From positions 287,501 to 351,500 of the forward strand of contig OW568862.1 of assembly GCA_938743325.2 (NCBI GenBank): a DNA stretch of 64,000 nt, given 5' to 3'. This stretch comes from Pycnococcus provasolii (taxonomy: Eukaryota > Chlorophyta > Pseudoscourfieldiophyceae > Pseudoscourfieldiales > Pycnococcaceae). Under the pieces are notes generated by a model. The model had not been told where the DNA came from. It ran no database searches and saw nothing but the letters and a program-made list of their open reading frames with translations. Below are positions 1 through 64,000 of the stretch, one piece after another (positions within the stretch are counted from its first letter, which is position 1; each line of letters opens with the position of its first letter). The position numbers and the translations under genes were made by a program.

Positions 1-714
1 GAAGGCCTTGGCAAAATACTGCTCCTCTTCATCGGGCGCGAGGGCCAAGCCCAGCGTCACCCGTTTCCTGTACAGCTCGCGCTCCTCCCTGTCGCGTCGC
101 ATGTGCGCTTGCGCCTCGTCGAAGATAACCTTGACTGTCTCGTAGTCGCGCCTGACTGTCTCGTAGTCGCGCCTTCTGGCAAGATAGTCAGCCGCCCTTG
201 CGACGGAAGCGGGTTCGCTGAAACGCACTCGCTTCTTCGGTCGTTCGTCTGGTTCAGACGGAGAAAGCTCTTTGCACTGCGGCAAGGTCAAGCCGTAGTC
301 GGATCGAAATTTATCCGCTTCGAACACAGTGTAGCTCTTTCGCTTTCCTGAGCCCTCGAACGTAAAGTATGCTTTCACGTCCTGTTCGCTGACACTTGCG
401 CCAAGATAGTTTGCGACCGAAGTTATGTAAGCGATCGGCGTCTGGCAAGGGACCGCAGTGGGTTTGGGACAGGCGTCGCCAAGGTAGTGCTTGGTTCGTG
501 CTTCGTACTCCGACATCCTCCTGCTTTTGATGTCTTTCCACTCCATCGGTGCTGAAGTCTCCACCACGTTTCCCGTTCGCGGCACTTGGTACCGAATGCT
601 CCCAAGCAGGACGCGGGGGAACAACTTTGCAAGACAGCGGAAGTTGAGACGACGGGCGTCCGACCCAGATTTCGCCATACCCAGAGAGGAATCTCTGCGC
701 CATTTCTTCGCCAT
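1..714 (-). CDS. Unknown protein, C-terminus cut off by window edge
   Basis: An open frame of 238 codons runs from an ATG at 714-712 leftward to base 1 without a stop, so the gene continues outside the window. The predicted protein starts MAKKWRRDSS and has a mid section rich in Tyr/Phe/Val (around VANYLGASVSEQDVKAYFTF). Its C-terminal part is charged and probably helical, with a tandem duplication of the heptad RRDYETV (a 21-bp DNA repeat at about 136-177). I do not recognise a family and suggest no function. It is divergent to the OGG1-like gene, 173 bp away, with telomere-like DNA between them. The frame is uninterrupted and its composition looks coding, but a single edge ORF without homology is moderate evidence. 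A further in-frame ATG lies at 546-544. Confidence 0.5.
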   Translation of the reverse strand, partial: MAKKWRRDSSLGMAKSGSDARRLNFRCLAKLFPRVLLGSIRYQVPRTGNVVETSAPMEWKDIKSRRMSEYEARTKHYLGDACPKPTAVPCQTPIAYITSVANYLGASVSEQDVKAYFTFEGSGKRKSYTVFEADKFRSDYGLTLPQCKELSPSEPDERPKKRVRFSEPASVARAADYLARRRDYETVRRDYETVKVIFDEAQAHMRRDREERELYRKRVTLGLALAPDEEEQYFAKAF

Positions 715-790
715 AAGGGGAGTAGAAGAAGAAGAGGACTTTTGCCGAACGCGGAGAACAATCAATCCCCCAACTGCCCAAGAACAACAA

Positions 791-821
791 TAACCCTAGC
801 CCTAAACCCTAAACCCTAACC
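791..821. repeat. Interstitial telomere-like repeat
   Basis: A short run of CCCTAG, CCCTAAA, CCCTAAA and CCCTAA units lies in the divergent promoter interval between the edge gene and the OGG1-like gene. It mixes the 6-nt and 7-nt telomere variants. It is one of several such blocks in this window. Confidence 0.7.
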
Positions 822-887
822 GGGTTTGCTATTCTGCCCGCTCCCATTCATTTCCGCCCATCCTCCTGAGGCTCATCTTGAATCTCA

Positions 888-2324
888 ATGTCCGTGAGAG
901 TTCACCTGCGTCCGTGGCGGTTCCTGTGCGTGCCGCCCGCCGAACTCCTCCTGAGACACACCGTGCCCGTCGGACAGTCGTTCAGGTGGAGGAAAAGGTC
1001 CGTCGAAAAACTATCCGCGCCCATACCTACCCTATTCAACGGCACAGCGGCGCCGTCAACAACGGATGACCAAGTCCTCGATGCTGCACTGGATGCTGCA
1101 GGTCAGTTGGGAACACCCAAGCGTGGCGGGGTGGGGATACGGGCGCCGTCGGCTCCTGCAGCCATGCTTGCAGCGGACCTTGACCCTTTGTGCTTCGCGG
1201 GCGTCATCGGCGCGCGCATCGTTGAGGTGGTACAAATACCAGAGATGGGGAGCCAGTGGACGAAGGATTCCACGCCAATGCACAAGAAAATGGAGGCTGG
1301 TGGCGTGCTGTTCCGGTGCCACGGGCCGGACGCCGACCACGGAGCGGGTGACGCGGCAGCCATATGCGACTACTTCAACCTCGCAGTTCCAACGAAAGGG
1401 GCGGACGCCGACGTCGTCGTGCCAGCATGCGAGCCTTGCAGCCTTGTCGCAAGCGGCGAGAAGTGGAGAGAGGGCGACGAGAGATACGCAGCGGTTGCAC
1501 CGTACGTCGTGGGCGCTCGTGTGCTAAGGCAGCCACCTCTCGAGTGCCTCTTCAGCTTCATTTGCAGCTCGAATAATAACATCGAGCGAATCACAGGAAT
1601 GGTCAACACGCTTTGCCGGCTGTACGGCAAGCCGCTCGGGCGCATCTACGACGGCGACGAAGATGAGTGGTTCACATTCCCCACGTTGGATGCCCTGCGA
1701 GAAAAGGTGACTGAGGATGACCTGCGCTCGAATGGCTTTGGATATCGCGCAAAGTACATCGTCAAGGCGGCAAGCGAGCTGCACGACCTGGGAGGTGAGC
1801 CGTACCTGCTCAGCTTGCGCGATCACGGCGGCAGTCACGCCGCCATGCAAACGCGCAGCACTGCTGCGGATACTGAAGGTCAGCCGCAGAGCTATGAGGA
1901 AGTGTTGACGGCTCTTACACAGCTCACGGGAGTGGGGCGCAAGGTGAGCGCGTGCGTTTGTCTCTTCGCATTGGATCAACACTGCGCCATTCCTGTCGAT
2001 ACGCATGTTTGGCAGATTGCGGTGGCTCACTACGACGCGACGCTTGAGGGCAAGACGCTAACACCGCGCGTTGACGCGGCGGTACAGGGCATTTTCTACG
2101 ACAAGTTTGGCGCGTACTGCGGTTGGGCGCACAATGCGCTCTTCCTTGCCGAATTGCACTGGAAGATGAAGGAGTTGCCAGAGGAGGTGCGAACACCCAC
2201 GCCGCAGAAGAAAAAGCGACGTCTCAGCGACGCGGGAGGAGGAGGCGGACGCACGCCTCCTCCTCCTCCTAAATCGCCGCCGCCGCCGCCGCCGCCTGCC
2301 AATAAGAAAGGTAAGAAGATGTAA
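888..2324 (+). CDS. OGG1: 8-oxoguanine DNA glycosylase/lyase
   Basis: This 478-residue protein belongs to the HhH-GPD superfamily, OGG1 branch. The family excises 8-oxoG opposite C and nicks the abasic site. The N-terminal domain shows the OGG1-like VGQSFRW stretch (residues 28-34). The helix-hairpin-helix LTGVGRKVSACVCLFALD (346-363) carries the expected catalytic lysine, K352. It is followed by PVDTHVW with the catalytic aspartate D371. The 19-residue K-to-D spacing equals that of human OGG1 (K249/D268). After the enzyme domain (ends about 430) comes a basic, Gly/Pro-rich tail ending in lysines, possibly a nuclear signal. The start is the first ATG upstream of the conserved N-terminal domain, and no intron is evident. 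Its last 80 codons are duplicated at 5947-6186. Confidence 0.93.
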   Translation: MSVRVHLRPWRFLCVPPAELLLRHTVPVGQSFRWRKRSVEKLSAPIPTLFNGTAAPSTTDDQVLDAALDAAGQLGTPKRGGVGIRAPSAPAAMLAADLDPLCFAGVIGARIVEVVQIPEMGSQWTKDSTPMHKKMEAGGVLFRCHGPDADHGAGDAAAICDYFNLAVPTKGADADVVVPACEPCSLVASGEKWREGDERYAAVAPYVVGARVLRQPPLECLFSFICSSNNNIERITGMVNTLCRLYGKPLGRIYDGDEDEWFTFPTLDALREKVTEDDLRSNGFGYRAKYIVKAASELHDLGGEPYLLSLRDHGGSHAAMQTRSTAADTEGQPQSYEEVLTALTQLTGVGRKVSACVCLFALDQHCAIPVDTHVWQIAVAHYDATLEGKTLTPRVDAAVQGIFYDKFGAYCGWAHNALFLAELHWKMKELPEEVRTPTPQKKKRRLSDAGGGGGRTPPPPPKSPPPPPPPANKKGKKM

Positions 2325-2760
2325 CAGCAGTAACATTATCTATGTTTTCGCGAGAGCAAACCCCGAATCACACCAAAAATTCTGATTGGGGGTTTGCTTA
2401 CGACCGTGTTCCCGACCACTCAGACGTGATTTTAAGCTAAGTGTCGGCGTGTACGACGTGCCGAAGACCTCGCGCACGCGCTGCGACAACGTGCGCAACA
2501 CCTCCTCGCCGTACGAAAAAGTTTGTGTGGAATTGCAAAATATTTATGACTTAAGTAAACTTACGCACAAGTTCGTCTCGTGCATTCTCATGGAGATGCG
2601 AATTATGTATCGGTAAAATTTTTTATCCAGATCTGTTTAAGTTTGATATGGCATCATCTTAAGCATAATTAGAAGGTATCGTATACAAAAAATGACATGC
2701 TGAAAGCACGTGTAACGGCGCAGATAACGCAATCTGCCGTAACCCTAGAAGTAACCCTAG
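2085..2760. repeat. Segmental duplication, copy 1 (OGG1 3' end and downstream)
   Basis: This stretch matches 5947-~6620 at a constant offset of 3862 bp with only about eight substitutions and no indel that I could see. It covers the last 80 codons of the OGG1-like gene plus about 430 bp of downstream DNA. The similarity breaks down inside telomere-like repeats at the right end. The right limit is approximate. Confidence 0.92.
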
Positions 2761-2818
2761 CCCTAACCCCGTAACCCTAGCGTAACCCTAGCGTAACCCT
2801 AGCGTAACCCTAGCGTAG
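2739..2818. repeat. Interstitial telomere-like repeat with 11-nt variant
   Basis: CCCTAG/CCCTAA units pass into a regular array of the 11-mer CGTAACCCTAG repeated about four times. It forms the right boundary of duplication copy 1. The rest of the gene-free stretch, 2819-3542, is 5' flank of the dynein gene, in which I see no supported gene. Confidence 0.75.
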
Positions 2819-3542
2819 GGCATCCCGGTTGACCGGTCGTTGGCGGCCTTGCTGCACAAGTGCACAACTAAAAAGTTTTACTCATAGAAGTCTAGAACTA
2901 CGAAGCCTAGGAAGGCCTTCCTACTACTGAATGCGTGAATGGAACTGAGTGAGTGAAGTGCACATCCCTGCCAGCCCGACGAGTGCACGACCTGACGAGC
3001 TGAGCCGAGCGCATAGAACTCCAAAGAAGGTAGAAGGCCTCTCCCAACCTCCCCCCAGTGCCCAGCTGCCCATCTAAGGTTAGACGCCCGAGCTTTTCTC
3101 CTTCTCCTTCCTCGTCTCGTCAGGCGAGACTGCGAGAGACTGCGAGAGGATCGCGCTTTTCCCAGAGCAGAACTACGAGTGAGTCCCTTACAAGAGCGTA
3201 CAAGAGGCAGAACTGTAGCACAGAACTACTATGTAGCCTTAAGGGGGGCCGGGGGCAGTGCAGTGAAGTGGTGCCCAACCCCAGGTGCCTGGAGGGGGGG
3301 ACAGCTAATGTCGTTTCAACGTCGTCGGCGAGGTACGAGGTACGAGGTCGCACTTGCTCGATCCCCGCGGGCTGGCGGGGGGGAAGACTGGTGACTGGCG
3401 AGGCGAACAGTTTGTTTTGGCAGTCCCGTCCCGTCCGTCGCTATTCTTATTCTCCTCCAAAGTCGCCCTCCTTCCTAATCTCCCCTTAGAGAGAGCTGTC
3501 CGAGCTCCGAGCTCGCCCCCCCCTCTTGCCAGCTCTTCCGAA

Positions 3543-5831
3543 ATGGCGGACGCGGGCTCCACGGGGGATGCAAGCACAAACGGCCGGCGCGCCTCGCTCG
3601 CGAACTCGTCCGCGCCCAACTCCGCGCGCGCTGGAACCACGTCGAGGAGGCGCAGTGTCGTCACCGCCTCGAGACGCTCGAGAGCTCGAGGAAGGACGGG
3701 AGACTCGTCGCAGACGACGCTGCCCGACAAGATCCAAGTCTTCGACGAAAACGGGGTGGACGTCACGCCAAAGCCGCTCACACTCGCGCGCATATCCACG
3801 GGCATCGACGGCGTCGAAGGCTCGGATGGCGTGGGAAGCGACAGCGACAGCTTGGCGGAGCGCTTGTCCAGCACGGGGTTCAGCAGAAGCGGAGGGTACA
3901 GCCACAGCAGTGACGGCGAGAGCGTCGACGGAGACAACGACCATACGAGCCTTGGCGGCGGCAAGGACGGTGGGAAGGACGGAAAGGGAACGGTGACCTC
4001 GTTCGTCGTCGTCGGGCCCACCGTGCGTGGTAAGCCGCTCAGCGAGGTGGACCTCGAAGCCAAGGTTGTGCGTATCCTAGAGGAGACGGAAACGCTCCAG
4101 ATGTTTGACCAGCCAAGCCGGTGCGTTGCGGCGGACCACCCCACCGCGGATGCTGTCACGGCGTCCAACGCGGCGTATGCAAAGCTGCTCAAGGACAAAA
4201 TCGGAAGTGAAAACTACGTCACTGGATTTAGCCAGACACTTCCAAGTCTGCGAAAGACGAAGGAGTCGCAGATGGCCAAGGTGGGCACAGAGACCGTCGC
4301 GTGCGAGGCCACGGCGTGGGACATCGCCGACGCCTTCGAAGAGAAGGACGACGGCAGGGAGGAGGAGGACGTCATGTCTCCCGCACCAGCCGGGGGCGCC
4401 GGCGCCGCGTCGAGCGGCAAAACCGGAACGAGCAGCCTCGAGCACTCCATCGCCGCGTCCAGCGACTTTCTCTCCCTCGTCGCGTCGCAGAACGACGAAG
4501 ACGAGCGCGACGACGACCTTCCGAAGCGCACGCCGCTCACGGACGTGCCCGGCCTCGACGCGGCACTCGCGTACATGGAGCGCGCCGTCACGCAGAACAG
4601 CTACCACGACAAAATGCTCATGTACCGCGACTTCCGAATCCTCAGGGCATATCCGCCCAAGCCGGGTGTCATGGGCATCGACTTGCTCTGGAAGTTTGGA
4701 TGTGACCTCACCAAGGGAAGGAATGTCACCTGCCTCGCGTGGAACAAGGTGCGCCGCGACGTGCTCGCCGTCGGATACGGCCAGCTGGACTTTGGCGAGA
4801 AGAAGACGGGCCTCGTCGCCTTCTGGAGCCTGAAGAATCCTAGCTACCCGGACACGTGGTTCGAGTGCCGCAGCGGCGTGACTGCACTCGACTGGTCGCT
4901 GCGAAACCCGTCCATGCTTGCCGTCGGTACGTACGATGGCGGCGTGTCAATCTTCGATGGCCGGGCGGTTGCTGGCGGCGAGCCGGTCCTCGAGGCTACG
5001 CACAATAGCGGGAAGCACAGCGACCCTGTGTGGAAGCTGCACTGGGTGGAGAAGGGCTCGGAGCGTGGCGAGGCGCTCGTGTCGACGTCGAGCGACGGCC
5101 GTGTCGTCGAGTGGAGCACGTCCAAGGGATTGGAGTACGCAGACATCATGAAGCTCAAGTCTCTTGGGCCAAAGAAGGCTGTGAAGTTGCCAAACGACGA
5201 GAACATGAGCAACGCCATCTCGAAGCTGAACCAGAAAACGGAAGCTTTCATCAGCCGCAAGGCGTCTGGCATGTCGTTTGCCTTCTCGCCTCGCGACACG
5301 ACTATGTACGTCGTTGGCACGGAGGAGGGACTGATTCACAAGTGCAGCTGCAGCTACAGCGAGCAGTACCTGGAAACGTTTCGAGGTCACATGGGACCGG
5401 TGTACACGGTTGCCTGGTCACCATTCTCGCAGAACGGCCACTTCCTGTCAGCCTCGGCAGATTGGACGGTTCGTCTTTGGTCCGAGGGGCGCGAGGATCC
5501 GCTGCTGACATTCCAGAGCGGCAATGCCGCCGTGACGGACATGTCTTGGTCGCCCACGAACAGCACGGTGTTTGCGAATGTGACTGCGGACGGCCGCGTG
5601 GAGGTTTGGGACCTGCAGGCGTCGACCCTGAAACCTTGTGTGAACTACTCGAGTCCCTCGGTGAAGTTTTCGTGCATGCTGTTCGGCACAGCGAGTCCCG
5701 TGCTCGTGGCTGGTGGTTCCGACGGCAGCGTTTGCGTGTTCCGTTTGGAGGGCATCGAGCGTCCTGAGGAGGAGGAGGTTGACGGTCGCAAGCGTTTGGC
5801 GGACGCGTTGGCGTCAAACGCCAACCAGTAA
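3543..5831 (+). CDS. DNAI4: Axonemal dynein intermediate chain, IC138/DNAI4 (WDR78)-like
   Basis: This 762-residue WD40 protein is a probable intermediate chain of the inner-arm I1/f dynein in the ciliary axoneme. The basic, Ser/Arg-rich N-terminus (1-60) is followed by KIQVFDENGVDVTPKPL (63-79), a motif I associate with the DNAI4/IC138 group. After an acidic linker comes a conserved block (YRDFRILRAYPPKPGV) and then seven or so WD40 blades filling the C-terminal half, such as LAVGTYDGGVSIFDGR, LSASADWTVRLWSE and VTADGRVEVWDLQ. The start is the ATG at 3543. The open frame extends 63 codons upstream, but that part is low-complexity. No intron is seen. The assignment to IC138 rather than another WD40 intermediate chain is probable, not certain. 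Confidence 0.88.
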   Translation: MADAGSTGDASTNGRRASLANSSAPNSARAGTTSRRRSVVTASRRSRARGRTGDSSQTTLPDKIQVFDENGVDVTPKPLTLARISTGIDGVEGSDGVGSDSDSLAERLSSTGFSRSGGYSHSSDGESVDGDNDHTSLGGGKDGGKDGKGTVTSFVVVGPTVRGKPLSEVDLEAKVVRILEETETLQMFDQPSRCVAADHPTADAVTASNAAYAKLLKDKIGSENYVTGFSQTLPSLRKTKESQMAKVGTETVACEATAWDIADAFEEKDDGREEEDVMSPAPAGGAGAASSGKTGTSSLEHSIAASSDFLSLVASQNDEDERDDDLPKRTPLTDVPGLDAALAYMERAVTQNSYHDKMLMYRDFRILRAYPPKPGVMGIDLLWKFGCDLTKGRNVTCLAWNKVRRDVLAVGYGQLDFGEKKTGLVAFWSLKNPSYPDTWFECRSGVTALDWSLRNPSMLAVGTYDGGVSIFDGRAVAGGEPVLEATHNSGKHSDPVWKLHWVEKGSERGEALVSTSSDGRVVEWSTSKGLEYADIMKLKSLGPKKAVKLPNDENMSNAISKLNQKTEAFISRKASGMSFAFSPRDTTMYVVGTEEGLIHKCSCSYSEQYLETFRGHMGPVYTVAWSPFSQNGHFLSASADWTVRLWSEGREDPLLTFQSGNAAVTDMSWSPTNSTVFANVTADGRVEVWDLQASTLKPCVNYSSPSVKFSCMLFGTASPVLVAGGSDGSVCVFRLEGIERPEEEEVDGRKRLADALASNANQ

Positions 5832-5946
5832 AGTTTACTTTCCCTTGAAAACAAAAACGACTAAACTTACCCGGTACCTTACCGTACGAACATAAAAGAA
5901 TAAGATGCGCCTAAAGCTTTGGCTCCTGAGCTCCCTACCTAGTAGT

Positions 5947-6186
5947 CAGGGCATTTTCTACGACAAGTTTGGCGCGTACTGCGGTTGGGCGCACAATGCG
6001 CTCTTCCTTGCCGAATTGCATTGGAAGATGAAGGAGTTGCCAGAGGAGGTGCGAACACCCACGCCGCAGAAGAAAAAGCGACGTCTCAGCGACGCAGGAG
6101 GAGGAGGCGGACGCACGCCTCCTCCTCCTCCTAAATCGCCGCCGCCGCCGCCGCCGCCTGCCAATAAGAAAGGTAAGAAGATGTAA
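5947..6186 (+). pseudogene. 3' fragment copy of the OGG1-like gene
   Basis: The last 80 codons of the OGG1-like gene (2085-2324) recur here, frame intact, including the poly-Pro/Lys tail and stop codon. The catalytic HhH lysine and aspartate regions are missing. Two base differences from the parent lie in this part, both synonymous. An in-frame ATG at 5905 gives a potential 93-residue ORF starting in unrelated sequence, so a chimeric peptide is conceivable. The simplest reading is a non-functional segmental-duplication remnant. Confidence 0.85.
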
Positions 6187-6620
6187 CAGCAGTAACATTA
6201 TCTATGTTTTCGCGAGAGCAAACCCCGAATCACACCAAAAATTCTGATTGGGGGTTTGCTTACGACCGTGTTCCCGACCACTCAGACGTGATTTTAAGCT
6301 AAGTGTCGGCGTGTACGACGTGCCGAAGACCTCGCGCACGCGCTGCGACAACGTGCGCAACACCTCCTCGCCGTACGAAAAAGTTTGTGCGGAATTGCAA
6401 AATATTTATGACTTAAGTAAATCTACGCACAAGTTCGTCTCATGCTTTCTCTTGGAGATGCGAATTATGTATCGGTAAATTTTTTTATCCAGATCTGTTT
6501 AAGTTTGATATGGCATCATCTTAAGCATAATTAGAAGGTATCGTATACAAAAAATGACATGCTGAAAGCACGTGTAACGGCGCAGATAACGCAATCTGCC
6601 GTAACCCTAGCAGTAGCCCT
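5947..6620. repeat. Segmental duplication, copy 2
   Basis: This is the second copy of 2085-~2760, about 99% identical by eye. It lies directly downstream of the dynein gene and ends in telomere-like repeats that lead into the retrotransposon. The short ORF in both copies (2386-2616 and 6248-6478) differs by four changes, all amino-acid altering, which argues that it is not coding. Confidence 0.92.
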
Positions 6621-6650
6621 AACCCTTAACCCTAGCGTAACCCTAGCGTA
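6601..6650. repeat. Interstitial telomere-like repeat
   Basis: CCCTAG, CCCTAA and CGTAACCCTAG units resemble those at 2739-2818. They sit between duplication copy 2 and the left end of the tyrosine-recombinase retrotransposon. Confidence 0.7.
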
Positions 6651-6661
6651 ACTACTAGGGT

Positions 6662-6834
6662 ACCTTTGGCCCACGGGCTAGGGGTTTTGAATTCGAATCT
6701 CCGATTCAAACAGGCCTGCTTCACATTGCCATGCGAAGCAGGCGCGCGGTAAACCCGCGCGGGGAACTGCCCGCGGATACCCGCGATTTCCCCGTCTCAC
6801 TCTTAGTTTTGCACGCGACTGAAGTTCGCGCGCA
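6662..6834. repeat. Terminal repeat A1 of the retrotransposon
   Basis: This 173-bp repeat is identical to A2 at 11579-11751. It contains several hairpin-forming inverted repeats: TTTGAAT/ATTCAAA, GCCTGCTTC/GAAGCAGGC (9-bp stem, 12-nt loop) and GCGCGG/CCGCGC. About 157 bp of leader follows before the gag ATG at 6992. Confidence 0.93.
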
Positions 6835-6991
6835 AACAGAGCCACACGCGCGTGCGCGTGAAAAGTAACGGGTAGTCACGTCGGCTAATCCAACACAACA
6901 ACCACACGTGTGCGGCTACAGCAGCAGCACGTGCGTGTTCAAGGCACGAATAAACGTCTGAGGCACAACAGAGTGCATTTTCCAGACAACT

Positions 6992-8245
6992 ATGCCGCGC
7001 GGACAGCGACGAACGCCAGTCTCGGCGGCTGAAAAAGCGACGACGTCGCAGCAAGGAGGTGGTACGCCGGCAACGCCGGGACCGCCTCAGGATCCACCAT
7101 CCGCCACACCAGGGCCAAGTGACGCGAGCGCGGAGATCTTGGCAGCGGTGGCGGCTTTGGGACTACGGATGGGACAGCTGGAGCAGCAACAACAGCAGCA
7201 ACAGCAGCAGGGTGACCCGGTCAGCATTGATTTGGGATTGGATGATGATGCAGAAGAGGATGATGATGTGGAGTATGTGACGAACGAGCAAGCGTACCTC
7301 TCGCAGCTCGTGCGCGAGGGCATTGCGTATGCGAACGGTCAGCCGTTTGCACGGCACGACGCGTCGCGCGCAGGATATACATTGCCCCTTCCTCAGCAGC
7401 TTCATCCGCAGCCACCGGAGCTGGGCTATGATCTCTTTGGGGATCGGACTTGGCAACATATCCAGCAGGAGAAGGAACTGAAGGGTGCATCGCTCAAGCA
7501 TGAGTATCGGGCGGTGCGCTGCGCGCTTCCTTATTTGCAGGATGGATTGATGTTGCTGGAGGACGCGCGTAGCGTGATTGAGGATGACGATATTTCCGAA
7601 ATTATTGGCGCAGCGCTCAATACAATCCGCGGAGGTTTCGCACTGCTCGGAAAGCGATGCGACATGCTCAAGCTGCAGGTGGAGGCAAAAGTCAATCCGA
7701 CCGTCATCACCAAGGATGCTCTGGTGCGATTACGCACGCATCAGACACCGATGGCGGAAGGATTAGACCTGCAGGATAGCAGTATTCTCGAGGTCCTTGA
7801 GGATCTGCAGAAAACCACTGACACGAAGCTCGCACGCCTCACCGCGGAGAAGATAGCAGGTGCTATCTCTAACGGAGGCGCGCAGGGAGCGGGCGCGGGG
7901 AAGAATCCCAAGGTGCAAAACGCGCCGACGGCTGCGCTCCGCGGGCGCGGCGACAAGCCGGCAGTGCCAGTAAAGAAGGTGCCTCCTCCGGCACCAGCCC
8001 CCCCGACGGCGGAGAAGCAGGTACGTTTTACGGACAAACCCGCTGCGCCCACGGACGGTGGCGGTCGAGGAGGAGGACGCGGCGGCGGACGCGACGGAGG
8101 TCGCGGAGCTGGTCGCGGCAGGGGACGTGGCGCAGATGGCGTTAGTCCCAATACGAGTGCGAAAGACAAGGGCAAACAGCCTGCCGCACCATCACCACCG
8201 GGCCCATCGATCTTGCAGGCAGAACTCGACCCCTATGAGGAATGA
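6992..8245 (+). CDS. Retrotransposon ORF1, gag-like RGG-rich protein
   Basis: This 417-residue protein occupies the gag position. An acidic and Gln-rich N-terminal part (poly-Q near residues 67-75, acidic run near 85-93) is followed by a probable helical structural region (about 95-290). The C-terminal tail is rich in Pro and Gly/Arg (RGG-like repeats around residues 355-385), suited to RNA binding. No zinc knuckle is visible, so RGG boxes may replace it. The stop codon overlaps the start of the RT ORF as ATGA (8242-8245), suggesting coupled reinitiation. The role is inferred from position and composition. Confidence 0.82.
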   Translation: MPRGQRRTPVSAAEKATTSQQGGGTPATPGPPQDPPSATPGPSDASAEILAAVAALGLRMGQLEQQQQQQQQQGDPVSIDLGLDDDAEEDDDVEYVTNEQAYLSQLVREGIAYANGQPFARHDASRAGYTLPLPQQLHPQPPELGYDLFGDRTWQHIQQEKELKGASLKHEYRAVRCALPYLQDGLMLLEDARSVIEDDDISEIIGAALNTIRGGFALLGKRCDMLKLQVEAKVNPTVITKDALVRLRTHQTPMAEGLDLQDSSILEVLEDLQKTTDTKLARLTAEKIAGAISNGGAQGAGAGKNPKVQNAPTAALRGRGDKPAVPVKKVPPPAPAPPTAEKQVRFTDKPAAPTDGGGRGGGRGGGRDGGRGAGRGRGRGADGVSPNTSAKDKGKQPAAPSPPGPSILQAELDPYEE

Positions 8246-10452
8246 CGCTGCACGTGCGTTGGACGCACCCGCCGCGCAGGCGGGATTTGGAGGGGATACC
8301 GGAGAGGCTGCTGAAAAGCGCCGAAAACAAAAAAGTGAGGAGAGACGCGAGACATGTCGCGAACGCACGGCGTTTCATGAAAGCGAAACAGGACCAGTGC
8401 GACGACAGATGTACACAGCACGACGAGAATACGATCCACGGGCGACCCGCAAGCAGGTGGCGAGCTTGGCAGGAGATTGGCGCGCCGAGGCGGGTCATTC
8501 GATGGCTTCGACGAGGCGTGCCGATCATGTGGCTCACACGCCCGCCGCGCCCGTATCGGTTCGCTCCAGTGGCTTTCTCGCCAGAGCAGGAGGCATGGTT
8601 TGTGAAGGAGCGGGATCGCTTTTACGCGTCGGGCGCTTGGGCGCCCGCACGCCAGCGCACGCACGTGTCGCCGGCATTTCTGGTCGAGAAGCCGGACAAA
8701 CCGGATGGCACAAAGGATTGGCGGCTCGTCGTCAATCTGAAGTTCCTCAACAGGTATTGTCGTCAGCTGAGATTGCGATACGACACTCTCAAGGCGTTGC
8801 GCACCATGGCGCGGCGGAACGAGTACATGTTCGCGCTGGACGTAAAAGATGGTTATTATCATCTACGCCTGCAGGAATCGGAGGAGCATTTTATGACATT
8901 CAGCGTGGTCATAGCAGGAGAGATACAGTACATAACATGCGTGGGCTTGCCAATGGGATGGCAGCACAGTGCGTATTATTTTGTACACCTCATGCGCGTC
9001 GTGGTACGACATCTCCGGGCACCGGAGCTAGCGGAGGAGCTGCGGAAGGTGCGCGAACTGCGCAAATCTGGAGCACTACCGCGGATCTTGCAACGGCAGC
9101 TCAAAGCGCCGCAAGACCAACATCGTCTACGTATACTGGCGTACGTGGACGATTTTCTCTTCCTCGCTCCTACGCGGGAAGAGGCGCTACAGGCGATGCG
9201 ACAGGTCGACGACTTGTTTCTTCGCCTCGGCGTACAAAAACATCCGACCAAGTTCACGCCGGAGCCGGTACAGCAGCTCGTGCACTTGGGTATGGATGTC
9301 GACCTCGAGTCAGGGCGATTCCGAGTCACCAAGAAGAGGTGCGCGCAATTGCGTGCACAAGCCAAAGACCTCATCTGCAGAGCGACGCGTCACCAGCGAT
9401 GGGTACCGGCGAAGGAGCTCGCATCTTTCGCGGGGCTTGCCAACGCATGTCTTCTGGCAGTGGAGCCCGCGCGATTTTTCCTCCGCTCGATCTACGTCGC
9501 GCTCGAGACGCGAAGTTCGTGGGAAGGAAACTGTCGATTAGATCGACAAGCTCTGAGGGACCTCAGCTGGTGGATCGCCTTCCACTACGAACACAAGTGG
9601 AACGGCGCTGCAATCTGGAAGCGTCCGACGCAAGCGATCCTTCACTGCGATGCAGCAGGAGGCAAGCAACATGGATGGGGCGGCGCTTTGAACGGAAAAC
9701 ACACAGCGCGGGGCGCGTGGACGCCGGCACAGGCGGAACAGCACATTACGCTGCTGGAATTGAAGGCGGTGCGTTTCACGATCGAAACGTTCGTCCACTT
9801 CCTCCGAGGCAGAGTCGTGCGATTGCACGAGGACAATATGGGCGTCGTAGGCATCCTCGCATCGTCGACATCAAAATCACCGAAGATCATGCGCGAGATG
9901 CGCAAACTGTGGTGGTTGCTGGACGCGAACGGCATTCAGCTGCAGGATGTGGAGTACATCCGATCCGAGGCGAATGTACTCGCGGACGCGCTTTCGCGAG
10001 AGCGGGTGCATCCGCTTTTGCGTCCGCTCAGGCGGTCGTTCATCTCGTACGTCGAGGACAAGTGGCAACGGCGTCACACCGTCGACCGGTTCGCGACATT
10101 CGCAGGGGCAGTCGCGCCGAGATACTACACCATTCGGCACTGCGAGCCTCAGGCGGAGGGCGTGGGCGCATTCACCACCACGTGGCGGCGGGAGGTCAAT
10201 TTTGCGAGACCGCCGCCCAATCAAATCAGCGCCGTGATCCGGCTATTGCAGCAGGATCCGGCGGTGTCGGCCACGGTCGTCGTGCCGTATTGGCCGGGGG
10301 CGATGTGGTTCGCGCCGCTTATGGCGCTGACGACGGCATCCATGGTTCTGCCATGGACGGCAATCGAGCTGGGTACGTGCGTTTCCAGCGCGACCAGGCC
10401 CTGGAACGTCATCGTTTGCCGGGTCGGGCCCGACCAGCCTGGTTGCATCTGA
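8242..10452 (+). CDS. Retrotransposon ORF2, reverse transcriptase-RNase H
   Basis: This 736-residue polyprotein has an RT domain at about 130-400, with WRLVVNLKFLN, FALDVKDGYYHLRL, the LPMGW turn and the catalytic box YVDD (301-304). An RNase H domain follows, with candidate active-site residues D470 (LHCDAAGG), E506 (LLELKAV), D531 (HEDNMG) and D582 (ADALSRE). No integrase or aspartic protease is seen, as expected of DIRS-type elements. The start codon overlaps the gag stop by four bases (ATGA). The 3' end overlaps the recombinase ORF by about 100 bp. All recognised catalytic residues are present, so the enzyme looks functional. Confidence 0.93.
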   Translation: MTLHVRWTHPPRRRDLEGIPERLLKSAENKKVRRDARHVANARRFMKAKQDQCDDRCTQHDENTIHGRPASRWRAWQEIGAPRRVIRWLRRGVPIMWLTRPPRPYRFAPVAFSPEQEAWFVKERDRFYASGAWAPARQRTHVSPAFLVEKPDKPDGTKDWRLVVNLKFLNRYCRQLRLRYDTLKALRTMARRNEYMFALDVKDGYYHLRLQESEEHFMTFSVVIAGEIQYITCVGLPMGWQHSAYYFVHLMRVVVRHLRAPELAEELRKVRELRKSGALPRILQRQLKAPQDQHRLRILAYVDDFLFLAPTREEALQAMRQVDDLFLRLGVQKHPTKFTPEPVQQLVHLGMDVDLESGRFRVTKKRCAQLRAQAKDLICRATRHQRWVPAKELASFAGLANACLLAVEPARFFLRSIYVALETRSSWEGNCRLDRQALRDLSWWIAFHYEHKWNGAAIWKRPTQAILHCDAAGGKQHGWGGALNGKHTARGAWTPAQAEQHITLLELKAVRFTIETFVHFLRGRVVRLHEDNMGVVGILASSTSKSPKIMREMRKLWWLLDANGIQLQDVEYIRSEANVLADALSRERVHPLLRPLRRSFISYVEDKWQRRHTVDRFATFAGAVAPRYYTIRHCEPQAEGVGAFTTTWRREVNFARPPPNQISAVIRLLQQDPAVSATVVVPYWPGAMWFAPLMALTTASMVLPWTAIELGTCVSSATRPWNVIVCRVGPDQPGCI

Positions 10453-11537
10453 GCGCTCCAGCGAGGGCGCGTGAAGTGGTGTCGCAGGTGCGCGCCACAG
10501 CCAATTGGCGTGAGGTGGCGGCGAGACGCATGCGCACGGCTTTGGGCACATCCAAGGCGGGGCTTGCTACGCTGGCGTACTGGCGGGAGGCCAATACAGA
10601 GGGCACCCGGGTGCGCTACGATGCACGCTGGGAAGCGTTTGCCGCTTACTGCGATCGCGCGGGGCGGAGCGCGCTGCCAGCCATGCCGGAGACGGTGGCC
10701 ATGTATCTTGCTGTGTTGGCGCAAAAGTATCGCAACACACGCAAGGGCGCATCAGCCAAGTCATACAAGCAGATCGTTGCCGCGATCAACCACGTGCATC
10801 GTGAGTTTCATCTGGAGACGCCGGGAGGCGCCAACCTCGTCAAGCAAGTAAGGCGAGGAATCCGTGCGGAGCAGGCGGAGATGCTCTCTGATACACCGCA
10901 GCGAACGTACCTGCCCATCAGCGTCCTCTACCAGATCCTGGAGCTGGCAGAGACGACGACGAATGTGTCGCTCCTGGCGGATTGTGCAGCAGTTCTTTTT
11001 GCATTCGTGCTTTTTGCGCGAGCATCCACGGCAAAAGCGGTGATCGAGCGTGATGTGGTGCTGGACGACACCAATGCACGCCTCACTGTCATCGAGCGTT
11101 TTTTCAAAGGGCGCAGCAGGCGAACGCCATCGCTACGCGTCTTTGAATTGGGCGAGCACGCATTCCCGCGTGTGCGGGCGGTCCTCGCGCGCTTTCGACG
11201 TTTGCGTGGCGCGGTCCGCGAGGTATCGCCGTGCTTCGCGCTGGCAGGCGAGCGGGCTAGGCAGCCCAACCGCCAGCTAGCGCGTGTGCTGCAGCAGCTG
11301 CAGGTGACGGCACCACGGGGTACGTACTACTCGTGGCACAGCCTGCGCAAGGGCGCGGCGACATGTGCATTTGCATTGCATGTCCGATACGAATCCATCT
11401 GCGCGTACGGTGGCTGGAGTGTCGCCAGCGGCGTTGCACATGATTACATCGACCCGCTGGCTGCGTCAGATGCGCGTGGAGCACATTTCTTTGGGTGGCT
11501 CATGCCTTCCGTGGTGCCGCCCGGCGCGCCGCGTTAA
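10353..11537 (+). CDS. Retrotransposon ORF3, tyrosine recombinase
   Basis: This 394-residue protein of the phage-integrase/tyrosine recombinase superfamily would insert a circular cDNA intermediate. Candidate catalytic residues are R223 (FARAST), H329 and R332 (HSLRKGAAT), W355 (GGWS, at the third His/Trp position) and nucleophile Y365 (HDYID). The N-terminal half (about 60-180) resembles a core-binding SAM-like domain (YDARWEAFAAYC, YLAVLAQKY). The chosen start, ATG 10353, is the last in-frame ATG before the domain and overlaps the RT ORF. The same frame stays open upstream to 8058, antiphase to RT, which I regard as overprinting rather than coding. Confidence 0.92.
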   Translation: MDGNRAGYVRFQRDQALERHRLPGRARPAWLHLSAPARAREVVSQVRATANWREVAARRMRTALGTSKAGLATLAYWREANTEGTRVRYDARWEAFAAYCDRAGRSALPAMPETVAMYLAVLAQKYRNTRKGASAKSYKQIVAAINHVHREFHLETPGGANLVKQVRRGIRAEQAEMLSDTPQRTYLPISVLYQILELAETTTNVSLLADCAAVLFAFVLFARASTAKAVIERDVVLDDTNARLTVIERFFKGRSRRTPSLRVFELGEHAFPRVRAVLARFRRLRGAVREVSPCFALAGERARQPNRQLARVLQQLQVTAPRGTYYSWHSLRKGAATCAFALHVRYESICAYGGWSVASGVAHDYIDPLAASDARGAHFFGWLMPSVVPPGAPR

Positions 11538-11559
11538 CGCGCGCGCCGCATTCATACTC

Positions 11560-11580
11560 TGGCCATTCGGTCGGTGAAAC
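11560..11580. repeat. Internal repeat B1 of the retrotransposon
   Basis: A 21-bp sequence ending GGTCGGTGAAAC matches B2 at 11847-11867. It abuts repeat A2, so the B1-A2 border mimics the joint of a circularised element. Confidence 0.8.
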
Positions 11581-11751
11581 CTTTGGCCCACGGGCTAGGG
11601 GTTTTGAATTCGAATCTCCGATTCAAACAGGCCTGCTTCACATTGCCATGCGAAGCAGGCGCGCGGTAAACCCGCGCGGGGAACTGCCCGCGGATACCCG
11701 CGATTTCCCCGTCTCACTCTTAGTTTTGCACGCGACTGAAGTTCGCGCGCA
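11579..11751. repeat. Internal repeat A2 of the retrotransposon
   Basis: This is an exact copy of A1 (6662-6834). About 95 bp of AT-rich unique DNA separates it from B2. Confidence 0.93.
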
Positions 11752-11846
11752 CCCACCCAGACCCTCCCTCTCTAAGGCACGATTGGGACAGGCAAAAAAC
11801 GACGTGATTAACGAATAATTTATTGTAATTATTTCGATACCTTTTT

Positions 11847-11867
11847 TGGCCATTCGGTCGGTGAAAC
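11847..11867. repeat. Right-end repeat B2 of the retrotransposon
   Basis: This 21-bp copy of B1 marks the inferred right end of the element. The following bases (TACCTTTACT) share a short TACCTTT with the left border at 6661-6667. Confidence 0.75.
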
Positions 11868-12074
11868 TACCTTTACTCCTCTTAGAAAACACACACACAC
11901 ATACACCTCTGCCCTTAACTCCCGAAGGCCAGTGAAACCTACCAAACCCGAATCGTGACCGTGCATTCTGATTCTGATTTTCCCAAACCCCCAGTAGTCG
12001 GTTTTCTTGTTCTTGTTTTGTTTTGTGGTTGTGGTATCACGTGACCGCCACTCCCAGTTCTCGCCAACTGCGCC

Positions 12075-15000
12075 ATGGCGGGTTGGTTCCGTGGCGCGGT
12101 GGTCTCTCGAGGCTTCTCGCTCCTGCTGGACGACTCCGACGACCTCGACGACGTGCTTGGGGAGGAGGACAACTCGATCTCGTCGTCCTTCCGCCGCGTA
12201 TCCCGGGGTGGTGACGATGACGATGGCGGCGCATCTTCGTCACGTGTGGAACTGTCGCCCGAAGAGCTCGCCTCCGTCGCGTCGCGATGGACGTTCAGCT
12301 GGGTGAATCCGCTTGTCGCACTAGGCGCCACGAAGGCGCTACAGCACGACGACCTGTGGCCGACGACGATGCAGGACGAGCCGAACGAAAAAGCGACGTA
12401 CTTTTCAAGACGGCTCGCCAGGAGAACGGCCAATGGAAAGTGCGCGCTCTTTTGGGCCATATGGGACACGTACAAGGCACCTTTCGTGCGCGCGGGCCTG
12501 TATAAATTTGGGCACGACTGCGTGCAGTTCCTCAGCCCCGTCATACTGAGATCTTTCCTGCTTCACATCGAGGCGGCGGACACCAGCGGCGGACATGACA
12601 GCTCGCACGGCATTGCCAAGGGCGTCGGACTTGCCGTCGCTCTGTTCACAGTCAATCAGCTGCAGACACTCACCGTGAACCAGTACTTTCACATCCTCTT
12701 CCGCCTCCAGCTTCATCTCAAGACGGGGCTGATTGCCGCGGTGTTCGCCAAGGCGAGCAGGCTCACGGGTGGCGTGGTGCGGCGGCTCGGCGTGGGCACG
12801 ATCATCAACTACCAGTCCAACGACACGTCGAAGATCTACGAGCTGCCTCCTTACGCACACGTCGTATGGTCTGGGCCATTTCAGATCATCACGTCGCTGG
12901 GATTCCTCATATATGTCGTGGGCTTCGTACCCGCGTTCGCAGGCGTGCTCGCGATGTTTGTTCTCATGCCTGTGAGCAAGCGACTCGTGGAGAAAATGCA
13001 GTCCGTTCGAAAGGAGCTCCTGCGACAGACGGACGCACGCGTTAAACTGTGCACCGAGTCCATCGGTGGAGTGAAAACGATCAAGCTGTACAGCTGGGAG
13101 GTGCCGTACCTGAGGCGCATACGCGAGCTGCGCGCCCTCGAGATTGCGGAGGCCCGGCGCAGCGTCATCTACAACTCAATCATGACGTTCCTGTTCGTCG
13201 TCAATCCAATCCTCGTTGCCGTCACCACGTTCACCGCCTTTGCATGCATGGGCAAGACGCTCACACCTAGCGTCGCCTTTACCGCGCTGAGCTTGTTCAA
13301 CAACCTTCGCTTTCCGTTGATGATGTTCCCGCGGCAGATTGCGCAGATCATCCAGGCGAACGTTTCCGTGGGTCGACTCGCGCGCTTCTTCGTGGAAGAG
13401 GAAAAGGCAGGTGGTACGGATGCGCAGTCCAATGAAGAACTCGAGAAGCAGATTACCTCCGCGGATCCCACGAATGAAGTCGGTGTCGTCGGGACGTTCA
13501 AGTGGAGCAGCAAGTCGAACTGGATCAAGGAGCAGGAACGAAAGCGAGAGGAGGCGGCGAATGCGAAGGCGACGAAGGCGAAACCATCCATCGTGCAGCG
13601 CATGCGCTCACTACGCGATAAGCTGAGACTCGGCACGAGCCGTGGCGGAGGCATAATGGACATGGTTGACGAGGACGAGGGAACGTCGATCGCGCTGCCC
13701 GAGGACGAGGTGGCGGACGACCGCTTCGCTCTCGTGTTCGACGAACCTCTCGCATTTAAGCGAGGAAGCCTAACGGTGGTGATCGGGGAAGTGGGTAGCG
13801 GCAAGACAACTCTACTTGCTAGCCTTCTCGGCGAGCTTCACGACTGCCACGACGAGCTGGCGGCATCGTTGCGTGGGCGACTTCACCTCAAGGGCCGCAT
13901 CGCGTACACAGCTCAGGATCCGTGGATCCAAAACGCCACGGTGCGCGATAACATCCTGTGTGGAAGGGAGTACAACGCCGACCGCTACAATCGCGTGATC
14001 GAAGCGTGCAGCTTGTCGGCGGATCTGCAGGCGCTCCCCGCGGGAGAGATGACTGAGATTGGGGAAAAGGGCGTGAACCTATCGGGTGGTCAGAAGCACC
14101 GCGTCGCGCTTGCTCGTGCATGCTACCTTGACGGCGACGTGGTGATGCTCGACGACCCTCTCAGCGCAGTGGATGCGCACGTGGGAAAGCATCTGTTCGA
14201 GCAGTGCATCTGCACCTTCTTGGCTGGCAAGACGCGCATCCTTGTCACCCACCAGCTGCAATTCACATCCGCAGCTGACACGATCGTGGTGATGCGCGGT
14301 GGTCGCGTGTTCGCACGCGGAACATTTGACGAACTGAAAGACGTCGACGAAATTCGGCGTTGGCTTGAAGAGTCTCATGGTGGCGTCAATGCGGATGATG
14401 GAGGCGACGATGCGGAAGTTGCGATAACGGCGGACGAAAGCAACGCGGCTGCGCCTGCTCCCGCACCGGAAAAGCTTGCTATCTTTGACCGCAGCGTCAA
14501 TGCTGCGGTCAAAGATAAGAGCGCAGAGAAGGGCCAGGCGACTGCTGAACAAGGCGCGAAAAGTACTGCCACCGAAGGACGACTTGTGCAGAAAGAGGAG
14601 CGCGCAGAAGGATCCGTCGATAGCGGGATCTATATGCGTTACATTCGCGCGTTCGGCGCATTCATACCCCCTGCGCTGCTTCTGCTTTATACGTGCGTTC
14701 AGGCTTTTTCCATTGGGAAGGACTACTGGCTCGCCGTGTGGAGCAGCAGCGTGGACCGGCAGAGTTCATTTGGGTATTACCTCGGTGTCTACGCGGGCAT
14801 CTCCATCGTCTTCTGTGTCACACGCTTCATGCAGAGCTTGGCCATGGTTTACGGCTCGCTGCGGGCCGCGGCGGTGCTGCACGACAACCTGCTGACAACG
14901 GTCTTTCACCTCCCGATGAAGTTCTTTGACACGCAGCCTACGGGACGCCTGATCAACCGCTTCACGAAGGACACCGAGAGCATTGACCTCGCGTTGCCAG

Positions 15001-16367
15001 CGAGCATGCAGGGATATCTGTTTTGCGTCACCACAGCCGTGTTTCAAATCGCCATCGTAATGATTATCACGCCAGCGGCGATTGTGGCCATCGCTCCCAT
15101 CGCATATTGGTACAGGATTGTGCAGAATGCGTACATTTCGAGCAGCCGTGAGATCAAGCGACTCGATTCGATTGCGCGCAGCCCCATCTTCAACCACTTT
15201 GGCGAGACGGTCGCAGGACTCAGCACGATCCGCGCATTTGGCCTTGAGCGACAGTTCATCCACGGCGCGGTTGATAAGCTCGCGTACTCCAACCGCGCGA
15301 GCTTCGCCTTTCCCTGCCTGAACCGCTGGCTGAGCGTGCGCATAGAATCGATGGGAAATGCGATTGTTCTTGCGGCAGCTCTTGGTATCGCCACGCTGCA
15401 TCGCGACCTCGTCGCGGGTCTTGCGGGCCTCGTGTTGTCCAACTCCGTCGCGATTACCGGGCTGCTAAGCTGGATGGTGCGACAGAGCGGCGAGGTGGAG
15501 AACGAGATGAACTCCGTCGAGCGCGTCACGGCGTACGATGAGGTGGAGCCGGAAGCTCCGTGGATCATTGCAGAGCACCGCCCTCCGTACAACTGGCCGC
15601 AGCGTGGTTCGATCAGCGTCGAAAGACTGTGCGTGCAGTATCGCCCCGATCTGCCGCTCGTCCTGCGAGACGTTACATTTCATGTTGCTGGTGGTGAGGA
15701 CGTGGGCATCTGCGGCCGCACCGGTTGTGGGAAGAGCACGCTCGTGCTGGCGCTATTCCGAATCACCGAGCCGCTCAGTGGCTCGATTCGCATTGATGGC
15801 ATAGACACAGGCGCGATCGGGCTCCGTGATTTGCGCAAGAATCTCAGCTTCGTGCCTCAGGATCCTGTGCTGTTCAGCGGCACAATCAGGAGCAACCTCG
15901 ACCCGTTCGACGAATTTGCGTCGCACAAATTACTGGAGGCGCTCGAGGAGGTGGGAATGAAGGAGCAGGTGACCAATCTCGGCGGCCTTGACTTCGAGGT
16001 GAAGGAGCAGGGCGCGAATCTGAGTACTGGGCAGCGCCAGCTGCTTTGTCTGAGCCGTGCCCTACTTCGCGCGAAGAAGGTGCTCGTCATGGACGAGGCG
16101 ACGAGCAATATCGACCACAACACGGATGCACTGATCCAGAATACAATACGAACGCGTTTTGCGGAGGCGACTACGCTCACCATCGCGCATCGGCTGCACA
16201 CGATCAGCGACGGAGACAAGATTCTTGTTCTGGAGAAGGGCGAAGTGCTTGAATTTGACTCGCCAGAGAAGTTGTTGGGAAATTCAGCGGGCGCGTTTGC
16301 AAGAATGATGGCTGCCGCTCGCCGGATGAAGAACAGTTCTTCGGCTAATCTTCTCAACAAAATGTAA
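12075..16367 (+). CDS. ABC transporter, subfamily C (MRP type)
   Basis: This 1430-residue full transporter is arranged TMD1-NBD1-TMD2-NBD2. The family exports glutathione conjugates and other organic anions, often at the vacuole or plasma membrane. It lacks the extra N-terminal TMD0 (short MRP form). An acidic N-terminus leads into the ABCC-typical WTFSWVNPLVALGATKAL segment (about 72-89). NBD1 has Walker A GEVGSGKT (about 571), signature LSGGQKHR (about 666) and Walker B VVMLDDPLSAVD. NBD2 has Walker A GRTGCGKST (about 1214), signature LSTGQRQ (about 1315) and Walker B VLVMDEAT. In NBD1 the residue after Walker B is Asp instead of Glu, the asymmetry usual for ABCC proteins. It is intronless. 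It converges with the proline-rich gene, with only 71 bp between the stops. Confidence 0.96.
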   Translation: MAGWFRGAVVSRGFSLLLDDSDDLDDVLGEEDNSISSSFRRVSRGGDDDDGGASSSRVELSPEELASVASRWTFSWVNPLVALGATKALQHDDLWPTTMQDEPNEKATYFSRRLARRTANGKCALFWAIWDTYKAPFVRAGLYKFGHDCVQFLSPVILRSFLLHIEAADTSGGHDSSHGIAKGVGLAVALFTVNQLQTLTVNQYFHILFRLQLHLKTGLIAAVFAKASRLTGGVVRRLGVGTIINYQSNDTSKIYELPPYAHVVWSGPFQIITSLGFLIYVVGFVPAFAGVLAMFVLMPVSKRLVEKMQSVRKELLRQTDARVKLCTESIGGVKTIKLYSWEVPYLRRIRELRALEIAEARRSVIYNSIMTFLFVVNPILVAVTTFTAFACMGKTLTPSVAFTALSLFNNLRFPLMMFPRQIAQIIQANVSVGRLARFFVEEEKAGGTDAQSNEELEKQITSADPTNEVGVVGTFKWSSKSNWIKEQERKREEAANAKATKAKPSIVQRMRSLRDKLRLGTSRGGGIMDMVDEDEGTSIALPEDEVADDRFALVFDEPLAFKRGSLTVVIGEVGSGKTTLLASLLGELHDCHDELAASLRGRLHLKGRIAYTAQDPWIQNATVRDNILCGREYNADRYNRVIEACSLSADLQALPAGEMTEIGEKGVNLSGGQKHRVALARACYLDGDVVMLDDPLSAVDAHVGKHLFEQCICTFLAGKTRILVTHQLQFTSAADTIVVMRGGRVFARGTFDELKDVDEIRRWLEESHGGVNADDGGDDAEVAITADESNAAAPAPAPEKLAIFDRSVNAAVKDKSAEKGQATAEQGAKSTATEGRLVQKEERAEGSVDSGIYMRYIRAFGAFIPPALLLLYTCVQAFSIGKDYWLAVWSSSVDRQSSFGYYLGVYAGISIVFCVTRFMQSLAMVYGSLRAAAVLHDNLLTTVFHLPMKFFDTQPTGRLINRFTKDTESIDLALPASMQGYLFCVTTAVFQIAIVMIITPAAIVAIAPIAYWYRIVQNAYISSSREIKRLDSIARSPIFNHFGETVAGLSTIRAFGLERQFIHGAVDKLAYSNRASFAFPCLNRWLSVRIESMGNAIVLAAALGIATLHRDLVAGLAGLVLSNSVAITGLLSWMVRQSGEVENEMNSVERVTAYDEVEPEAPWIIAEHRPPYNWPQRGSISVERLCVQYRPDLPLVLRDVTFHVAGGEDVGICGRTGCGKSTLVLALFRITEPLSGSIRIDGIDTGAIGLRDLRKNLSFVPQDPVLFSGTIRSNLDPFDEFASHKLLEALEEVGMKEQVTNLGGLDFEVKEQGANLSTGQRQLLCLSRALLRAKKVLVMDEATSNIDHNTDALIQNTIRTRFAEATTLTIAHRLHTISDGDKILVLEKGEVLEFDSPEKLLGNSAGAFARMMAAARRMKNSSSANLLNKM

Positions 16368-16438
16368 CGAATTGCAGTTTTTACTCAACTGATGAAAAAT
16401 GTTTCACACTCGTCGTTAACCCCCTTCCGCGAAATTCT

Positions 16439-18534
16439 TTAGGTCTCGTTGGTGTAGGCATACTTTGAAAACGCGGAATGATTCTGCATCACGGTCATGC
16501 GCCGGTTTTTGCGCCCACCTCTGTCACTCCAGGAATTCGTTTCCGGAGTCGAAAGCTCGGGCGCGGGCGCTGCCGCCGCGGCGGGCGTAAAGTTCAGAGG
16601 CACGCGAGGCAATGGCGACGTTGCGCCAGCACCTGGTGCGGGCGTTGTGAATAGTCGCGTGCTTGTCACGGGCGTGTATGCAGGCTTCGATTGCGTTAGC
16701 GGCACCTGCGTGCGTGAGGCTGACGTAACGCCTGCGAGACCTGGCGCGCTGGTACGCAGTGCGCTCGTCGTGAGATACAAGGAAGATCCCGCACTCGGTT
16801 TTGGAAACACTCCCGTCGACAGCCCTCCCGTATACTGCGGTCGCGTCGCAGTAGCCATGTAGCTCGACGTTGCCGCCATCCCATACCGCGGTGCGCCAAT
16901 GCCAATCGCTGGCGGTGGCTGTGCTGCACCCGATAGCAACATCTGCGGTGTAAGGCGCCCGTTGTTCATGCGGAGCCACTCCAGGTAGCCATCACGCGTC
17001 GGGCCCTTAGAAAAGTCGACAGGTGCCGCGGCAATTGGCATCTGCGCAGAACTGGCTGCCGGCGCAGACGTTGCAGCTGCCGGCGCGGGTGTTGCTGCAT
17101 TCTTCACCTGCATCTCGAGTGCCGCCAGGCGCTCTTGCAAGGCGACGATTTCCGCGTCCTTGGCAGCAACGGACGGGGGCACGGGAGCAGCCGTGGGCGA
17201 GTACAAAGCCGTCGTTGACGCGCCGAGAGGTGCTCGAAGTGCCGAGTCAGCCGTGGCGTCGCCAGAAAGTAGAGAACCTGTATAAAACGCAGCGCGTGCT
17301 GCTGGTGTGCCTGGCTGCGCCACGAGTGCAAGAGCTCGTCCCGCTGACGCTGTCGTGACGCCCGATTCAGCTGCAGCTCCACGTGCGGCACGTGCATGTG
17401 GTCCAAGGAAGCGTTCCTTCTCCTCCAAGAATTGCTTGCTTAGCCATGGGTACATACTTCCATGGCCACCTGCCGCTGTCTGCAACGGCATCCTTGCAAG
17501 CATCGCCAAATCGTTTGCATCGGGACCCGCGGGAGATTCGTCAACCTGGATGTGCGTCGCCGTCGCCTTCACGTCGACTGACAGTGGCACTGAGATTTCC
17601 AAGGGCACCAATACGGGTACGGGAGGCATTGTCGTTGGTGGAGGCGGCTGGAATGTCGCCACCTGTGGTGCAGGTGCTGACGATGCTGGTGGAGGTCCAG
17701 GAGGTCTCGCTGGCGGTGGTGGAGGATCCATTGGCGGTGCAGCTGGCGGTACCGGCGCCGGCATTTCAGAGATTGAATCGCTTGATGATGGACGAGACTG
17801 CCCGAGTATGCGAGCCTCAAGCTTTTCTTTTGCTGACTGCGGCAGTTTGCTGGGCTGAGGCGGTGCAGATTCAGGCGGCGGAGGTGGCTGCGGCGCGTGC
17901 GGTTTGCTGTGCGAGTGCGCCCGAACGCGTTCCTGCAGCTCCTTGTAGTCGACACCATCAACACTTTTACCGTAAGGTTTCGGTCCTTCAGGCGGTGGCG
18001 GCTTCGGAGCTTGCGGTGGTTTGGGAGGCTGAGGAGGCTGAGGTGGCTTTGGCGGTTGAGGCGGCATGGGCGGTGCTGCTGGTGGAGCGGGTGGTGCAGG
18101 TGGAGGTGGCGCGGGCATGGGTGGCCGTGGAGGTTGAGGCGGCGCGGGCATGGGCATAGGCGGCCGCGGAGGTTGAGGTGGAGCGGGTGGTCGCGGTGGT
18201 GGCGGTGGCGGTGGCCCACCAGGAGACAGTTGAGAAGGTCTCCGCCCCGGTGGCGGTGGCGGTGGCCCAGGAACCGTCGAAGGTCGGCGCGGCGGCGTTG
18301 CCGCGGCTACCGCCGCCCCCACAGCCTGCATCGAAGGCCTTCGTCCACCAGGGGGCGGCGGCGGCGCCGCCGGCGGCGGTGGTCCTCCTGGCCTCATGTT
18401 CATTCCAGGCGGTGGTGGACCAGGCACGACCGACGGCCTACGTTTTGGGTAAGTTGTGTGTGCGTGTGTGCGTGTTCCGTGTCAGTCAACAACACACCAA
18501 GTCGCCTTGTCGTTTTCGTTTCAACGTACCTTCG

Positions 18535-18565
<31 letters not shown>

Positions 18566-18582
18566 GGTGGCGCACCCGGCAT
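16439..18582 (-). CDS. Proline-rich protein of unknown function (two exons)
   Basis: Exon 1 (18582-18530) starts with ATG and encodes MPGAPPP and more prolines. Exon 2 (18437-16439) completes a 683-residue protein. Joining them across a 92-bp GTACGT...TAG intron gives RRPSVVPGPPPP, which repeats the pattern RRPSTVPGPPPP found again about 40 residues later and so supports the splice. The N-terminal 250 residues are almost all Pro/Gly/Arg with many PPPPP runs, the kind of sequence that binds profilin, SH3 or WW domains. The rest is Ala/Pro/Thr/Ser-rich, with a short predicted helix (AKDAEIVALQERLAALEMQV) and a basic C-terminus (GGRKNRRMTVMQNH). I find no formin FH2 or WH2 domain and claim no function. 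Confidence 0.72.
18438..18529 (-). other. Intron (92 bp) of the proline-rich gene
   Basis: The donor is GTACGT and the acceptor ACGTAG. A CA-dinucleotide tract lies about 30-45 nt before the acceptor, where a pyrimidine tract would be expected. The intron is supported by the protein repeat that splicing restores. Confidence 0.7.
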
Positions 18583-19307
18583 CAACCAAGCAACTAACCT
18601 GAACTAACCAGCTGAGCACGAACGATGGGCACGAACGTTGCCGTGGTGTGATGGCGACCAGTGGAAACCGACGAAACCGACGAGACGAAACCGACAGGGA
18701 GGCGGGAAGCCCGAACCTGCGACCTAATAAACCCCTAAACGGCCGGGCTGCGGCCGGGCTGCGGCCGGGCGTTCTGACTGTCAGAGGCTCAAATCAAAGG
18801 GCACCCAACCTCTCGAGTGCTCTCAAATCTCGACCGAAAACAACATTTGTTGTAAGTTACATAACTAAGTTACAGTACTGTACTGTTGTACACCAGGTGG
18901 TACAGTATAGACTACTGCAGTACATACGGCATTTCCCAAGCACGCCGTACTTACTGTACCCGTAGTAGACTCTACATACCGTCGGTCGGTTGTTAAGGCG
19001 AACGAAGGGGATCATGTCATCGCTTTATGGAAGGGCGGGAGTATATATGTAAGAACTATGTAAGGCGGAACCTTCTTGCTTGGCAGCCTTAACAACACCT
19101 TCAGGGTCCCGGGAATACTGTAACACATCTGTTGATAATTGGCATCAATTGTAATTACTGCGTGCGAACTTCTTGCCAAACTGGAGGATCTTGTTCTTCT
19201 CACTCCGCCCTTCTTTCTTTCTTCCATAATAACCGTATAAACATGAATATCTCAATCCCCAGGCCACCTATCAATGCGCCATCCCCACACCCACCTCAAA
19301 TGGAACT
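18583..19307. other. Intergenic, no gene seen
   Basis: This interval holds about three tandem CGGCCGGGCTG units (about 18740-18772) and a cluster of GTAC-centred pentamers (CAGTACTGTACTGTTGTAC, about 18875). It also holds the 3' flank of the subtilase gene. I see no supported ORF or RNA gene. Confidence 0.5.
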
Positions 19308-21554
19308 TCAAAGCGCCAGCAACGCCGAGGCAGCACTCGCCACAAGAGCGGTGCAAACAGCAAGCGTGGTGCGTGCTCCACTAACGAGGCCTGGAGGCAC
19401 CGGCAAATCGGGAAGTTCGCCAATCGGAGGAAATCCCGGATTACTGCCTGACGGCGGCGTCATCGGCGGCATCGTCGTGGTCGTCGGCGGGACCGTCGTC
19501 GTGGTCGTCGGCGGGACAGTCGTCGTGGTCGTCGGCGGCACCGTCGTCGTGGTCGTCGGCGGCACTGTCGTCGTGTTCGTCGGGGGAGCAGGTCCCGTGC
19601 ATGAACGATCGGCAGATATCGTCAGCTTGACGTAAGCGTAGTACCTCGTCCCGCCTTTGGTAACTGGGCAGAAGTTCACTTCACGAGAATTCGTCATTTG
19701 AAATGCAACGGGGTACGTCCCGCTGATCGCACTATCGATGGCCGTATTCGTAAAGCACGTGTGATAGGAATCTCCTTGGCACTGCGCATTTGGATTGCAT
19801 TCTCCATGTACACTATTTCCGTTAATCGTCACTCCCGTGATCTTCTCGGTTGTCCAATCGTAATCAGTCTTAGCTGCCTCCAACGTCATCTTGACGTTCG
19901 TGTCGTTAGCGGTAAGCAAGCTCAAAGGTATCGAGACCGTGCAACCGGCAGTAGGCGTAGAGCATCCACCCTCAACGACGCGTTGCCAAGATCCGCACCC
20001 GATTGGCGGAGGAGGCGTCGGAGCCGACGGCGGCGGCGGATTCGGCGGTGGCGGCGGATTCGACGGCGGTGGTGGGTTTGAGGGTGGGGGCGTGCAAGAT
20101 GAGCCACCGATAAGCGCCATAGCCTTGCCCACGTTCAGTCGCCCGTTGGTGACGCATTTGCCGGTCAGAGCCGCAATGGTATCCACTGAGTTCATCATCG
20201 CACACTTCACGTGCGATCCGGTGGCACTTGGGTTCGCCGCGTGCAGAAGAGCCGCGGCACCAGCGACGTGGGGCGTGGCCATGGACGTTCCACTGAACGT
20301 CGCGTAGCGGTTGTTGGTGATTGTGCTCAAAATGCTGCTTCCAGGCGCGCCGAGGTCAACGGTGGTTGCGCCGTACTGGCTGAAGCTCGAGCGGCCGTCA
20401 GAGCTCGTCGTCGACGCGACGGCGATAACGTTGGGATTAGGGTACCCGCTGGGGTAGTTCGGCGAGACATCGTTGTCCCTGTTGCTGTTTCCGGCGGCAG
20501 CGATGAAGAGCTGTCCAATATTCTCCGCGGCGTTCAGCGACGCCTGAAATCCTGAGCTAAATCCGCCGCCACCCCACGAGTTGGAGGTGAGCGTGAATCC
20601 CATTTGAACGCCATAGTCGACACACTTGATGGCGTTGGAAATCGACCCGCCTCCGCTAGAGGAGAGGAACTTGCACCCGGCCATCTTAACTTGCTGGCTG
20701 ACGCCCACGACGCCGACGCCGTTGACAGGCGCGCCGATGGTTCCCGCGCAGTGCGTTCCGTGGTTGTGGTCGTCCATAGGATTACCGCTGTTGGTGATTG
20801 CGTTGATGCCGTACACGTCGTCGACGTAGCCGTTTCCGTCGTCGTCTTGTCCAGCTACTCCATTCTTCTCGGCCAGGTTTTCCCACATATTCGCCGCCAG
20901 GTCAGGGTGGTTGTAGTCGACGCCCGTATCGATAACGAGCACGGTGACGTTGTTCGATCCAAGGGTGGTATCCCACGCGCCTGGCTCGCCGGCGTTCGGA
21001 AGGTTGTCAAGCACGCCAACCTTTCCCATTCCCCAAAGTTGTCCAAAGCTCGGGTCGGTGGGACGGCTCGTCGCTGCGATGAACACCGCCTGGTCCGGTT
21101 CGATGAAGTCGAACTCGACGTCCGCACCGGACGCCGCCACGGCATCTACCAGACTGCGCATCTTCAAGCTGACAAACTCCGCAGGGTTTGTGGCGCCATC
21201 CTCGGTGAACGCCTCGTCGTTGATGTGTGCGACGTTAACCTTCGAGCACTTTTCGCAGGTGGAGCTGTAGTCGAGCGTCATCTGCTCGGCGGCCAGGATG
21301 CCGTTGAGCGCGGAGACGGACGACGCGCTAACGATGGAGTCCGCGGAGTCTTTCTGCTTGAGTCGGAATATGATACTTCGTTCGACTTTTTTCTGCGCGG
21401 CGGCACGATCATCTTCCGTGGGTGCCGTCCGTGCGGCGCCCTCTACTGTACTGTACTGTACTGTACTAGCGGGGTCTGACTCAGAAGGCTCCGTGAACGT
21501 TTGCGCCGTAGCGCCGGAGAGCGCGAGTGTGGCAAAAGCTATAGACTTAAGCAT
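19308..21554 (-). CDS. Secreted subtilisin-like serine protease (S8), probable GPI anchor
   Basis: This 748-residue subtilase has a signal peptide (MLKSIAFATLALSGATAQ) and a propeptide to about 165. The S8 domain carries D209 (VIDTGVD), H265 (HGTHCAG), oxyanion N356 (AAGNSN) and S424 (GTSMATPHVAG). A Pro-rich linker (about 488-520) leads to a Cys-containing domain resembling the P/pro-protein region. A Thr/Pro stalk with four TTTTTVPP-type repeats follows, and the chain ends in a short hydrophobic tail (LAVCTALVASAASALLAL) after small residues (SGA), which fits a GPI-attachment signal. The start is the first ATG; the frame extends upstream without one. A TACAG pentamer run encodes TVQYSTV near residue 31. 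A role in extracellular or wall protein turnover is inferred. Confidence 0.93.
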   Translation of the reverse strand: MLKSIAFATLALSGATAQTFTEPSESDPASTVQYSTVEGAARTAPTEDDRAAAQKKVERSIIFRLKQKDSADSIVSASSVSALNGILAAEQMTLDYSSTCEKCSKVNVAHINDEAFTEDGATNPAEFVSLKMRSLVDAVAASGADVEFDFIEPDQAVFIAATSRPTDPSFGQLWGMGKVGVLDNLPNAGEPGAWDTTLGSNNVTVLVIDTGVDYNHPDLAANMWENLAEKNGVAGQDDDGNGYVDDVYGINAITNSGNPMDDHNHGTHCAGTIGAPVNGVGVVGVSQQVKMAGCKFLSSSGGGSISNAIKCVDYGVQMGFTLTSNSWGGGGFSSGFQASLNAAENIGQLFIAAAGNSNRDNDVSPNYPSGYPNPNVIAVASTTSSDGRSSFSQYGATTVDLGAPGSSILSTITNNRYATFSGTSMATPHVAGAAALLHAANPSATGSHVKCAMMNSVDTIAALTGKCVTNGRLNVGKAMALIGGSSCTPPPSNPPPPSNPPPPPNPPPPSAPTPPPPIGCGSWQRVVEGGCSTPTAGCTVSIPLSLLTANDTNVKMTLEAAKTDYDWTTEKITGVTINGNSVHGECNPNAQCQGDSYHTCFTNTAIDSAISGTYPVAFQMTNSREVNFCPVTKGGTRYYAYVKLTISADRSCTGPAPPTNTTTVPPTTTTTVPPTTTTTVPPTTTTTVPPTTTTMPPMTPPSGSNPGFPPIGELPDLPVPPGLVSGARTTLAVCTALVASAASALLAL

Positions 21555-22566
21555 ATTTGTTCTGATGGAGTGGAGAATGAGGGAATGGCCAGGCCAGGCT
21601 CGGGAACTTGCACCCACCGGGTGACCTCGAGCCTTACTTAACCTGCTGTGCTGCTGTCCTGCTGTGCTGTGCTGTGCTGCGAGACGAGACGATCAGATGC
21701 AGCGAAGAGGAAGGCCTCGTGAAGGCGAGCGAGCTTCTGTGCGCTTGCCACTTGGAGGAAGATCGCATCACAAGCAATCACAAGTCCCAGCCAGCCATCC
21801 GCCGGCCTTATTATTCGGACAGACGACTTGTCGACTTCGACAACTTCACAACTTCCGCATTCACGCATGGCATGGCATATTCCTCCCAGGCACCAGCTCT
21901 TGAAGGACTGGCCTTGCCTTTCGATGTGATGTAATCATCCCACGAGCGATATCGAATTATCGAGCGAGCGATCGCTTAAGACGCTTAAGAGTGCATGCCT
22001 CGTACTGTAACAACAAGACGCAACGCAACGGCGAGGGACGACCAGTCAGCCAGTATGTACAACAAATGTGAATGCCATGGGACCGACCAAAGTACATTTG
22101 GGTCCCGAAAGTTCCCGACCTACAGTAGTCTATCGGGGGGGAGGGCCATTTGCATTTTGGGTCAATAATAGACTGTACAGTGTACACTTTAGATTTTTAT
22201 GCACCGCCTTGGTGCCCGTCCTCAAGTTGGTGCCAGTCCTTGGTAGTTGGTGCCAGTCCGTTGTGCAGGTCCGTTGTGCCAATCCTTGGTGCTTTTCCCC
22301 TGCTTTTCCCAGGCCGTTTTCCCGTTTAGTTTTGCCTCCTCCTGTGTTCTCGGCTGGCACGCACTCCTCCCCTCCCCTAAATGAGTTATTTTAGACTACT
22401 GTATGCCATCTCTCTCGCCTTCTTCTCGCCTGTTTCTTTCTTCGAAGGCGCATTCATCATTTCATCAAACCCTAAAAAAGTTGTCCTTTTTTTCCTTCCC
22501 TTTTCCCTCTCTTCCGCGGGGGTTGAGAGTGAGTCCCTTTGACACACTCTCACTAGTTGTAGTTGA
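21555..22566. other. Intergenic, no gene seen
   Basis: This is the divergent interval between the subtilase and FKBP genes. It contains short CTGTG repeats (about 21645-21680), GTAC palindromes and a set of TTGGTGCC(A/C)GTCC near-repeats (about 22208-22290). None of the ORFs here looks coding. Confidence 0.45.
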
Positions 22567-23019
22567 ATGCACCAGGCTCGTTGCGCGTTCAGGCTCGTGT
22601 GTGTATTGGTTGTATTGGCTGTATTGGCGGCTGTGACTCCAGTATTCGCCATGACTGCGATTCCTGGACATGCGACGACGTACGAGATCGTGCAGGCTGG
22701 CAACGGACCTGCCGTGAAGAAGGGCGACTCCGTGACGGTGCACGCGACGGGTGTCGTGCAGCAGACGTCGAAAAAGTTCTGGTCAACCAAGGACCCTGGC
22801 CAGCAGCCGTTCAGCTACAAGGCGGGTGTGGGAAGCGTGATTACCGGCTGGGACCAAGGGTGCCTTGGCGCGCAGCTGGGCGAGGTGCGCAAGCTCAGCA
22901 TACCAGCTCACGAGGGGTACGGCGAGAATGGGTTTCCCGCCTGGGGCATTCCGCCGGGTGGTGGTTTGGACTTCACGATCGAGGTGCTTTCCATCAACAA
23001 CCAAAAGGCGGAGCTGTAA
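22567..23019 (+). CDS. FKBP-type peptidyl-prolyl isomerase, ER luminal
   Basis: This 150-residue FKBP2/FKBP13-like protein catalyses cis-trans isomerisation of prolyl bonds. A hydrophobic signal peptide (LVCVLVVLAVLAAVTPVFA, residues 10-28) precedes one FKBP domain with recognisable elements: KKGDSVTVHATG, FSYKAGVGSVITGWDQG and LGEVRKLSIPAHEGYG, ending LDFTIEVLSI. The C-terminus is KAEL, a plausible variant of the KDEL retrieval signal (human FKBP2 ends in a related TEL form). Together these point to the ER lumen. Starting at the internal Met 29 would give a cytosolic form, but the well-formed signal peptide favours the first ATG. It is intronless. Confidence 0.9.
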   Translation: MHQARCAFRLVCVLVVLAVLAAVTPVFAMTAIPGHATTYEIVQAGNGPAVKKGDSVTVHATGVVQQTSKKFWSTKDPGQQPFSYKAGVGSVITGWDQGCLGAQLGEVRKLSIPAHEGYGENGFPAWGIPPGGGLDFTIEVLSINNQKAEL

Positions 23020-24475
23020 GGTAGACACCGACATCCCACCACCTCCAGTTTTCTCCTTGAGCGCAATTCTGTAACGACGGGAGAACGCTCCAAGAAAAAA
23101 ACCATATGAAAAGTATGTTAGGCATCTCAAGGGTCGTCATGTCACTGGTGTCGTTGAGGGAAAAAAAAAACCCTGGATTCTTCGAAACGTTAAGATAAGA
23201 TACATAAGGTACTGCCAAATCCGAAAAGCGCTTTGGTGTGTTGCATAAACTATACGGTACTGTACCGACAACAACAACACACGTCATAACGTCATGCGCA
23301 CATTCACACCACGCACACACCATACATGCACACAACAACAACAAAAAGGCCACGGAGACCGACCCGAACCCAAACCCTAACCCAGAAACCCAAACCCTAA
23401 CCCAGAAACCCAAACCCCGTAACCCGGGCGCCCGGAAGGAAGTGCCAAAACCCTAAAGGTAAAAAAGGGACCAGGCCCAAAACCCTAACCCTACTACTCA
23501 TAACCCCTACCAAACGCCTTCTTTCCCCGGAATCTTTTTCTTGGACCTTTTCCTGTTTGAATCCCCTGCAAGCTGTTTGTTGGTTTTGTGTTTTTTGATT
23601 CAGGCAGTTTGATTCCCCTTGGAGTTCGGGCATTTCACAAGGGGCATTTGATTAATTGATTCCCCTTCCCAAGGGGCATCTTTGAAGATGCACGGCTCTT
23701 TTCCCCAAGGGCCAAGGCCATGACGTGGAATTCATCAACAGGGGTGATGAACATCCCTCAACTGGCGGCGCATCTTCTTCTCAAGAAACTATCTGGGTCC
23801 CTCCCCCACTTACTTCTCACCAAACCAAACCTAAACCTCACAGGTCTGCTGCTGCTGGGTTCGTAGACTATGAGCCTCCCAATCCGATCTGTCACGTACT
23901 CCCCCGGTTTACCAGTTTCCGCTTTTGTCGTGGCCCCCTCACTGAACTGAACTGAACGGAACGGAACGTCCACTGTACCCTACCCTTGTAAGTACCTGAC
24001 AGCTGTCTCATTATTCCGTATCATTCTCAATCACAACACGGTATCATTCTCTTTTTCAAGTATGGCTGTCTATATACACACATATATACACGTTTAGTGT
24101 GTTAGGTGTTTTTTAAAATAACACAGCCTTAGTTTTCTCATCATTGTCTTGTTTTTGTCTCAAGATTTGTCAGCTCTCACATTAGTCTTGTCTTCGAAGA
24201 CGTCGTCTTACTCTTCATTGCATTGCCACTGTATTGTGCACTGTATTGTGCATTTCACTGTCACTGCATTGTATTGTATTGTGCTGTGCATTGCTTGAAT
24301 TGGGGGGAGGCGTCTTGTTGGCTTGTGAGTGAGTGAGTTCTCACAGTCTCTTTCTTCTTATCCAACAACAAAAATCAAAGCTCAAAGCTCAACCATCAAA
24401 GCGTCGTCTTGGCAACCTCACCATTCACGCTGTCGTCGTGCAGTTCTCAACAACAACTCCTCATCCATCTCCATC
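23020..24475. other. Intergenic with telomere-like repeats, no gene seen
   Basis: Telomere-like units CCCAAACCCTAA lie at about 23365-23423, with CCCTAACCCTA at 23483-23493. Short direct repeats GAATTGATTCCCCTT(GG) follow at about 23600-23670, and GTATTGTGC repeats at 24230-24285 just upstream of the phosphodiesterase gene. The nearest upstream ORF extension of that gene has no ATG. Confidence 0.5.
23365..23423. repeat. Interstitial telomere-like repeat
   Basis: Three near-identical 18-mers of the form AACCCAAACCCTAACCCAG(A) carry degenerate telomere units. Confidence 0.6.
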
Positions 24476-25492
24476 ATGATCAAGACGACGAGCGCGCAGG
24501 ACATACCGCTTGACGCGAAACCACTTCTTCTCGCTGCTGCGCACACCACCACCACAACCACGACAACAACCACAACCACAACCACCGCAGCAGCAGCAGC
24601 AGCAGCGCTACCACCAGCGCCAGAGACGGAGTACCACTACTACTACCACCACCACCACCACCACCACCAAACACAAAAACCTTCTTTACCTCAGCTCATG
24701 CTGTACGACCTCCCACTTCGCAAGGAAATCGTCGGACACCGAGGCTTGGGGGCAAACTCCGCCAACATCTCACCCAAACACCAAGAAAATACAATCGAGT
24801 CGTTCCACGCCGCACACGAACTCGGTGCCGTGTGGGTGGAGTGCGACGTGCAAACGCTCAACTGTGGAACGCACGTGCTGTACCACGACGAATTCGCCAC
24901 GACGAAAGAAGGAACACTCATGCGTCTCAAAGACGCGACACACCACGACCTTTCACTGACACGCCTCGAAGACGCCCTGCTCAACTCCGCACCGTCCATA
25001 AACTTCAACCTCGAAATCAAGTACCACGGAAAGTCCGACGACGAAGTTGCGCGCATGGCCACACAGATTGCGGAAGCCGTTCACGCCCTCGCGCCGAAGC
25101 GTCGCATCTGCTTCTCCTGTTTCCACCCAGCCGCATGCATCGCACTCGTAGAGCACATGCACACAAACGAATCCAAGCACGGCATACTCTTCCTCACCGA
25201 GGCGGGAAGTCTTGACGGCGACACATACAACTACCACGACTCGCTGCACGAGGCGATGCGTTTCGCCAGCAACAACGGAATCCACGGCGTGGTGTCGCAT
25301 GCGTCAGCCGTACTCGCTTCGCCCGAGCCGGGTGTGCACGCGCACTCGCTTGGCTTGGCGCTGTACACGTTCGGAAAGCACAACAACGACGTGCGTCTTG
25401 CCGTCACGCAGTACTGCACGATGGGTGTCACCGCGCTCATCGTCGACGACGTTGCCACCGTGGCGCGCTCGTTCGAACAACTTAGTTATTAG
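24476..25492 (+). CDS. Glycerophosphodiester phosphodiesterase
   Basis: This 338-residue GDPD-family protein hydrolyses glycerophosphodiesters to glycerol 3-phosphate and an alcohol. The catalytic framework is visible: VGHRG (H88, R89), ENTIESF (E104), VECDVQ (E122, D124) and LYHDE. The TIM barrel continues to the C-terminus. The N-terminal 70 residues are low-complexity (poly-Thr, poly-Ala, poly-Tyr/His), produced by ACC/ACA, GCA and CAC triplet microsatellites. They probably form a disordered tail. The start is the first ATG, because the 49 codons upstream in the same frame contain none. There is no signal peptide. It converges with the coiled-coil gene. Confidence 0.9.
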   Translation: MIKTTSAQDIPLDAKPLLLAAAHTTTTTTTTTTTTTTAAAAAAALPPAPETEYHYYYHHHHHHHQTQKPSLPQLMLYDLPLRKEIVGHRGLGANSANISPKHQENTIESFHAAHELGAVWVECDVQTLNCGTHVLYHDEFATTKEGTLMRLKDATHHDLSLTRLEDALLNSAPSINFNLEIKYHGKSDDEVARMATQIAEAVHALAPKRRICFSCFHPAACIALVEHMHTNESKHGILFLTEAGSLDGDTYNYHDSLHEAMRFASNNGIHGVVSHASAVLASPEPGVHAHSLGLALYTFGKHNNDVRLAVTQYCTMGVTALIVDDVATVARSFEQLSY

Positions 25493-25653
25493 AAAACAAA
25501 TTTTTGCACAAAAAGGTACCTTTAGACTATGTAAATAAAAATGGACTGTTTTTATCTTTCTTCACCAAGAGCTTTAAATAAAAAATAAATAGTGGTGTTG
25601 GGATGCCTCTTTTACTTACTTAACTGGATTGATCACACCCATATTCACAATAA

Positions 25654-27027
25654 TCACAACGTCTTTGCAAATTCCACCTTAGTGTCGACATTCGGGCGCG
25701 CGTAGTAGCGGCTGTACCTCTTAGGACGCGGGATCGACACGTCCGCCGCCATCGAGTGGTGGTAGTTGCCGCTGTCAGCAAGCTTGTCGAGCGCAGCCTC
25801 GCGGCGCTTCGCCTCAGCCTCCGCCATCGCCGACTGCGCCGCCTGCGCGGCGGTGACCCTCGTGCGTTGCAAGTTCGCCTCGGGCATGGGTGGTGGCGGC
25901 TCCACCGTGACCTTGCCCGAGAGCGCCGAGCTCGCCTCCGTCGTCATGCTGTAGAGCTCCTCCTTGGACAGCGCGACGTTGTGATTGAGCAATTGAACGC
26001 GCTTCTCCAGCAGCGCGCGGCGATGAAGCATCTCACGTGCGCGTACCTGCTGCTCATCAAGCAGAGAGTTCAGGTGATCTCGGTAAATGTCATCGTGCGT
26101 CCTCGCCTTCATCACCAGCATCTGGCAGTATGCCCAGTACTCCGCGTTCGCATCCGCGCGTTCCTGAAGCATGCGGCTCACCTCCGCGTCCAGCTCCTCG
26201 AGCTCGTTCAGCTTGCGCCGCCAGTCGCTGTCGAGCTTGTCGCGCCGCTTCTGCTCAAGGCGCACTCTATGTTCGTAAGCTGCCTTCTTGTCGGTGTAGT
26301 GCTGCTGCAGAGCGCGCCTCCTCTCCCGCAGTTCCGCCTCACGCTGAGCCGTCTGGTTCTGCAGGTGCTCCTTCTCCTTGCTGAACTTGCCCGTCATGCG
26401 CTCTGTCACCTCCTTCTCCGTCGTCTCCATCTTGTTGTACCACGCCTTCTTCCGCGTCTCGATGGCCAGCTGGTGCTCAAGCTTTCGCTTCTCCCACTCC
26501 TCCTTGCTCTGCCTTTTGGTCTGTGCCGCGTTCTCTTCTTTTTTGCGCTGCTTTGCGATCAGCTGCTCGCGCCTTTCTTGCTGCCTCCTCTCCTCGATCG
26601 CCTGTGCGTTGCGCAACCTCTCGAACCTCTCTTCCATCATGTCTCGCTTTCGCTGCACCATGTTTTCGCGCGTTAACCTCGCCGTCTCGACGTTCCTCTG
26701 TTCCCTTTCGTGCTTTTCGCTGAGCTTGGAGAGCAGCACCTCCTCCTCGAACGCGAACCTGGCTGAGTGCTTGATGGACGTTCCCATGGACGCCTCGACG
26801 TTGAGCTGTCCTGGCCCAGTTTTGGGTCGGAACCTCTCGGTGAACTTCGCCTCGTCTTTCATGCGTTCGTCCTTGATTCGGCTTTCAAACTCGGAGGCTG
26901 CTCGCAGGCGCGCCTGAACTTCCGCTTGGTTTTTCTTCTTGAGCACATTGATTCGCTTCTCGTCGCTGTTGTGGAAGAGCTCGAGTCGTTCCTGCTCGAG
27001 CCCGAGCGGGATGGGACCGGGCGGCAT
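25654..27027 (-). CDS. Long coiled-coil protein, possibly ciliary
   Basis: This 457-residue protein is dominated by Glu/Arg/Lys-rich helix from about residue 10 to 340, such as RKRDMMEERFERLRNAQAIEERRQQERREQL. A less charged C-terminal tail contains RPKRYSRYYARP. The composition resembles flagellar-associated coiled-coil (CCDC/TPH-type) proteins, and the window also encodes an axonemal dynein chain, so a ciliary role is plausible but unproven. The start is ATG 27027; two codons further upstream there is only TTG. No enzymatic domain is seen. Confidence 0.75.
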   Translation of the reverse strand: MPPGPIPLGLEQERLELFHNSDEKRINVLKKKNQAEVQARLRAASEFESRIKDERMKDEAKFTERFRPKTGPGQLNVEASMGTSIKHSARFAFEEEVLLSKLSEKHEREQRNVETARLTRENMVQRKRDMMEERFERLRNAQAIEERRQQERREQLIAKQRKKEENAAQTKRQSKEEWEKRKLEHQLAIETRKKAWYNKMETTEKEVTERMTGKFSKEKEHLQNQTAQREAELRERRRALQQHYTDKKAAYEHRVRLEQKRRDKLDSDWRRKLNELEELDAEVSRMLQERADANAEYWAYCQMLVMKARTHDDIYRDHLNSLLDEQQVRAREMLHRRALLEKRVQLLNHNVALSKEELYSMTTEASSALSGKVTVEPPPPMPEANLQRTRVTAAQAAQSAMAEAEAKRREAALDKLADSGNYHHSMAADVSIPRPKRYSRYYARPNVDTKVEFAKTL

Positions 27028-28471
27028 ATTCAATAGCTACAACCGAGGAAGCCCAAAAAAAACAAGCCGAGTATGGGTGGGTTGGTTGATGGATGGCGCA
27101 CGTGATGGTGATGTGATGGCCTGCTGTGATTGATGGCGGTACCGGTGAGCTCTCTCCAAGTTGCCTTGCCTAGCCTTTCAGGTGAGTAGAGCTTGATGGA
27201 CGGAGCTTGATTGAGGTAAAGGTTTACCAGTGATGGGAAACATTGTCATTTCCCCGACCAAATCACTCGACCAAAGTCACCAAAACCAAAACCAAACCAA
27301 ACTCCCTTATGGCCTCCTCCATATGCCATAACCCTTTAAGGGCGAGCTCGGCTTGATGGAGGTACTTACTGGACCCTGTAATCTTTAAGAGGCTTGATTT
27401 CACGACGCTTGATTGAGTGAGCCTCCTGAGCGTGATTCCTGAACTCGCATGCGCATGCCATGCAGGAGACCACCTAAGGCTAGGAGGGCTTCACGAGGCT
27501 TCGGAGGGCTTGCTGTACGGTACAGTACAGGAGTACTACCGGCACATCATCGATGACAGCTCTTCTCTCCACTTCTTTTCCTATGTAAGGGTTAGGAATA
27601 CCGTTAACACAACCCTGTGCTGTGCACACACCTCGCAGCCTCACACCTCAAAGGGAAGGCAAGTAGGGACTACTAACCTCTACTAAGTCTATAGAGTGTA
27701 CTGGCAGAAGCGAAAAATCGGGATTTTTCGCTTATATAACCAAAAAGCAAAAATATAAGAGAATCGGGATTTTCTTATATTAGCGAATCGCCAATATAAG
27801 AGAAACGCGTTTAAGCTTAAAATGAAGGGGGCCGGTATTCGCCTCCGACCTATTACCCCGACTTAATCGGTTTTATTCTGCCAGTACCATGCAAAAAGCA
27901 AGGCGATGTGCTAATTTTTTCGCTTATATAACCGTTTTTTACAAGCACAAAATATAACCATATCGCTTCTGCCAGTACACTCTTATGTCACTCTTCGCCT
28001 ATGTAAAGTTTTATGATATCGTTATGTATGGGTAAGTTAGGAGAGCTCCCGCCTCCTTACCTTACCGGACTCATGACATCACGCACTCCGGGAAGTCACA
28101 CACGCCTGAAGTCACACACGCACTCGTGAGGTCAGTTCGTGCGTTCCCTCGTTCAGTTTACACGTGTTTTTGTTGCCGCCAGCCAGCCATGGGCTGCGCG
28201 TCGTCGACGGCGACAAACAACGACTTGCGACGACGACGACGACGATAACTATAGGCAAGCCACCTAACCTCAGCCAACACCTAGGGTATACCTTGTCTAA
28301 AAGACTAAAAAAAGAGCAGCACAACAATGTAAATGTATGCTTTAGTCTGTGTGGCTTAATGTAACATATGTCTGTATCCACGTCCCCAACATCCACCCAC
28401 GCATTCAACTTAATCCCCAAAAACAAAATTCTTCTCACCTTCACCATATAATCAAGAAGAGCGAGAGTGAT
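27028..28471. other. Intergenic containing a MITE-like element, no gene seen
   Basis: Apart from the inverted-repeat element at 27693-27983, this 1.4-kb stretch holds repeated CTTGAT(GGA/TGAG) words (27190-27420). It also has a GTACGGTACAGTACAGGAGTAC palindromic cluster (about 27515) and CGA triplet repeats (about 28229). No ORF here looks coding. Confidence 0.5.
27693..27983. mobile_element. MITE-like element with 21-bp terminal inverted repeats
   Basis: The termini are perfect inverted repeats (27693-27713 and 27963-27983; core GTACTGGCAGAAGCGA). They enclose 291 bp of AT-rich, non-coding DNA. A second copy of the inner terminus (TTCTGCCAGTAC) lies at about 27878-27889, and the motif TTCGCTTATATAACC occurs twice. 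A TAT or TA duplication may flank the ends. There is no transposase, so it would be mobilised in trans. The superfamily is unassigned. Confidence 0.75.
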
Positions 28472-30214
28472 TTACCCCTCCTTCTGGTCGCCCTGGCCAA
28501 CCATCTCCCTCGCGCGCGTTGCAAGTACCGCCATCGCAGGCCCTGGACCAGGAACGGTAGGCTCTGCCATGGCGGTTGCCGCTGTGCCAGCTGCTGCCGC
28601 CGCCGCGGCTGCGGCTGGCGCTGCTGTCTTTCCATCCTTCCCTGTTGCAGCCACATCTGTTGTGCCTTCACCCCCCCCTCCATCCCCTGTGGCTGCCGCA
28701 TGCTGCCGCTGAATCTCAGCCGCAGAGAGGATCTGCTGCTGCATGTTCGCGTGGTAATCAGCAAGCTCGCCCCGGTAGTCTGACAACGCAAAGTTTGTCG
28801 CAGCCTGAGGACCGCGTAGGCGAACGAGCGCGCGGTCGTAAGCTTTCGCAGCATCAGACTCGTTCGAAAATAGGCCAAGGTACACGTGCTGGCTGCCAGG
28901 CAACCCGATGCGCGCCTCCCACCGACCATTCGGATGGCGCGTGACGCCGCGAAAGCGCGACGAGCCGCGCGCGAAGCCCTGACTTTGCCTTCGCACCGCC
29001 ATCACCAGCTCCTCGAGCGTGATGGAGTCCATGAAGCTCAGCAACTCGCTGTACTTTGATATCGGAAAATTGATCTTTGCTTTTTCGCGCCCCTTGCACT
29101 TGATCGCAGCGACGTCGAAAGCCTCTGCGGCGTGCTCCTCCTGGTCGAAGCCACCAAGGTAGATCTGCTTGCCCGTCTCGCGGCACCACAGATGCGCCTC
29201 CCAGCGCCCGCTGCGCTTGTGTCGCGTAACACCTCGAAATCGGCTCGAACGAGGCGGTGGCGCGCCTGCGCCCGCACCTGCACCCGCGGCAATGCCAATG
29301 GCTCCGCCAGCCGCGGTTGATGGTGAAGACATAGCCTTACGCTTCCTCGACGACGATGCATCAGCCATGGTTTGCGGCGGTGGAGGTATTGTCGGTGGTG
29401 ATGATCCCACCATCTGAGCAACGTTAGCGGCAGCGGCGGCGGCGGCGCCAGAAACAAAAGCCGCCAAAGAAGCATGCTGCTGTTGCTGCTGTTGCGGTGG
29501 TGGTGGCGGCGGGAGTGGAAGCTGCAGTGGTAGATATGCCTGCTGCATGAGCTGGCTCCTCGGCGTGTCCATCCCACCGGGTGCGTTCGCAGCGCTGTTC
29601 ATGATTGCCTGAAGTTGCGAAAGGGACGGCACACCTCCGAGCGACCGGTCCGTGAAAAATCCCATGTTCTGGAGGAACGTGTCGTCTCCTTCAAGAAGCT
29701 GCTTGAACATGTTTTGGTCGTCATCCGGGTCTCGTGAGTTTTGTGGGCTCGGCGTCTGCGGTGTCGACCTCTGCTGATCCTGCTTCTGCTCCTGCTCCTG
29801 CTCCTGCTGCGTGTTTGCACCTGCCGGTGCCGGTGCCGGTGCCGGTGCCGGTGCCGCTGCGTCACCGTCGTCGCCGCCCTCCCCCGCGTGTGTGTCTCGT
29901 GTTGGACTTGGTGTGTCCAAACTTTGCTGCTCTTGCTGTGTATTTGCCTCTGCTGCCGCAGTATTATTGTCCGTCGCGTGTTCCTCCTGCCCACAGTTGA
30001 CCTCGGCAGGCTGTCTGGTTTCGTCCTCCTTCTTTTCTTCAGGCGACGGAGGTTCTGCTCCTGCACCACTCGCGTCGTGCGTGCGAGTTTCTTGTTGAGT
30101 TGTTGTATCGTTCTTTGCGCCACCGTTCTTCCCCGCATCCTTGTATTCGCTGACGGTTGCTCGTATTTGCTGTCGAATACGGTTGCTGACCGCATTCGCG
30201 GGTGTTTCTTCCAT
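28472..30214 (-). CDS. Double-AP2 transcription factor (ANT/AP2 type)
   Basis: This 580-residue DNA-binding protein has two AP2 domains. The first (about 321-388) has SSRFRGVTRHKRSGRWEAHLW and IYLGGFDQEEHAAEAFDVAAIK. The second (about 417-480) has SSRFRGVTRHPNGRWEARI and VYLGLFSNESDAAKAYDRALV. The linker between them is about 30 residues, as in the plant AP2/AINTEGUMENTA group. The N-terminal half is low-complexity (Gln/Glu runs, a PAPAPAPAG repeat, Pro and Gln tracts near position 230), typical of activation regions. The C-terminus has poly-Ala. The start is the first ATG in the frame; upstream codons lack one. It is intronless, unlike land-plant AP2 genes. Confidence 0.92.
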   Translation of the reverse strand: MEETPANAVSNRIRQQIRATVSEYKDAGKNGGAKNDTTTQQETRTHDASGAGAEPPSPEEKKEDETRQPAEVNCGQEEHATDNNTAAAEANTQQEQQSLDTPSPTRDTHAGEGGDDGDAAAPAPAPAPAPAGANTQQEQEQEQKQDQQRSTPQTPSPQNSRDPDDDQNMFKQLLEGDDTFLQNMGFFTDRSLGGVPSLSQLQAIMNSAANAPGGMDTPRSQLMQQAYLPLQLPLPPPPPPQQQQQQHASLAAFVSGAAAAAAANVAQMVGSSPPTIPPPPQTMADASSSRKRKAMSSPSTAAGGAIGIAAGAGAGAGAPPPRSSRFRGVTRHKRSGRWEAHLWCRETGKQIYLGGFDQEEHAAEAFDVAAIKCKGREKAKINFPISKYSELLSFMDSITLEELVMAVRRQSQGFARGSSRFRGVTRHPNGRWEARIGLPGSQHVYLGLFSNESDAAKAYDRALVRLRGPQAATNFALSDYRGELADYHANMQQQILSAAEIQRQHAAATGDGGGGEGTTDVAATGKDGKTAAPAAAAAAAAAGTAATAMAEPTVPGPGPAMAVLATRAREMVGQGDQKEG

Positions 30215-31228
30215 TTGGTGAAGTTTAAATGGTGCTGAAGCAACGCGGAGCGCACAGTGCTCGTTTCGTATGTATTCGTTAGTCTCAGGCACAGGTACGT
30301 ATGTTTGCTGACTGTGATAACAGGTGTTGGCAACAGGATGAGCAGAGGCGAAGATACATATACACAGGCGCCTGCCTACCTGTATTAGAAACAGCACTAC
30401 TAGCTAGAGTTATATTATCCTGAAGAGCCAAGGTCAGAGCCACTGAATAACACAGAGCAAGTTCACACAACAACGAAAAGAGGAGGTAGATAAGTTTGTA
30501 AACCACCAACGGTGATGGATGAAACCACTCAGGAAACCACACCAGCCGTGAGATACTTGCTCATGAGACCAGGCTCTTGAGACCAGATACAGGTACAGAC
30601 TGGTGCCACCACAAGACGATGATACGACCTGATACAAGACCACACAAGGAGGCAAAGAGGCGTTGAAAGAAAGAAGCTTCGAGCCAGCCATATGTAGTCC
30701 AGTCTAAGGATCAATTTCTCGGATGAAAACGAAATATATACAGGCTCAGAGGCTCAGACAAAAAGGGGAAAGAGAGAGAGCATGCGAGTGCACGGATACA
30801 CCACTGGAGTTCCCGTGGAAGCATTTGTGCGGACATTTCTTTCATATGAGGGGCCACATGGGCACATCGGGCATGTCGACAGAACCAGACACCTGGGAGA
30901 TTCGGCGAAATGACAGCTTTCCCCCCTGCACTGCTTTCCCCGGAGGATTCCTCCCGCATTACAGTACACCTGACAGCCTCTTAAGAGAAGAGCCTGGCCC
31001 TGGGGGATGGGGATCCAGTAGGGGATACCGGTCCCTGGGATCCGGATGGGGGAGTTTTCGCGGGGCCCGGGCCCCCGGGGGGGATCCGCTCGTTGTCCCC
31101 TGGGGCTGGGGGGAACCAGGATTTCAAGGGCAACGGCATTTGTGACGAGTATGGTACAGTACCCGGTAGTGTGACTTACTGTACAGTACTGTACTTACGT
31201 ATTCGTATTGTTTTTTAAATTCTTAGTC
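30215..31228. other. Intergenic, no gene seen
   Basis: This lies between the AP2 factor and the kinesin 3' end. It contains near-repeats of TGAGACCAGG/TTGAGACCAGATAC (about 30560-30595) and a G-rich, GGATCC-dotted segment at 30990-31110 with G-quadruplex potential. A GTACAGTAC/TACTGTACAGTACTGTAC cluster lies at 31150-31195, just past the kinesin stop codon. Confidence 0.5.
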
Positions 31229-34200
31229 TTACAAAAGAGGCTTTGACAAATCGCTGAAAAACGCGTCGTCTAAGCCGTCAAGCGTGCTCTCCAACGCTGC
31301 GCCCAACTTCGCGCTGTACGCAACCGCCGCGTGCGCGCCAGGATCCGCATCCAGCGAATCGTCCACGTCCGCATTCGCATTCGCGTTCGCGTCGGCGTAC
31401 GAAGATTCAAAGCCAGCAGAGGCGGCTGCGAGCTCCGCAAGCGCGGCGGCACGGCCATCAGCCTCATGCGCCGCCGCGGCAGCAGCAGCAGCAGCGGCGG
31501 CGGCGGCGGCCGCCGCCGCCGCACCTGCCGACTCAGGTCTCCCGCCATCGTCTCGAGACGAAAACGAGCCGCCGTGGGAACTGCGGTGTGTGTTCCCTCG
31601 GCTCGAGCGAACCTGCTCTCTTGCAAATGCAAGCAAGCTGCTCGCGTCGGAGAGAGCGTCGTCAGGAACTGCAGGCAATCCACCACTCTCGGAGGCGGCA
31701 TCGGCATCCGGGTAGAGCACAGAAGGAACGGATATCCGTGGACTTGCCGCCGCCGCTGCCGCGGCAGCAATCGCAAGAGAAGACGAATTCGTCGTAACCT
31801 CCTCCTCCTCCTCCTCTTCCTCGTCGTCGTCCAGGCAGCTCAAGCCGTATACACGGCCGCTGTTTTGTGGTGAAGATGCATCCGCCATCGCCGCCACAGC
31901 TGCGGCATCGAATGAAGGCACGTCGACACTGCCATTCAGGGAACCTCCTTGATTGGTAATCGATCCGACGAAGCCAAAGCGAAGTGGCTCGTCGTCCGCA
32001 ACACCCCATCTACCAGGACTTGGCGCCTCCTTAGCGGGGTCGAAGTACCGCGCCCACTCCTCTTCCTCGCGCTCCAACTCGAGTGCAAATGGCGTGCCCG
32101 CATTAAGGCGAGATTGCTGGTAATCTGACTCCGCCGAGCTGCTTACCACCACAGCCGCCGCCGCCGCCGCCGCCGCCGCGGCAGCTGCCGTCGTCGTCGA
32201 GATTGGCATCACTGCCGCCTCCAGCGATGTGGCGGGGGGTGCAGGGGGTAACGGTGGTCGGTCACGCGACGGCGGCCTCACTCCCATCGCCTGCGCTTGC
32301 TTCATCATCTCGAGCTCAAGTGGCCCCGGCGCGTGCACGTGGTGATGCATGTGCGATGCGAATGCCGTCGCACCCTCCTCGCCTCGCAGGCGCGCAAGCT
32401 CCGCGCAGAGCGCGGACAGCTCCGCATCGCGCTGTTGGACGCGTCCCCAAAGCTCAGCCTCTCTCGCGCGCGCCGCCGCGGCGTCCGCCTCACGTGCCAC
32501 GCGACTTTCCTCTCGCACCGCGTCGAGTCGCGAGCGCAATTCCTCGGCATCGCGCACCAGCGCATTCGCGTCCACCGGCGATGCCGCTGGCGCGACGGAG
32601 TCAATCTGAACGCCAATGCTGGCGCTGCTTGTCGGCCGCGGCGCACGCGGCGAGGATGCCGACGCCGTCAGCTCGCCGAGGTCAAGTCGGCGCTTGAGGT
32701 CAGCTGTCTCGGCACGCGCCTCCTCGAGCTCGATCGTTAGAACCGTAACCTGCTCTCGCAGCATTTCAGCCTCCTCGACGATTCGCCGTCGTTCTTCGAT
32801 CGCACCACGCCGCGCCTCCTCAGCCGCCTCGCGAGCAGCCAAGCGCTGCGCGTCACGCGCCTCCTGAAGCTGCTTGCGGAGGCTCTGCACCTCCTCCGCA
32901 TGGCGCTTCAGCAACGCTGCCGCGCTGAGCGCCTCGCGCACCACCGGCCTCGTTGCCACGCGAGCAATGCGCTCGGCAAAACGAAGCGTCGCGCGCGTAT
33001 CGCCCGAGTACTCCTCCGCCGGCGAGCAGCAGCACACCACCGCAGATCGCGCCTTACCGCCCAAAGCGGGCGCGAGCAGTCGCGTAAGCTTGCTGTCGCG
33101 GTACGGAATGTGACCTTGCTGTGCACCCGACCCTCGACGCGAGAGGTGGCGAACGACGCGCCCGAGCGCGAGCAGGCTGAGGTTGATCTTCACGCCCTCT
33201 CCAAATCGGCCGGACCAAGCCGACTGATCGGAGGCGGCACGCTGGCCCTGCCTCTCGGATCCCGCGAGGTCCACAAGGTGCAGGCAGCTGCGACGCTCCA
33301 CCTCCTCGGCAGTTCCCTTCTTATCCGTGCACACGAGTTCGAGCCGTACGAGCGCGTGACTTCGACTCGACTGGCGATTCATTCGCGTCGCCGCGACGTG
33401 GCGCAGTGCCTCGCCGCGGTTCAGCGCCGCCACGGCGTCGCCCCACGCGGAAATTTCAATCTCCGTGAGTCCTTCCGCGCGCGCGCCGCCGTACGCGGCA
33501 TCGTCGCGCAGGGATAGCGACGGCAGCTGCCCACTCTCCTCCCACTTTTCTAGGTGTTCCTGTGCATTGGGGTCGCCGAGAAGGTCGTACACATCCTCGT
33601 TGTACAGCTCGAGGTAGCTTAGCACGAGCTTCGCCTCTCGCCCATGCTGCGCCGCATCCGAGCGCAGCGCCGCGAGCGCCGCGAGCAGGTCAGCGATCGC
33701 GCGCGGTATGAGACCTGGGTCATTCGGTGGTCCTTGCATCGTGTGCGTCTTTCCGGATCCCGTCTGTCCGTACGCGAATACGCAGCCGCTGACACCCTTC
33801 GTGGCTGCCAGCACGACAGGCCGGACGTGGCGATACACGTCGCTGTTGCTAACCGCCTTGCCGAAAACCTTGTCAAAGTCGTAGGCGGTGAGCTCCTTCG
33901 CGTTGTCGTCGCCTTCCCACACCTGATTATCTGCAGCGGCCCACACTTCGCGGCACTTCTTTTCACGTTCCATGGCGGTGAGGCATCTCATGCGCACGCA
34001 CACGGCCACCTTTCCATGTCCTAGCTTCGAGTCCACCGCCTCGGCCACCTCGCCTGCGTCAGCAAACGCGATGCCGCCGGTGCTGTGTGCGGCGTCCGGC
34101 TTTGCGAGCTCTTCGTGATCTTCGAATTCGGCCGCAGGCGCGGGTGCTGCGGCGACATCGTCGTCGCCGTCAAACTGCGCGGAGAATGTCACGGATGCGG

Positions 34201-34429
34201 CGACGGCGGAGTTGCCTCCGGTGTCCTCGGCGCGCGGCGTCTTGTCGTAGTGCTTCGTTCCGCTTGCGGCGAACGCCGCCATGGCGGCGATGTCCAGAGC
34301 CGGGCTGGTGCTCCGTTCGTCTCGCGCGTCGTCGTGGTTCGTACTTTGCGTTGGTTGAGACGGCGAGTAGTAGCGGTAGTCATCTTCCTCGCTTGCGGCT
34401 GCGGCTGCGGCGGCTGCGGCGGCTGCGGC

Positions 34430-34467
<38 letters not shown>

Positions 34468-34702
34468 ACGTCGTTGACATCGTTTCGGAGTCGTCCACTT
34501 GGCTGTTGAAAGCAGCATTGTAGTCCTCCTCTGCGCCAAAGTTGTAGCTGTGTCCACCAAAGGAGTCGACACTTTCTCCCCCACCCCCTCTCCACGGCTG
34601 AGCAGCTGACGACGCGTGTCGTGCGAGAGCCGCCGCGGCCCACTCGCGCACCTCGGGGTCGTCGTCGTCGAGCATCGCCTGCAGCGTCGACGCGGACGCC
34701 AT
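31229..34702 (-). CDS. Kinesin motor protein with N-terminal extension
   Basis: This 1157-residue protein has a kinesin motor at about 235-610: VAVCVRMR, P-loop GQTGSGKT (about 311-318), switch I NRQSSRSH (about 439) and switch II DLAGSE (about 476). After the neck comes a coiled coil (about 615-790, EEVQSLRKQLQEARD) and a low-complexity C-terminus. The first 25 residues look like one HEAT/armadillo-type helix pair (LDDDDPEVREWAAAALARHA). Four or more poly-Ala tracts, the longest about 20 residues, are encoded mainly by GCC/GCG repeats. I cannot assign the kinesin family. The motor sits well inside the protein rather than at the very N-terminus. It is intronless. Confidence 0.94.
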
Positions 34703-35643
34703 AATATTCCTAGGTACCTAGGAAAAAAGGGCAAGAAGGATGGAAATGGAGGGAAGTCGGAAGTCGGCCCAAAATGGCCGCGGGTCAAACGCCCCAAAGT
34801 TCCCGTTCCCGTTCCCGTTCCCGTTCCCTTCCTTGCATTGCATTGCATTGCATGGCATGGCTTTCACTAGCACGACGAGAACCTGCTCCACTCCACCTTT
34901 AGCCTCCCACTTAGTTCTTACGTACGTATGCTTCGAACTATCACGCCTGGAATTATTATCAATTATGTAGTACTACTCGCATTCATCAACGGACACATGC
35001 CTCCCTAAGGTTATATTGCATAGAGGAGGAGGGCGAGCAACAGGGATCCCAGGCAAGGCCCCTCATGGCTCATAGGATACTACCTTAGGTCCTCCTACCT
35101 TTACCCGGCCGCTTGCCTTAAGGCTTGCCGTCACGTGCAAGATTGGGATCCTGCAAGGGACCTCGGGATCCCACCATGCCTGATGCCTCCAGGGGCCACC
35201 TCCAGTCCAGGCATGACAGCACTCTCGCAAGCCAGCATGACGTCACAGCAAGCGAGTTCACATCCATGTTCATGTTTAATGGTTTGCCGCTTCATAGGAA
35301 TCGACTCTATCGTAGGGTAGAGAGGTTTTCCCACCCCTAAGTCCCAACCACCCCAAACCCCTAAAGGAACCCTCCTAACCCCAACCAGAGCCCAACCCCT
35401 AAAGGAACCCTCCTAACCCTAACCCTAACCCCTAAATGAAATACGAATATTCGGCAGGTGCTTCTTCCTTCTCGAGAGGTCTCGGTGCCACGTCTTCCGT
35501 CCCTCAGCCGAGCGTTAAACTAAACTACGAATTTAGCGCCGCACGTCAGTCAGAGTCACACAAACCCCTTTTGATTTTTTCTTTTTTGACGCGTTCGCCC
35601 ATTCCACTTTTGAACACGCGTTCATTCTCACTCGTCTCGAGCG
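34703..35643. other. Intergenic with simple repeats, no gene seen
   Basis: Tandem hexamers CCCGTT (about 34801-34830) run into GCATT pentamers (34835-34860). Telomere-like DNA lies at 35337-35433, next to the aromatic hydroxylase gene. This is a divergent promoter interval. Confidence 0.5.
35337..35433. repeat. Interstitial telomere-like repeat with 34-nt period
   Basis: Blocks of AACCCCTAAAGGAACCCTCCTAACCC are repeated and end in CCTAACCCTAACCCCTAAA. Degenerate telomere units are mixed with a longer repeat. Confidence 0.65.
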
Positions 35644-37032
35644 ATGTCCCTCCTCCCTCTTCCCGTTCACGGTCGTTCCTGGAAGTGCTTGCCTCCTAGG
35701 AGTCTTATGATTAATCATCCTAGGAGTAGCCTTAGCCTAAGGAGGTTATGTGCGTCTCATGCTCAGTCTGCTGGACCATGTCTCGGCGCTCATGTCACAG
35801 GCTCTGCTACGCATTCTTCGAAGAGTGTTGGAGTGGGTCTGTGTTGGAAACTGCCTGGTTTAAGAGGACGCGTAGTATGCGGTGCGACGGCTTCAGAGTT
35901 AGGTGGTACACATAGCGATGAACACTCAAGTGTCAGCCTGCCCGCAATTATTGCAAAGGACGACGACGCCGTGAGTGTGAGTGGTGGGAATCCTAATCAT
36001 CGAAGTATCGTGCGCGACCCGAAAGATGTCATACCCATGCCGCCAACCTCAATCACAGACGTCGACCCAACGAGGCTGCTCGGATACGGTGCCGACTTGG
36101 AGGAAAACCACCCAGGATACGGAGACGACGCGTACACGCAGAGGAGGGCGGACATCGGACGAGCGGCGACCGAGTTTGCCATCCGAGTGCGGCGTGCGAA
36201 GAACGAACATGAAAGCACGATTCCGCATATCCAGTACACTGCTGAAGAAGACGCGTGCTGGCGCGACGTGCTTCAGACAATCAAGAAGAAAAGTCAAGAC
36301 TTGGCGTGTCCGGAGTACAACGCGGGGCTCGAAGACATGCTCGCCGCCCTCGGACCTGAGGCGACGACGCGTGTCCCGCAGCTCGCGGACGTGGACAAAG
36401 TCCTCCGCAGCTCTCCCGGACAATTTCGCGTTCGACCAGTCGGCGGTCTGCTTCACCCTCGCTCTTTCCTCAACGCACTCGCCTTCTCCACGTTCCACAG
36501 CACGCAGTACGTGCGCCATCCCAACGAGCCGTTCTACACGCCAGAACCTGACATAATACACGAGCTCGTTGGACACCTCCCGCTCCTGATGAACGAGACG
36601 TTCGCAGACTGCGTGCGACACGTAGGTCGCGCTTCGCTGCTTGCTCCTGAATGCGACATGTGGCATCTAACAAAGGTGTACTGGTACACCGTTGAATTTG
36701 GTGTCATGCACAGCAAGAGCGTCGACCGCCCCCTCGCGTACGGCGCCGGCGTTCTGAGCAGCATAGCGGAGCTGGACAACCTCGCGGGTGCTCCCGATAA
36801 TGGCGTGACGTTCCTTCCACTGAACCCGTACGAGCCACTGCCGAAGATCTCTTACAACGACGGCGTGCAAAAATTTTACGTGTCTGTTCAGAGCCTGCGT
36901 GACATGGAGCGCAAACTTCACACGTTTGCAGACTTTTGCGAGAATCTGTACGGTCAAGGCGTGTCTTTGAAAACTTGGCGTCATTTGCAAAGTCTGAAGA
37001 ATCCTCCTGGCGAGGTTGCGAGGCGCGCTTAA
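35644..37032 (+). CDS. Aromatic amino acid hydroxylase (phenylalanine 4-hydroxylase type), probably organellar
   Basis: This 462-residue pterin/folate-dependent monooxygenase hydroxylates Phe to Tyr (or a related substrate). The iron ligands are H306 and H311 in PDIIHELVGH and E351 in WYTVEFGV. The 45-residue His-Glu spacing equals that of animal PAH (H285/E330). The catalytic domain covers about 160-450. No ACT regulatory domain precedes it. Instead the first ~85 residues are Ser/Arg/Leu-rich and poor in acidic residues, like a plastid or mitochondrial presequence. Plant and algal members are reported as plastid enzymes, so plastid targeting is the favoured inference. The start is the first ATG; Met 22 is an alternative. 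Confidence 0.93.
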   Translation: MSLLPLPVHGRSWKCLPPRSLMINHPRSSLSLRRLCASHAQSAGPCLGAHVTGSATHSSKSVGVGLCWKLPGLRGRVVCGATASELGGTHSDEHSSVSLPAIIAKDDDAVSVSGGNPNHRSIVRDPKDVIPMPPTSITDVDPTRLLGYGADLEENHPGYGDDAYTQRRADIGRAATEFAIRVRRAKNEHESTIPHIQYTAEEDACWRDVLQTIKKKSQDLACPEYNAGLEDMLAALGPEATTRVPQLADVDKVLRSSPGQFRVRPVGGLLHPRSFLNALAFSTFHSTQYVRHPNEPFYTPEPDIIHELVGHLPLLMNETFADCVRHVGRASLLAPECDMWHLTKVYWYTVEFGVMHSKSVDRPLAYGAGVLSSIAELDNLAGAPDNGVTFLPLNPYEPLPKISYNDGVQKFYVSVQSLRDMERKLHTFADFCENLYGQGVSLKTWRHLQSLKNPPGEVARRA

Positions 37033-37175
37033 GGTAGACTAATAAGGACAAACACCTCAACCACCACCTTAACCACACGACTCTATAAAGTAGAAAGTTG
37101 GTTTGTAAAGAGAACAAAAAGAAAACATTGGTCTGCTCATGTACAGATCATCAGTAGAACCCCCAACAAGTATAT

Positions 37176-37225
37176 TTGAAAACCCTAACATACCCTGAAA
37201 CCCCTATTCTGAAAACCCTAGTTTA
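37176..37225. repeat. Degenerate telomere-like repeat
   Basis: AAAACCCTAACATACCCTGAAACCCC-like units lie in the 300-bp interval before the ARP7 gene. They are weak matches. The interval holds nothing else recognisable. Confidence 0.45.
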
Positions 37226-37332
37226 TTTTTGCGCGCCGATCGCGATCGTTTGCCCAACCAACCCTCTTCTTCGGAACCCGTGCCAATCTTTCGTTTCTTC
37301 GCGCGCGCACTTGCCCTCTCCGCGTATTCATA

Positions 37333-38667
37333 ATGGCGGAGCACGTCGTCGTGCTGGACAGCGGCACGGACACCGTGAAGGCGGGCTTCGCGGGCGGCGG
37401 CCTCGACGAGAAGGAGCCCGTGCTCACCACCCCGTCGCGCGCGCACGTGTACCCACCAGGCACAGCCCCAGCGGCAGGGACGGCACCCGGCCCTCAGTCT
37501 GGCGGCGTTCTCGCCTGCCCGCTATCACGCGGCGCAGTCGACCGCTGGGACGTCCTCGAAGCCATCTGGCACTACTGCGTCTTCGAACAGCTCGGATGGA
37601 TCGAGGGCGAGGAAGGTGGACTCATGATCACGTGCCCGCTCGCGTGGAGCAGAAGGGACCGAGAAGTGGCGGCGCAAATTGCGTTCGAGGGACTCAACGC
37701 AAGTAGTGCATTTCTTGCTGACTCAGGCGTGTGTTCGCTCTACTCCGTGGGCAAGGTTTCTGGCTTTGCCGTTGACATTGGACACGGAAAGATTGACGTC
37801 GCCGGTGTATCCGAGGTACGTCGCACGACCCTTATATTCTGGAGGTGCCGCCTACTTCGCGCGCTCGCGCGCACGCGACCAACCCCAACGAACGCTAACG
37901 AACCGAAACGCACACACACGCACACACACACACACACACAGGGTGCCCTATGCCTCGCTGCCTCTGAGACGTGCCCGCACAACGCTGGTCCGGATCTCGA
38001 GGCACGACTGCGTGCGTCCGCGACACCGAATCTGCCCAGCGACGAGGAAGGTCTCAGAAATCTGAAGGAGATGTGCGCTCGGTGTCCGGTGAACGACGCC
38101 GAGGCGAAAGCTCTTGACACTGGTGCCGTGTCAGGTTCCACGGAGTACAAGCTTCCTGATGGTCGCGTCTTCTCCGTTCCAAATGCCGTGGGAATGAGCC
38201 TCGGCGCAGATTTGTACGAGCCAAGCCGTCTTGGCAGTGGGTGCAGCGAGGCGGACGGAGACTCGTTGGGGCGGCGGATTGCTCGCCTCGTGCTAGCCCT
38301 CCCGCCGGAGCAGCGGCGGCAGGTGTACGACAACGTCGTCGTGTGTGGCGGCGCACACGACATTCCTGGCTTGAAGGCAAGGCTGGCGAACGACCTGAAG
38401 CAGTACAGCCCACTGTCGCTTCCAAGTTCAAACGTGCCAGGATCGGGCTTACCGTCCGCGAACGTGCCTTCCACTTCATCTGCATCAGCTTCGCAGGTGC
38501 TCACGTCACTTCCCGAGTACCTCCCGCGCCATCTGCTCGGCGTCTCGGCATTTATGGGCGCGGCTGTGAGCGCGAAGGTGAGCGTGTGGGGCCAGAACCA
38601 GCAGATCACGAAGGCGGAATACGACGAGCAGGGTCCACGCGCGGCATCGCTGAAGTGTGGTTTTTAG
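37333..38667 (+). CDS. ARP7: Actin-related protein 7-like (two exons)
   Basis: Exon 1 is 37333-37815 and exon 2 is 37942-38667, giving 402 residues. ARP7 of plants is a nuclear actin-related protein of chromatin-remodelling (SWI/SNF-type) complexes. Diagnostic features are VVVLDSGTDTVKAGFAG at the N-terminus and GFAVDIGHGKIDVAGVSEGA, very close to plant ARP7. NVVVCGGAHDIPG and a C-terminus QNQQITKAEYDEQGP...KC(G)F also match. The 126-bp intron (GTACGT...CACAG) is a multiple of three with no stop, so an unspliced reading stays open with 42 extra residues. Splicing restores the E-GA junction conserved in plant ARP7. Divergence from conventional actin is high. Confidence 0.88.
   Translation: MAEHVVVLDSGTDTVKAGFAGGGLDEKEPVLTTPSRAHVYPPGTAPAAGTAPGPQSGGVLACPLSRGAVDRWDVLEAIWHYCVFEQLGWIEGEEGGLMITCPLAWSRRDREVAAQIAFEGLNASSAFLADSGVCSLYSVGKVSGFAVDIGHGKIDVAGVSEVRRTTLIFWRCRLLRALARTRPTPTNANEPKRTHTHTHTHTQGALCLAASETCPHNAGPDLEARLRASATPNLPSDEEGLRNLKEMCARCPVNDAEAKALDTGAVSGSTEYKLPDGRVFSVPNAVGMSLGADLYEPSRLGSGCSEADGDSLGRRIARLVLALPPEQRRQVYDNVVVCGGAHDIPGLKARLANDLKQYSPLSLPSSNVPGSGLPSANVPSTSSASASQVLTSLPEYLPRHLLGVSAFMGAAVSAKVSVWGQNQQITKAEYDEQGPRAASLKCGF
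37816..37941 (+). other. Intron (126 bp) of the ARP7-like gene, frame-preserving
   Basis: The donor is GTACGT. A (CA)n microsatellite runs straight into the CAG acceptor. Length 126 = 3 x 42 without stops, so retention would insert 42 residues rich in Arg and Thr-His repeats. It is supported by the ARP7 family alignment across the junction. Confidence 0.85.
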
Positions 38668-39574
38668 TCGTGTGTATCTGTCGTTTCCTTTTTCATCCCC
38701 TTTTATTCGTCTATAGAGCTTTACGAAGTACTGCCGTGCGGATAGTTAGTGCTACGACAACTTCACGTCTTTGCAAGCCTGGCACATGGTTTCCTTTTCC
38801 CGAACGGGTATCCCCGCATATGTCGTACTTCCCTCGATAGCTAACCTTAGTCTAGCGTGAGGTGGTGACGTGACCAACCACTCTTGGTGGACTCTTGCTC
38901 AGTTGCTCGTGCTCTCCCCTTCCGCCCGGCCGCCGGGATTTGCCTCCATGGAGGGGTTGTTTGTATTTTTGCACTACGAAAGCGATTGCAAGGCTAGAGG
39001 GATTCGGCCTTATAAGGTTACTTCTTTGCTCGTAGCACAGGTCTCGGATATGCATGGAGCGCGTATGCAGTACTATCGTATGTACATACTAACCTTAGTC
39101 TACTATGTAAGGTGGAGCTCGTAGATTTCCGTCGCCAGCAAGTCGCCAGTATGTAAAAAGTTTTTCCAAAGTTTTCGTCAACCCTTGATTGAAGGGCATG
39201 AAGAAAATGGTTGATGGAAAGGAAAGGAAGGGGAAGTAGAAGGCTCTGTGCAGTGTATCGTAGTGTAAGGCGCGCATATTCTCCTGAGGCTCACCCTCCG
39301 CCGACTGGTGGGGTCCCTGAGAGCCTGAGAGCCTCTGAAGGAGGTTGCAGGCCGCCTCCCAGGTGCCTTTCTTTGAGCCTCTCCGGAGGGATTTCTCCGA
39401 TCCCATCTTTGAGCTCGCCGCGGCCAATCACGATTCCAAGCGCGAATCATCTCTCTCTCGCATCCACATCCACATCCACATCCACTCCGCGGCCGGACTT
39501 TGATTTTCAGCTTAAGACGCACTTCTTAAGTAGCTTGTGTTTCAGTTCATCCTTTTAAATTTTACCTTAAAAAA
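38668..39574. other. Intergenic, no gene seen
   Basis: This lies between the ARP7-like and PP2C genes. It contains an ATCCACATCCACATCCACATCC run (about 39463) and otherwise unremarkable sequence. Confidence 0.45.
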
Positions 39575-40906
39575 ATGGGCGCGTACCTGTCCTCGCCTGT
39601 TACCGAAAAGGAAACGCAGTGTGGCATGGGCGGAGATGTCGTCTACGGAACGTCATGTATGCAAGGTATGATGTAGTACTAGTTCTGGACCTTCTTCTGA
39701 TGTTCAGGAGAGATTGGTCATCCTTGATGTATACTTCTATGGAAGACTCACAACACACACACACACACACACCTTTACCTTTACCTTTACCTACACCTTC
39801 ACATACACCTAGGTTGGAGGCGGTCGATGGAAGACGCGCACATCTGCGACGTCGGCTTGGACGGAGGGGCACACATAACAGGAAAGCGGCTGAACGTGTT
39901 TGGCGTCTTTGACGGACACGGCGGCGCGGAGGTGGCGCGGTTCTGCGAAAGGCACTTGACCAAGGAGCTCCTCAAGAGCTCCGAGTGGAACGCGGGTGAC
40001 GTCGGAAAAGCGCTAGTGCACGGCTTTCACAAAATCGATGAACTGCTGCAAGACTCTTCGCACTGGTCGGAGGTGGTGAGCCTTAAAAACGGACCGGAGG
40101 GAGGCAGCGCAGGTGGTGGCGGCGGCGCGAACGGAGCGGCGGACGACGGCGAGGATGGCGACAACGCTCTCGCGCTGTTCCAGAGGATGCTCGTGCTCCG
40201 CAAGCTCGTGGAGAAGAAGCAGAACGGAGGGGCGGCTGATGGCGAGGACAGCGAAGATCTTAGCATATCAGAGAACAGCGAGCCGGAAACGCCCGCCTCG
40301 GAGACGATCATGCAGGCAGGCTGCACAGCTGTAGTTGCCGTGATGCTCGGGAACAAGCTCGTTGTCGCCAACGCCGGCGACAGCCGCGCGGTGCTCTGCA
40401 GTGGAACTAAGGCGGTGGCCATGTCCTTCGACCACAAGCCGAGCGACGCAAGGGAGACGAAGCGCATCACCGCCGCGGGAGGCTTCGTCACGTCCGCAAC
40501 GGGGCAGCCACGCGTCAACGGCAATCTGAACCTCAGCCGTGCCATCGGCGACTTGAAATATAAGGGCGACACCACGCGCCCGGTGTCAGAGCAAGTGATC
40601 ACCGCAGAACCGGACATCATGTCGCGCGACCTTGACCCGTCCACCGACCGCTTCATGGTGCTCGCCTGCGATGGAGTGTGGGATGTGCTGAGCAATCAGG
40701 AGTGCGTAGACTTCGTGCGTGAACGCCTCGACGCTGCGGATCGTGCGGGCGGGAAGCAAGCGCAGAAAGGTACAAAGGAGCGCTCGGAACTTCTTGGCAA
40801 GATCTGCGAGGCGGTGATGGAGCGCTGCTTGAGCCCCAACCCCCGCGACACCGGCGGCATCGGCTGTGACAACATGACGTGCACCATCGTCGAAATATAT
40901 CAATAA
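39575..40906 (+). CDS. PP2C-type protein phosphatase (two exons), probably myristoylated
   Basis: Exon 1 (39575-39665) encodes MGAYLSSPVTEKETQ...VVYGTSCMQ and exon 2 (39813-40906) continues GWRRSMEDAH, giving 394 residues. The Mg2+/Mn2+-dependent Ser/Thr phosphatase motifs are present: SMEDAH, VFDGHGGAEVARF, VVANAGDSRAVL, MVLACDGVWDVLSNQE and GCDNMTCTIVEI. An acidic Gly-rich insert separates the second and third motif groups (about 110-195). MGAYLSS is a good N-myristoylation context, and exon 1 supplies the canonical YGTSCMQGWR.SMEDAH seen in plant and algal PP2Cs. Without exon 1 the reading would begin at the Met of SMEDAH. Confidence 0.93.
39666..39812 (+). other. Intron (147 bp) of the PP2C gene
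   Basis: The donor is GTATGA and the acceptor ACCTAG. A CA tract is followed by CCTTTA repeats upstream of the acceptor. It contains in-frame stops, so it must be removed. Splicing completes the conserved CMQGWR motif. Confidence 0.88.
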
Positions 40907-41201
40907 ATCTGAGATCCCTCATTCAGTAATAAAGTGGCACTTTACTTTGTCCAACGGCCGTCCATTCGTGGTCGTACGAATCCCACGGCCAGAATACGGC
41001 TCACCTCGTTGTGCTGCGGTTGCCCAGCACACGGTGCGGTGATCGCAAATCTTGACAACAACACAAAAGCGGTGTTGCGGTGTTGTACGAGGCACGCACG
41101 CGGCACACTTGCATTTTTTTCTTTTGGAGGAAATTGTTACAAAGGAATGAATTTCGGGATAGGCGGTGCGAAGGTAAAGAGGCCCTTCCTCTCATTTCAC
41201 A

Positions 41202-44156
41202 CTACGGCCCCGTTGGCAAAGGCGGGAAGCCCAGCTGCAATGGCGCCTTCGTCAGTTCAATGTCCATGTTGGAGAAGACGCTGATGTGGTACCTGCCATT
41301 GTTGCTGAACGGGAAACCCTTCGCACCAGGCACGGGGATGATGAAATATTCGCCCTTGCTGACGGTGAGGTCGAGCCAGATTTCTTCCCCATCGGGTCGA
41401 CATGCGACATCGGCGCCCTGCCAGATATTATATGTGTTCGTCTCCTTCAGGAATAAGCCTTTAGCATTCTGCACAAACACGCCGAACGCCGGAGCCTTGG
41501 GCAATTCCTCGAGTGGCTCGACGCTCCAGCTCGACTTTACAACCTCACCGAGGCTCTCCAGTTGCTTTTTCTTGCCACGTGTCATCTGCCAGGTGTGCAT
41601 GTCATTGGTGGACGGATCTGCGCCCGCAGTTGCAAAGCCAGCTTTGCGGAGGTCTCTAACAACATCTATGACAAGCTCAGCCGTCCCAGCCACCTCCACT
41701 TCTTGGCTTTCGACAAAAATATCCACCCAAAGAGCGGACGGCACATTGATTTCCGAGCTCCCGTACGGACCGAGGTTGACGATGAGGTTGTCGCCCTGCT
41801 TCGCCGCGCCAAATCCAGGCCCCTTGATTCGCACGCACGTGTGTTTGACATTGCTTCGCTGCTGACTGAATGTCGTCTTCGAACCCACGTCAATCTCCAG
41901 CTGGAGCACCTGCCTTGGGTCGAGGTATTCGATACGATAGCGATCGTCGTTAACCAGCTGTGCCTTGCCCTTCTCTCGAAGCATGCGCCCAAATTCTTTG
42001 ACGCGTGCCTCGTCAGTTCCGTTTATAATCAGCACAGTGTTTGAGCTAAACTTTACGTCCACTCCTACAGGTGCACGTACTGTTTGGCAGCTAACTCCGT
42101 TGTTTATGATTATTTCGCAGCTTCCGTCGTCCAGTGTTCGGTAGCCCGCCGTCACGTCATGCCCGGAAACGGACGCGAATGCAATGCACTTCGCTTGGCT
42201 AAGTGGATCCACAACGTCGAGTTTCTCTACAGCCTGCTTGGATTGCACGCAGACTCTCACCATACCCTTTGCCTTACCCTTGCCCTGCACCGTGAGCTTG
42301 TACCTTGGACTTTGGTCGAAAGTGCGCTCTGGCGGAGGATCCCCGCGAACGAGCGCAGGGTGGCAAGCTTTCGGTGCGTCGACCAACCAGGTGCCCGAAG
42401 CGGACTCCATGCGGCATTTGGGGTGGATCGCGCGCATTCGCACGGCGGTGCTTGTAATCTGGTTCAGCAAGGTCGTCTCCATTGGCACCTCGCAGAACAC
42501 CTTCAGCACGAATTCGTTCTCGACGTTCATGGACTTCGTGTACGGCACAACGAAGTAATTGACACCTGGCAGAAGCATGACGTCGCAGTGAACCTGCAGC
42601 AGCGACTGCGGCTCGACGGTGGTGACCACCTCGTCCATGATATCGCGGTTCAGCCTGTCGTGCAAGGGCAACTTGGGGCTTTCGCCCTTCTTCTGGTTCA
42701 CCTTGAACACGGCGAACGCGATCGCAGGCAGCGCGCGCCCGTCGCCGTCCGCACCTGGCGTTCGCAAGTTCTTCTGCTCGAGCACGATGAGAGCGCGCTT
42801 GCCAGCCTTGAGCTCGAGAAGCTTCTTGTCCTTCTTCTTGTCTCCCGACGAGCCGACCGTGAGCAGCCGGTTCGTCTCCACGAGCGAGCCGGCGTCGCTC
42901 GGCACAACGCCAACCTCGCCCGTCGACTCCTCTCCCATGCGCAGCAGCACCACTGGATTCTCCTCGTCGAACCTCGTGCGCGGCGGTCCTCCGGCGGTTC
43001 CCCCCGATATGCTCCACATGCTCTTTACGCGCGCGGTGGGAAGGCGCGCGAAGTCGTCGCGCGCCACGTACAGCGTGCTGAACGTTGCGCGCAGGTCGCT
43101 GAGTCCCATCCAGAAGTTTCCGTCCTTCTTGCTCACCACCTTCTCCTCGCCCACAGCCTCGCGCATCTCCTGCGTCCACAGCTCGCTGTCGTCCGACCAC
43201 GCGCCCTTCCACTCTACGTTCATCGCTGGATTGCGCAGGCGCACGAGCCTGTGCCCCCTCGCCTCGACGCACTCGAGGATGGCGTACGCGTGGTTGCTGA
43301 GGATGCCCATCTCCGACGACCGCGTGTCTGACGATATGCACATGAACCCGCGCACGTGCTGCCAGGACTGGAGCACTCCCCAGAAGTCGCTGTCCGCCTG
43401 CGCCGGCTTGTTCGCCTTGCCAGTTGCGGACTTGTCGAACTCCTTTATGCTGTAGACGTGGCTGAGCCCTCCCGTTAGTGTGGGCCAGATGTCGCGCATG
43501 TGAAGACTTCTGATCTTGTTGTACCCGCCGTGCAGCTTGGCGATAGCCTTCTCGACTATGCACGGCCAGAACTCGTGCTCGGTTTCGCTGCGCACGAAGA
43601 GAGGCTGCCCAGTCTTGTCGTTGCACGGAATGAGGTCGTCGACGACGACGACGTACCACCTCGTCTCGTAGTACAGCTTAACGCCGTAAATTCCAAACGG
43701 GTTCTCCTTGTCGTCACCCTCAGGCAGGTTGACGAAGAGTTCCTTGATTTTGTCAGGCCTCGACGCCGCGAGCACGCACAGCGCCGCGTGCAGCGCGCTT
43801 CCGGCGTATGCGCCGCTGACGATGTCCATGAAGTCGACGCCGTCGACGAAGAGCGACGGGTCTTCTGTTTTTGAGAATGCTCGCGGTCTCTTCCACACGA
43901 CGTTCGCGGACTTGACGTGGTTCGGGTCGATGTCCTTGGGGAATGTGGTGTCTGTGTACTTGTGCTTTTCCTTGGCGCACTCCGCGGATCGCTCGACGAT
44001 GAAGTAGTGCGCCTGGTGTGCGGGTAGCGCCGCGGCGTTTTTGCTAAAAAGATGCGCCTTCGCCTTTCGGAACTGCGCCGCGGCGGTTCCCAGCTTGATC
44101 ATACGTCTCTGCGACTTACCCTCGGCGCCCCTGACCGTCGACGCGGACGCGCCCAT
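41202..44156 (-). CDS. Calpain-like protein lacking the catalytic cysteine
   Basis: This 984-residue protein starts MGASAST, a good myristoylation context; the upstream frame has other possible starts but is not conserved-looking. A calpain CysPc-like domain spans about 75-330. It keeps the histidine (H289, LSNHAYAIL), the asparagine (N309, VRLRNP), WPCIVEKAIAKLHGGY and the EWKGAWSDDSELW strand. The Cys motif normally of the form LGDCWFLAAL reads AGSALHAAL, with Ala 121 at the Cys position. The tryptophan after Asn is also replaced (RNPAMN). A domain-III-like beta-sandwich follows (about 400-610), then about 370 residues unlike classical calpains. It is most likely a membrane-attached, proteolytically inactive scaffold. 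It is intronless. Confidence 0.88.
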   Translation of the reverse strand: MGASASTVRGAEGKSQRRMIKLGTAAAQFRKAKAHLFSKNAAALPAHQAHYFIVERSAECAKEKHKYTDTTFPKDIDPNHVKSANVVWKRPRAFSKTEDPSLFVDGVDFMDIVSGAYAGSALHAALCVLAASRPDKIKELFVNLPEGDDKENPFGIYGVKLYYETRWYVVVVDDLIPCNDKTGQPLFVRSETEHEFWPCIVEKAIAKLHGGYNKIRSLHMRDIWPTLTGGLSHVYSIKEFDKSATGKANKPAQADSDFWGVLQSWQHVRGFMCISSDTRSSEMGILSNHAYAILECVEARGHRLVRLRNPAMNVEWKGAWSDDSELWTQEMREAVGEEKVVSKKDGNFWMGLSDLRATFSTLYVARDDFARLPTARVKSMWSISGGTAGGPPRTRFDEENPVVLLRMGEESTGEVGVVPSDAGSLVETNRLLTVGSSGDKKKDKKLLELKAGKRALIVLEQKNLRTPGADGDGRALPAIAFAVFKVNQKKGESPKLPLHDRLNRDIMDEVVTTVEPQSLLQVHCDVMLLPGVNYFVVPYTKSMNVENEFVLKVFCEVPMETTLLNQITSTAVRMRAIHPKCRMESASGTWLVDAPKACHPALVRGDPPPERTFDQSPRYKLTVQGKGKAKGMVRVCVQSKQAVEKLDVVDPLSQAKCIAFASVSGHDVTAGYRTLDDGSCEIIINNGVSCQTVRAPVGVDVKFSSNTVLIINGTDEARVKEFGRMLREKGKAQLVNDDRYRIEYLDPRQVLQLEIDVGSKTTFSQQRSNVKHTCVRIKGPGFGAAKQGDNLIVNLGPYGSSEINVPSALWVDIFVESQEVEVAGTAELVIDVVRDLRKAGFATAGADPSTNDMHTWQMTRGKKKQLESLGEVVKSSWSVEPLEELPKAPAFGVFVQNAKGLFLKETNTYNIWQGADVACRPDGEEIWLDLTVSKGEYFIIPVPGAKGFPFSNNGRYHISVFSNMDIELTKAPLQLGFPPLPTGP

Positions 44157-44465
44157 TATACAATGATATAAAATTAACAAAAAACAAAAACTGAACAATG
44201 AAAAATGAAAAATGAGAACCACCTTAAAATATGACGCGAGATTAATATTCGTTCCAACTTCCAAGGTGCGAACTCGAGGAAACCCGCAAGGCCGCAAGCG
44301 CAAGACCGTCGGACGGACAAGGCAAGACGCTGGGCAAGACGGACGGCAAGACGGGCCAATGGGACCAATGCATGGGGCGGTCGGGGCAAGGGATGCAAGG
44401 TTCTCGCTCAAGCAATCGAGATGAAGAAGAAGGCACCCACCGTGTTGGATTTGATGTGAAAATCC

Positions 44466-44757
44466 TCCACGGACCTAATTGCCCGACCAGAGGTTTCTCC
44501 CCCGGACCTACTCTTAATTAATTAATACTATTTGGCGCGACCACCCAAGGGAGGTTTGGAGAGTCAATTGCTTTGGGCGAGCGATCCCGGACCTAATTAT
44601 TGGCGCGACCAGAGGTTTGGCTGTTGCTTTGGGCGAGCGATCCCGGACCTAATTAGTTCACTATTTAGCTCGACCAGAGGTTTTGGCCTTTGGGCGAGCG
44701 ATCCTGGACCTAATTACTCAATTTAGCTCGACCAGAGGTTTTCCAAGAGGGACCTAT
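44466..44757. repeat. Degenerate tandem repeat, about 60-75 nt unit
   Basis: Four to five imperfect units share GGACCTAATT...GACCAGAGGTTT, and three share TTTGGGCGAGCGATCC(C/T)GG. Unit length varies by small indels. There is no coding potential. The unit does not resemble the transposon ends in this window. Confidence 0.75.
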
Positions 44758-45013
44758 TTATCTTCATTGCTCGACTACTCCTATAGAGCATTTCCCTCCG
44801 CCCTCCGGTCTGCCGGCGGTGGACTCTCATCACGGTCTCACGAGCTCTATCGTATGCTCGAGAGGCTTCCGCCTTCCGCCTTCCGAGTTGGACTTGGAGT
44901 GGGAGTGGGAGTTGGAGGCCAAACGGCGTGCTTCTAGGGTATTTTTACAAGTTGTCGTAATAAAATGCTTTGCGAGACTCAGGAAGTTGTCTCGCGGAGA
45001 CCTAGCTAGAGAA

Positions 45014-45043
45014 TCAGGAAGTTGTCACTTCCTGAGTGACAAC
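45014..45043. repeat. Nested alternative hairpins
   Basis: TCAGGAAGT-TGTC-ACTTCCTGA (9-bp stem) overlaps GTTGTCAC-TTCCTGA-GTGACAAC (8-bp stem), so the two hairpins exclude each other. Confidence 0.6.
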
Positions 45044-45402
45044 ACATCATCAGGGCGAGAGAAGGTGGCGAGAGAGCGACCTCGGGAAAAACATTACACC
45101 GGTGAACCGTTCCTTCCTACGTAACATACCACAGGCGGATCCCCATCACAAGTTATGTAATAGACGCGACGAAACAAAACGAAACGAAACGTGCTTTTTA
45201 GCCTTCGTAACAGTAAGGTTAGTTGCCTTAGTTCTTACCTTTCAACTTGTGACAAGGCGGGCGTGCTGCGCGTGACTGTCCAGACGTGTGATTGGGGTCA
45301 CAATCAAAGCTAGAGACGCGAGACGCGCGCGAGAGAGTGTGCTGTAGAGTAAAATGCAACGTTACAATTTTTAGTACCATGGACTATAGTTAGCGGATAT
45401 GT

Positions 45403-46968
45403 TTACACATTCGATGCTGCTGGTGGAGGCGGAGGCGGAGGCGGCTGCTCCTCCTCCACCGCGACCACTGGGGATGGAGGCGGTTGCTCCTCCTCCACCG
45501 CGACAACCGAAGCTCCCTCGTCTCGCACCGCCATCAGCGTCTCCTCAACACCATCATCTTCCTCCGACAGAGTAGCAGCTGCTACGCCACGCCCGTGCTC
45601 TCTCGCGTACTCGTCCGTGCCGTGCATGGCGCCGCTGAGGCTTGTAGGCATGCCCTTCAGCGTGTACGTCTTCAGTCTGAGCACCTTTCTCCTGCCGCCA
45701 CGATGTGATGATGGGCCGTTTGTGCCACCCCAGAACTTCGTCCAGAAGCCGCCGCTACCGCTCGAATCAGGTCCAGATTCTGGCGTTGCGTAATCCATTC
45801 CATCGGCTGTGTCCGAACGATCGCGTGCGCTTGGCTCTTCCATGCCGCCGCCGCCAGCGTCGTACAGCACGTAGTCGTGGTACTGTGGAGCAAATTGATG
45901 CACCGTGTCGTTCATGACGTCGCGCAGGCTAAGCGCATGTTGCACACGCCCGATGCCACGGTTGACGGATGATCTACCCGGCATCCAGCTCGACGCGTCG
46001 TGGCCACCACCCGCCGCGGCGTTGCCATCGAGACTGCTGAGGCCGTTGCCGTGGACCGTGAATGTCGAGTTTGCCGACTGCCCCGTGGGGTTGTACTCCT
46101 TCGCGGGAAACGCGATGCGCATAAACACCGATGCCATCGCCATCTCGAGGCAGATGAGGAAGTTCTGTATGCGCTTGGCGTCTGTGGGCGTGTGTATTGT
46201 TCCCACGGATGCGCACATTGTGATGAATAGTCCCTGCCAGAACGTGAGGAAGATGACCGACTTGATGAGGATGAACTTCATCAGCGGCTTGAACGGCGCG
46301 AGCAGCTCGTGCGTCCCTAGGTAGAAGAGCAGGAGGCTGTACAGTGCGATCGTGTACGAGAGGTTGTACACGAGCACACCCATGTACGGGTAGCCCTTGT
46401 TGAACGCGAATAGTTCGCCGTCTCCGTACAAGTCGAACGCGTCGAGCGTGAGCACGAGTATTGCTAGGATAGGCTTGAGTATGACGAACTGCAGCACTCC
46501 CTGCTTGCATCTTCTGAGAAACGTCGCGTTGACGGGCACACCCCCTCTTGGCAGCACGCACACTGTGCACGTGCACCACGACGGCTCGACAACCGTCCCT
46601 TCGGCGTTTACGACAACTGCGCCCGGTCCTCCCATGTACGAGATGCAGAGTGCGAGAAAGTTGTAGATAATCCACGACTCGTAGCAGTCTCTTATGGTGT
46701 CAAACTTGAGCGCGTTTACGGCGTCGTTCAGCGAGCAGAAGGCGAGGACAGCGTACACGGGCACCATGAAGACGATTCGTATGATGTACCTCTGGAACTC
46801 GGGTTCCGTGTAGTAGACGAGGTGTTCCCCGATTTGGTACACGGAGAGCAGCACGGCTGTGAGCGAGCATATGCCCGCGACGGAGACAGCGGCGTCGCCC
46901 GACAAAACAGCAGGAGCAGGTCCTTGAGGATCTTCAAGAAGGGAGGGAGGAGAGCCTGATAGCGACAT
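45403..46968 (-). CDS. TMEM184/LAZ1/OSTalpha-family (DUF300) membrane protein
   Basis: This 521-residue polytopic membrane protein has about seven transmembrane helices in the first 310 residues. They include SVAGICSLTAVLLSVYQI, IVFMVPVYAVLAFCSL, SWIIYNFLALCISYMGG, VLQFVILKPILAILVLTLDAF and FILIKSVIFLTFWQGLFITM. The family motifs YEPE-like YYTEPEFQRYIIRIVFMVPVYA, ESWIIYNF and LKPILAI are clear. Members include plant LAZ1 and the animal organic solute transporter alpha subunit; the activity of algal members is not known. The C-terminal 200 residues are hydrophilic and end in Glu/Pro-rich repeats (VVAVEEEQPPP twice). The start is the first ATG; the frame runs on upstream without one. Confidence 0.9.
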   Translation of the reverse strand: MSLSGSPPSLLEDPQGPAPAVLSGDAAVSVAGICSLTAVLLSVYQIGEHLVYYTEPEFQRYIIRIVFMVPVYAVLAFCSLNDAVNALKFDTIRDCYESWIIYNFLALCISYMGGPGAVVVNAEGTVVEPSWCTCTVCVLPRGGVPVNATFLRRCKQGVLQFVILKPILAILVLTLDAFDLYGDGELFAFNKGYPYMGVLVYNLSYTIALYSLLLFYLGTHELLAPFKPLMKFILIKSVIFLTFWQGLFITMCASVGTIHTPTDAKRIQNFLICLEMAMASVFMRIAFPAKEYNPTGQSANSTFTVHGNGLSSLDGNAAAGGGHDASSWMPGRSSVNRGIGRVQHALSLRDVMNDTVHQFAPQYHDYVLYDAGGGGMEEPSARDRSDTADGMDYATPESGPDSSGSGGFWTKFWGGTNGPSSHRGGRRKVLRLKTYTLKGMPTSLSGAMHGTDEYAREHGRGVAAATLSEEDDGVEETLMAVRDEGASVVAVEEEQPPPSPVVAVEEEQPPPPPPPPAASNV

Positions 46969-47597
46969 GGCTGACACCTGACACAATATGTAATAGTGAG
47001 TGGCAGCTGCGAGCGCGCGCCCAGGATGGACTAGAATGTCGACGCCAATTTCCAACAGTCCGAGAGAAGAGAACCCACAAAAAGTTCAGTTTAGAAAAGA
47101 GATGCCCAGAAAAAAGTAGGGGTTTGGGAATTTTGTTAAAACCGTTCCATGGCAGTAGTTGGGGGTTTGCTTTCCAATCTTGGAAGTTGGAACAGGTGCT
47201 TGGAACTGTAAATTGTCACTCATTTTTTTTTTAGTTAAGTTATTACGTCATGTTAACAAGTGTAGCGGCCACCTGCGGGTGGGGTAGGTCCCAGCGCATC
47301 TGACGCATCTGACTCACTCGGAGGAGGACTTGCAAGTGAGCTTGGTGGTCCACGTGAGCTCGATGGGTCAGTATGCGACGTATCAGGCACATCCTTCGCC
47401 ACCTCAGTCACCTCAAACGACGACGACGACGACGACGATACCGCACCAGTCGTCGTGCGGTATCTACTTCATGGCGATCCAGAGATTGAATTCGAAGACA
47501 AATAAAAATCGGTGTGATTCATTGATGTCTTGTTTATCAAGTTTTATTTAACACATTTTACACCTATTTTGCACAAAAAAAATGTATAGACACCGCC
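46969..47597. other. Intergenic, no gene seen
   Basis: It contains a GAC triplet run (about 47415-47440) and AT-rich segments. It holds the 5' flank of the TMEM184-like gene and the 3' flank of the cyclic-nucleotide-binding gene. Confidence 0.45.
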
Positions 47598-50465
47598 TCA
47601 GCCAGCTAGAAGCCGTTCGATCTGACGTCGTCTTTCATCTGGCAAATCGAACTTCGCGATTGTTCGGAGTCTATGAAAACGCTTTCTATCATTATCTTGA
47701 GCTTCAGCATTTCGCAACGGCTTCTTAGGCGTCTGTCGATCTGTTTTCCAGCCATCGTCTCCGCCAGCACCCAAAACGCCCTGAACCTTTCGCCCCGTCG
47801 CGCTGGCCTTCGCGGGCGTCACCTGCATGGTCGAGATGCCCGATTTTCCCTCGCCAGTTGCCGCGCCCTCGCCAAGATCATCGTCTCCATACTCATTCGC
47901 TTGGCTGAGAACGAGCTTGCCGATGTTATTCAGCGAAGTGGTTGTTCGGAAGTGAGGTAAACGCAGCCCCGCGCCGCTCGCAGCGAGCTGACGCTTGATC
48001 GATATACGATAATGCGTCCGGTCAGTGTGCACACCGGAGGGTGTTGAAATTTCGTCCGAGCGACTTATCGTCGCACGACGATTGTACCCGGCGGTCTCCT
48101 CGAGCAGCGATGGCAGCTGTGGCAGCTGTACGGTAGGCTTGTGCTGTGTCACTGCTGCGCTTCTCCCAGGGGTCCTCGGGATCGTTGACTTGACGGAATA
48201 CGCGAGGCGCCCGCCGGAGCCACCGCCGGAAAGGCGAGCGCGGTGTCCTGGCGAAGTTCCTTCCGTGATTGCGGGAAGAAGTCCGGTACCCATGTCGCTT
48301 CCAGCTGGTCGCGAGTGCTTGAAGCCATACGCACCTGGGCGCGGAGACAGCTCTGGTGGTGCTGGAAAGGAAAGCGGAGTTGGCTGGTTCGCAGGTGCCT
48401 CGCCAATGCGCCGTGCAATCACATCAAGGCACATGTCTATCAAGTCTCGCCGCCAGTCCATTACCGTTGCAATGCCCTGCAGGGCAGTCGAGGGCATCTG
48501 ATAGATCTCATCTCGATGCACCGTCAGCGCTGTAACCTTTGACATACACACAATCGTGTGCGGCGATGTGCGCCGCACCTTCTCGGTCGTTTTGCTAATA
48601 TGTCCAGTCTCGCGCATGACCTCCTTCTTTTCACGAAGCTCAAGCTCGTCCATGGTGTTCCCAACAGTGGCTCCGCGCACGAGCGTCAAGAGCGAGAAGA
48701 TCGCGGGGAGTCGCCCTCGATTCAGAGCTTGTCCACCAAGCGCGGCAGCTACGCTGAGGGCGCGAGCTTTCTCCGTTTCGAGCTCGGGGTCACCTTTCCG
48801 GGCGTTCGTTCTTCGGCGCATGTGCCACCACGGCCTCCCATCCTCGTCAAGCTCCACATCGCCGTCGCCTAGCCATGGCTTCGCATTGCGCTCAGCCTCA
48901 GCCTGTGCAAAGGCGGCAGCGCGCGCAGCCGGCGTGTCAATCTGACCCCCAGCCTCAAGCATGCGGATGCGACCTTGAACGTGCGCGCGCTCCACCTGTA
49001 GCTGGCACTCGCCACTGGTAATGACAAAAAGGCTGTCCGAGAAGAGTCCGTCCTCGAAGGTGTCGCGAGATAAATGCGTGTCGTTCGCTTCTCGCTCGCG
49101 GTAGAGCACGTGGCCGCGGTCAAACTCGTGAGGCTTGAAGAAAAATGACATGCTTATGAGTTCCTTGCGCTGTGACTTGTCAAACGCCGTGACTGAGCTC
49201 ATGAACGTGACCTTTTTCTCCAAGTCTTGTGCCATTCCACCCTTGAGGATGTTTTGGTACTCCTCGCGGTTGATCGATGCGAGAATGCCCACCTTCGTCA
49301 CGCACGAGACTGTCGCGCTGCGCTGGCCTGAGCTAATCAGAGCGAGCTCTCCGAACCAGCCTCGGGATCGGATCTCGTTCACCTTCTTCCAGCGACGGTT
49401 GGAGCGCGGCGTGCCAAGTTCGTCGCGCCCATCGTCGCCCATCAGTGATGCCACCCTCGCATTCAATGCATGGTCGGCTTCCTTCGCACTGGAGGCGGCG
49501 TTGCCAGCTTCGCCGTCGAGATCTTCGTCTGATGCAGCAGACACAACCGACTCGATAGATTGTCTGGGTGTCGCGAGGTTGACCGAGCCAGCAGACCTGC
49601 GAGGTTTGACTTGCTGAACGCTCATGCTGAGACCCGCGAGCTCCTGAGACTCGCGAGCTTGGCTGAGTAGCTGTGACGTCGTCTCAAAATCAATGCTATC
49701 AACGCTGCCCCGTCTTGGCGCTGGCCTCATCTTGATTGAGCTGGAGTTCTGCGAAGTCGTCATTTTCTCCTTCTGTCGCCGCCGGTTGCGCTGGTCCATG
49801 CGCCGAAGCGCATTGTCCCAGGTCGCGTCTTCGTTGCCAGCATCACTGTCGCCCATAGCATGCCACGGGACGTTGCCAAGTGCAGCCTCGGCGACAGTGG
49901 GCGAAACTGGCGACGGCGGCCTGTCATTTGATTCCACAAGCTTTGTCGAAAGCTTCTCCAAGTTCAGCAATCCTGGAGCGGCCTTTGGCGGCGAAGGCGA
50001 CACATCGTCGTCCAACTCTTTGCCTGAGCCGCTTTTTCCGAGCGCGAGTTCGACGGCTGCAACGTTATCTGGCTCGTCCTGCGCCTTGAGGATGTGCACC
50101 GCGAACGTTCCCTCGATGACGATGTAGAACTTGTCGCCCGTATCTCCTTGCGTGAAGACGATGTCTCCGGTGCTGAACCTCTCGAGCTGCATGCACTGCG
50201 CGAGTCGTTCTTGCTGGCTGTGCGAGAGCGCCTTGATTTCCGGCATGTTCGAGATGAAGGCGAGGACGGGCAGCACGGACTCTGGGTTTCTCTCCGCGAC
50301 TGGTTTTTCCAGTGCGTGGATGCACCTTTCCACGAGCGTGCCTTTCGCCTGCTTTTCGAACATCATGGCGGAGCCCGACGCCTGCCTGACAATTGTGGCC
50401 GCCCTCGTGAACCGCGACGGGCCCGGCGCTCCATATTGGCCGTGTGTCGATGACTGCAAGGTCAT
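47598..50465 (-). CDS. Protein with two interrupted cyclic-nucleotide-binding domains
   Basis: This 955-residue protein has CNB-domain strands at about 80-127 (ERFSTGDIVFTQGDTGDKFYIVIEGTFAVHIL). They resume at about 365-410 with GWFGELALISSGQRSATVSC, which fits the phosphate-binding cassette including the cAMP-contacting Glu and Arg. Some 235 low-complexity residues are inserted between these parts. A second, more divergent CNB fold begins near 430 (SFFFKPHEFDRGHVLYRERE) and has its own long insertion. No kinase, channel or GEF domain is present. The N-terminus is basic and the C-terminal 250 residues appear disordered. Similar multi-CNB proteins occur in ciliated protists, but I assign no function. 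It is intronless. Confidence 0.85.
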   Translation of the reverse strand: MTLQSSTHGQYGAPGPSRFTRAATIVRQASGSAMMFEKQAKGTLVERCIHALEKPVAERNPESVLPVLAFISNMPEIKALSHSQQERLAQCMQLERFSTGDIVFTQGDTGDKFYIVIEGTFAVHILKAQDEPDNVAAVELALGKSGSGKELDDDVSPSPPKAAPGLLNLEKLSTKLVESNDRPPSPVSPTVAEAALGNVPWHAMGDSDAGNEDATWDNALRRMDQRNRRRQKEKMTTSQNSSSIKMRPAPRRGSVDSIDFETTSQLLSQARESQELAGLSMSVQQVKPRRSAGSVNLATPRQSIESVVSAASDEDLDGEAGNAASSAKEADHALNARVASLMGDDGRDELGTPRSNRRWKKVNEIRSRGWFGELALISSGQRSATVSCVTKVGILASINREEYQNILKGGMAQDLEKKVTFMSSVTAFDKSQRKELISMSFFFKPHEFDRGHVLYREREANDTHLSRDTFEDGLFSDSLFVITSGECQLQVERAHVQGRIRMLEAGGQIDTPAARAAAFAQAEAERNAKPWLGDGDVELDEDGRPWWHMRRRTNARKGDPELETEKARALSVAAALGGQALNRGRLPAIFSLLTLVRGATVGNTMDELELREKKEVMRETGHISKTTEKVRRTSPHTIVCMSKVTALTVHRDEIYQMPSTALQGIATVMDWRRDLIDMCLDVIARRIGEAPANQPTPLSFPAPPELSPRPGAYGFKHSRPAGSDMGTGLLPAITEGTSPGHRARLSGGGSGGRLAYSVKSTIPRTPGRSAAVTQHKPTVQLPQLPSLLEETAGYNRRATISRSDEISTPSGVHTDRTHYRISIKRQLAASGAGLRLPHFRTTTSLNNIGKLVLSQANEYGDDDLGEGAATGEGKSGISTMQVTPAKASATGRKVQGVLGAGGDDGWKTDRQTPKKPLRNAEAQDNDRKRFHRLRTIAKFDLPDERRRQIERLLAG

Positions 50466-51171
50466 GTTTGCCTTGGTGAGGCCTTGGTGAGGCCTTGGTG
50501 AAACCTTGCAACCAGACTTAAGGCCGCACGTTGCTTAAGGCCGCAAGGTTGAGACTAATTAAGCACAACTTAAGAGCCACTTGTATTAATACGCAAGATG
50601 GCTTCGAAGGCGAAGGCGACGCAACGGCAGTGGGGAATGAAGGTGAGCCGACTACGGTGGAGTAGAAGGTGATGAAACTCCGACCAGGAGGCCCCCGACC
50701 TCCCATTAACCGTTGTAGAAGACCGTTCAGGGGAAGGGAATTTCGGTGCCCTCTCCGTTGTTTTCCCCCGTTATGTTCCCTACTAACGTGGTAAACCACC
50801 TACTTCACGACGCACTGACGGCGTTCTACAGGTCGGTTTTGAGCGCTGTTTTGTTCTGCATAAAGTCCATTATGAGAGACGAGGAATACAGCGCAACAAA
50901 CCGCGTCTTCAGCGCACAAATAGCGCAAAAGTTGATTTTTGGGGCTTCCCCCAAAACCGTTGGGTTCTTACGCGAATCCGGTGTTAAAAAGGTTCCATTC
51001 CATGTTCTTACCAACCACCAACCCCAACCCCCAAACGCGCCCAGACGTTCGGGTTCGGGTTCTGAATTCGGGTTCTGAATTCGGGTTTCTTGCCCCCACT
51101 CCCCAGTGCCTTGCTCCCATACAAAACCCTCGTCCTCCCTCCCCTCATTTTATTCTCGCGACCCTCCTTCC
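50466..51171. other. Intergenic, no gene seen
   Basis: This is the divergent interval upstream of the NDUFA2 gene. It contains GCCTTGGTGA(G/A) repeats next to the CNB gene start and two CGGGTTCTGAATT repeats (51054-51082). Confidence 0.45.
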
Positions 51172-51450
51172 ATGGCGTCGAAGCTCGCGCTGAACGCCGC
51201 CGTGAGCGAGCTGCGGTTCGTGCTCTGCCAGTCGTCGCCGTCGTCCGCGGGAACGCGTGAGTTCGTCTCCAAAAGCTACGAGGCGATCAAAAAGGCGAAC
51301 CCGCGCCTGCCCGTGCTCATACGCGAGGCGGCGGGAGCGGAACCGTCGCTCTTTGTGCGCACTGCACCACAAGGTGTGGAGAAACGCTTGTCACTCGCAA
51401 ACCTAAACGCTGCGGATGTCAAAAAGGCGCTCGAGTCGCTCACAAAATAA
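51172..51450 (+). CDS. NDUFA2: NADH:ubiquinone oxidoreductase B8 subunit (NDUFA2)
   Basis: This 92-residue accessory subunit of mitochondrial complex I has the thioredoxin-like L51/S25/CI-B8 domain. The sequence follows the family closely: ELRFVLCQSSPSSAGTREFV, AIKKANPRLPVLIREAAG, EPSLFVRT, then LANLNAADVKKALESL. The length matches the usual 95-100 residues. The ATG at 51172 gives the normal family start; the frame upstream is low-complexity. No presequence is needed in this family. It is intronless. Confidence 0.92.
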   Translation: MASKLALNAAVSELRFVLCQSSPSSAGTREFVSKSYEAIKKANPRLPVLIREAAGAEPSLFVRTAPQGVEKRLSLANLNAADVKKALESLTK

Positions 51451-51691
51451 CTTCGGTGAACTTTATCTGTGACTGCTTATTTCAGTAATAGAATGGAGTG
51501 AGTGTCCTTCGTCCAACAACCGTCGGTTCCATTCACACCGAATCATTATTCACACAACCAGGCGCATTTTACTTGGCGCTGGTTCTACTCGAGAACTTGT
51601 TGTCGTTGTTGGATAACGTCGTATCAAAAGCACGCCTCCTCTCCAGGGTCAAACGGAACTATTCCTACAATAAAATCTTTACACAACTATC

Positions 51692-53182
51692 TTACAAAGA
51701 AAAGTTGAAACGAAACGGCTCGGCACTGTTGCTTCCCACGTCGTCGCGTGGTCGCTTTCTCGTTCTATCACAAAGCAGCACGTCCGGCGCGTGTTCGTGA
51801 AGCGTGTCACAAAATCGTCCGCCGAGCGTCGCGAGAGCGTCACCAGTCAAGCCCGAGACGTGGCGACCACCCTTGTCGAGCACAGCAAGCACCTTCGACA
51901 CATTCGCAGCGCTGCAGTAGTTTTGCGTTACCGCCACCGTCGGACCGTCCGCGGTGTTCACCGCGCTGTGCCACCATCCAGAAGGCACGAAGACAACGTC
52001 GCCGGCACGCGCAGTGCACTCGAGAGGACGCAACCGTGACCGCCGCACCGCGCGCCGATCCTCGTGCGCATCGCTATAGTAGTTGAAGAACCATTCGAGC
52101 AGGCTTATGGGCGTCAGCACGTCCGCGCCGTCCTCCGAAGGCTGTACGCCAGGAGGCGGCTCGCCGTCAGGAGGGTAGAACACCCAACGCTTCTCACCAA
52201 CCACAACCGCATTCCACGCGGATGTTCCGTTCGGGTCAACGTGGAAGAAGCTCCCTGAGTTGCGCGCGCCGATGATAAGCCAGCGGTAGTGCGGTCTCAC
52301 GTTGCTGTCCTCGTCGCCAAGATACGCAAATAGGTCGTCAGGGAGAAACGGCGGCGTTTCGTAGTCGTCCGCGAGCGCCGCGCTGCGCCGGAATGCGAGA
52401 GGGTCGAACAGGTAAAGAGGCGCCTCGTCCGTGTGGCAGTGTCGCATGTACGCGTAGAAGTCAGACGTTTTCTTCGGTGTTTCACCGACGACAGTGTCAG
52501 GCAACGAGGCAGCGAGGTACGCTTCGTCGCGCCACTTCTTCGTCGCGGGCCATGAAGACGCGGCACGACGAATGACCACGGGAACGTTCTTCTTCTCAAG
52601 CTCCTCGAATAGTTCGCGCGTCATCGTGTCTACGTCAACATCGAGAACGTTCTCCACCTGCATCCACTCGTCCTTCAGTGGCGTGGTTGCGCAGAGCCAC
52701 GGTCGGAACAGAAAGTCGCTTGCAAAACGCGGCAAGACGTTCGCAAGTCGTGTTGTTGTCTTCATTCCGAATGCTCGAAGGCACGCCAGTTTCCACGATC
52801 CGTCGCTTGCAAATCGCACAGGTGTTCCTGTGTTGATTGCCATGGCTCTCCACACGTCAGGCGCGTCTGCGAAGGCTTTGAGTGCGTGACTGGCGCACGC
52901 GAGACGTCCCAGGGTGACGCACGCCGACACACGCTGACACACGCACTTTGACGATTGGCTGCTAAAGGTATCGTCATCGCGGGCATCGACGCCTCCGTCG
53001 TTGACAACGATGCTGCTAATAATGTTGGCAATGATGAAGTCGTCAAGCACGCACAGTGTCCCCAGGGACGTCGAGCGAGACACGACTCTTTGATCGTCTT
53101 TGACTTCATTTTTTAGGCGTTCATCACGCGAGTACAGCTCACCGAGCGGGAGCGCCGGCGGGTGCAGATGCGGCGCCGTCAT
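51692..53182 (-). CDS. JmjC-domain dioxygenase, JMJD6-like with F-box-like N-terminus
   Basis: This 496-residue Fe(II)/2-oxoglutarate oxygenase shows the cupin iron site FHVDPNG (H and D ligands) and GWWHSAVN (distal H). The JMJD6-type segments WLIIGARNSGSFFHVDP and VVVGEKRWVFYPP surround it. Upstream, an F-box-like stretch (LGRLACASHALKAFADAPDVWRAMA, about 95-118) resembles plant JMJ21/22-type F-box/JmjC proteins. The substrates of such enzymes include protein lysine or arginine side chains; that of this one is unknown. The C-terminus has a basic patch RKRPRDD, a possible nuclear signal. It is intronless, and the start is a clear ATG. Confidence 0.9.
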   Translation of the reverse strand: MTAPHLHPPALPLGELYSRDERLKNEVKDDQRVVSRSTSLGTLCVLDDFIIANIISSIVVNDGGVDARDDDTFSSQSSKCVCQRVSACVTLGRLACASHALKAFADAPDVWRAMAINTGTPVRFASDGSWKLACLRAFGMKTTTRLANVLPRFASDFLFRPWLCATTPLKDEWMQVENVLDVDVDTMTRELFEELEKKNVPVVIRRAASSWPATKKWRDEAYLAASLPDTVVGETPKKTSDFYAYMRHCHTDEAPLYLFDPLAFRRSAALADDYETPPFLPDDLFAYLGDEDSNVRPHYRWLIIGARNSGSFFHVDPNGTSAWNAVVVGEKRWVFYPPDGEPPPGVQPSEDGADVLTPISLLEWFFNYYSDAHEDRRAVRRSRLRPLECTARAGDVVFVPSGWWHSAVNTADGPTVAVTQNYCSAANVSKVLAVLDKGGRHVSGLTGDALATLGGRFCDTLHEHAPDVLLCDRTRKRPRDDVGSNSAEPFRFNFSL

Positions 53183-53279
53183 TCCGGGAATATTCGTGAT
53201 GTGCGCGTTGCGTTCCGGAAAAGAAAAAGAAGAAAAAGAGGTGAGGCGTCGGAACCCCTAATCCCAATCTTATTTTTTA

Positions 53280-53441
53280 GGGAGAAATACAGTACGCCCC
53301 GAGCCAGAAAATCGAAATTGCAGTACGCCCCGTTTTCGTCCTAGTTCGCCCCGGAAAGAAATCCTAATTACAGTACGCCCCGGTCTGAAATTCTAACCCT
53401 AACCCTAACCCCAACCCACTGTATTCTGTCGTTGTCCGGTT
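53280..53441 (+). repeat. Left terminal inverted repeat of the MULE
   Basis: It contains CAGTACGCCCCG three times plus a TAGTTCGCCCCGG variant, plausible transposase binding sites. It also has a telomere-like stretch CTAACCCTAACCCTAACCCC at 53393-53412. Confidence 0.95.
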
Positions 53442-53482
53442 GTTGCCACTTCGGAAGGAACTCCTTATCCTCACCGTATCTC

Positions 53483-56092
53483 TCATTCTTCTCCAGATTC
53501 TTCTTGGGGCATCATGAACTCCTCCTCTTCATTCTCGTCGTCCTCATCTCCTCCAGGGAGCGCCAAAGTCGTGTCGTGAGCTGTGAGACTGAACTTTGGG
53601 CACTGCTTTGAGCGTGCATTGTGGCCTTTCATGCCACACACTTTGCACTTGTGCTGCTTGGCTGCATCCTCCACGGCGCTGAGATGCCTCTTCGGCTCTG
53701 CAGGACGGCCTTTTGGGCGAGGGCCTGCGACAGGATCCTTCAACGGGTGTTCAGGGAGTAGCGCAAGATCCGCTATGCACGGGATTGTTTTGCCTGCACG
53801 CCATTGGTGTACATACTCCCACTGCTCACGCCATCGCTTAGTAGTCTCCTGCGGCGGCAAAAACTTCGCAAGATCCACACCAGCAGACTTCGCGGCGCTC
53901 GCAAGAGAAACGCAGAAAGGACCTCCCACAATTTCAGGACGACAGCAAGTACACGTACCGTCATTTAGGTTCACTGTTTGGCAGATCCCTGGATACGACT
54001 TGTGCCACACTTTGGCGACACGTCGCAGGTTGTTTTGAAACACAACGACGCGGTCGCGGACCTTCTTTTTCGCCTCGCCGCCTGAGTTGAGCAGGAGACG
54101 AATCTTTGGCGGAGCGGCGTCAGTTCGTTTAGCCGCCGCCGCAATTCTTTTCTCCGTCTGGTTCTCGATTCCGTCCATCAGGTTCAAGAAACTTTGCACC
54201 ACGTTCGCGTTGTGACGGACGCTCTGGTTTGTCATCCAATTGTTCCAAGACTCAGCTGGGGAGGATACGGCATATCCGCGGAGATGCGCACCAGCTTCAA
54301 AAGCCGCGCGAAGATACTGACATTTGTCCGGCAGCTTTTCCAAGTACGCCTTTGTTTGGGCGTTCATGATGCTCTTCGCGTGCGCGAGCTTCGCCGCAGA
54401 GTATCCGTACACAGCCTCACGATACGCGTCGCGCCCTGCCGAGCCGACGCCGGGCTGGACGCGTACGTTTTCGCTGCGGTGTCTTTCGCACGAAAACCCA
54501 AGCATGTTCGGGAACACCTCCGCACGGGACGGCTTCAGGCCCTTATCTCCGTCGGTGATGTTTGCATGGGTGCTGACATCAAGAGCAGGATAATGTTCTT
54601 TCACGGCGCGGTAATGACTCGTCCAACTTTCCTTGTCTTCATTCATGATAGTCCAGGTGACACACATTGGAAGCAAATGGCGATTCGCGTCAAGTGTCGT
54701 AGTCGAGAGGAAAGTTCCTCCGAACGCACCCTCGCTATGCGCTCCATCTGCAAAGCTCGGAGTCTTCTCGACGAGCCCAGCGTTCCACAAAGCTTTGATT
54801 GCACCTGGTACGTACGTGTACCCAGTGAGGTATTCACCCCCTTCGTCGGTTATGTGTTCTGTGTTAGGCTCGACGAATGGAGTCTTTGCTTTATCAGGTA
54901 GATCCTTCTCCTTGAGCTCATGCTCTGCCTTCATGCGCGCCTTGTAGATCTTTTTCATCCCCTCCGCGTTCGTCGTGTGCACCGTGAGGTGACCGATGCC
55001 AGATGCGTTCACCAATTCAGCCAACGGCTTGAATTTGCTTGCAGATAAGGAGGCGGAGGCGAGCGCCTTCGCCTCCTTCAAGACCTTACCAGCGAACGCG
55101 TTCGTGACATCCTTCCCCACGTACGGCTGTACGTGGGCGACTGCATCGTTCGGCTTCATGTTGGCGTTCCTCGCCAGGGCCTCGGTCAATACGGGCGCGA
55201 GTTCGGGAGCAGTGTAAGCGTGGAAGTTTCCTTTCTTCTTGAACTCCGGCAAGACAACGCAAGTGTGGGCCTCGTGGGCCTTGCACAACCACTTGCCGTG
55301 GCAAAGTCTGAAAGATGTTTTGAAGGCACAGCCCTTTACAGGGCAAAGTGCGCGAACAAAATCAGCACTTTTTTGGCCTTTTCCATTAGGTCCGTCAGAG
55401 AAAGACAAAGCTTTCTTGTCTCTCTCTGCACACGCCTTAATGTTCGCAAGTACTGCACTGCGGTGCGGATAAGTTGTTGACCCAGCCACAAAGGTAACGT
55501 GCTCCGCCTCGCTGACTCTCATTGGCTTCAAAGGGCTTTCCATTTTCAAAATCTCAGCAGCCTCCTCCCGCCGCCTTTGCTGAAGCTCCTTCTTCACCTT
55601 CTTCTTTTCCGGAGTTGAAATTGGGGATACTTGAGCTGGACGTCCACGTCGCCTTTGTGTACTAGCATCCTCAGGATCATGCGCACCGTCTGCCGGAGGA
55701 TCATGCGCACCGTCTGCCGGAGGTTCAAGCGCACCGTCTGCCGGAGGATCATGTGCATCGTCTGCCGGAGGTTCAAGCGATTCCGCTGCCGGAGGATCAT
55801 GTGCATCGTCTGCCGGAGGTTCAAGCGCTTCCTTTGCAAGATCACCCCGCGTTTGAACTCCTCCACGTGCACGGCGCGTAGAGTGTGCCCGAGTCCTTGA
55901 AGCATCGTATTCTCCAACGCCACGACTTGAACCAGCTTGCGCGGTAAACAACGCGCGACTTGTAGCCGCAGATCGTCGTGTAGCTCCTCGCGATGTTGAT
56001 GTCTGTGTGTTGTTCTCACGATTAAGTTGCAGCAATGTTGCTGCGACGTTCCCACTTGGACTAGCTAGTACGGCACGCTGCCTGGGTGCCAT
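53483..56092 (-). CDS. MULE transposase with C-terminal zinc knuckle
   Basis: This 869-residue transposase has a basic N-terminus and 8-residue repeats (PPADDAHD/PPADGALE, about 95-142). A Cys/His zinc-binding-like segment follows (CPVKGCAF...CHGKWLCKAHEAHTC, about 250-284), resembling the FLYWCH/WRKY-GCM1 fold common in MULEs. The DDE domain has candidate acids D449 (FADGAHSEG), D514 (NITDGDKG) and E614 (SSPAESWNNW, matching the SNxxES-type motif). A CX2CX2-type SWIM-like stretch (TCTCCRPEIVGGPFC) and a zinc knuckle CKVCGMKGHNARSKQC follow near the acidic C-terminus. It is full length with no break. Confidence 0.92.
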   Translation of the reverse strand: MAPRQRAVLASPSGNVAATLLQLNRENNTQTSTSRGATRRSAATSRALFTAQAGSSRGVGEYDASRTRAHSTRRARGGVQTRGDLAKEALEPPADDAHDPPAAESLEPPADDAHDPPADGALEPPADGAHDPPADGAHDPEDASTQRRRGRPAQVSPISTPEKKKVKKELQQRRREEAAEILKMESPLKPMRVSEAEHVTFVAGSTTYPHRSAVLANIKACAERDKKALSFSDGPNGKGQKSADFVRALCPVKGCAFKTSFRLCHGKWLCKAHEAHTCVVLPEFKKKGNFHAYTAPELAPVLTEALARNANMKPNDAVAHVQPYVGKDVTNAFAGKVLKEAKALASASLSASKFKPLAELVNASGIGHLTVHTTNAEGMKKIYKARMKAEHELKEKDLPDKAKTPFVEPNTEHITDEGGEYLTGYTYVPGAIKALWNAGLVEKTPSFADGAHSEGAFGGTFLSTTTLDANRHLLPMCVTWTIMNEDKESWTSHYRAVKEHYPALDVSTHANITDGDKGLKPSRAEVFPNMLGFSCERHRSENVRVQPGVGSAGRDAYREAVYGYSAAKLAHAKSIMNAQTKAYLEKLPDKCQYLRAAFEAGAHLRGYAVSSPAESWNNWMTNQSVRHNANVVQSFLNLMDGIENQTEKRIAAAAKRTDAAPPKIRLLLNSGGEAKKKVRDRVVVFQNNLRRVAKVWHKSYPGICQTVNLNDGTCTCCRPEIVGGPFCVSLASAAKSAGVDLAKFLPPQETTKRWREQWEYVHQWRAGKTIPCIADLALLPEHPLKDPVAGPRPKGRPAEPKRHLSAVEDAAKQHKCKVCGMKGHNARSKQCPKFSLTAHDTTLALPGGDEDDENEEEEFMMPQEESGEE

Positions 56093-56138
56093 GGGCTCGA
56101 AATGTTTTGGCGCGAGAAATGGACAAAAAGGTCCAAAA

Positions 56139-56300
56139 AACCGGACAACGACAGAATACAGTGGGTTGGGGTTAGGGTTAGGGTTAGAATTTCAGACCGG
56201 GGCGTACTGTAATTAGGATTTCTTTCCGGGGCGAACTAGGACGAAAACGGGGCGTACTGCAATTTCGATTTTCTGGCTCGGGGCGTACTGTATTTCTCCC
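56139..56300 (-). repeat. Right terminal inverted repeat of the MULE
   Basis: This is an exact inverted copy of 53280-53441, including the telomere-like stretch, here reading GGGGTTAGGGTTAGGGTTAG on the plus strand. Confidence 0.95.
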
Positions 56301-56528
56301 TATTTTTTAAGGGAGTTCCTTCGGGGTTGCAATTCGGGGTTCGTTCCTTCCGGGGAAGAAATCCGACAGACGACATTTGTTGCTACACTCACCTTATTAT
56401 TACCAGCCTAGGTGGTGAAACCGTGTTGATCACTTGTGTGATGAAGAAGGGAAAAAACGTAGTCCTGAGTTGGTACGGTAACAATAACATGCCTTGATTC
56501 TCTACTGCTGTGTCGTTAACGCCTTACC

Positions 56529-57956
56529 TCACTTCCTCGTCGTCGTCATCGGCGTCATCGTTGTCGTCAGTGGCAACTCCTTCAAGAAGGCGTTCAGCGC
56601 GTTCTGCGTGCGCAACTGAACCACCAACGGGTCGTCGTCTTTCGCACCAGCCGTGCGCGCGTGTGACCTGATGCTACGGCGATGTGAAGGCGCCACCAAC
56701 AAGGCGTCTGCAGTCGTCGTCGACGGTGTCGCAACCCCAGCAGCGGCTGTGTGAACCTGAGGGGGCGCGCTCTGCTCTTCGCCGGCGAGCACCATGGCCA
56801 AAAAGCTCGTGTCTGCCGTGTTTGACGACGGTGCCACCACGCCATCTTCCGTTAACATCACCGTCTGCGAATTCGTGGCTGCACCACCCTTGCCAGGCAG
56901 AGCTCTCAACTCCGATCGCCGTCTCTCCTTCTCCTCTCGTTTCACGAGGGCAGTCTCTGAACGCTTTCTCTTTTTCACGCCTGGCACCAAGCCCATGTGC
57001 GAGCGATATTTCTGCAGATGCGACTTGATGTGGACAATGGAAATGTGCTCGAGCTGAGGATTTGCGATCGCCTGGTTCTTGCGAGCGAGTATCACGTCCC
57101 CTTTGCTTGTCTTGTCTGGCAGACCGAGCATGTACAGCAGGATTCTTTTCGGCGTTGCTGCGTCCGGGCCGCCGAGCTTGCTGACCGCATCCACGAAGCC
57201 ATCGTGTAGCTTTGGTGTCCACCTGATGCGCCCCGTGTCCTTCGCATCATTTCTGCCTGTTGAGAACTCGGCTCCTCCTCCTCCTCCTGCGTTTTGCTGT
57301 GCGGCGACGTCAATTTCGTCCAACCCAGAATCCCACCAGGCAAAGCCGAAATCGTCCATGGACACTGACGTCGGATTCGGAGCGGCAGCAACATGATTGC
57401 TTACGTGTATGGCGGGAGACTCGTATTTCGTCGTCAGCTGGTTGATGCGACACTCTTCCAACACGGTGAGATTAGGCAGAGTGCCGACGTCGATGGTGAC
57501 AGGAGCCGCATTTGCAGCATTTTCGTGATTGTGATGATGAATGCCGTGTACCGTCGCCGGCACAACTTTCTGATTGGACAAGGCGAGAGGCTGCTGGTGC
57601 GGCACTGTAGCAGGCATCATCCACGGTGGTATGAGCGCATTGTCGCCGTCAGCGGCGTTGGCAATCGCTCTCTTTGCATTCGTTTGATTCGCGTCGTCAT
57701 GCTGATGTTGCTGAATCGTGCATTTGATTGCCTCTTTCGCTGCTACACCATGTTCAGAATCACCCTCCCGATGATGAATTTTTCTTGCGTTGGCGGGAGC
57801 GTCATCGCGATCATCTGAACGAGGATGAGCATGAATTGTATCTACTACTACTGTAGGTGTATCCGTATCCGTATGATTCCTATCATCGCGCTGCTGTGGA
57901 GGAGGCATCGAGCACGAGATGCAGATGCGGATGCCGCGCTGCTGTGGAGGAGGCAT
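56529..57956 (-). CDS. GARP-type Myb transcription factor (SHLQKYR) with insertion in the Myb repeat
   Basis: This 475-residue protein has a single GARP/Myb-like domain at about 245-325: RIRWTPKLHDGFVDAVSKLGG, ATPKRILLYMLG and HISIVHIKSHLQKYR. Relative to the plant G2-like/ARR-B consensus, about 24 residues (PDKTSKGDV...ANPQL) are inserted before the recognition helix. A basic stretch KKRKRS follows. The N-terminal half is His/Asn/Ala/Asp-rich. No response-regulator receiver domain is present, so it resembles the GLK/PHR side rather than ARR-B. The start is the first ATG. The first 17 codons are part of a 51-bp tandem duplication that also duplicates the Met. It is intronless as read. Confidence 0.87.
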   Translation of the reverse strand: MPPPQQRGIRICISCSMPPPQQRDDRNHTDTDTPTVVVDTIHAHPRSDDRDDAPANARKIHHREGDSEHGVAAKEAIKCTIQQHQHDDANQTNAKRAIANAADGDNALIPPWMMPATVPHQQPLALSNQKVVPATVHGIHHHNHENAANAAPVTIDVGTLPNLTVLEECRINQLTTKYESPAIHVSNHVAAAPNPTSVSMDDFGFAWWDSGLDEIDVAAQQNAGGGGGAEFSTGRNDAKDTGRIRWTPKLHDGFVDAVSKLGGPDAATPKRILLYMLGLPDKTSKGDVILARKNQAIANPQLEHISIVHIKSHLQKYRSHMGLVPGVKKRKRSETALVKREEKERRRSELRALPGKGGAATNSQTVMLTEDGVVAPSSNTADTSFLAMVLAGEEQSAPPQVHTAAAGVATPSTTTADALLVAPSHRRSIRSHARTAGAKDDDPLVVQLRTQNALNAFLKELPLTTTMTPMTTTRK

Positions 57957-57991
57957 CGAGCACGAGATGCAGATGCGGATGCCACGTAGAG
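57890..57991. repeat. 51-bp tandem duplication over the GARP start codon
   Basis: Two near-identical copies of CTGCTGTGGAGGAGGCATCG...ATGCGGATGC encode MPPPQQRGIRICISCS then SMPPPQQR. Both contain an in-frame ATG. Confidence 0.85.
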
Positions 57992-58627
57992 ATACAATAC
58001 AATACAATACAATACAATACAATGCAATGCAATGCAATGCAATGCAATGTTCCGCACAAGAACGAGAGGCAGACAGAGGCGGCGCCGTCGTAAAAAGTCT
58101 ACAGATAGGTAACTACTATCCCTATCCCAAGGAGGTATTCCAAGGAGGATTCCAAGGAGGATTCCAAGGCGGCAAGGCGGCAAGGCAACTAACCTTAGAC
58201 TAACCTTAACTGGTCAGAGGGTCGAGTGTCGAATGGAGGGGAGTGAGTTCAACAAGGAATTATGTTTCCGCAGTTGTTCGTTTAGGGGTTTCGTTTCAGT
58301 TGTTCGTTTAGGGAATTAGGGGGTTCGTTTCCGCAGTTGTTCGGGGCCGGGGTTGCTGGCCGGGGTTTCGTTTCCGCAGTTGTTCGTTTCGGGGTTTCGT
58401 TTCCGCAGTGTGTTCGGGGTTTCGTTTCGGGGTTTGTTTCCCACAGGACTTTCCAGTTCTATCTCCCCCCCCCCCCCCCCCCCCCCTTCCTCCCCTCCCC
58501 TCCGGAGCTCCTCCTCCGCCGACCTCCCCTCCCCTCCCCCTCCTCTCCCCTGTTGTCGCTCAACTATTTATCCGGCCATTGCCGTCGCCATAGGGTGTTG
58601 CTCTTTTTTGGTTTTTGGTTTAGTACG
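57957..58627. other. Intergenic with simple repeats, no gene seen
   Basis: AATAC pentamers pass into AATGC pentamers (57990-58050). CCAAGGAGGATT repeats (58128-58170) and TTCCGCAGTTGTTCG(TTT) repeats (58265-58415) follow, then a run of 22 C (58465-58486) and a CCCCTCC-rich stretch. It lies upstream of the uL4 gene. Confidence 0.6.
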
Positions 58628-60184
58628 ATGATGTCTCACTCATCCGTCCATACACATGTGAGAAGACTTGGCGGGCTTGGGTTAGGGTATGTCTCGGGTC
58701 AGGCTTGGGCTTGGCAGGGCTTGGGCTACTCTGGCTCTCTTGGTGGTGGTGGAGTTGCTTGTGGTGGTGGTGGTGCTCGATTCTTGTGGACGTCGTCGTC
58801 ACTGGTTTCGTGTGAACCGCGCGTAGGTAGTTTTTCGGGGGGGAAGCGGAAGCAGCTTGCTCAGTGCTCAGTTCGTGGTGGTGCGCTTACGCAACACACA
58901 ACATTAGCTAACTCTACCGCCACTGGCGCGACTCCACTCGGCGGAGGGCATCGATCTTTCGCAAGCCAGGCGATGATGGCGACCGTGCGCAGGGGACGCA
59001 CCGCACAGCACCCATCCGCAACCGAACCAATCGTATCCACCTATCGCCGCCGCAACAACAGAAAGGTCGATAGCACGTTCGTACTGGGCACGGCGCCAAC
59101 CATACCCGTCAACAAAGATGGCATGCCCTTGTGGCGAAGGTCAAAGCGAAGGCAGAGATGGAAGCAGGGTATCAAAGACGGAAAGGGGAGAAAGCTCACC
59201 GACGTGCAGATCGCAAACCTCCCACCCGCGCTCAGGCGTGAGTACTGGCAGGACCACGAAGTCAACTTGTGGACTGTCCAGCCGTACACCGAGACAGGGA
59301 CGGGAAAAGAACGCATCAGGGCGATTGAAACTGACAGCACAGTCAAGCTTCCTGGAAGCGTGTTCGACCATCCGCCGAGATCCGACGTCATGCACCTCTG
59401 CGTGCGCGCCACCCTCGCAGGGCGAAGAGGGCCGAATCGCGACGGCATCAGCCACCACGTCACAAAGCGAAAGAAGGATATCGCGTACAGCGGCCGCAAG
59501 ATACACCCGCAGAAGGGAACGGGCAGAGCGCGACACGGTGACAAGAAAGCGCCTCAATTCAAGGGTGGCGCAAAGGCACACGGGCCGGTGAAGCGCGACC
59601 ACTCGTTCAAGGTGAACAAAAAGCAACGCAGGCTTGGGCTGATGCACGCGCTCTCTTCCAAGGCTCGCGAGGGCCGACTTATCGTCTTTGAGAATCTCGA
59701 GGATCTTGGCCCTGAAGGGAAGACGGTGATGATGCGCAAGCTTCTTGACCGGCTGTTCCTCGACCAGTTGCAGGAGAGTCGTGTCAGCGTGGTTATCTGC
59801 GACGAAGGTCCGGACGTGGAACCTCCGCCACCTCCTCCGGAACCTCAGTTCTTCGCGATGCGCGAGGGTGCGTTGCCCACAGGTCCGTGGGTTCCTCCGC
59901 GATCGGGAAAGCGCGACAAGCTGCCAAATCGCGTGATTGAGTACGCGAAGGCGGCTGGTTGGCAGCCGACGCCTCTGGTGGACGAGAAGGGCAGCAAGAT
60001 CAGGCAGGGCGAGCGTGCGCACGACCTTGTTCATCGCGCGGGACGGAATATTAAGTACGTCGAGGTTTGTCCTCGTGCGATGCTTGGTGTTTGGTGGGTG
60101 CTTCGCCGCGACTACCTGTTGGTTGATCGGCGCAGTCTCGACGGCCTAGTTTCGTTTTGCACGGAACATAAAGGTTACAGGTAG
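58628..60184 (+). CDS. Organellar ribosomal protein uL4, probably mitochondrial
   Basis: This 518-residue protein includes a bacterial-type L4 domain at about 230-420. RDGISHHVTKRKKDIAYSGRKIHPQKGTGRARHGDKKAPQFKGGAKAHGP holds the family's conserved rRNA-binding loop, and GLMHALSSKAREGRLIVFENLE follows. The first ~90 residues are Gly/Ser/Arg/His-rich with few acids and look like an organelle presequence. The C-terminal 130 residues, including a PPPPPPEP insert, extend beyond bacterial L4 (about 205 aa), as in mitochondrial uL4m. Mitochondrion is favoured over plastid by the extensions only. The start is the first ATG; the frame continues upstream from a non-ATG codon. Confidence 0.88.
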   Translation: MMSHSSVHTHVRRLGGLGLGYVSGQAWAWQGLGYSGSLGGGGVACGGGGARFLWTSSSLVSCEPRVGSFSGGKRKQLAQCSVRGGALTQHTTLANSTATGATPLGGGHRSFASQAMMATVRRGRTAQHPSATEPIVSTYRRRNNRKVDSTFVLGTAPTIPVNKDGMPLWRRSKRRQRWKQGIKDGKGRKLTDVQIANLPPALRREYWQDHEVNLWTVQPYTETGTGKERIRAIETDSTVKLPGSVFDHPPRSDVMHLCVRATLAGRRGPNRDGISHHVTKRKKDIAYSGRKIHPQKGTGRARHGDKKAPQFKGGAKAHGPVKRDHSFKVNKKQRRLGLMHALSSKAREGRLIVFENLEDLGPEGKTVMMRKLLDRLFLDQLQESRVSVVICDEGPDVEPPPPPPEPQFFAMREGALPTGPWVPPRSGKRDKLPNRVIEYAKAAGWQPTPLVDEKGSKIRQGERAHDLVHRAGRNIKYVEVCPRAMLGVWWVLRRDYLLVDRRSLDGLVSFCTEHKGYR

Positions 60185-60322
60185 TAAGTAATAGACACAA
60201 CAATATTGACAACGAATTCACCATCCGCTGAGGTGGGTTGATTGGTATGGTATGAGGTGGGCGACCGTTGCACGAAGTAAAGTACAGTCAATTACTGAGT
60301 GAGCAGTCCCAGGTATTTTGTC

Positions 60323-60787
60323 TTATTTTTTTGTCTTATTTTTTTTCGCGTCTGCTGCAGTAGCACTCGACGCCTCTCCTCCTGTCGTCGCTTTCGCCGC
60401 CTTTTTGTCCTTTCGCCGTTGCTCTTCTCGCTTTTGAATGGATGGCAGCCACGTGACTGGGTTTTGGTTGAAGAAGAACCAGTCTGGCAGCGCGAGCTGC
60501 ATGCATAAGATGCGTATGCAAATACATACATACATGTGTTGTGTGAAGTGTGAAGTTACTCGTCAGTAAACCAAAACCAAACCAGACAAAACAAAAACAC
60601 AAACACAAACACAAAAAACAAAAAACAAAGAACGTACGATCGCCGCCAAGACACATCCGAGCGCGTACACTTGCATCATGGTTTTATACGATTCGAGCGT
60701 GTATCCCAATAGAAAACCCACGAGAGCACCCAATAGGACCACCCACAAAATCAAACTCTCCGCGAGCTTCTGGCCGACGAAGTCCAT
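60323..60787 (-). CDS. SPCS1: Signal peptidase complex subunit 1 (SPC12), two exons
   Basis: Exon 1 (60787-60638) encodes MDFVGQKLAESLILWVVLLGA...GCVLAAI. Exon 2 (60496-60323) encodes LALPDWFFFNQNPVTWLP followed by a Lys/Ala-rich tail, for 107 residues. This is the small two-helix subunit of the ER signal peptidase, with both termini cytosolic. The SPC12 family pattern MDxxGQ(K/R)xAE, two hydrophobic helices and PDWxFFNxxPxxWL is complete only after removing the 141-bp GTACGT...GCAG intron, which strongly supports the splice. The length agrees with the family (about 90-105 residues). Confidence 0.9.
60497..60637 (-). other. Intron (141 bp) of the SPC12 gene
   Basis: The donor is GTACGT and the acceptor CATGCAG. 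The 5' half is T/G-rich, followed by CACACTTCACACAACAC. Splicing joins ...LAAI to LALPDW in phase 0. Confidence 0.88.
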
Positions 60788-60894
60788 GGCTGATTTGAGT
60801 CACCACACGTACAGGTGTGCCTGGTGTCAGATTCTATGGCAGGCGGCAAAGGAGAGAGTTGGATAGCAGGCGATCCCGGGAGGGGGCGGCGGAA

Positions 60895-60972
60895 CCCTAA
60901 CGCGAACTTCGAACCCGAACCCTAATCGTAACCCTAACCCTAGCCCTAACCCTAGCCCTAACCCTAACCCTG
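60895..60972. repeat. Interstitial telomere-like repeat
   Basis: CCCTAA and CCCTAG units alternate in register (CCCTAACCCTAGCCCTAACC), the longest regular block in the window outside the 2739-2818 array. Confidence 0.75.
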
Positions 60973-61302
60973 GGATCCCTCCTTGTCCCTCCTCTGGTCC
61001 CTCCCCGTTGAGGTTTCCCGTTGAGCCTCGTCGTTTCCCTGCTGTGGAAGGCGTTGAAGGCGTTGGTTGATTCGACCTTCGAAGCCTGCTGGACGACTTG
61101 ACGACCGGCAAGACCAAGGCGTCAACGTCAAACACGCTACGCTACGCTAGACTAAAATTGTATCGTAGGCTCAACGGGAACGGGACGGGATGATCGTAAA
61201 ATCGTGATTTTTTTACTGAAAACCTTTATGTACATTAGACTATGTACCTCGACTTTGGCCCAATAACTATTGTATTGGCCACCTAAGAGGTAGGTGGTGA
61301 GT

Positions 61303-61353
61303 TGACCACCACCTTGACCACCTTGACCACCTTGACCACCTTGACCACCTTGA
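61303..61353. repeat. CCACCTTGA minisatellite
   Basis: Five perfect 9-bp units in tandem, followed by CCAACCAAATGG. It is non-coding. Confidence 0.8.
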
Positions 61354-61871
61354 CCAACCAAATGGCAAATGCAATAGCGCACAACTTGCAAGCCATAATG
61401 AAGGAGGTAAAAGTAAGCGCCTCTACGACAGGAGTACCAACTCTCCGCAACAACGAAGGCCAACTAGGGTACTCGGAACACGATCGCCTCATCACACAAC
61501 ACAGTCCCTCTCGGAGCTCCATTTTCCTCGTGCTTTCTCTTAACCTTATTAGCCCCACGGTGGCACCTTTTGGAAACGAAAAGGGACCCTTTTGGCAACT
61601 TTTGGCAAGTCCTTTTCATTTTCATTTCCCACGGGCAAGTCTCGTGGACCCAGACGGTCCAGCTCAGACTTGTAAATGAGACAATAATGGGGTCAAGTCA
61701 AGTTGTTGACCGTCTGTCTCTATTACAGTATTATTTGTTGAGCCTCAGACTGTTTTTATATAAAAGTCTTTTCCACCCCATTATCTTTTCAATAATTTCA
61801 TTTCCATAATTTCAATAATTTCATTAAGTGGAATTGGCCTCTTTTTTTAAGAATTAAGAATTAAGATAATA

Positions 61872-63785
61872 ATGTCCACGGAGTTGGCCGCCAACTCTCC
61901 GTTCAAGGGCCGGTCGCAAATCGCGCCTGCGCCCACACATGCACACGATGTCTCAGCCGGTGTCTCTGTGTCTGGGGGCTCAGCGGCGACACCGAACTCA
62001 GGCTCCTTGCACGCGCACGCAGGCTCGCGTCAACTTGTCGAAAACGATATGGCACAACCCCCGTTTGGGCCAATGCCGTCAACTTCGGGGGACTCTGAAA
62101 ACTCGGAACATCTTGGTGGTGGTGGTGGTGGTGGTGGTGGTGCGCATGACGACGAAGAACTGCTCTCAGAGCTGAGAAAACAACAACACCGATCGAAAAA
62201 GAAGAAAAATGATAAGACGAAGTTTGAAGTCCCGCAGAATGGCGACGTCCAGAGTGGTCCCAAGGAGCACCAAATCCTCGACGTTATGACCAGTCTGCAC
62301 ATTACTCGCGTGGGCGGGAAAGCGCGAGCACGTCGACTGCTGGCGGCGCAGAAGTCGAAAGAAGCGAGAGAAAATAATACGGCAAAAAATAACGGGCTCG
62401 CTTTTACCTCCGCTATGTCCACGCTCGCAAACAACTTAGCCAGGACAAGAACGGCTGCAACAGTGGCACAAGACCAGCTGGGTAAAGTTAGCTCGTTCAT
62501 CACCGGCCTCTTCGTAACGGGAGAAGACGAGCCGCTGTACTCCATCATGTTCAAGATCATTGCCATGCACTCCATCATTTTTGCCTATCTCGCCGTCGGC
62601 TCAGCCTCCCTCAAGGCGCTTGAACTTTCCAACGAGAAAAGTTCCTTGGATGAGTGGAGCAAACAGAACGCCGCCCTCATGGACACGGCGTACGGCGCAT
62701 CTCACGGCGCGTGCACAAACTTCACGCCAGCAACGAGCACGGCGTGTCGCAAGGCGCTGGACGACTTGCTCGAACACCACGGAAGCGCGTCGACGAAGCA
62801 GAGGGCTCTTGCGCGCCAAGCGTGCAAGGCGGGTGAAGCAACCTGCGGCAAAATGCACTACAGCTTTGACTACTGGCACAGCTGGAATTGCCTCTTCTCC
62901 ACCATCACCACCATCGGCTACGGTAACATCGCGCCCGCCACGCCCGAAGGCCGCGCGTTCCTTCTCATCTACAGCCTGATTGGCTTCGTGCTAAACGGCG
63001 TCACGCTCACGACCATGTCCACGCTCATTAATCGGTTTTCCACGTACTTGAATACGCTCATCGACCTGCCGCTCGTCAGCGAGCAGTACGAGAACGTCTT
63101 TCTCATTAGCATTGCCACCATGGCGCACGTCATCTTCTACTCGTTAATTATGATGGACACGGAGGGTTGGGACATGCCCACTTCCGTGTACTTCAGCTGG
63201 GTGACCTTCACGACGATCGGCTTTGGCGACTACTATCCCACGAACGAAGGCGCCAAGGCTGTGGGAGGCTACGCGAGGTACATCATGATCAACACCATTA
63301 TGACCATGACGGGGCTTTCCATCCTTGCAAGTCTCCTCGGCGCGCTCGCTGATGCCACGACCAGCTCTCTGAAAGAGTTGTTCGAGCATGTCGCCGAAGA
63401 CCTGGGGCTCAAGGAGGACTCCAGCGACGACGAAGAAAAAACCGGTACACCGAAGCCGTATATAGCGCAGTTGCCGCGGTTGCCGTCGAATTTGGACGCG
63501 GGCGCTCACGTGGCACTCAAACCAAAGGTGCCGAAGCTGGCTCACCGCACTCGTCTTCCCCCGGTGGAAAAGCCAGCTTTGAGACCAGACGGTTTGCCTC
63601 GCCTCATGTCGGCAAAGCAAAATGTTGATTTGCCAAATCTGCCAAGTGCCTTTGCTGACGAGGATACAAATAGGAATAATAATAATAATAATAATAATAT
63701 GAACGGCATCGAGTTCCGACCTCCATCGCCCGTTAAGACGGTGGCAAGTGACGAAGCTCTTTCGAAGCTTGATGTCGAAGCTTGA
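61872..63785 (+). CDS. Two-pore-domain potassium channel (K2P-like)
   Basis: This 637-residue membrane protein has two K+-selectivity filters, TIGYG (about 346-350) and TIGFG (about 446-450). Each sits in a pore loop (WNCLFSTITTIGYGN, YFSWVTFTTIGFGDYYP). TM1 is IIAMHSIIFAYLAVGSASL (about 222-240), followed by a roughly 80-residue extracellular cap-like loop with several Cys. The remaining helices are FLLIYSLIGFVLNGVTLTTM, VFLISIATMAHVIFYSLIMM and MINTIMTMTGLSILASLLGAL. The N-terminal 210 residues are cytosolic, low-complexity and basic, with a Gly run. The C-tail has an acidic stretch after TM4 but no EF-hand of the plant TPK type that I can see. An Asn repeat near the C-terminus comes from AAT triplets. 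Confidence 0.92.
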   Translation: MSTELAANSPFKGRSQIAPAPTHAHDVSAGVSVSGGSAATPNSGSLHAHAGSRQLVENDMAQPPFGPMPSTSGDSENSEHLGGGGGGGGGAHDDEELLSELRKQQHRSKKKKNDKTKFEVPQNGDVQSGPKEHQILDVMTSLHITRVGGKARARRLLAAQKSKEARENNTAKNNGLAFTSAMSTLANNLARTRTAATVAQDQLGKVSSFITGLFVTGEDEPLYSIMFKIIAMHSIIFAYLAVGSASLKALELSNEKSSLDEWSKQNAALMDTAYGASHGACTNFTPATSTACRKALDDLLEHHGSASTKQRALARQACKAGEATCGKMHYSFDYWHSWNCLFSTITTIGYGNIAPATPEGRAFLLIYSLIGFVLNGVTLTTMSTLINRFSTYLNTLIDLPLVSEQYENVFLISIATMAHVIFYSLIMMDTEGWDMPTSVYFSWVTFTTIGFGDYYPTNEGAKAVGGYARYIMINTIMTMTGLSILASLLGALADATTSSLKELFEHVAEDLGLKEDSSDDEEKTGTPKPYIAQLPRLPSNLDAGAHVALKPKVPKLAHRTRLPPVEKPALRPDGLPRLMSAKQNVDLPNLPSAFADEDTNRNNNNNNNNMNGIEFRPPSPVKTVASDEALSKLDVEA

Positions 63786-64000
63786 AATAACCATATGTTG
63801 ATTGTGTAAATTTGATCTTGAATATAAAATTGAACGAAGAATCTAATATTAAAATATGAGAAGCTCCTCTCTTCCAATGTTTCAAGATGTGAGTGGTGGA
63901 TGGTGGGTGGGTGGAGGAGAAATCCTTCCCCTCCTACCACCCCGCTCACTGCTATGCCGTAGAATGAGACGAGCCGCCCGCCGCCGCCGCGGCCGTCTCC
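63786..64000. other. 3' flank of the channel gene and window edge
   Basis: AT-rich 3' flank. On the minus strand a frame from the right edge encodes a short Ala/Gly/Ser tail ending at a TAG (63954-63952). It could be the end of a gene outside the window, but 16 codons are too few to call. Confidence 0.3.

What the first reader, a model, noticed from the sequence alone, without database searches (positions are those of the whole stretch)
6662..11868. Intact tyrosine-recombinase retrotransposon with split direct repeats
The element has three open ORFs (gag-like, RT-RNase H, tyrosine recombinase), all candidate catalytic residues, two identical 173-bp A repeats and a B repeat in the A1-ORFs-B1-A2-B2 layout of Ngaro/PAT elements. 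Intact YR retrotransposons in small green-algal-type genomes are uncommon in my knowledge, and this one may be a new lineage. The B1-A2 border equals the joint expected from fusing the two outer ends.
Basis: partly seen in the sequence, partly recalled or inferred. Interest (0 to 1): 0.7.

Follow-up and report, generated by a model that had tools for sequence, protein, structure and literature searches.

The report
PAT-like tyrosine-recombinase retrotransposon in green alga
This looks like a complete, recently copied jumping element of a known but little-studied kind that copies itself through RNA and inserts by site-specific recombination; close relatives in the same algal genome insert at telomere-type repeats, which is the more interesting part.

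Summary
Window 6662-11867 carries two identical 173-bp A repeats, two identical 21-bp B repeats, and gag-like, RT-RNase H and tyrosine-recombinase ORFs in the order A1-ORFs-B1-A2-B2. A second full-length copy 184 kb away is 99.6% identical with the same ends and open ORFs; a third copy is internally deleted. All three have A1 = A2 although A differs between copies, so both repeats come from one template in each round. The element is better filed as PAT-like (TOC3-type) than Ngaro: a degenerate Dam-methyltransferase-like segment follows RNase H and gag lacks a zinc finger. The recombinase frame also stays open across the whole RT gene, which none of 2000 synonymous shuffles does. PAT-like elements are already reported from Chlamydomonas and Volvox, so this is a new member of a known kind. 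No reference phylogeny could be built. Beyond the finding: a sister family with at least 40 A repeats inserts at AA^CCC (14 of 16 sites read; CC in 16 of 16), often in CCCTAA-type repeats. That matches the GGG^TTA position reported for trypanosomatid TATE; its own B end reads CCCTAAAA.

The parts
6662..6834 (+). A1 repeat, left end; bases 6662-6663 (AC) are shared with the flank/core
   Evidence: 173/173 identical to A2; flanks of three copies
6992..8245 (+). ORF1, gag-like, 417 aa, RG-rich tail, no CCHC zinc finger
   Evidence: 23% over 219 aa to the ORF1 of family 3, E 2e-5; no convincing match to the ORF1 of family 2, E 0.67
8242..10452 (+). ORF2: reverse transcriptase, RNase H and a degenerate methyltransferase-like tail, 736 aa
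   Evidence: RVT_1 E 3.6e-11; 37% over 643 aa to family 2; 25% over 455 aa to the Dam-bearing family 4, E 2e-15
10066..10320 (+). methyltransferase-like region inside ORF2; the motif WCNPP(Y/W) of relatives reads FARPPP here
   Evidence: alignment A5; relatives hit Pfam Dam; no direct Pfam or PHROG hit for the window segment
7974..11537 (+). open recombinase frame (1187 codons) overlapping all of ORF2
   Evidence: 0 stops across ORF2 in this frame; synonymous shuffles mean 16.0, minimum 7 in 2000
10353..11537 (+). tyrosine recombinase region from an in-frame ATG; conserved part from about 10455
   Evidence: Cre hits; R, K, HxxR, W and Y positions aligned with eight rows from the same genome, most of them copies of two families (residue roles recalled). 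The H of HxxR is K in family 2 and G in L023.
11560..11580 (+). B1 repeat
   Evidence: identical to B2
11579..11751 (+). A2 repeat; the B1-A2 border copies the circle junction
11847..11867 (+). B2 repeat, right end

Best explanation
The interval is an intact PAT-like (TOC3-type) tyrosine-recombinase retrotransposon of a chlorophyll a/b alga. Shown here: the split-repeat anatomy, open ORFs, a second full-length copy, homogenised A repeats within each copy, the same ends in all three two-ended copies, no target duplication of four or more bases in them, and constraint on the proteins. Inferred from the published model for this group (recalled): the transcript is reverse-transcribed by ORF2, with the internal B1-A2 block serving as template to join the outer ends into a circle. 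The Cre-like recombinase then crosses the B2/A1 junction of that circle with a short matching sequence in the target (here ..AAC or ..AC), inserting the element.
For: Layout and identical repeats. Second copy C2:109965-115170, 99.6% over 5206 bp with 20 mismatches and no gaps, all ORFs open. In 3 of 3 copies A1 = A2, with three different A types between copies. Of 16 coding differences, 11 are synonymous and 5 not, against 73% non-synonymous expected, p 0.0006. Left flanks end in AC before CTTTGG in 3 of 3 two-ended copies; the right ends are GTGAAAC, followed by different flanks. Three families in this genome share the layout. Methyltransferase-like segment through relatives. Recombinase frame kept open. 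Cre-like by sequence.
Against: The window's own methyltransferase segment has no Pfam or PHROG hit and its NPP(Y/W)-type motif is altered, so by strict domain search it would look like Ngaro. No RT phylogeny with reference elements could be built. All 7 differences between the two copies inside ORF2 change the overlapping recombinase frame's amino acids, so that stretch of frame is kept open but not evidently conserved as protein. A 3-bp TAC on both sides of the window copy could be read as a tiny target duplication, though the other two copies do not show it. Of three one-sided pieces, one (C15, L013) has CC, not AC, before CTTTGG. No expression, circle or transposition was observed.
Confidence: 0.87

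Rival explanations
1. It is a Ngaro-like element: split direct repeats, RT-RNase H and recombinase, no functional methyltransferase.
For: Split repeats downstream of the recombinase are also the Ngaro layout (PMC4157794 section 7). The window methyltransferase segment has no direct family hit.
Against: The post-RNase H segment aligns through to a genuine Dam domain of a fourth family (E 2e-15 over RT, RNase H and that segment; Dam E 3.6e-14 in that family). Long pol/recombinase overlap is said to be unusual for Ngaro (PMC3266345 passages), although PMC6681497 calls it frequent among recombinase elements in general (section 3). A PAT lineage that lacks the methyltransferase is described (PMC4157794 section 26).
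Confidence: 0.07
2. It is a VIPER/TATE-like element, given the telomere-repeat targeting of its sister family.
For: Family 2 inserts at GGG^TTA like TATE (PMC6681497 section 3). VIPER and TATE have split direct repeats, overlapping recombinase and RT ORFs, and no target duplication (PMC12278014 passages).
Against: VIPER is defined as lacking the methyltransferase (PMC4157794 section 7), whereas relatives here carry one. The target position may be convergent.
Confidence: 0.04
3. It is an inactive relic whose two copies arose by segmental duplication of the host region rather than by transposition.
For: A related host repeat lies upstream of both full-length copies, in opposite orientation, and the window's left flank is part of a duplicated segment.
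Against: The bases flanking the copies differ on both sides. Repeats are homogenised within but not between copies, and ORFs are open under constraint.
Confidence: 0.02

Closest known systems
TOC3 / PAT-like DIRS elements of Chlamydomonas and Volvox
   Same: Split direct repeats, recombinase on the same strand, gag without zinc finger, methyltransferase-type domain after RNase H, green-algal host (PMC4157794 section 7; PMC3266345 and PMC8226300 passages).
   Different: Motif of the methyltransferase-like segment altered in the window family.
Ngaro elements (zebrafish, Cafeteria burkhardae, Ectocarpus)
   Same: A1-[ORFs]-B1-A2-B2 layout, RT-RNase H and recombinase (PMC8547959 passages).
   Different: Ngaro lacks the methyltransferase and is said usually to lack the ORF overlap.
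TATE / VIPER of trypanosomatids
   Same: Split direct repeats, overlapping ORFs, no target duplication (PMC12278014 passages). TATE is reported at GGG^TTA in telomeric hexamers (PMC6681497 section 3), the position used by family 2 of this genome.
   Different: No methyltransferase in VIPER. The family 2 copies read here lie inside contigs, and the window copy (family 1) is not in a canonical CCCTAA site.
DIRS1-like elements
   Same: RT-RNase H-methyltransferase order and ORF overlap.
   Different: DIRS1 has inverted terminal repeats and internal complementary regions; here the repeats are direct.
Terminons (telomere-attaching Penelope-like elements)
   Same: An element end carries a telomere-repeat-like stretch that helps it find telomeric DNA (PMC6431247 passages), as proposed here for the B end of family 2.
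   Different: Different replication machinery; attachment by base pairing at exposed ends, not recombination.

Membership tests
PAT-like (order DIRS) | split direct repeats A1-ORFs-B1-A2-B2 | tested here: met
   also in families 2 and 3 of the same genome
PAT-like (order DIRS) | methyltransferase domain after RNase H | tested here: inconclusive
   Homologous segment present by alignment to Dam-bearing relatives, but no direct Pfam/PHROG hit and an altered motif in the window copy. Family 2 hits Dam at 0.0025, below Pfam's cut-off.
PAT-like (order DIRS) | tyrosine recombinase instead of integrase | tested here: met
   Cre hits; alignment of nine recombinases
PAT-like (order DIRS) | long overlap of recombinase frame with pol | tested here: met
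   0 stops observed against a mean of 16.0 in 2000 shuffles; also 0 in family 2 against 10.6. Weak as a discriminator: see the Ngaro and VIPER rows.
PAT-like, TOC3 type | no zinc finger in gag; recombinase on the same strand | tested here: met
   two cysteines and no CCHC in ORF1; coordinates; criteria from PMC4157794 section 7
PAT-like (order DIRS) | RT/RNase H phylogeny within the PAT clade | not testable with these tools
   No eukaryotic reference elements at hand. One single-protein scan each of viral contigs and genome contigs, which finds close relatives only, found none.
Ngaro | absence of methyltransferase | tested here: inconclusive
   Derived methyltransferase-like segment present.
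Ngaro | usually no long ORF overlap | tested here: not met
   Overlap present; criterion from PMC3266345 passages, but PMC6681497 section 3 calls overlap frequent in recombinase elements generally.
VIPER-like | absence of methyltransferase | tested here: inconclusive
   As for Ngaro. ORF overlap does not separate them: PMC3266345 says VIPER usually lacks it, PMC12278014 describes overlapping ORFs in VIPER and TATE.
DIRS1-like | inverted terminal repeats with internal complementary regions | tested here: not met
   Two inverted pairs found over 5500-13500, neither terminal to the element.

The most novel reading that the evidence does not exclude
The PAT-like families of this alga choose insertion sites by mimicry. 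The last bases of each B repeat resemble the left half of the target, and the recombinase exchanges strands just after it. In family 2 the B end (CCCCCCCTAAAA) imitates the host's own telomere repeat, so the element homes to TTAGGG-type repeats at GGG^TTA. This is the position reported for trypanosomatid TATE, but in a methyltransferase-bearing lineage with many internally deleted passengers. The window element is a sibling whose att-like end (GTGAAAC) has shifted to (G)AAAAC^CCC-type sites.
Probability: 0.55. Interest if true: 0.55.

Novelty: new member of a known kind. Interest (0 to 1): 0.4.

Why it matters
Recombinase retrotransposons are described as rare and poorly understood (PMC4157794 abstract). 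This genome offers several families with identical repeats, intact and internally deleted copies side by side, and readable insertion sites. That makes the circle-and-recombine model, the role of the split repeats and the choice of target testable in one small genome. Targeting of telomere-type repeats by a PAT-like family would be a case parallel to TATE.

Tried and rejected
Single-sequence AlphaFold model of the recombinase: mean pLDDT 37, not used. Viral contigs and genome-contig scans with ORF2 (one each, single protein, close relatives only): no relatives. Empty site by flank repeats: the duplicated segment left of the window copy ends about 9 bases before the element and its other copy continues with different sequence, so it gives no clean empty site. 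Rfam over 6000-12600: no match. Two Pfam rows (window:9990-10449 and L017:3000-3450) were out of frame and are discarded; the right frames are. The third row of alignment A4 was on the wrong strand and is discarded. The script listed 16 right and 15 of 16 left flanks and then stopped with an error; the sixteenth left flank (C20) was read and the tally redone. Considered and dropped: LTR element (Cre-like recombinase present, no integrase-type hit); segmental duplication as the source of the second copy.

PMC12278014 weakened the ORF overlap as a mark against VIPER/TATE, so I lowered the main confidence from 0.90 to 0.87 and raised that rival from 0.02 to 0.04; the relic rival went from 0.03 to 0.02 by re-weighing alone.
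Full report
Observation. A1 (6662-6834) and A2 (11579-11751) are identical over 173 nt, and B1 (11560-11580) and B2 (11847-11867) over 21 nt. Between them lie a 417-aa gag-like ORF, a 736-aa RT-RNase H ORF and a recombinase frame. RVT_1 hits at 3.6e-11, and Pfam's RNase H model is weak and below its cut-off (0.009). The recombinase has no Pfam recombinase hit (its only row, PSII_Pbs27 at 7e-5, is below cut-off and I take it for chance), but it hits Cre at about 1e-6 alone and 2e-10 as a nine-row profile. The RT's best solved relatives are an 'enzymatic polyprotein' (8r0s, 7e-5) and MMLV-type RTs (0.002).

Copies. The genome held for the window (32.3 Mb, 46 contigs; window = C2:287501-351500) gave 9 matches to the A repeat. 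These are two in the window copy, two in a second full-length copy (C2:109965-115170), two in an internally deleted copy on C23, and three partial or diverged pieces (C10, C15, C29). The second copy is 99.6% identical over 5206 bp with no gaps. The C23 copy is 2438 bp long, lacking about 2.77 kb between window positions 7707 and 10469, with a 5-base overlap at the joint.

Repeat homogenisation. A differs between copies at 6779 and 6786 (A/A in the window, G/G in the second copy, A/G in the deleted copy), yet A1 = A2 in 3 of 3 copies. This is what copying both repeats from one template in each round predicts. Sixteen differences between the two full copies fall in ORFs, 11 synonymous and 5 not, against an expected non-synonymous share of 0.73 (p 0.0006, kappa set to 2). 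The ORFs were therefore under constraint.

Ends. Left flanks end ..GGGTAC..GAAAAC and ..GAAAAC before CTTTGG. Right ends are GTGAAAC followed by TACCTTT, CCCCATT and CCCCCGG. There is no target duplication of four or more bases. A 3-base TAC on both sides of the window copy is not repeated in the other two. Of the three one-sided pieces, C10 and C29 have AC and C15 has CC before CTTTGG. The B1-A2 border equals the joined outer ends.

Overlapping frame. The recombinase frame is open from 7974 to 11537. Across ORF2 it has 0 stops, while 2000 synonymous shuffles of ORF2 average 16.0 with a minimum of 7. In family 2 it has 0 against 10.6, with no shuffle of 2000 at zero. The overlap is thus under constraint, in the same relative phase in both families. 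Against this, all 7 copy-to-copy differences within ORF2 change the overlapping frame's amino acids, and the overlap translations of the two families match convincingly only over 106 aa at 31% (E 4e-6), which RT conservation alone may explain.

Methyltransferase. Family 2's tail hits Pfam Dam at 0.0025-0.04, below the curated cut-off, and PHROG 111 DNA methyltransferase at 0.024. The window's tail hits nothing. A fourth family (C9 and C38, loci L063 and L062) has an unmistakable Dam domain at 3.6e-14 (genome search). Its ORF aligns with the window ORF2 over 455 aa at E 2e-15, through the tail. The relatives' WCNPP(Y/W) reads FARPPP in the window. I read this as a methyltransferase domain that has probably lost its catalysis in family 1.

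Filing. By the criteria read in PMC4157794 (sections 7, 19, 26) and PMC3266345 (passages), this is PAT-like of TOC3 type: split repeats, same-strand recombinase, no gag zinc finger (two cysteines, no CCHC), methyltransferase-like tail, long overlap. The overlap is a weak mark: PMC3266345 says Ngaro and VIPER usually lack it, PMC6681497 (section 3) calls it frequent in recombinase elements, and PMC12278014 (passages) describes it in VIPER and TATE. The methyltransferase segment carries most of the filing. PAT-like families are reported from Chlamydomonas and Volvox (PMC3266345 passages; PMC8226300 passages), and PAT-like and Ngaro elements from a brown alga (PMC12477816 passages). It is therefore a new member of a known kind. 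PMC4157794 section 26 warns that these structural features are homoplasious, and I could not build the reference tree.

Host. The genome has 51 matches to the chlorophyll a/b-binding family PF00504. The best one matches multi-domain chains named LHCI (9vfj) and Lhca2-type proteins in the PDB. It is thus a chlorophyll a/b alga, not identified further. Of three contig ends looked at, one reads as pure TTAGGG repeat over its 80 bases (L102) and two show no telomere (L100, L101). PMC8226300 (passage) gives TTTAGGG as ancestral in green algae, so TTAGGG would be a departure.

Sister families. Search with ORF2 gave 25 matches and with the recombinase 27, the window's and near-identical copies included. 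Family 2 (full length at C4:115324-120100) has A repeats of about 169 nt and B of 24 nt; family 3 has A of 185 nt and B of 30 nt. Family 2's A repeat gave 40 full-length hits, 33 of them at 100%, from 40 of 100 candidates scored, so this is a lower bound; 6 short reverse matches were set aside. The 40 include 14 same-strand pairs spaced 1406-4491 bp, 13 of them shorter than the full-length copy, so these 13 look like internally deleted passengers.

Target of family 2. I read 16 complete sites: all 14 pairs plus C6:495k and C7:188k. One-sided C15 (left flank ends GGGAA) and the single A hits were not counted. Right flanks begin CCC in 14 of 16 and CC in 16 of 16. Left flanks end AA in 15 of 16 and exactly CCCTAA in 7 of 16, within one mismatch in 9 of 16 (flanks; tally). 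In the window outside the element, 131 of 6532 AA dinucleotides (2.0%) are followed by CCC, giving P about 2e-22. This background is one window, not the genome. Several sites lie in CCCTAA-type repeats, so insertion is at TAA^CCC, that is GGG^TTA on the other strand, within the shared A bases. TATE is reported at GGG^TTA (PMC6681497 section 3). Family 2's B ends CCCCCCCTAAAA, itself like the telomere repeat. Family 3 sites look A/T-rich instead. Family 1 has only three complete sites, two GAAAAC^CCC and one GGGTAC^TACC beside a degenerate CCCTAGCGTAA array. Target mimicry is an inference from these alignments.

Print. Searches aimed at recombinase or PAT elements with telomere-type targets, with the broader, listed no paper that I could see describing this for PAT-like elements. 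I judged from listings, and from passages of PMC6338049, PMC6431247, PMC8226300, PMC12477816 and PMC12278014; most other listed papers were not opened. The library holds few subscription papers, and I did not see Poulter and Butler 2015.

Noticed in passing
window 2085-2797 and 5947-6652: A segment of 713 alignment columns (97% identical) is duplicated on both sides of a WD40-type gene. It holds the 3' end of a gene that looks like a DNA glycosylase (both names by eye, no search) and a host repeat ending in CCCTAGCGTAA arrays; the retrotransposon sits at the end of the second copy.
   Followed up: partly
window 6268-6646; C2:109099-109959; 34 genome matches: An interspersed host repeat with telomere-like ends lies just upstream of both full-length copies; it matches on many contigs, sometimes in pairs 1.8-3.9 kb apart.
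   Followed up: no
window 6662-6834; L017 207-373; L022 337-515: The A repeats of the three families each fold far better than shuffles as RNA (z -5.4, -4.1, -4.6), which suggests a structured leader or recombinase/priming sites.
   Followed up: partly
L063 (C9:842188 region) and L062 (C38:329143 region): A fourth recombinase-retrotransposon family with a canonical Dam methyltransferase (E 3.6e-14) and a 490-aa ORF with a weak Phage_integrase hit (0.09) and cysteine-rich motifs; no terminal repeats lie within the fetched loci.
   Followed up: partly
L094 and L095 (C3:927908-929697): A family 2 passenger is flanked by the same 12-base sequence (CCCGAACGTCGC) on both sides, which may be a pre-existing tandem repeat or an unusual duplication.
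   Followed up: no
C4 (L017+L035), C28, C10, C5, C3, C6, C7 and others: A highly uniform family of internally deleted PAT-like derivatives with identical A repeats beside a full-length copy: a natural autonomous/non-autonomous pair.
   Followed up: partly
L102 (C4:1247218-1247297): The contig end is pure TTAGGG repeat, whereas TTTAGGG is given as ancestral for green algae (PMC8226300 passage).
   Followed up: no
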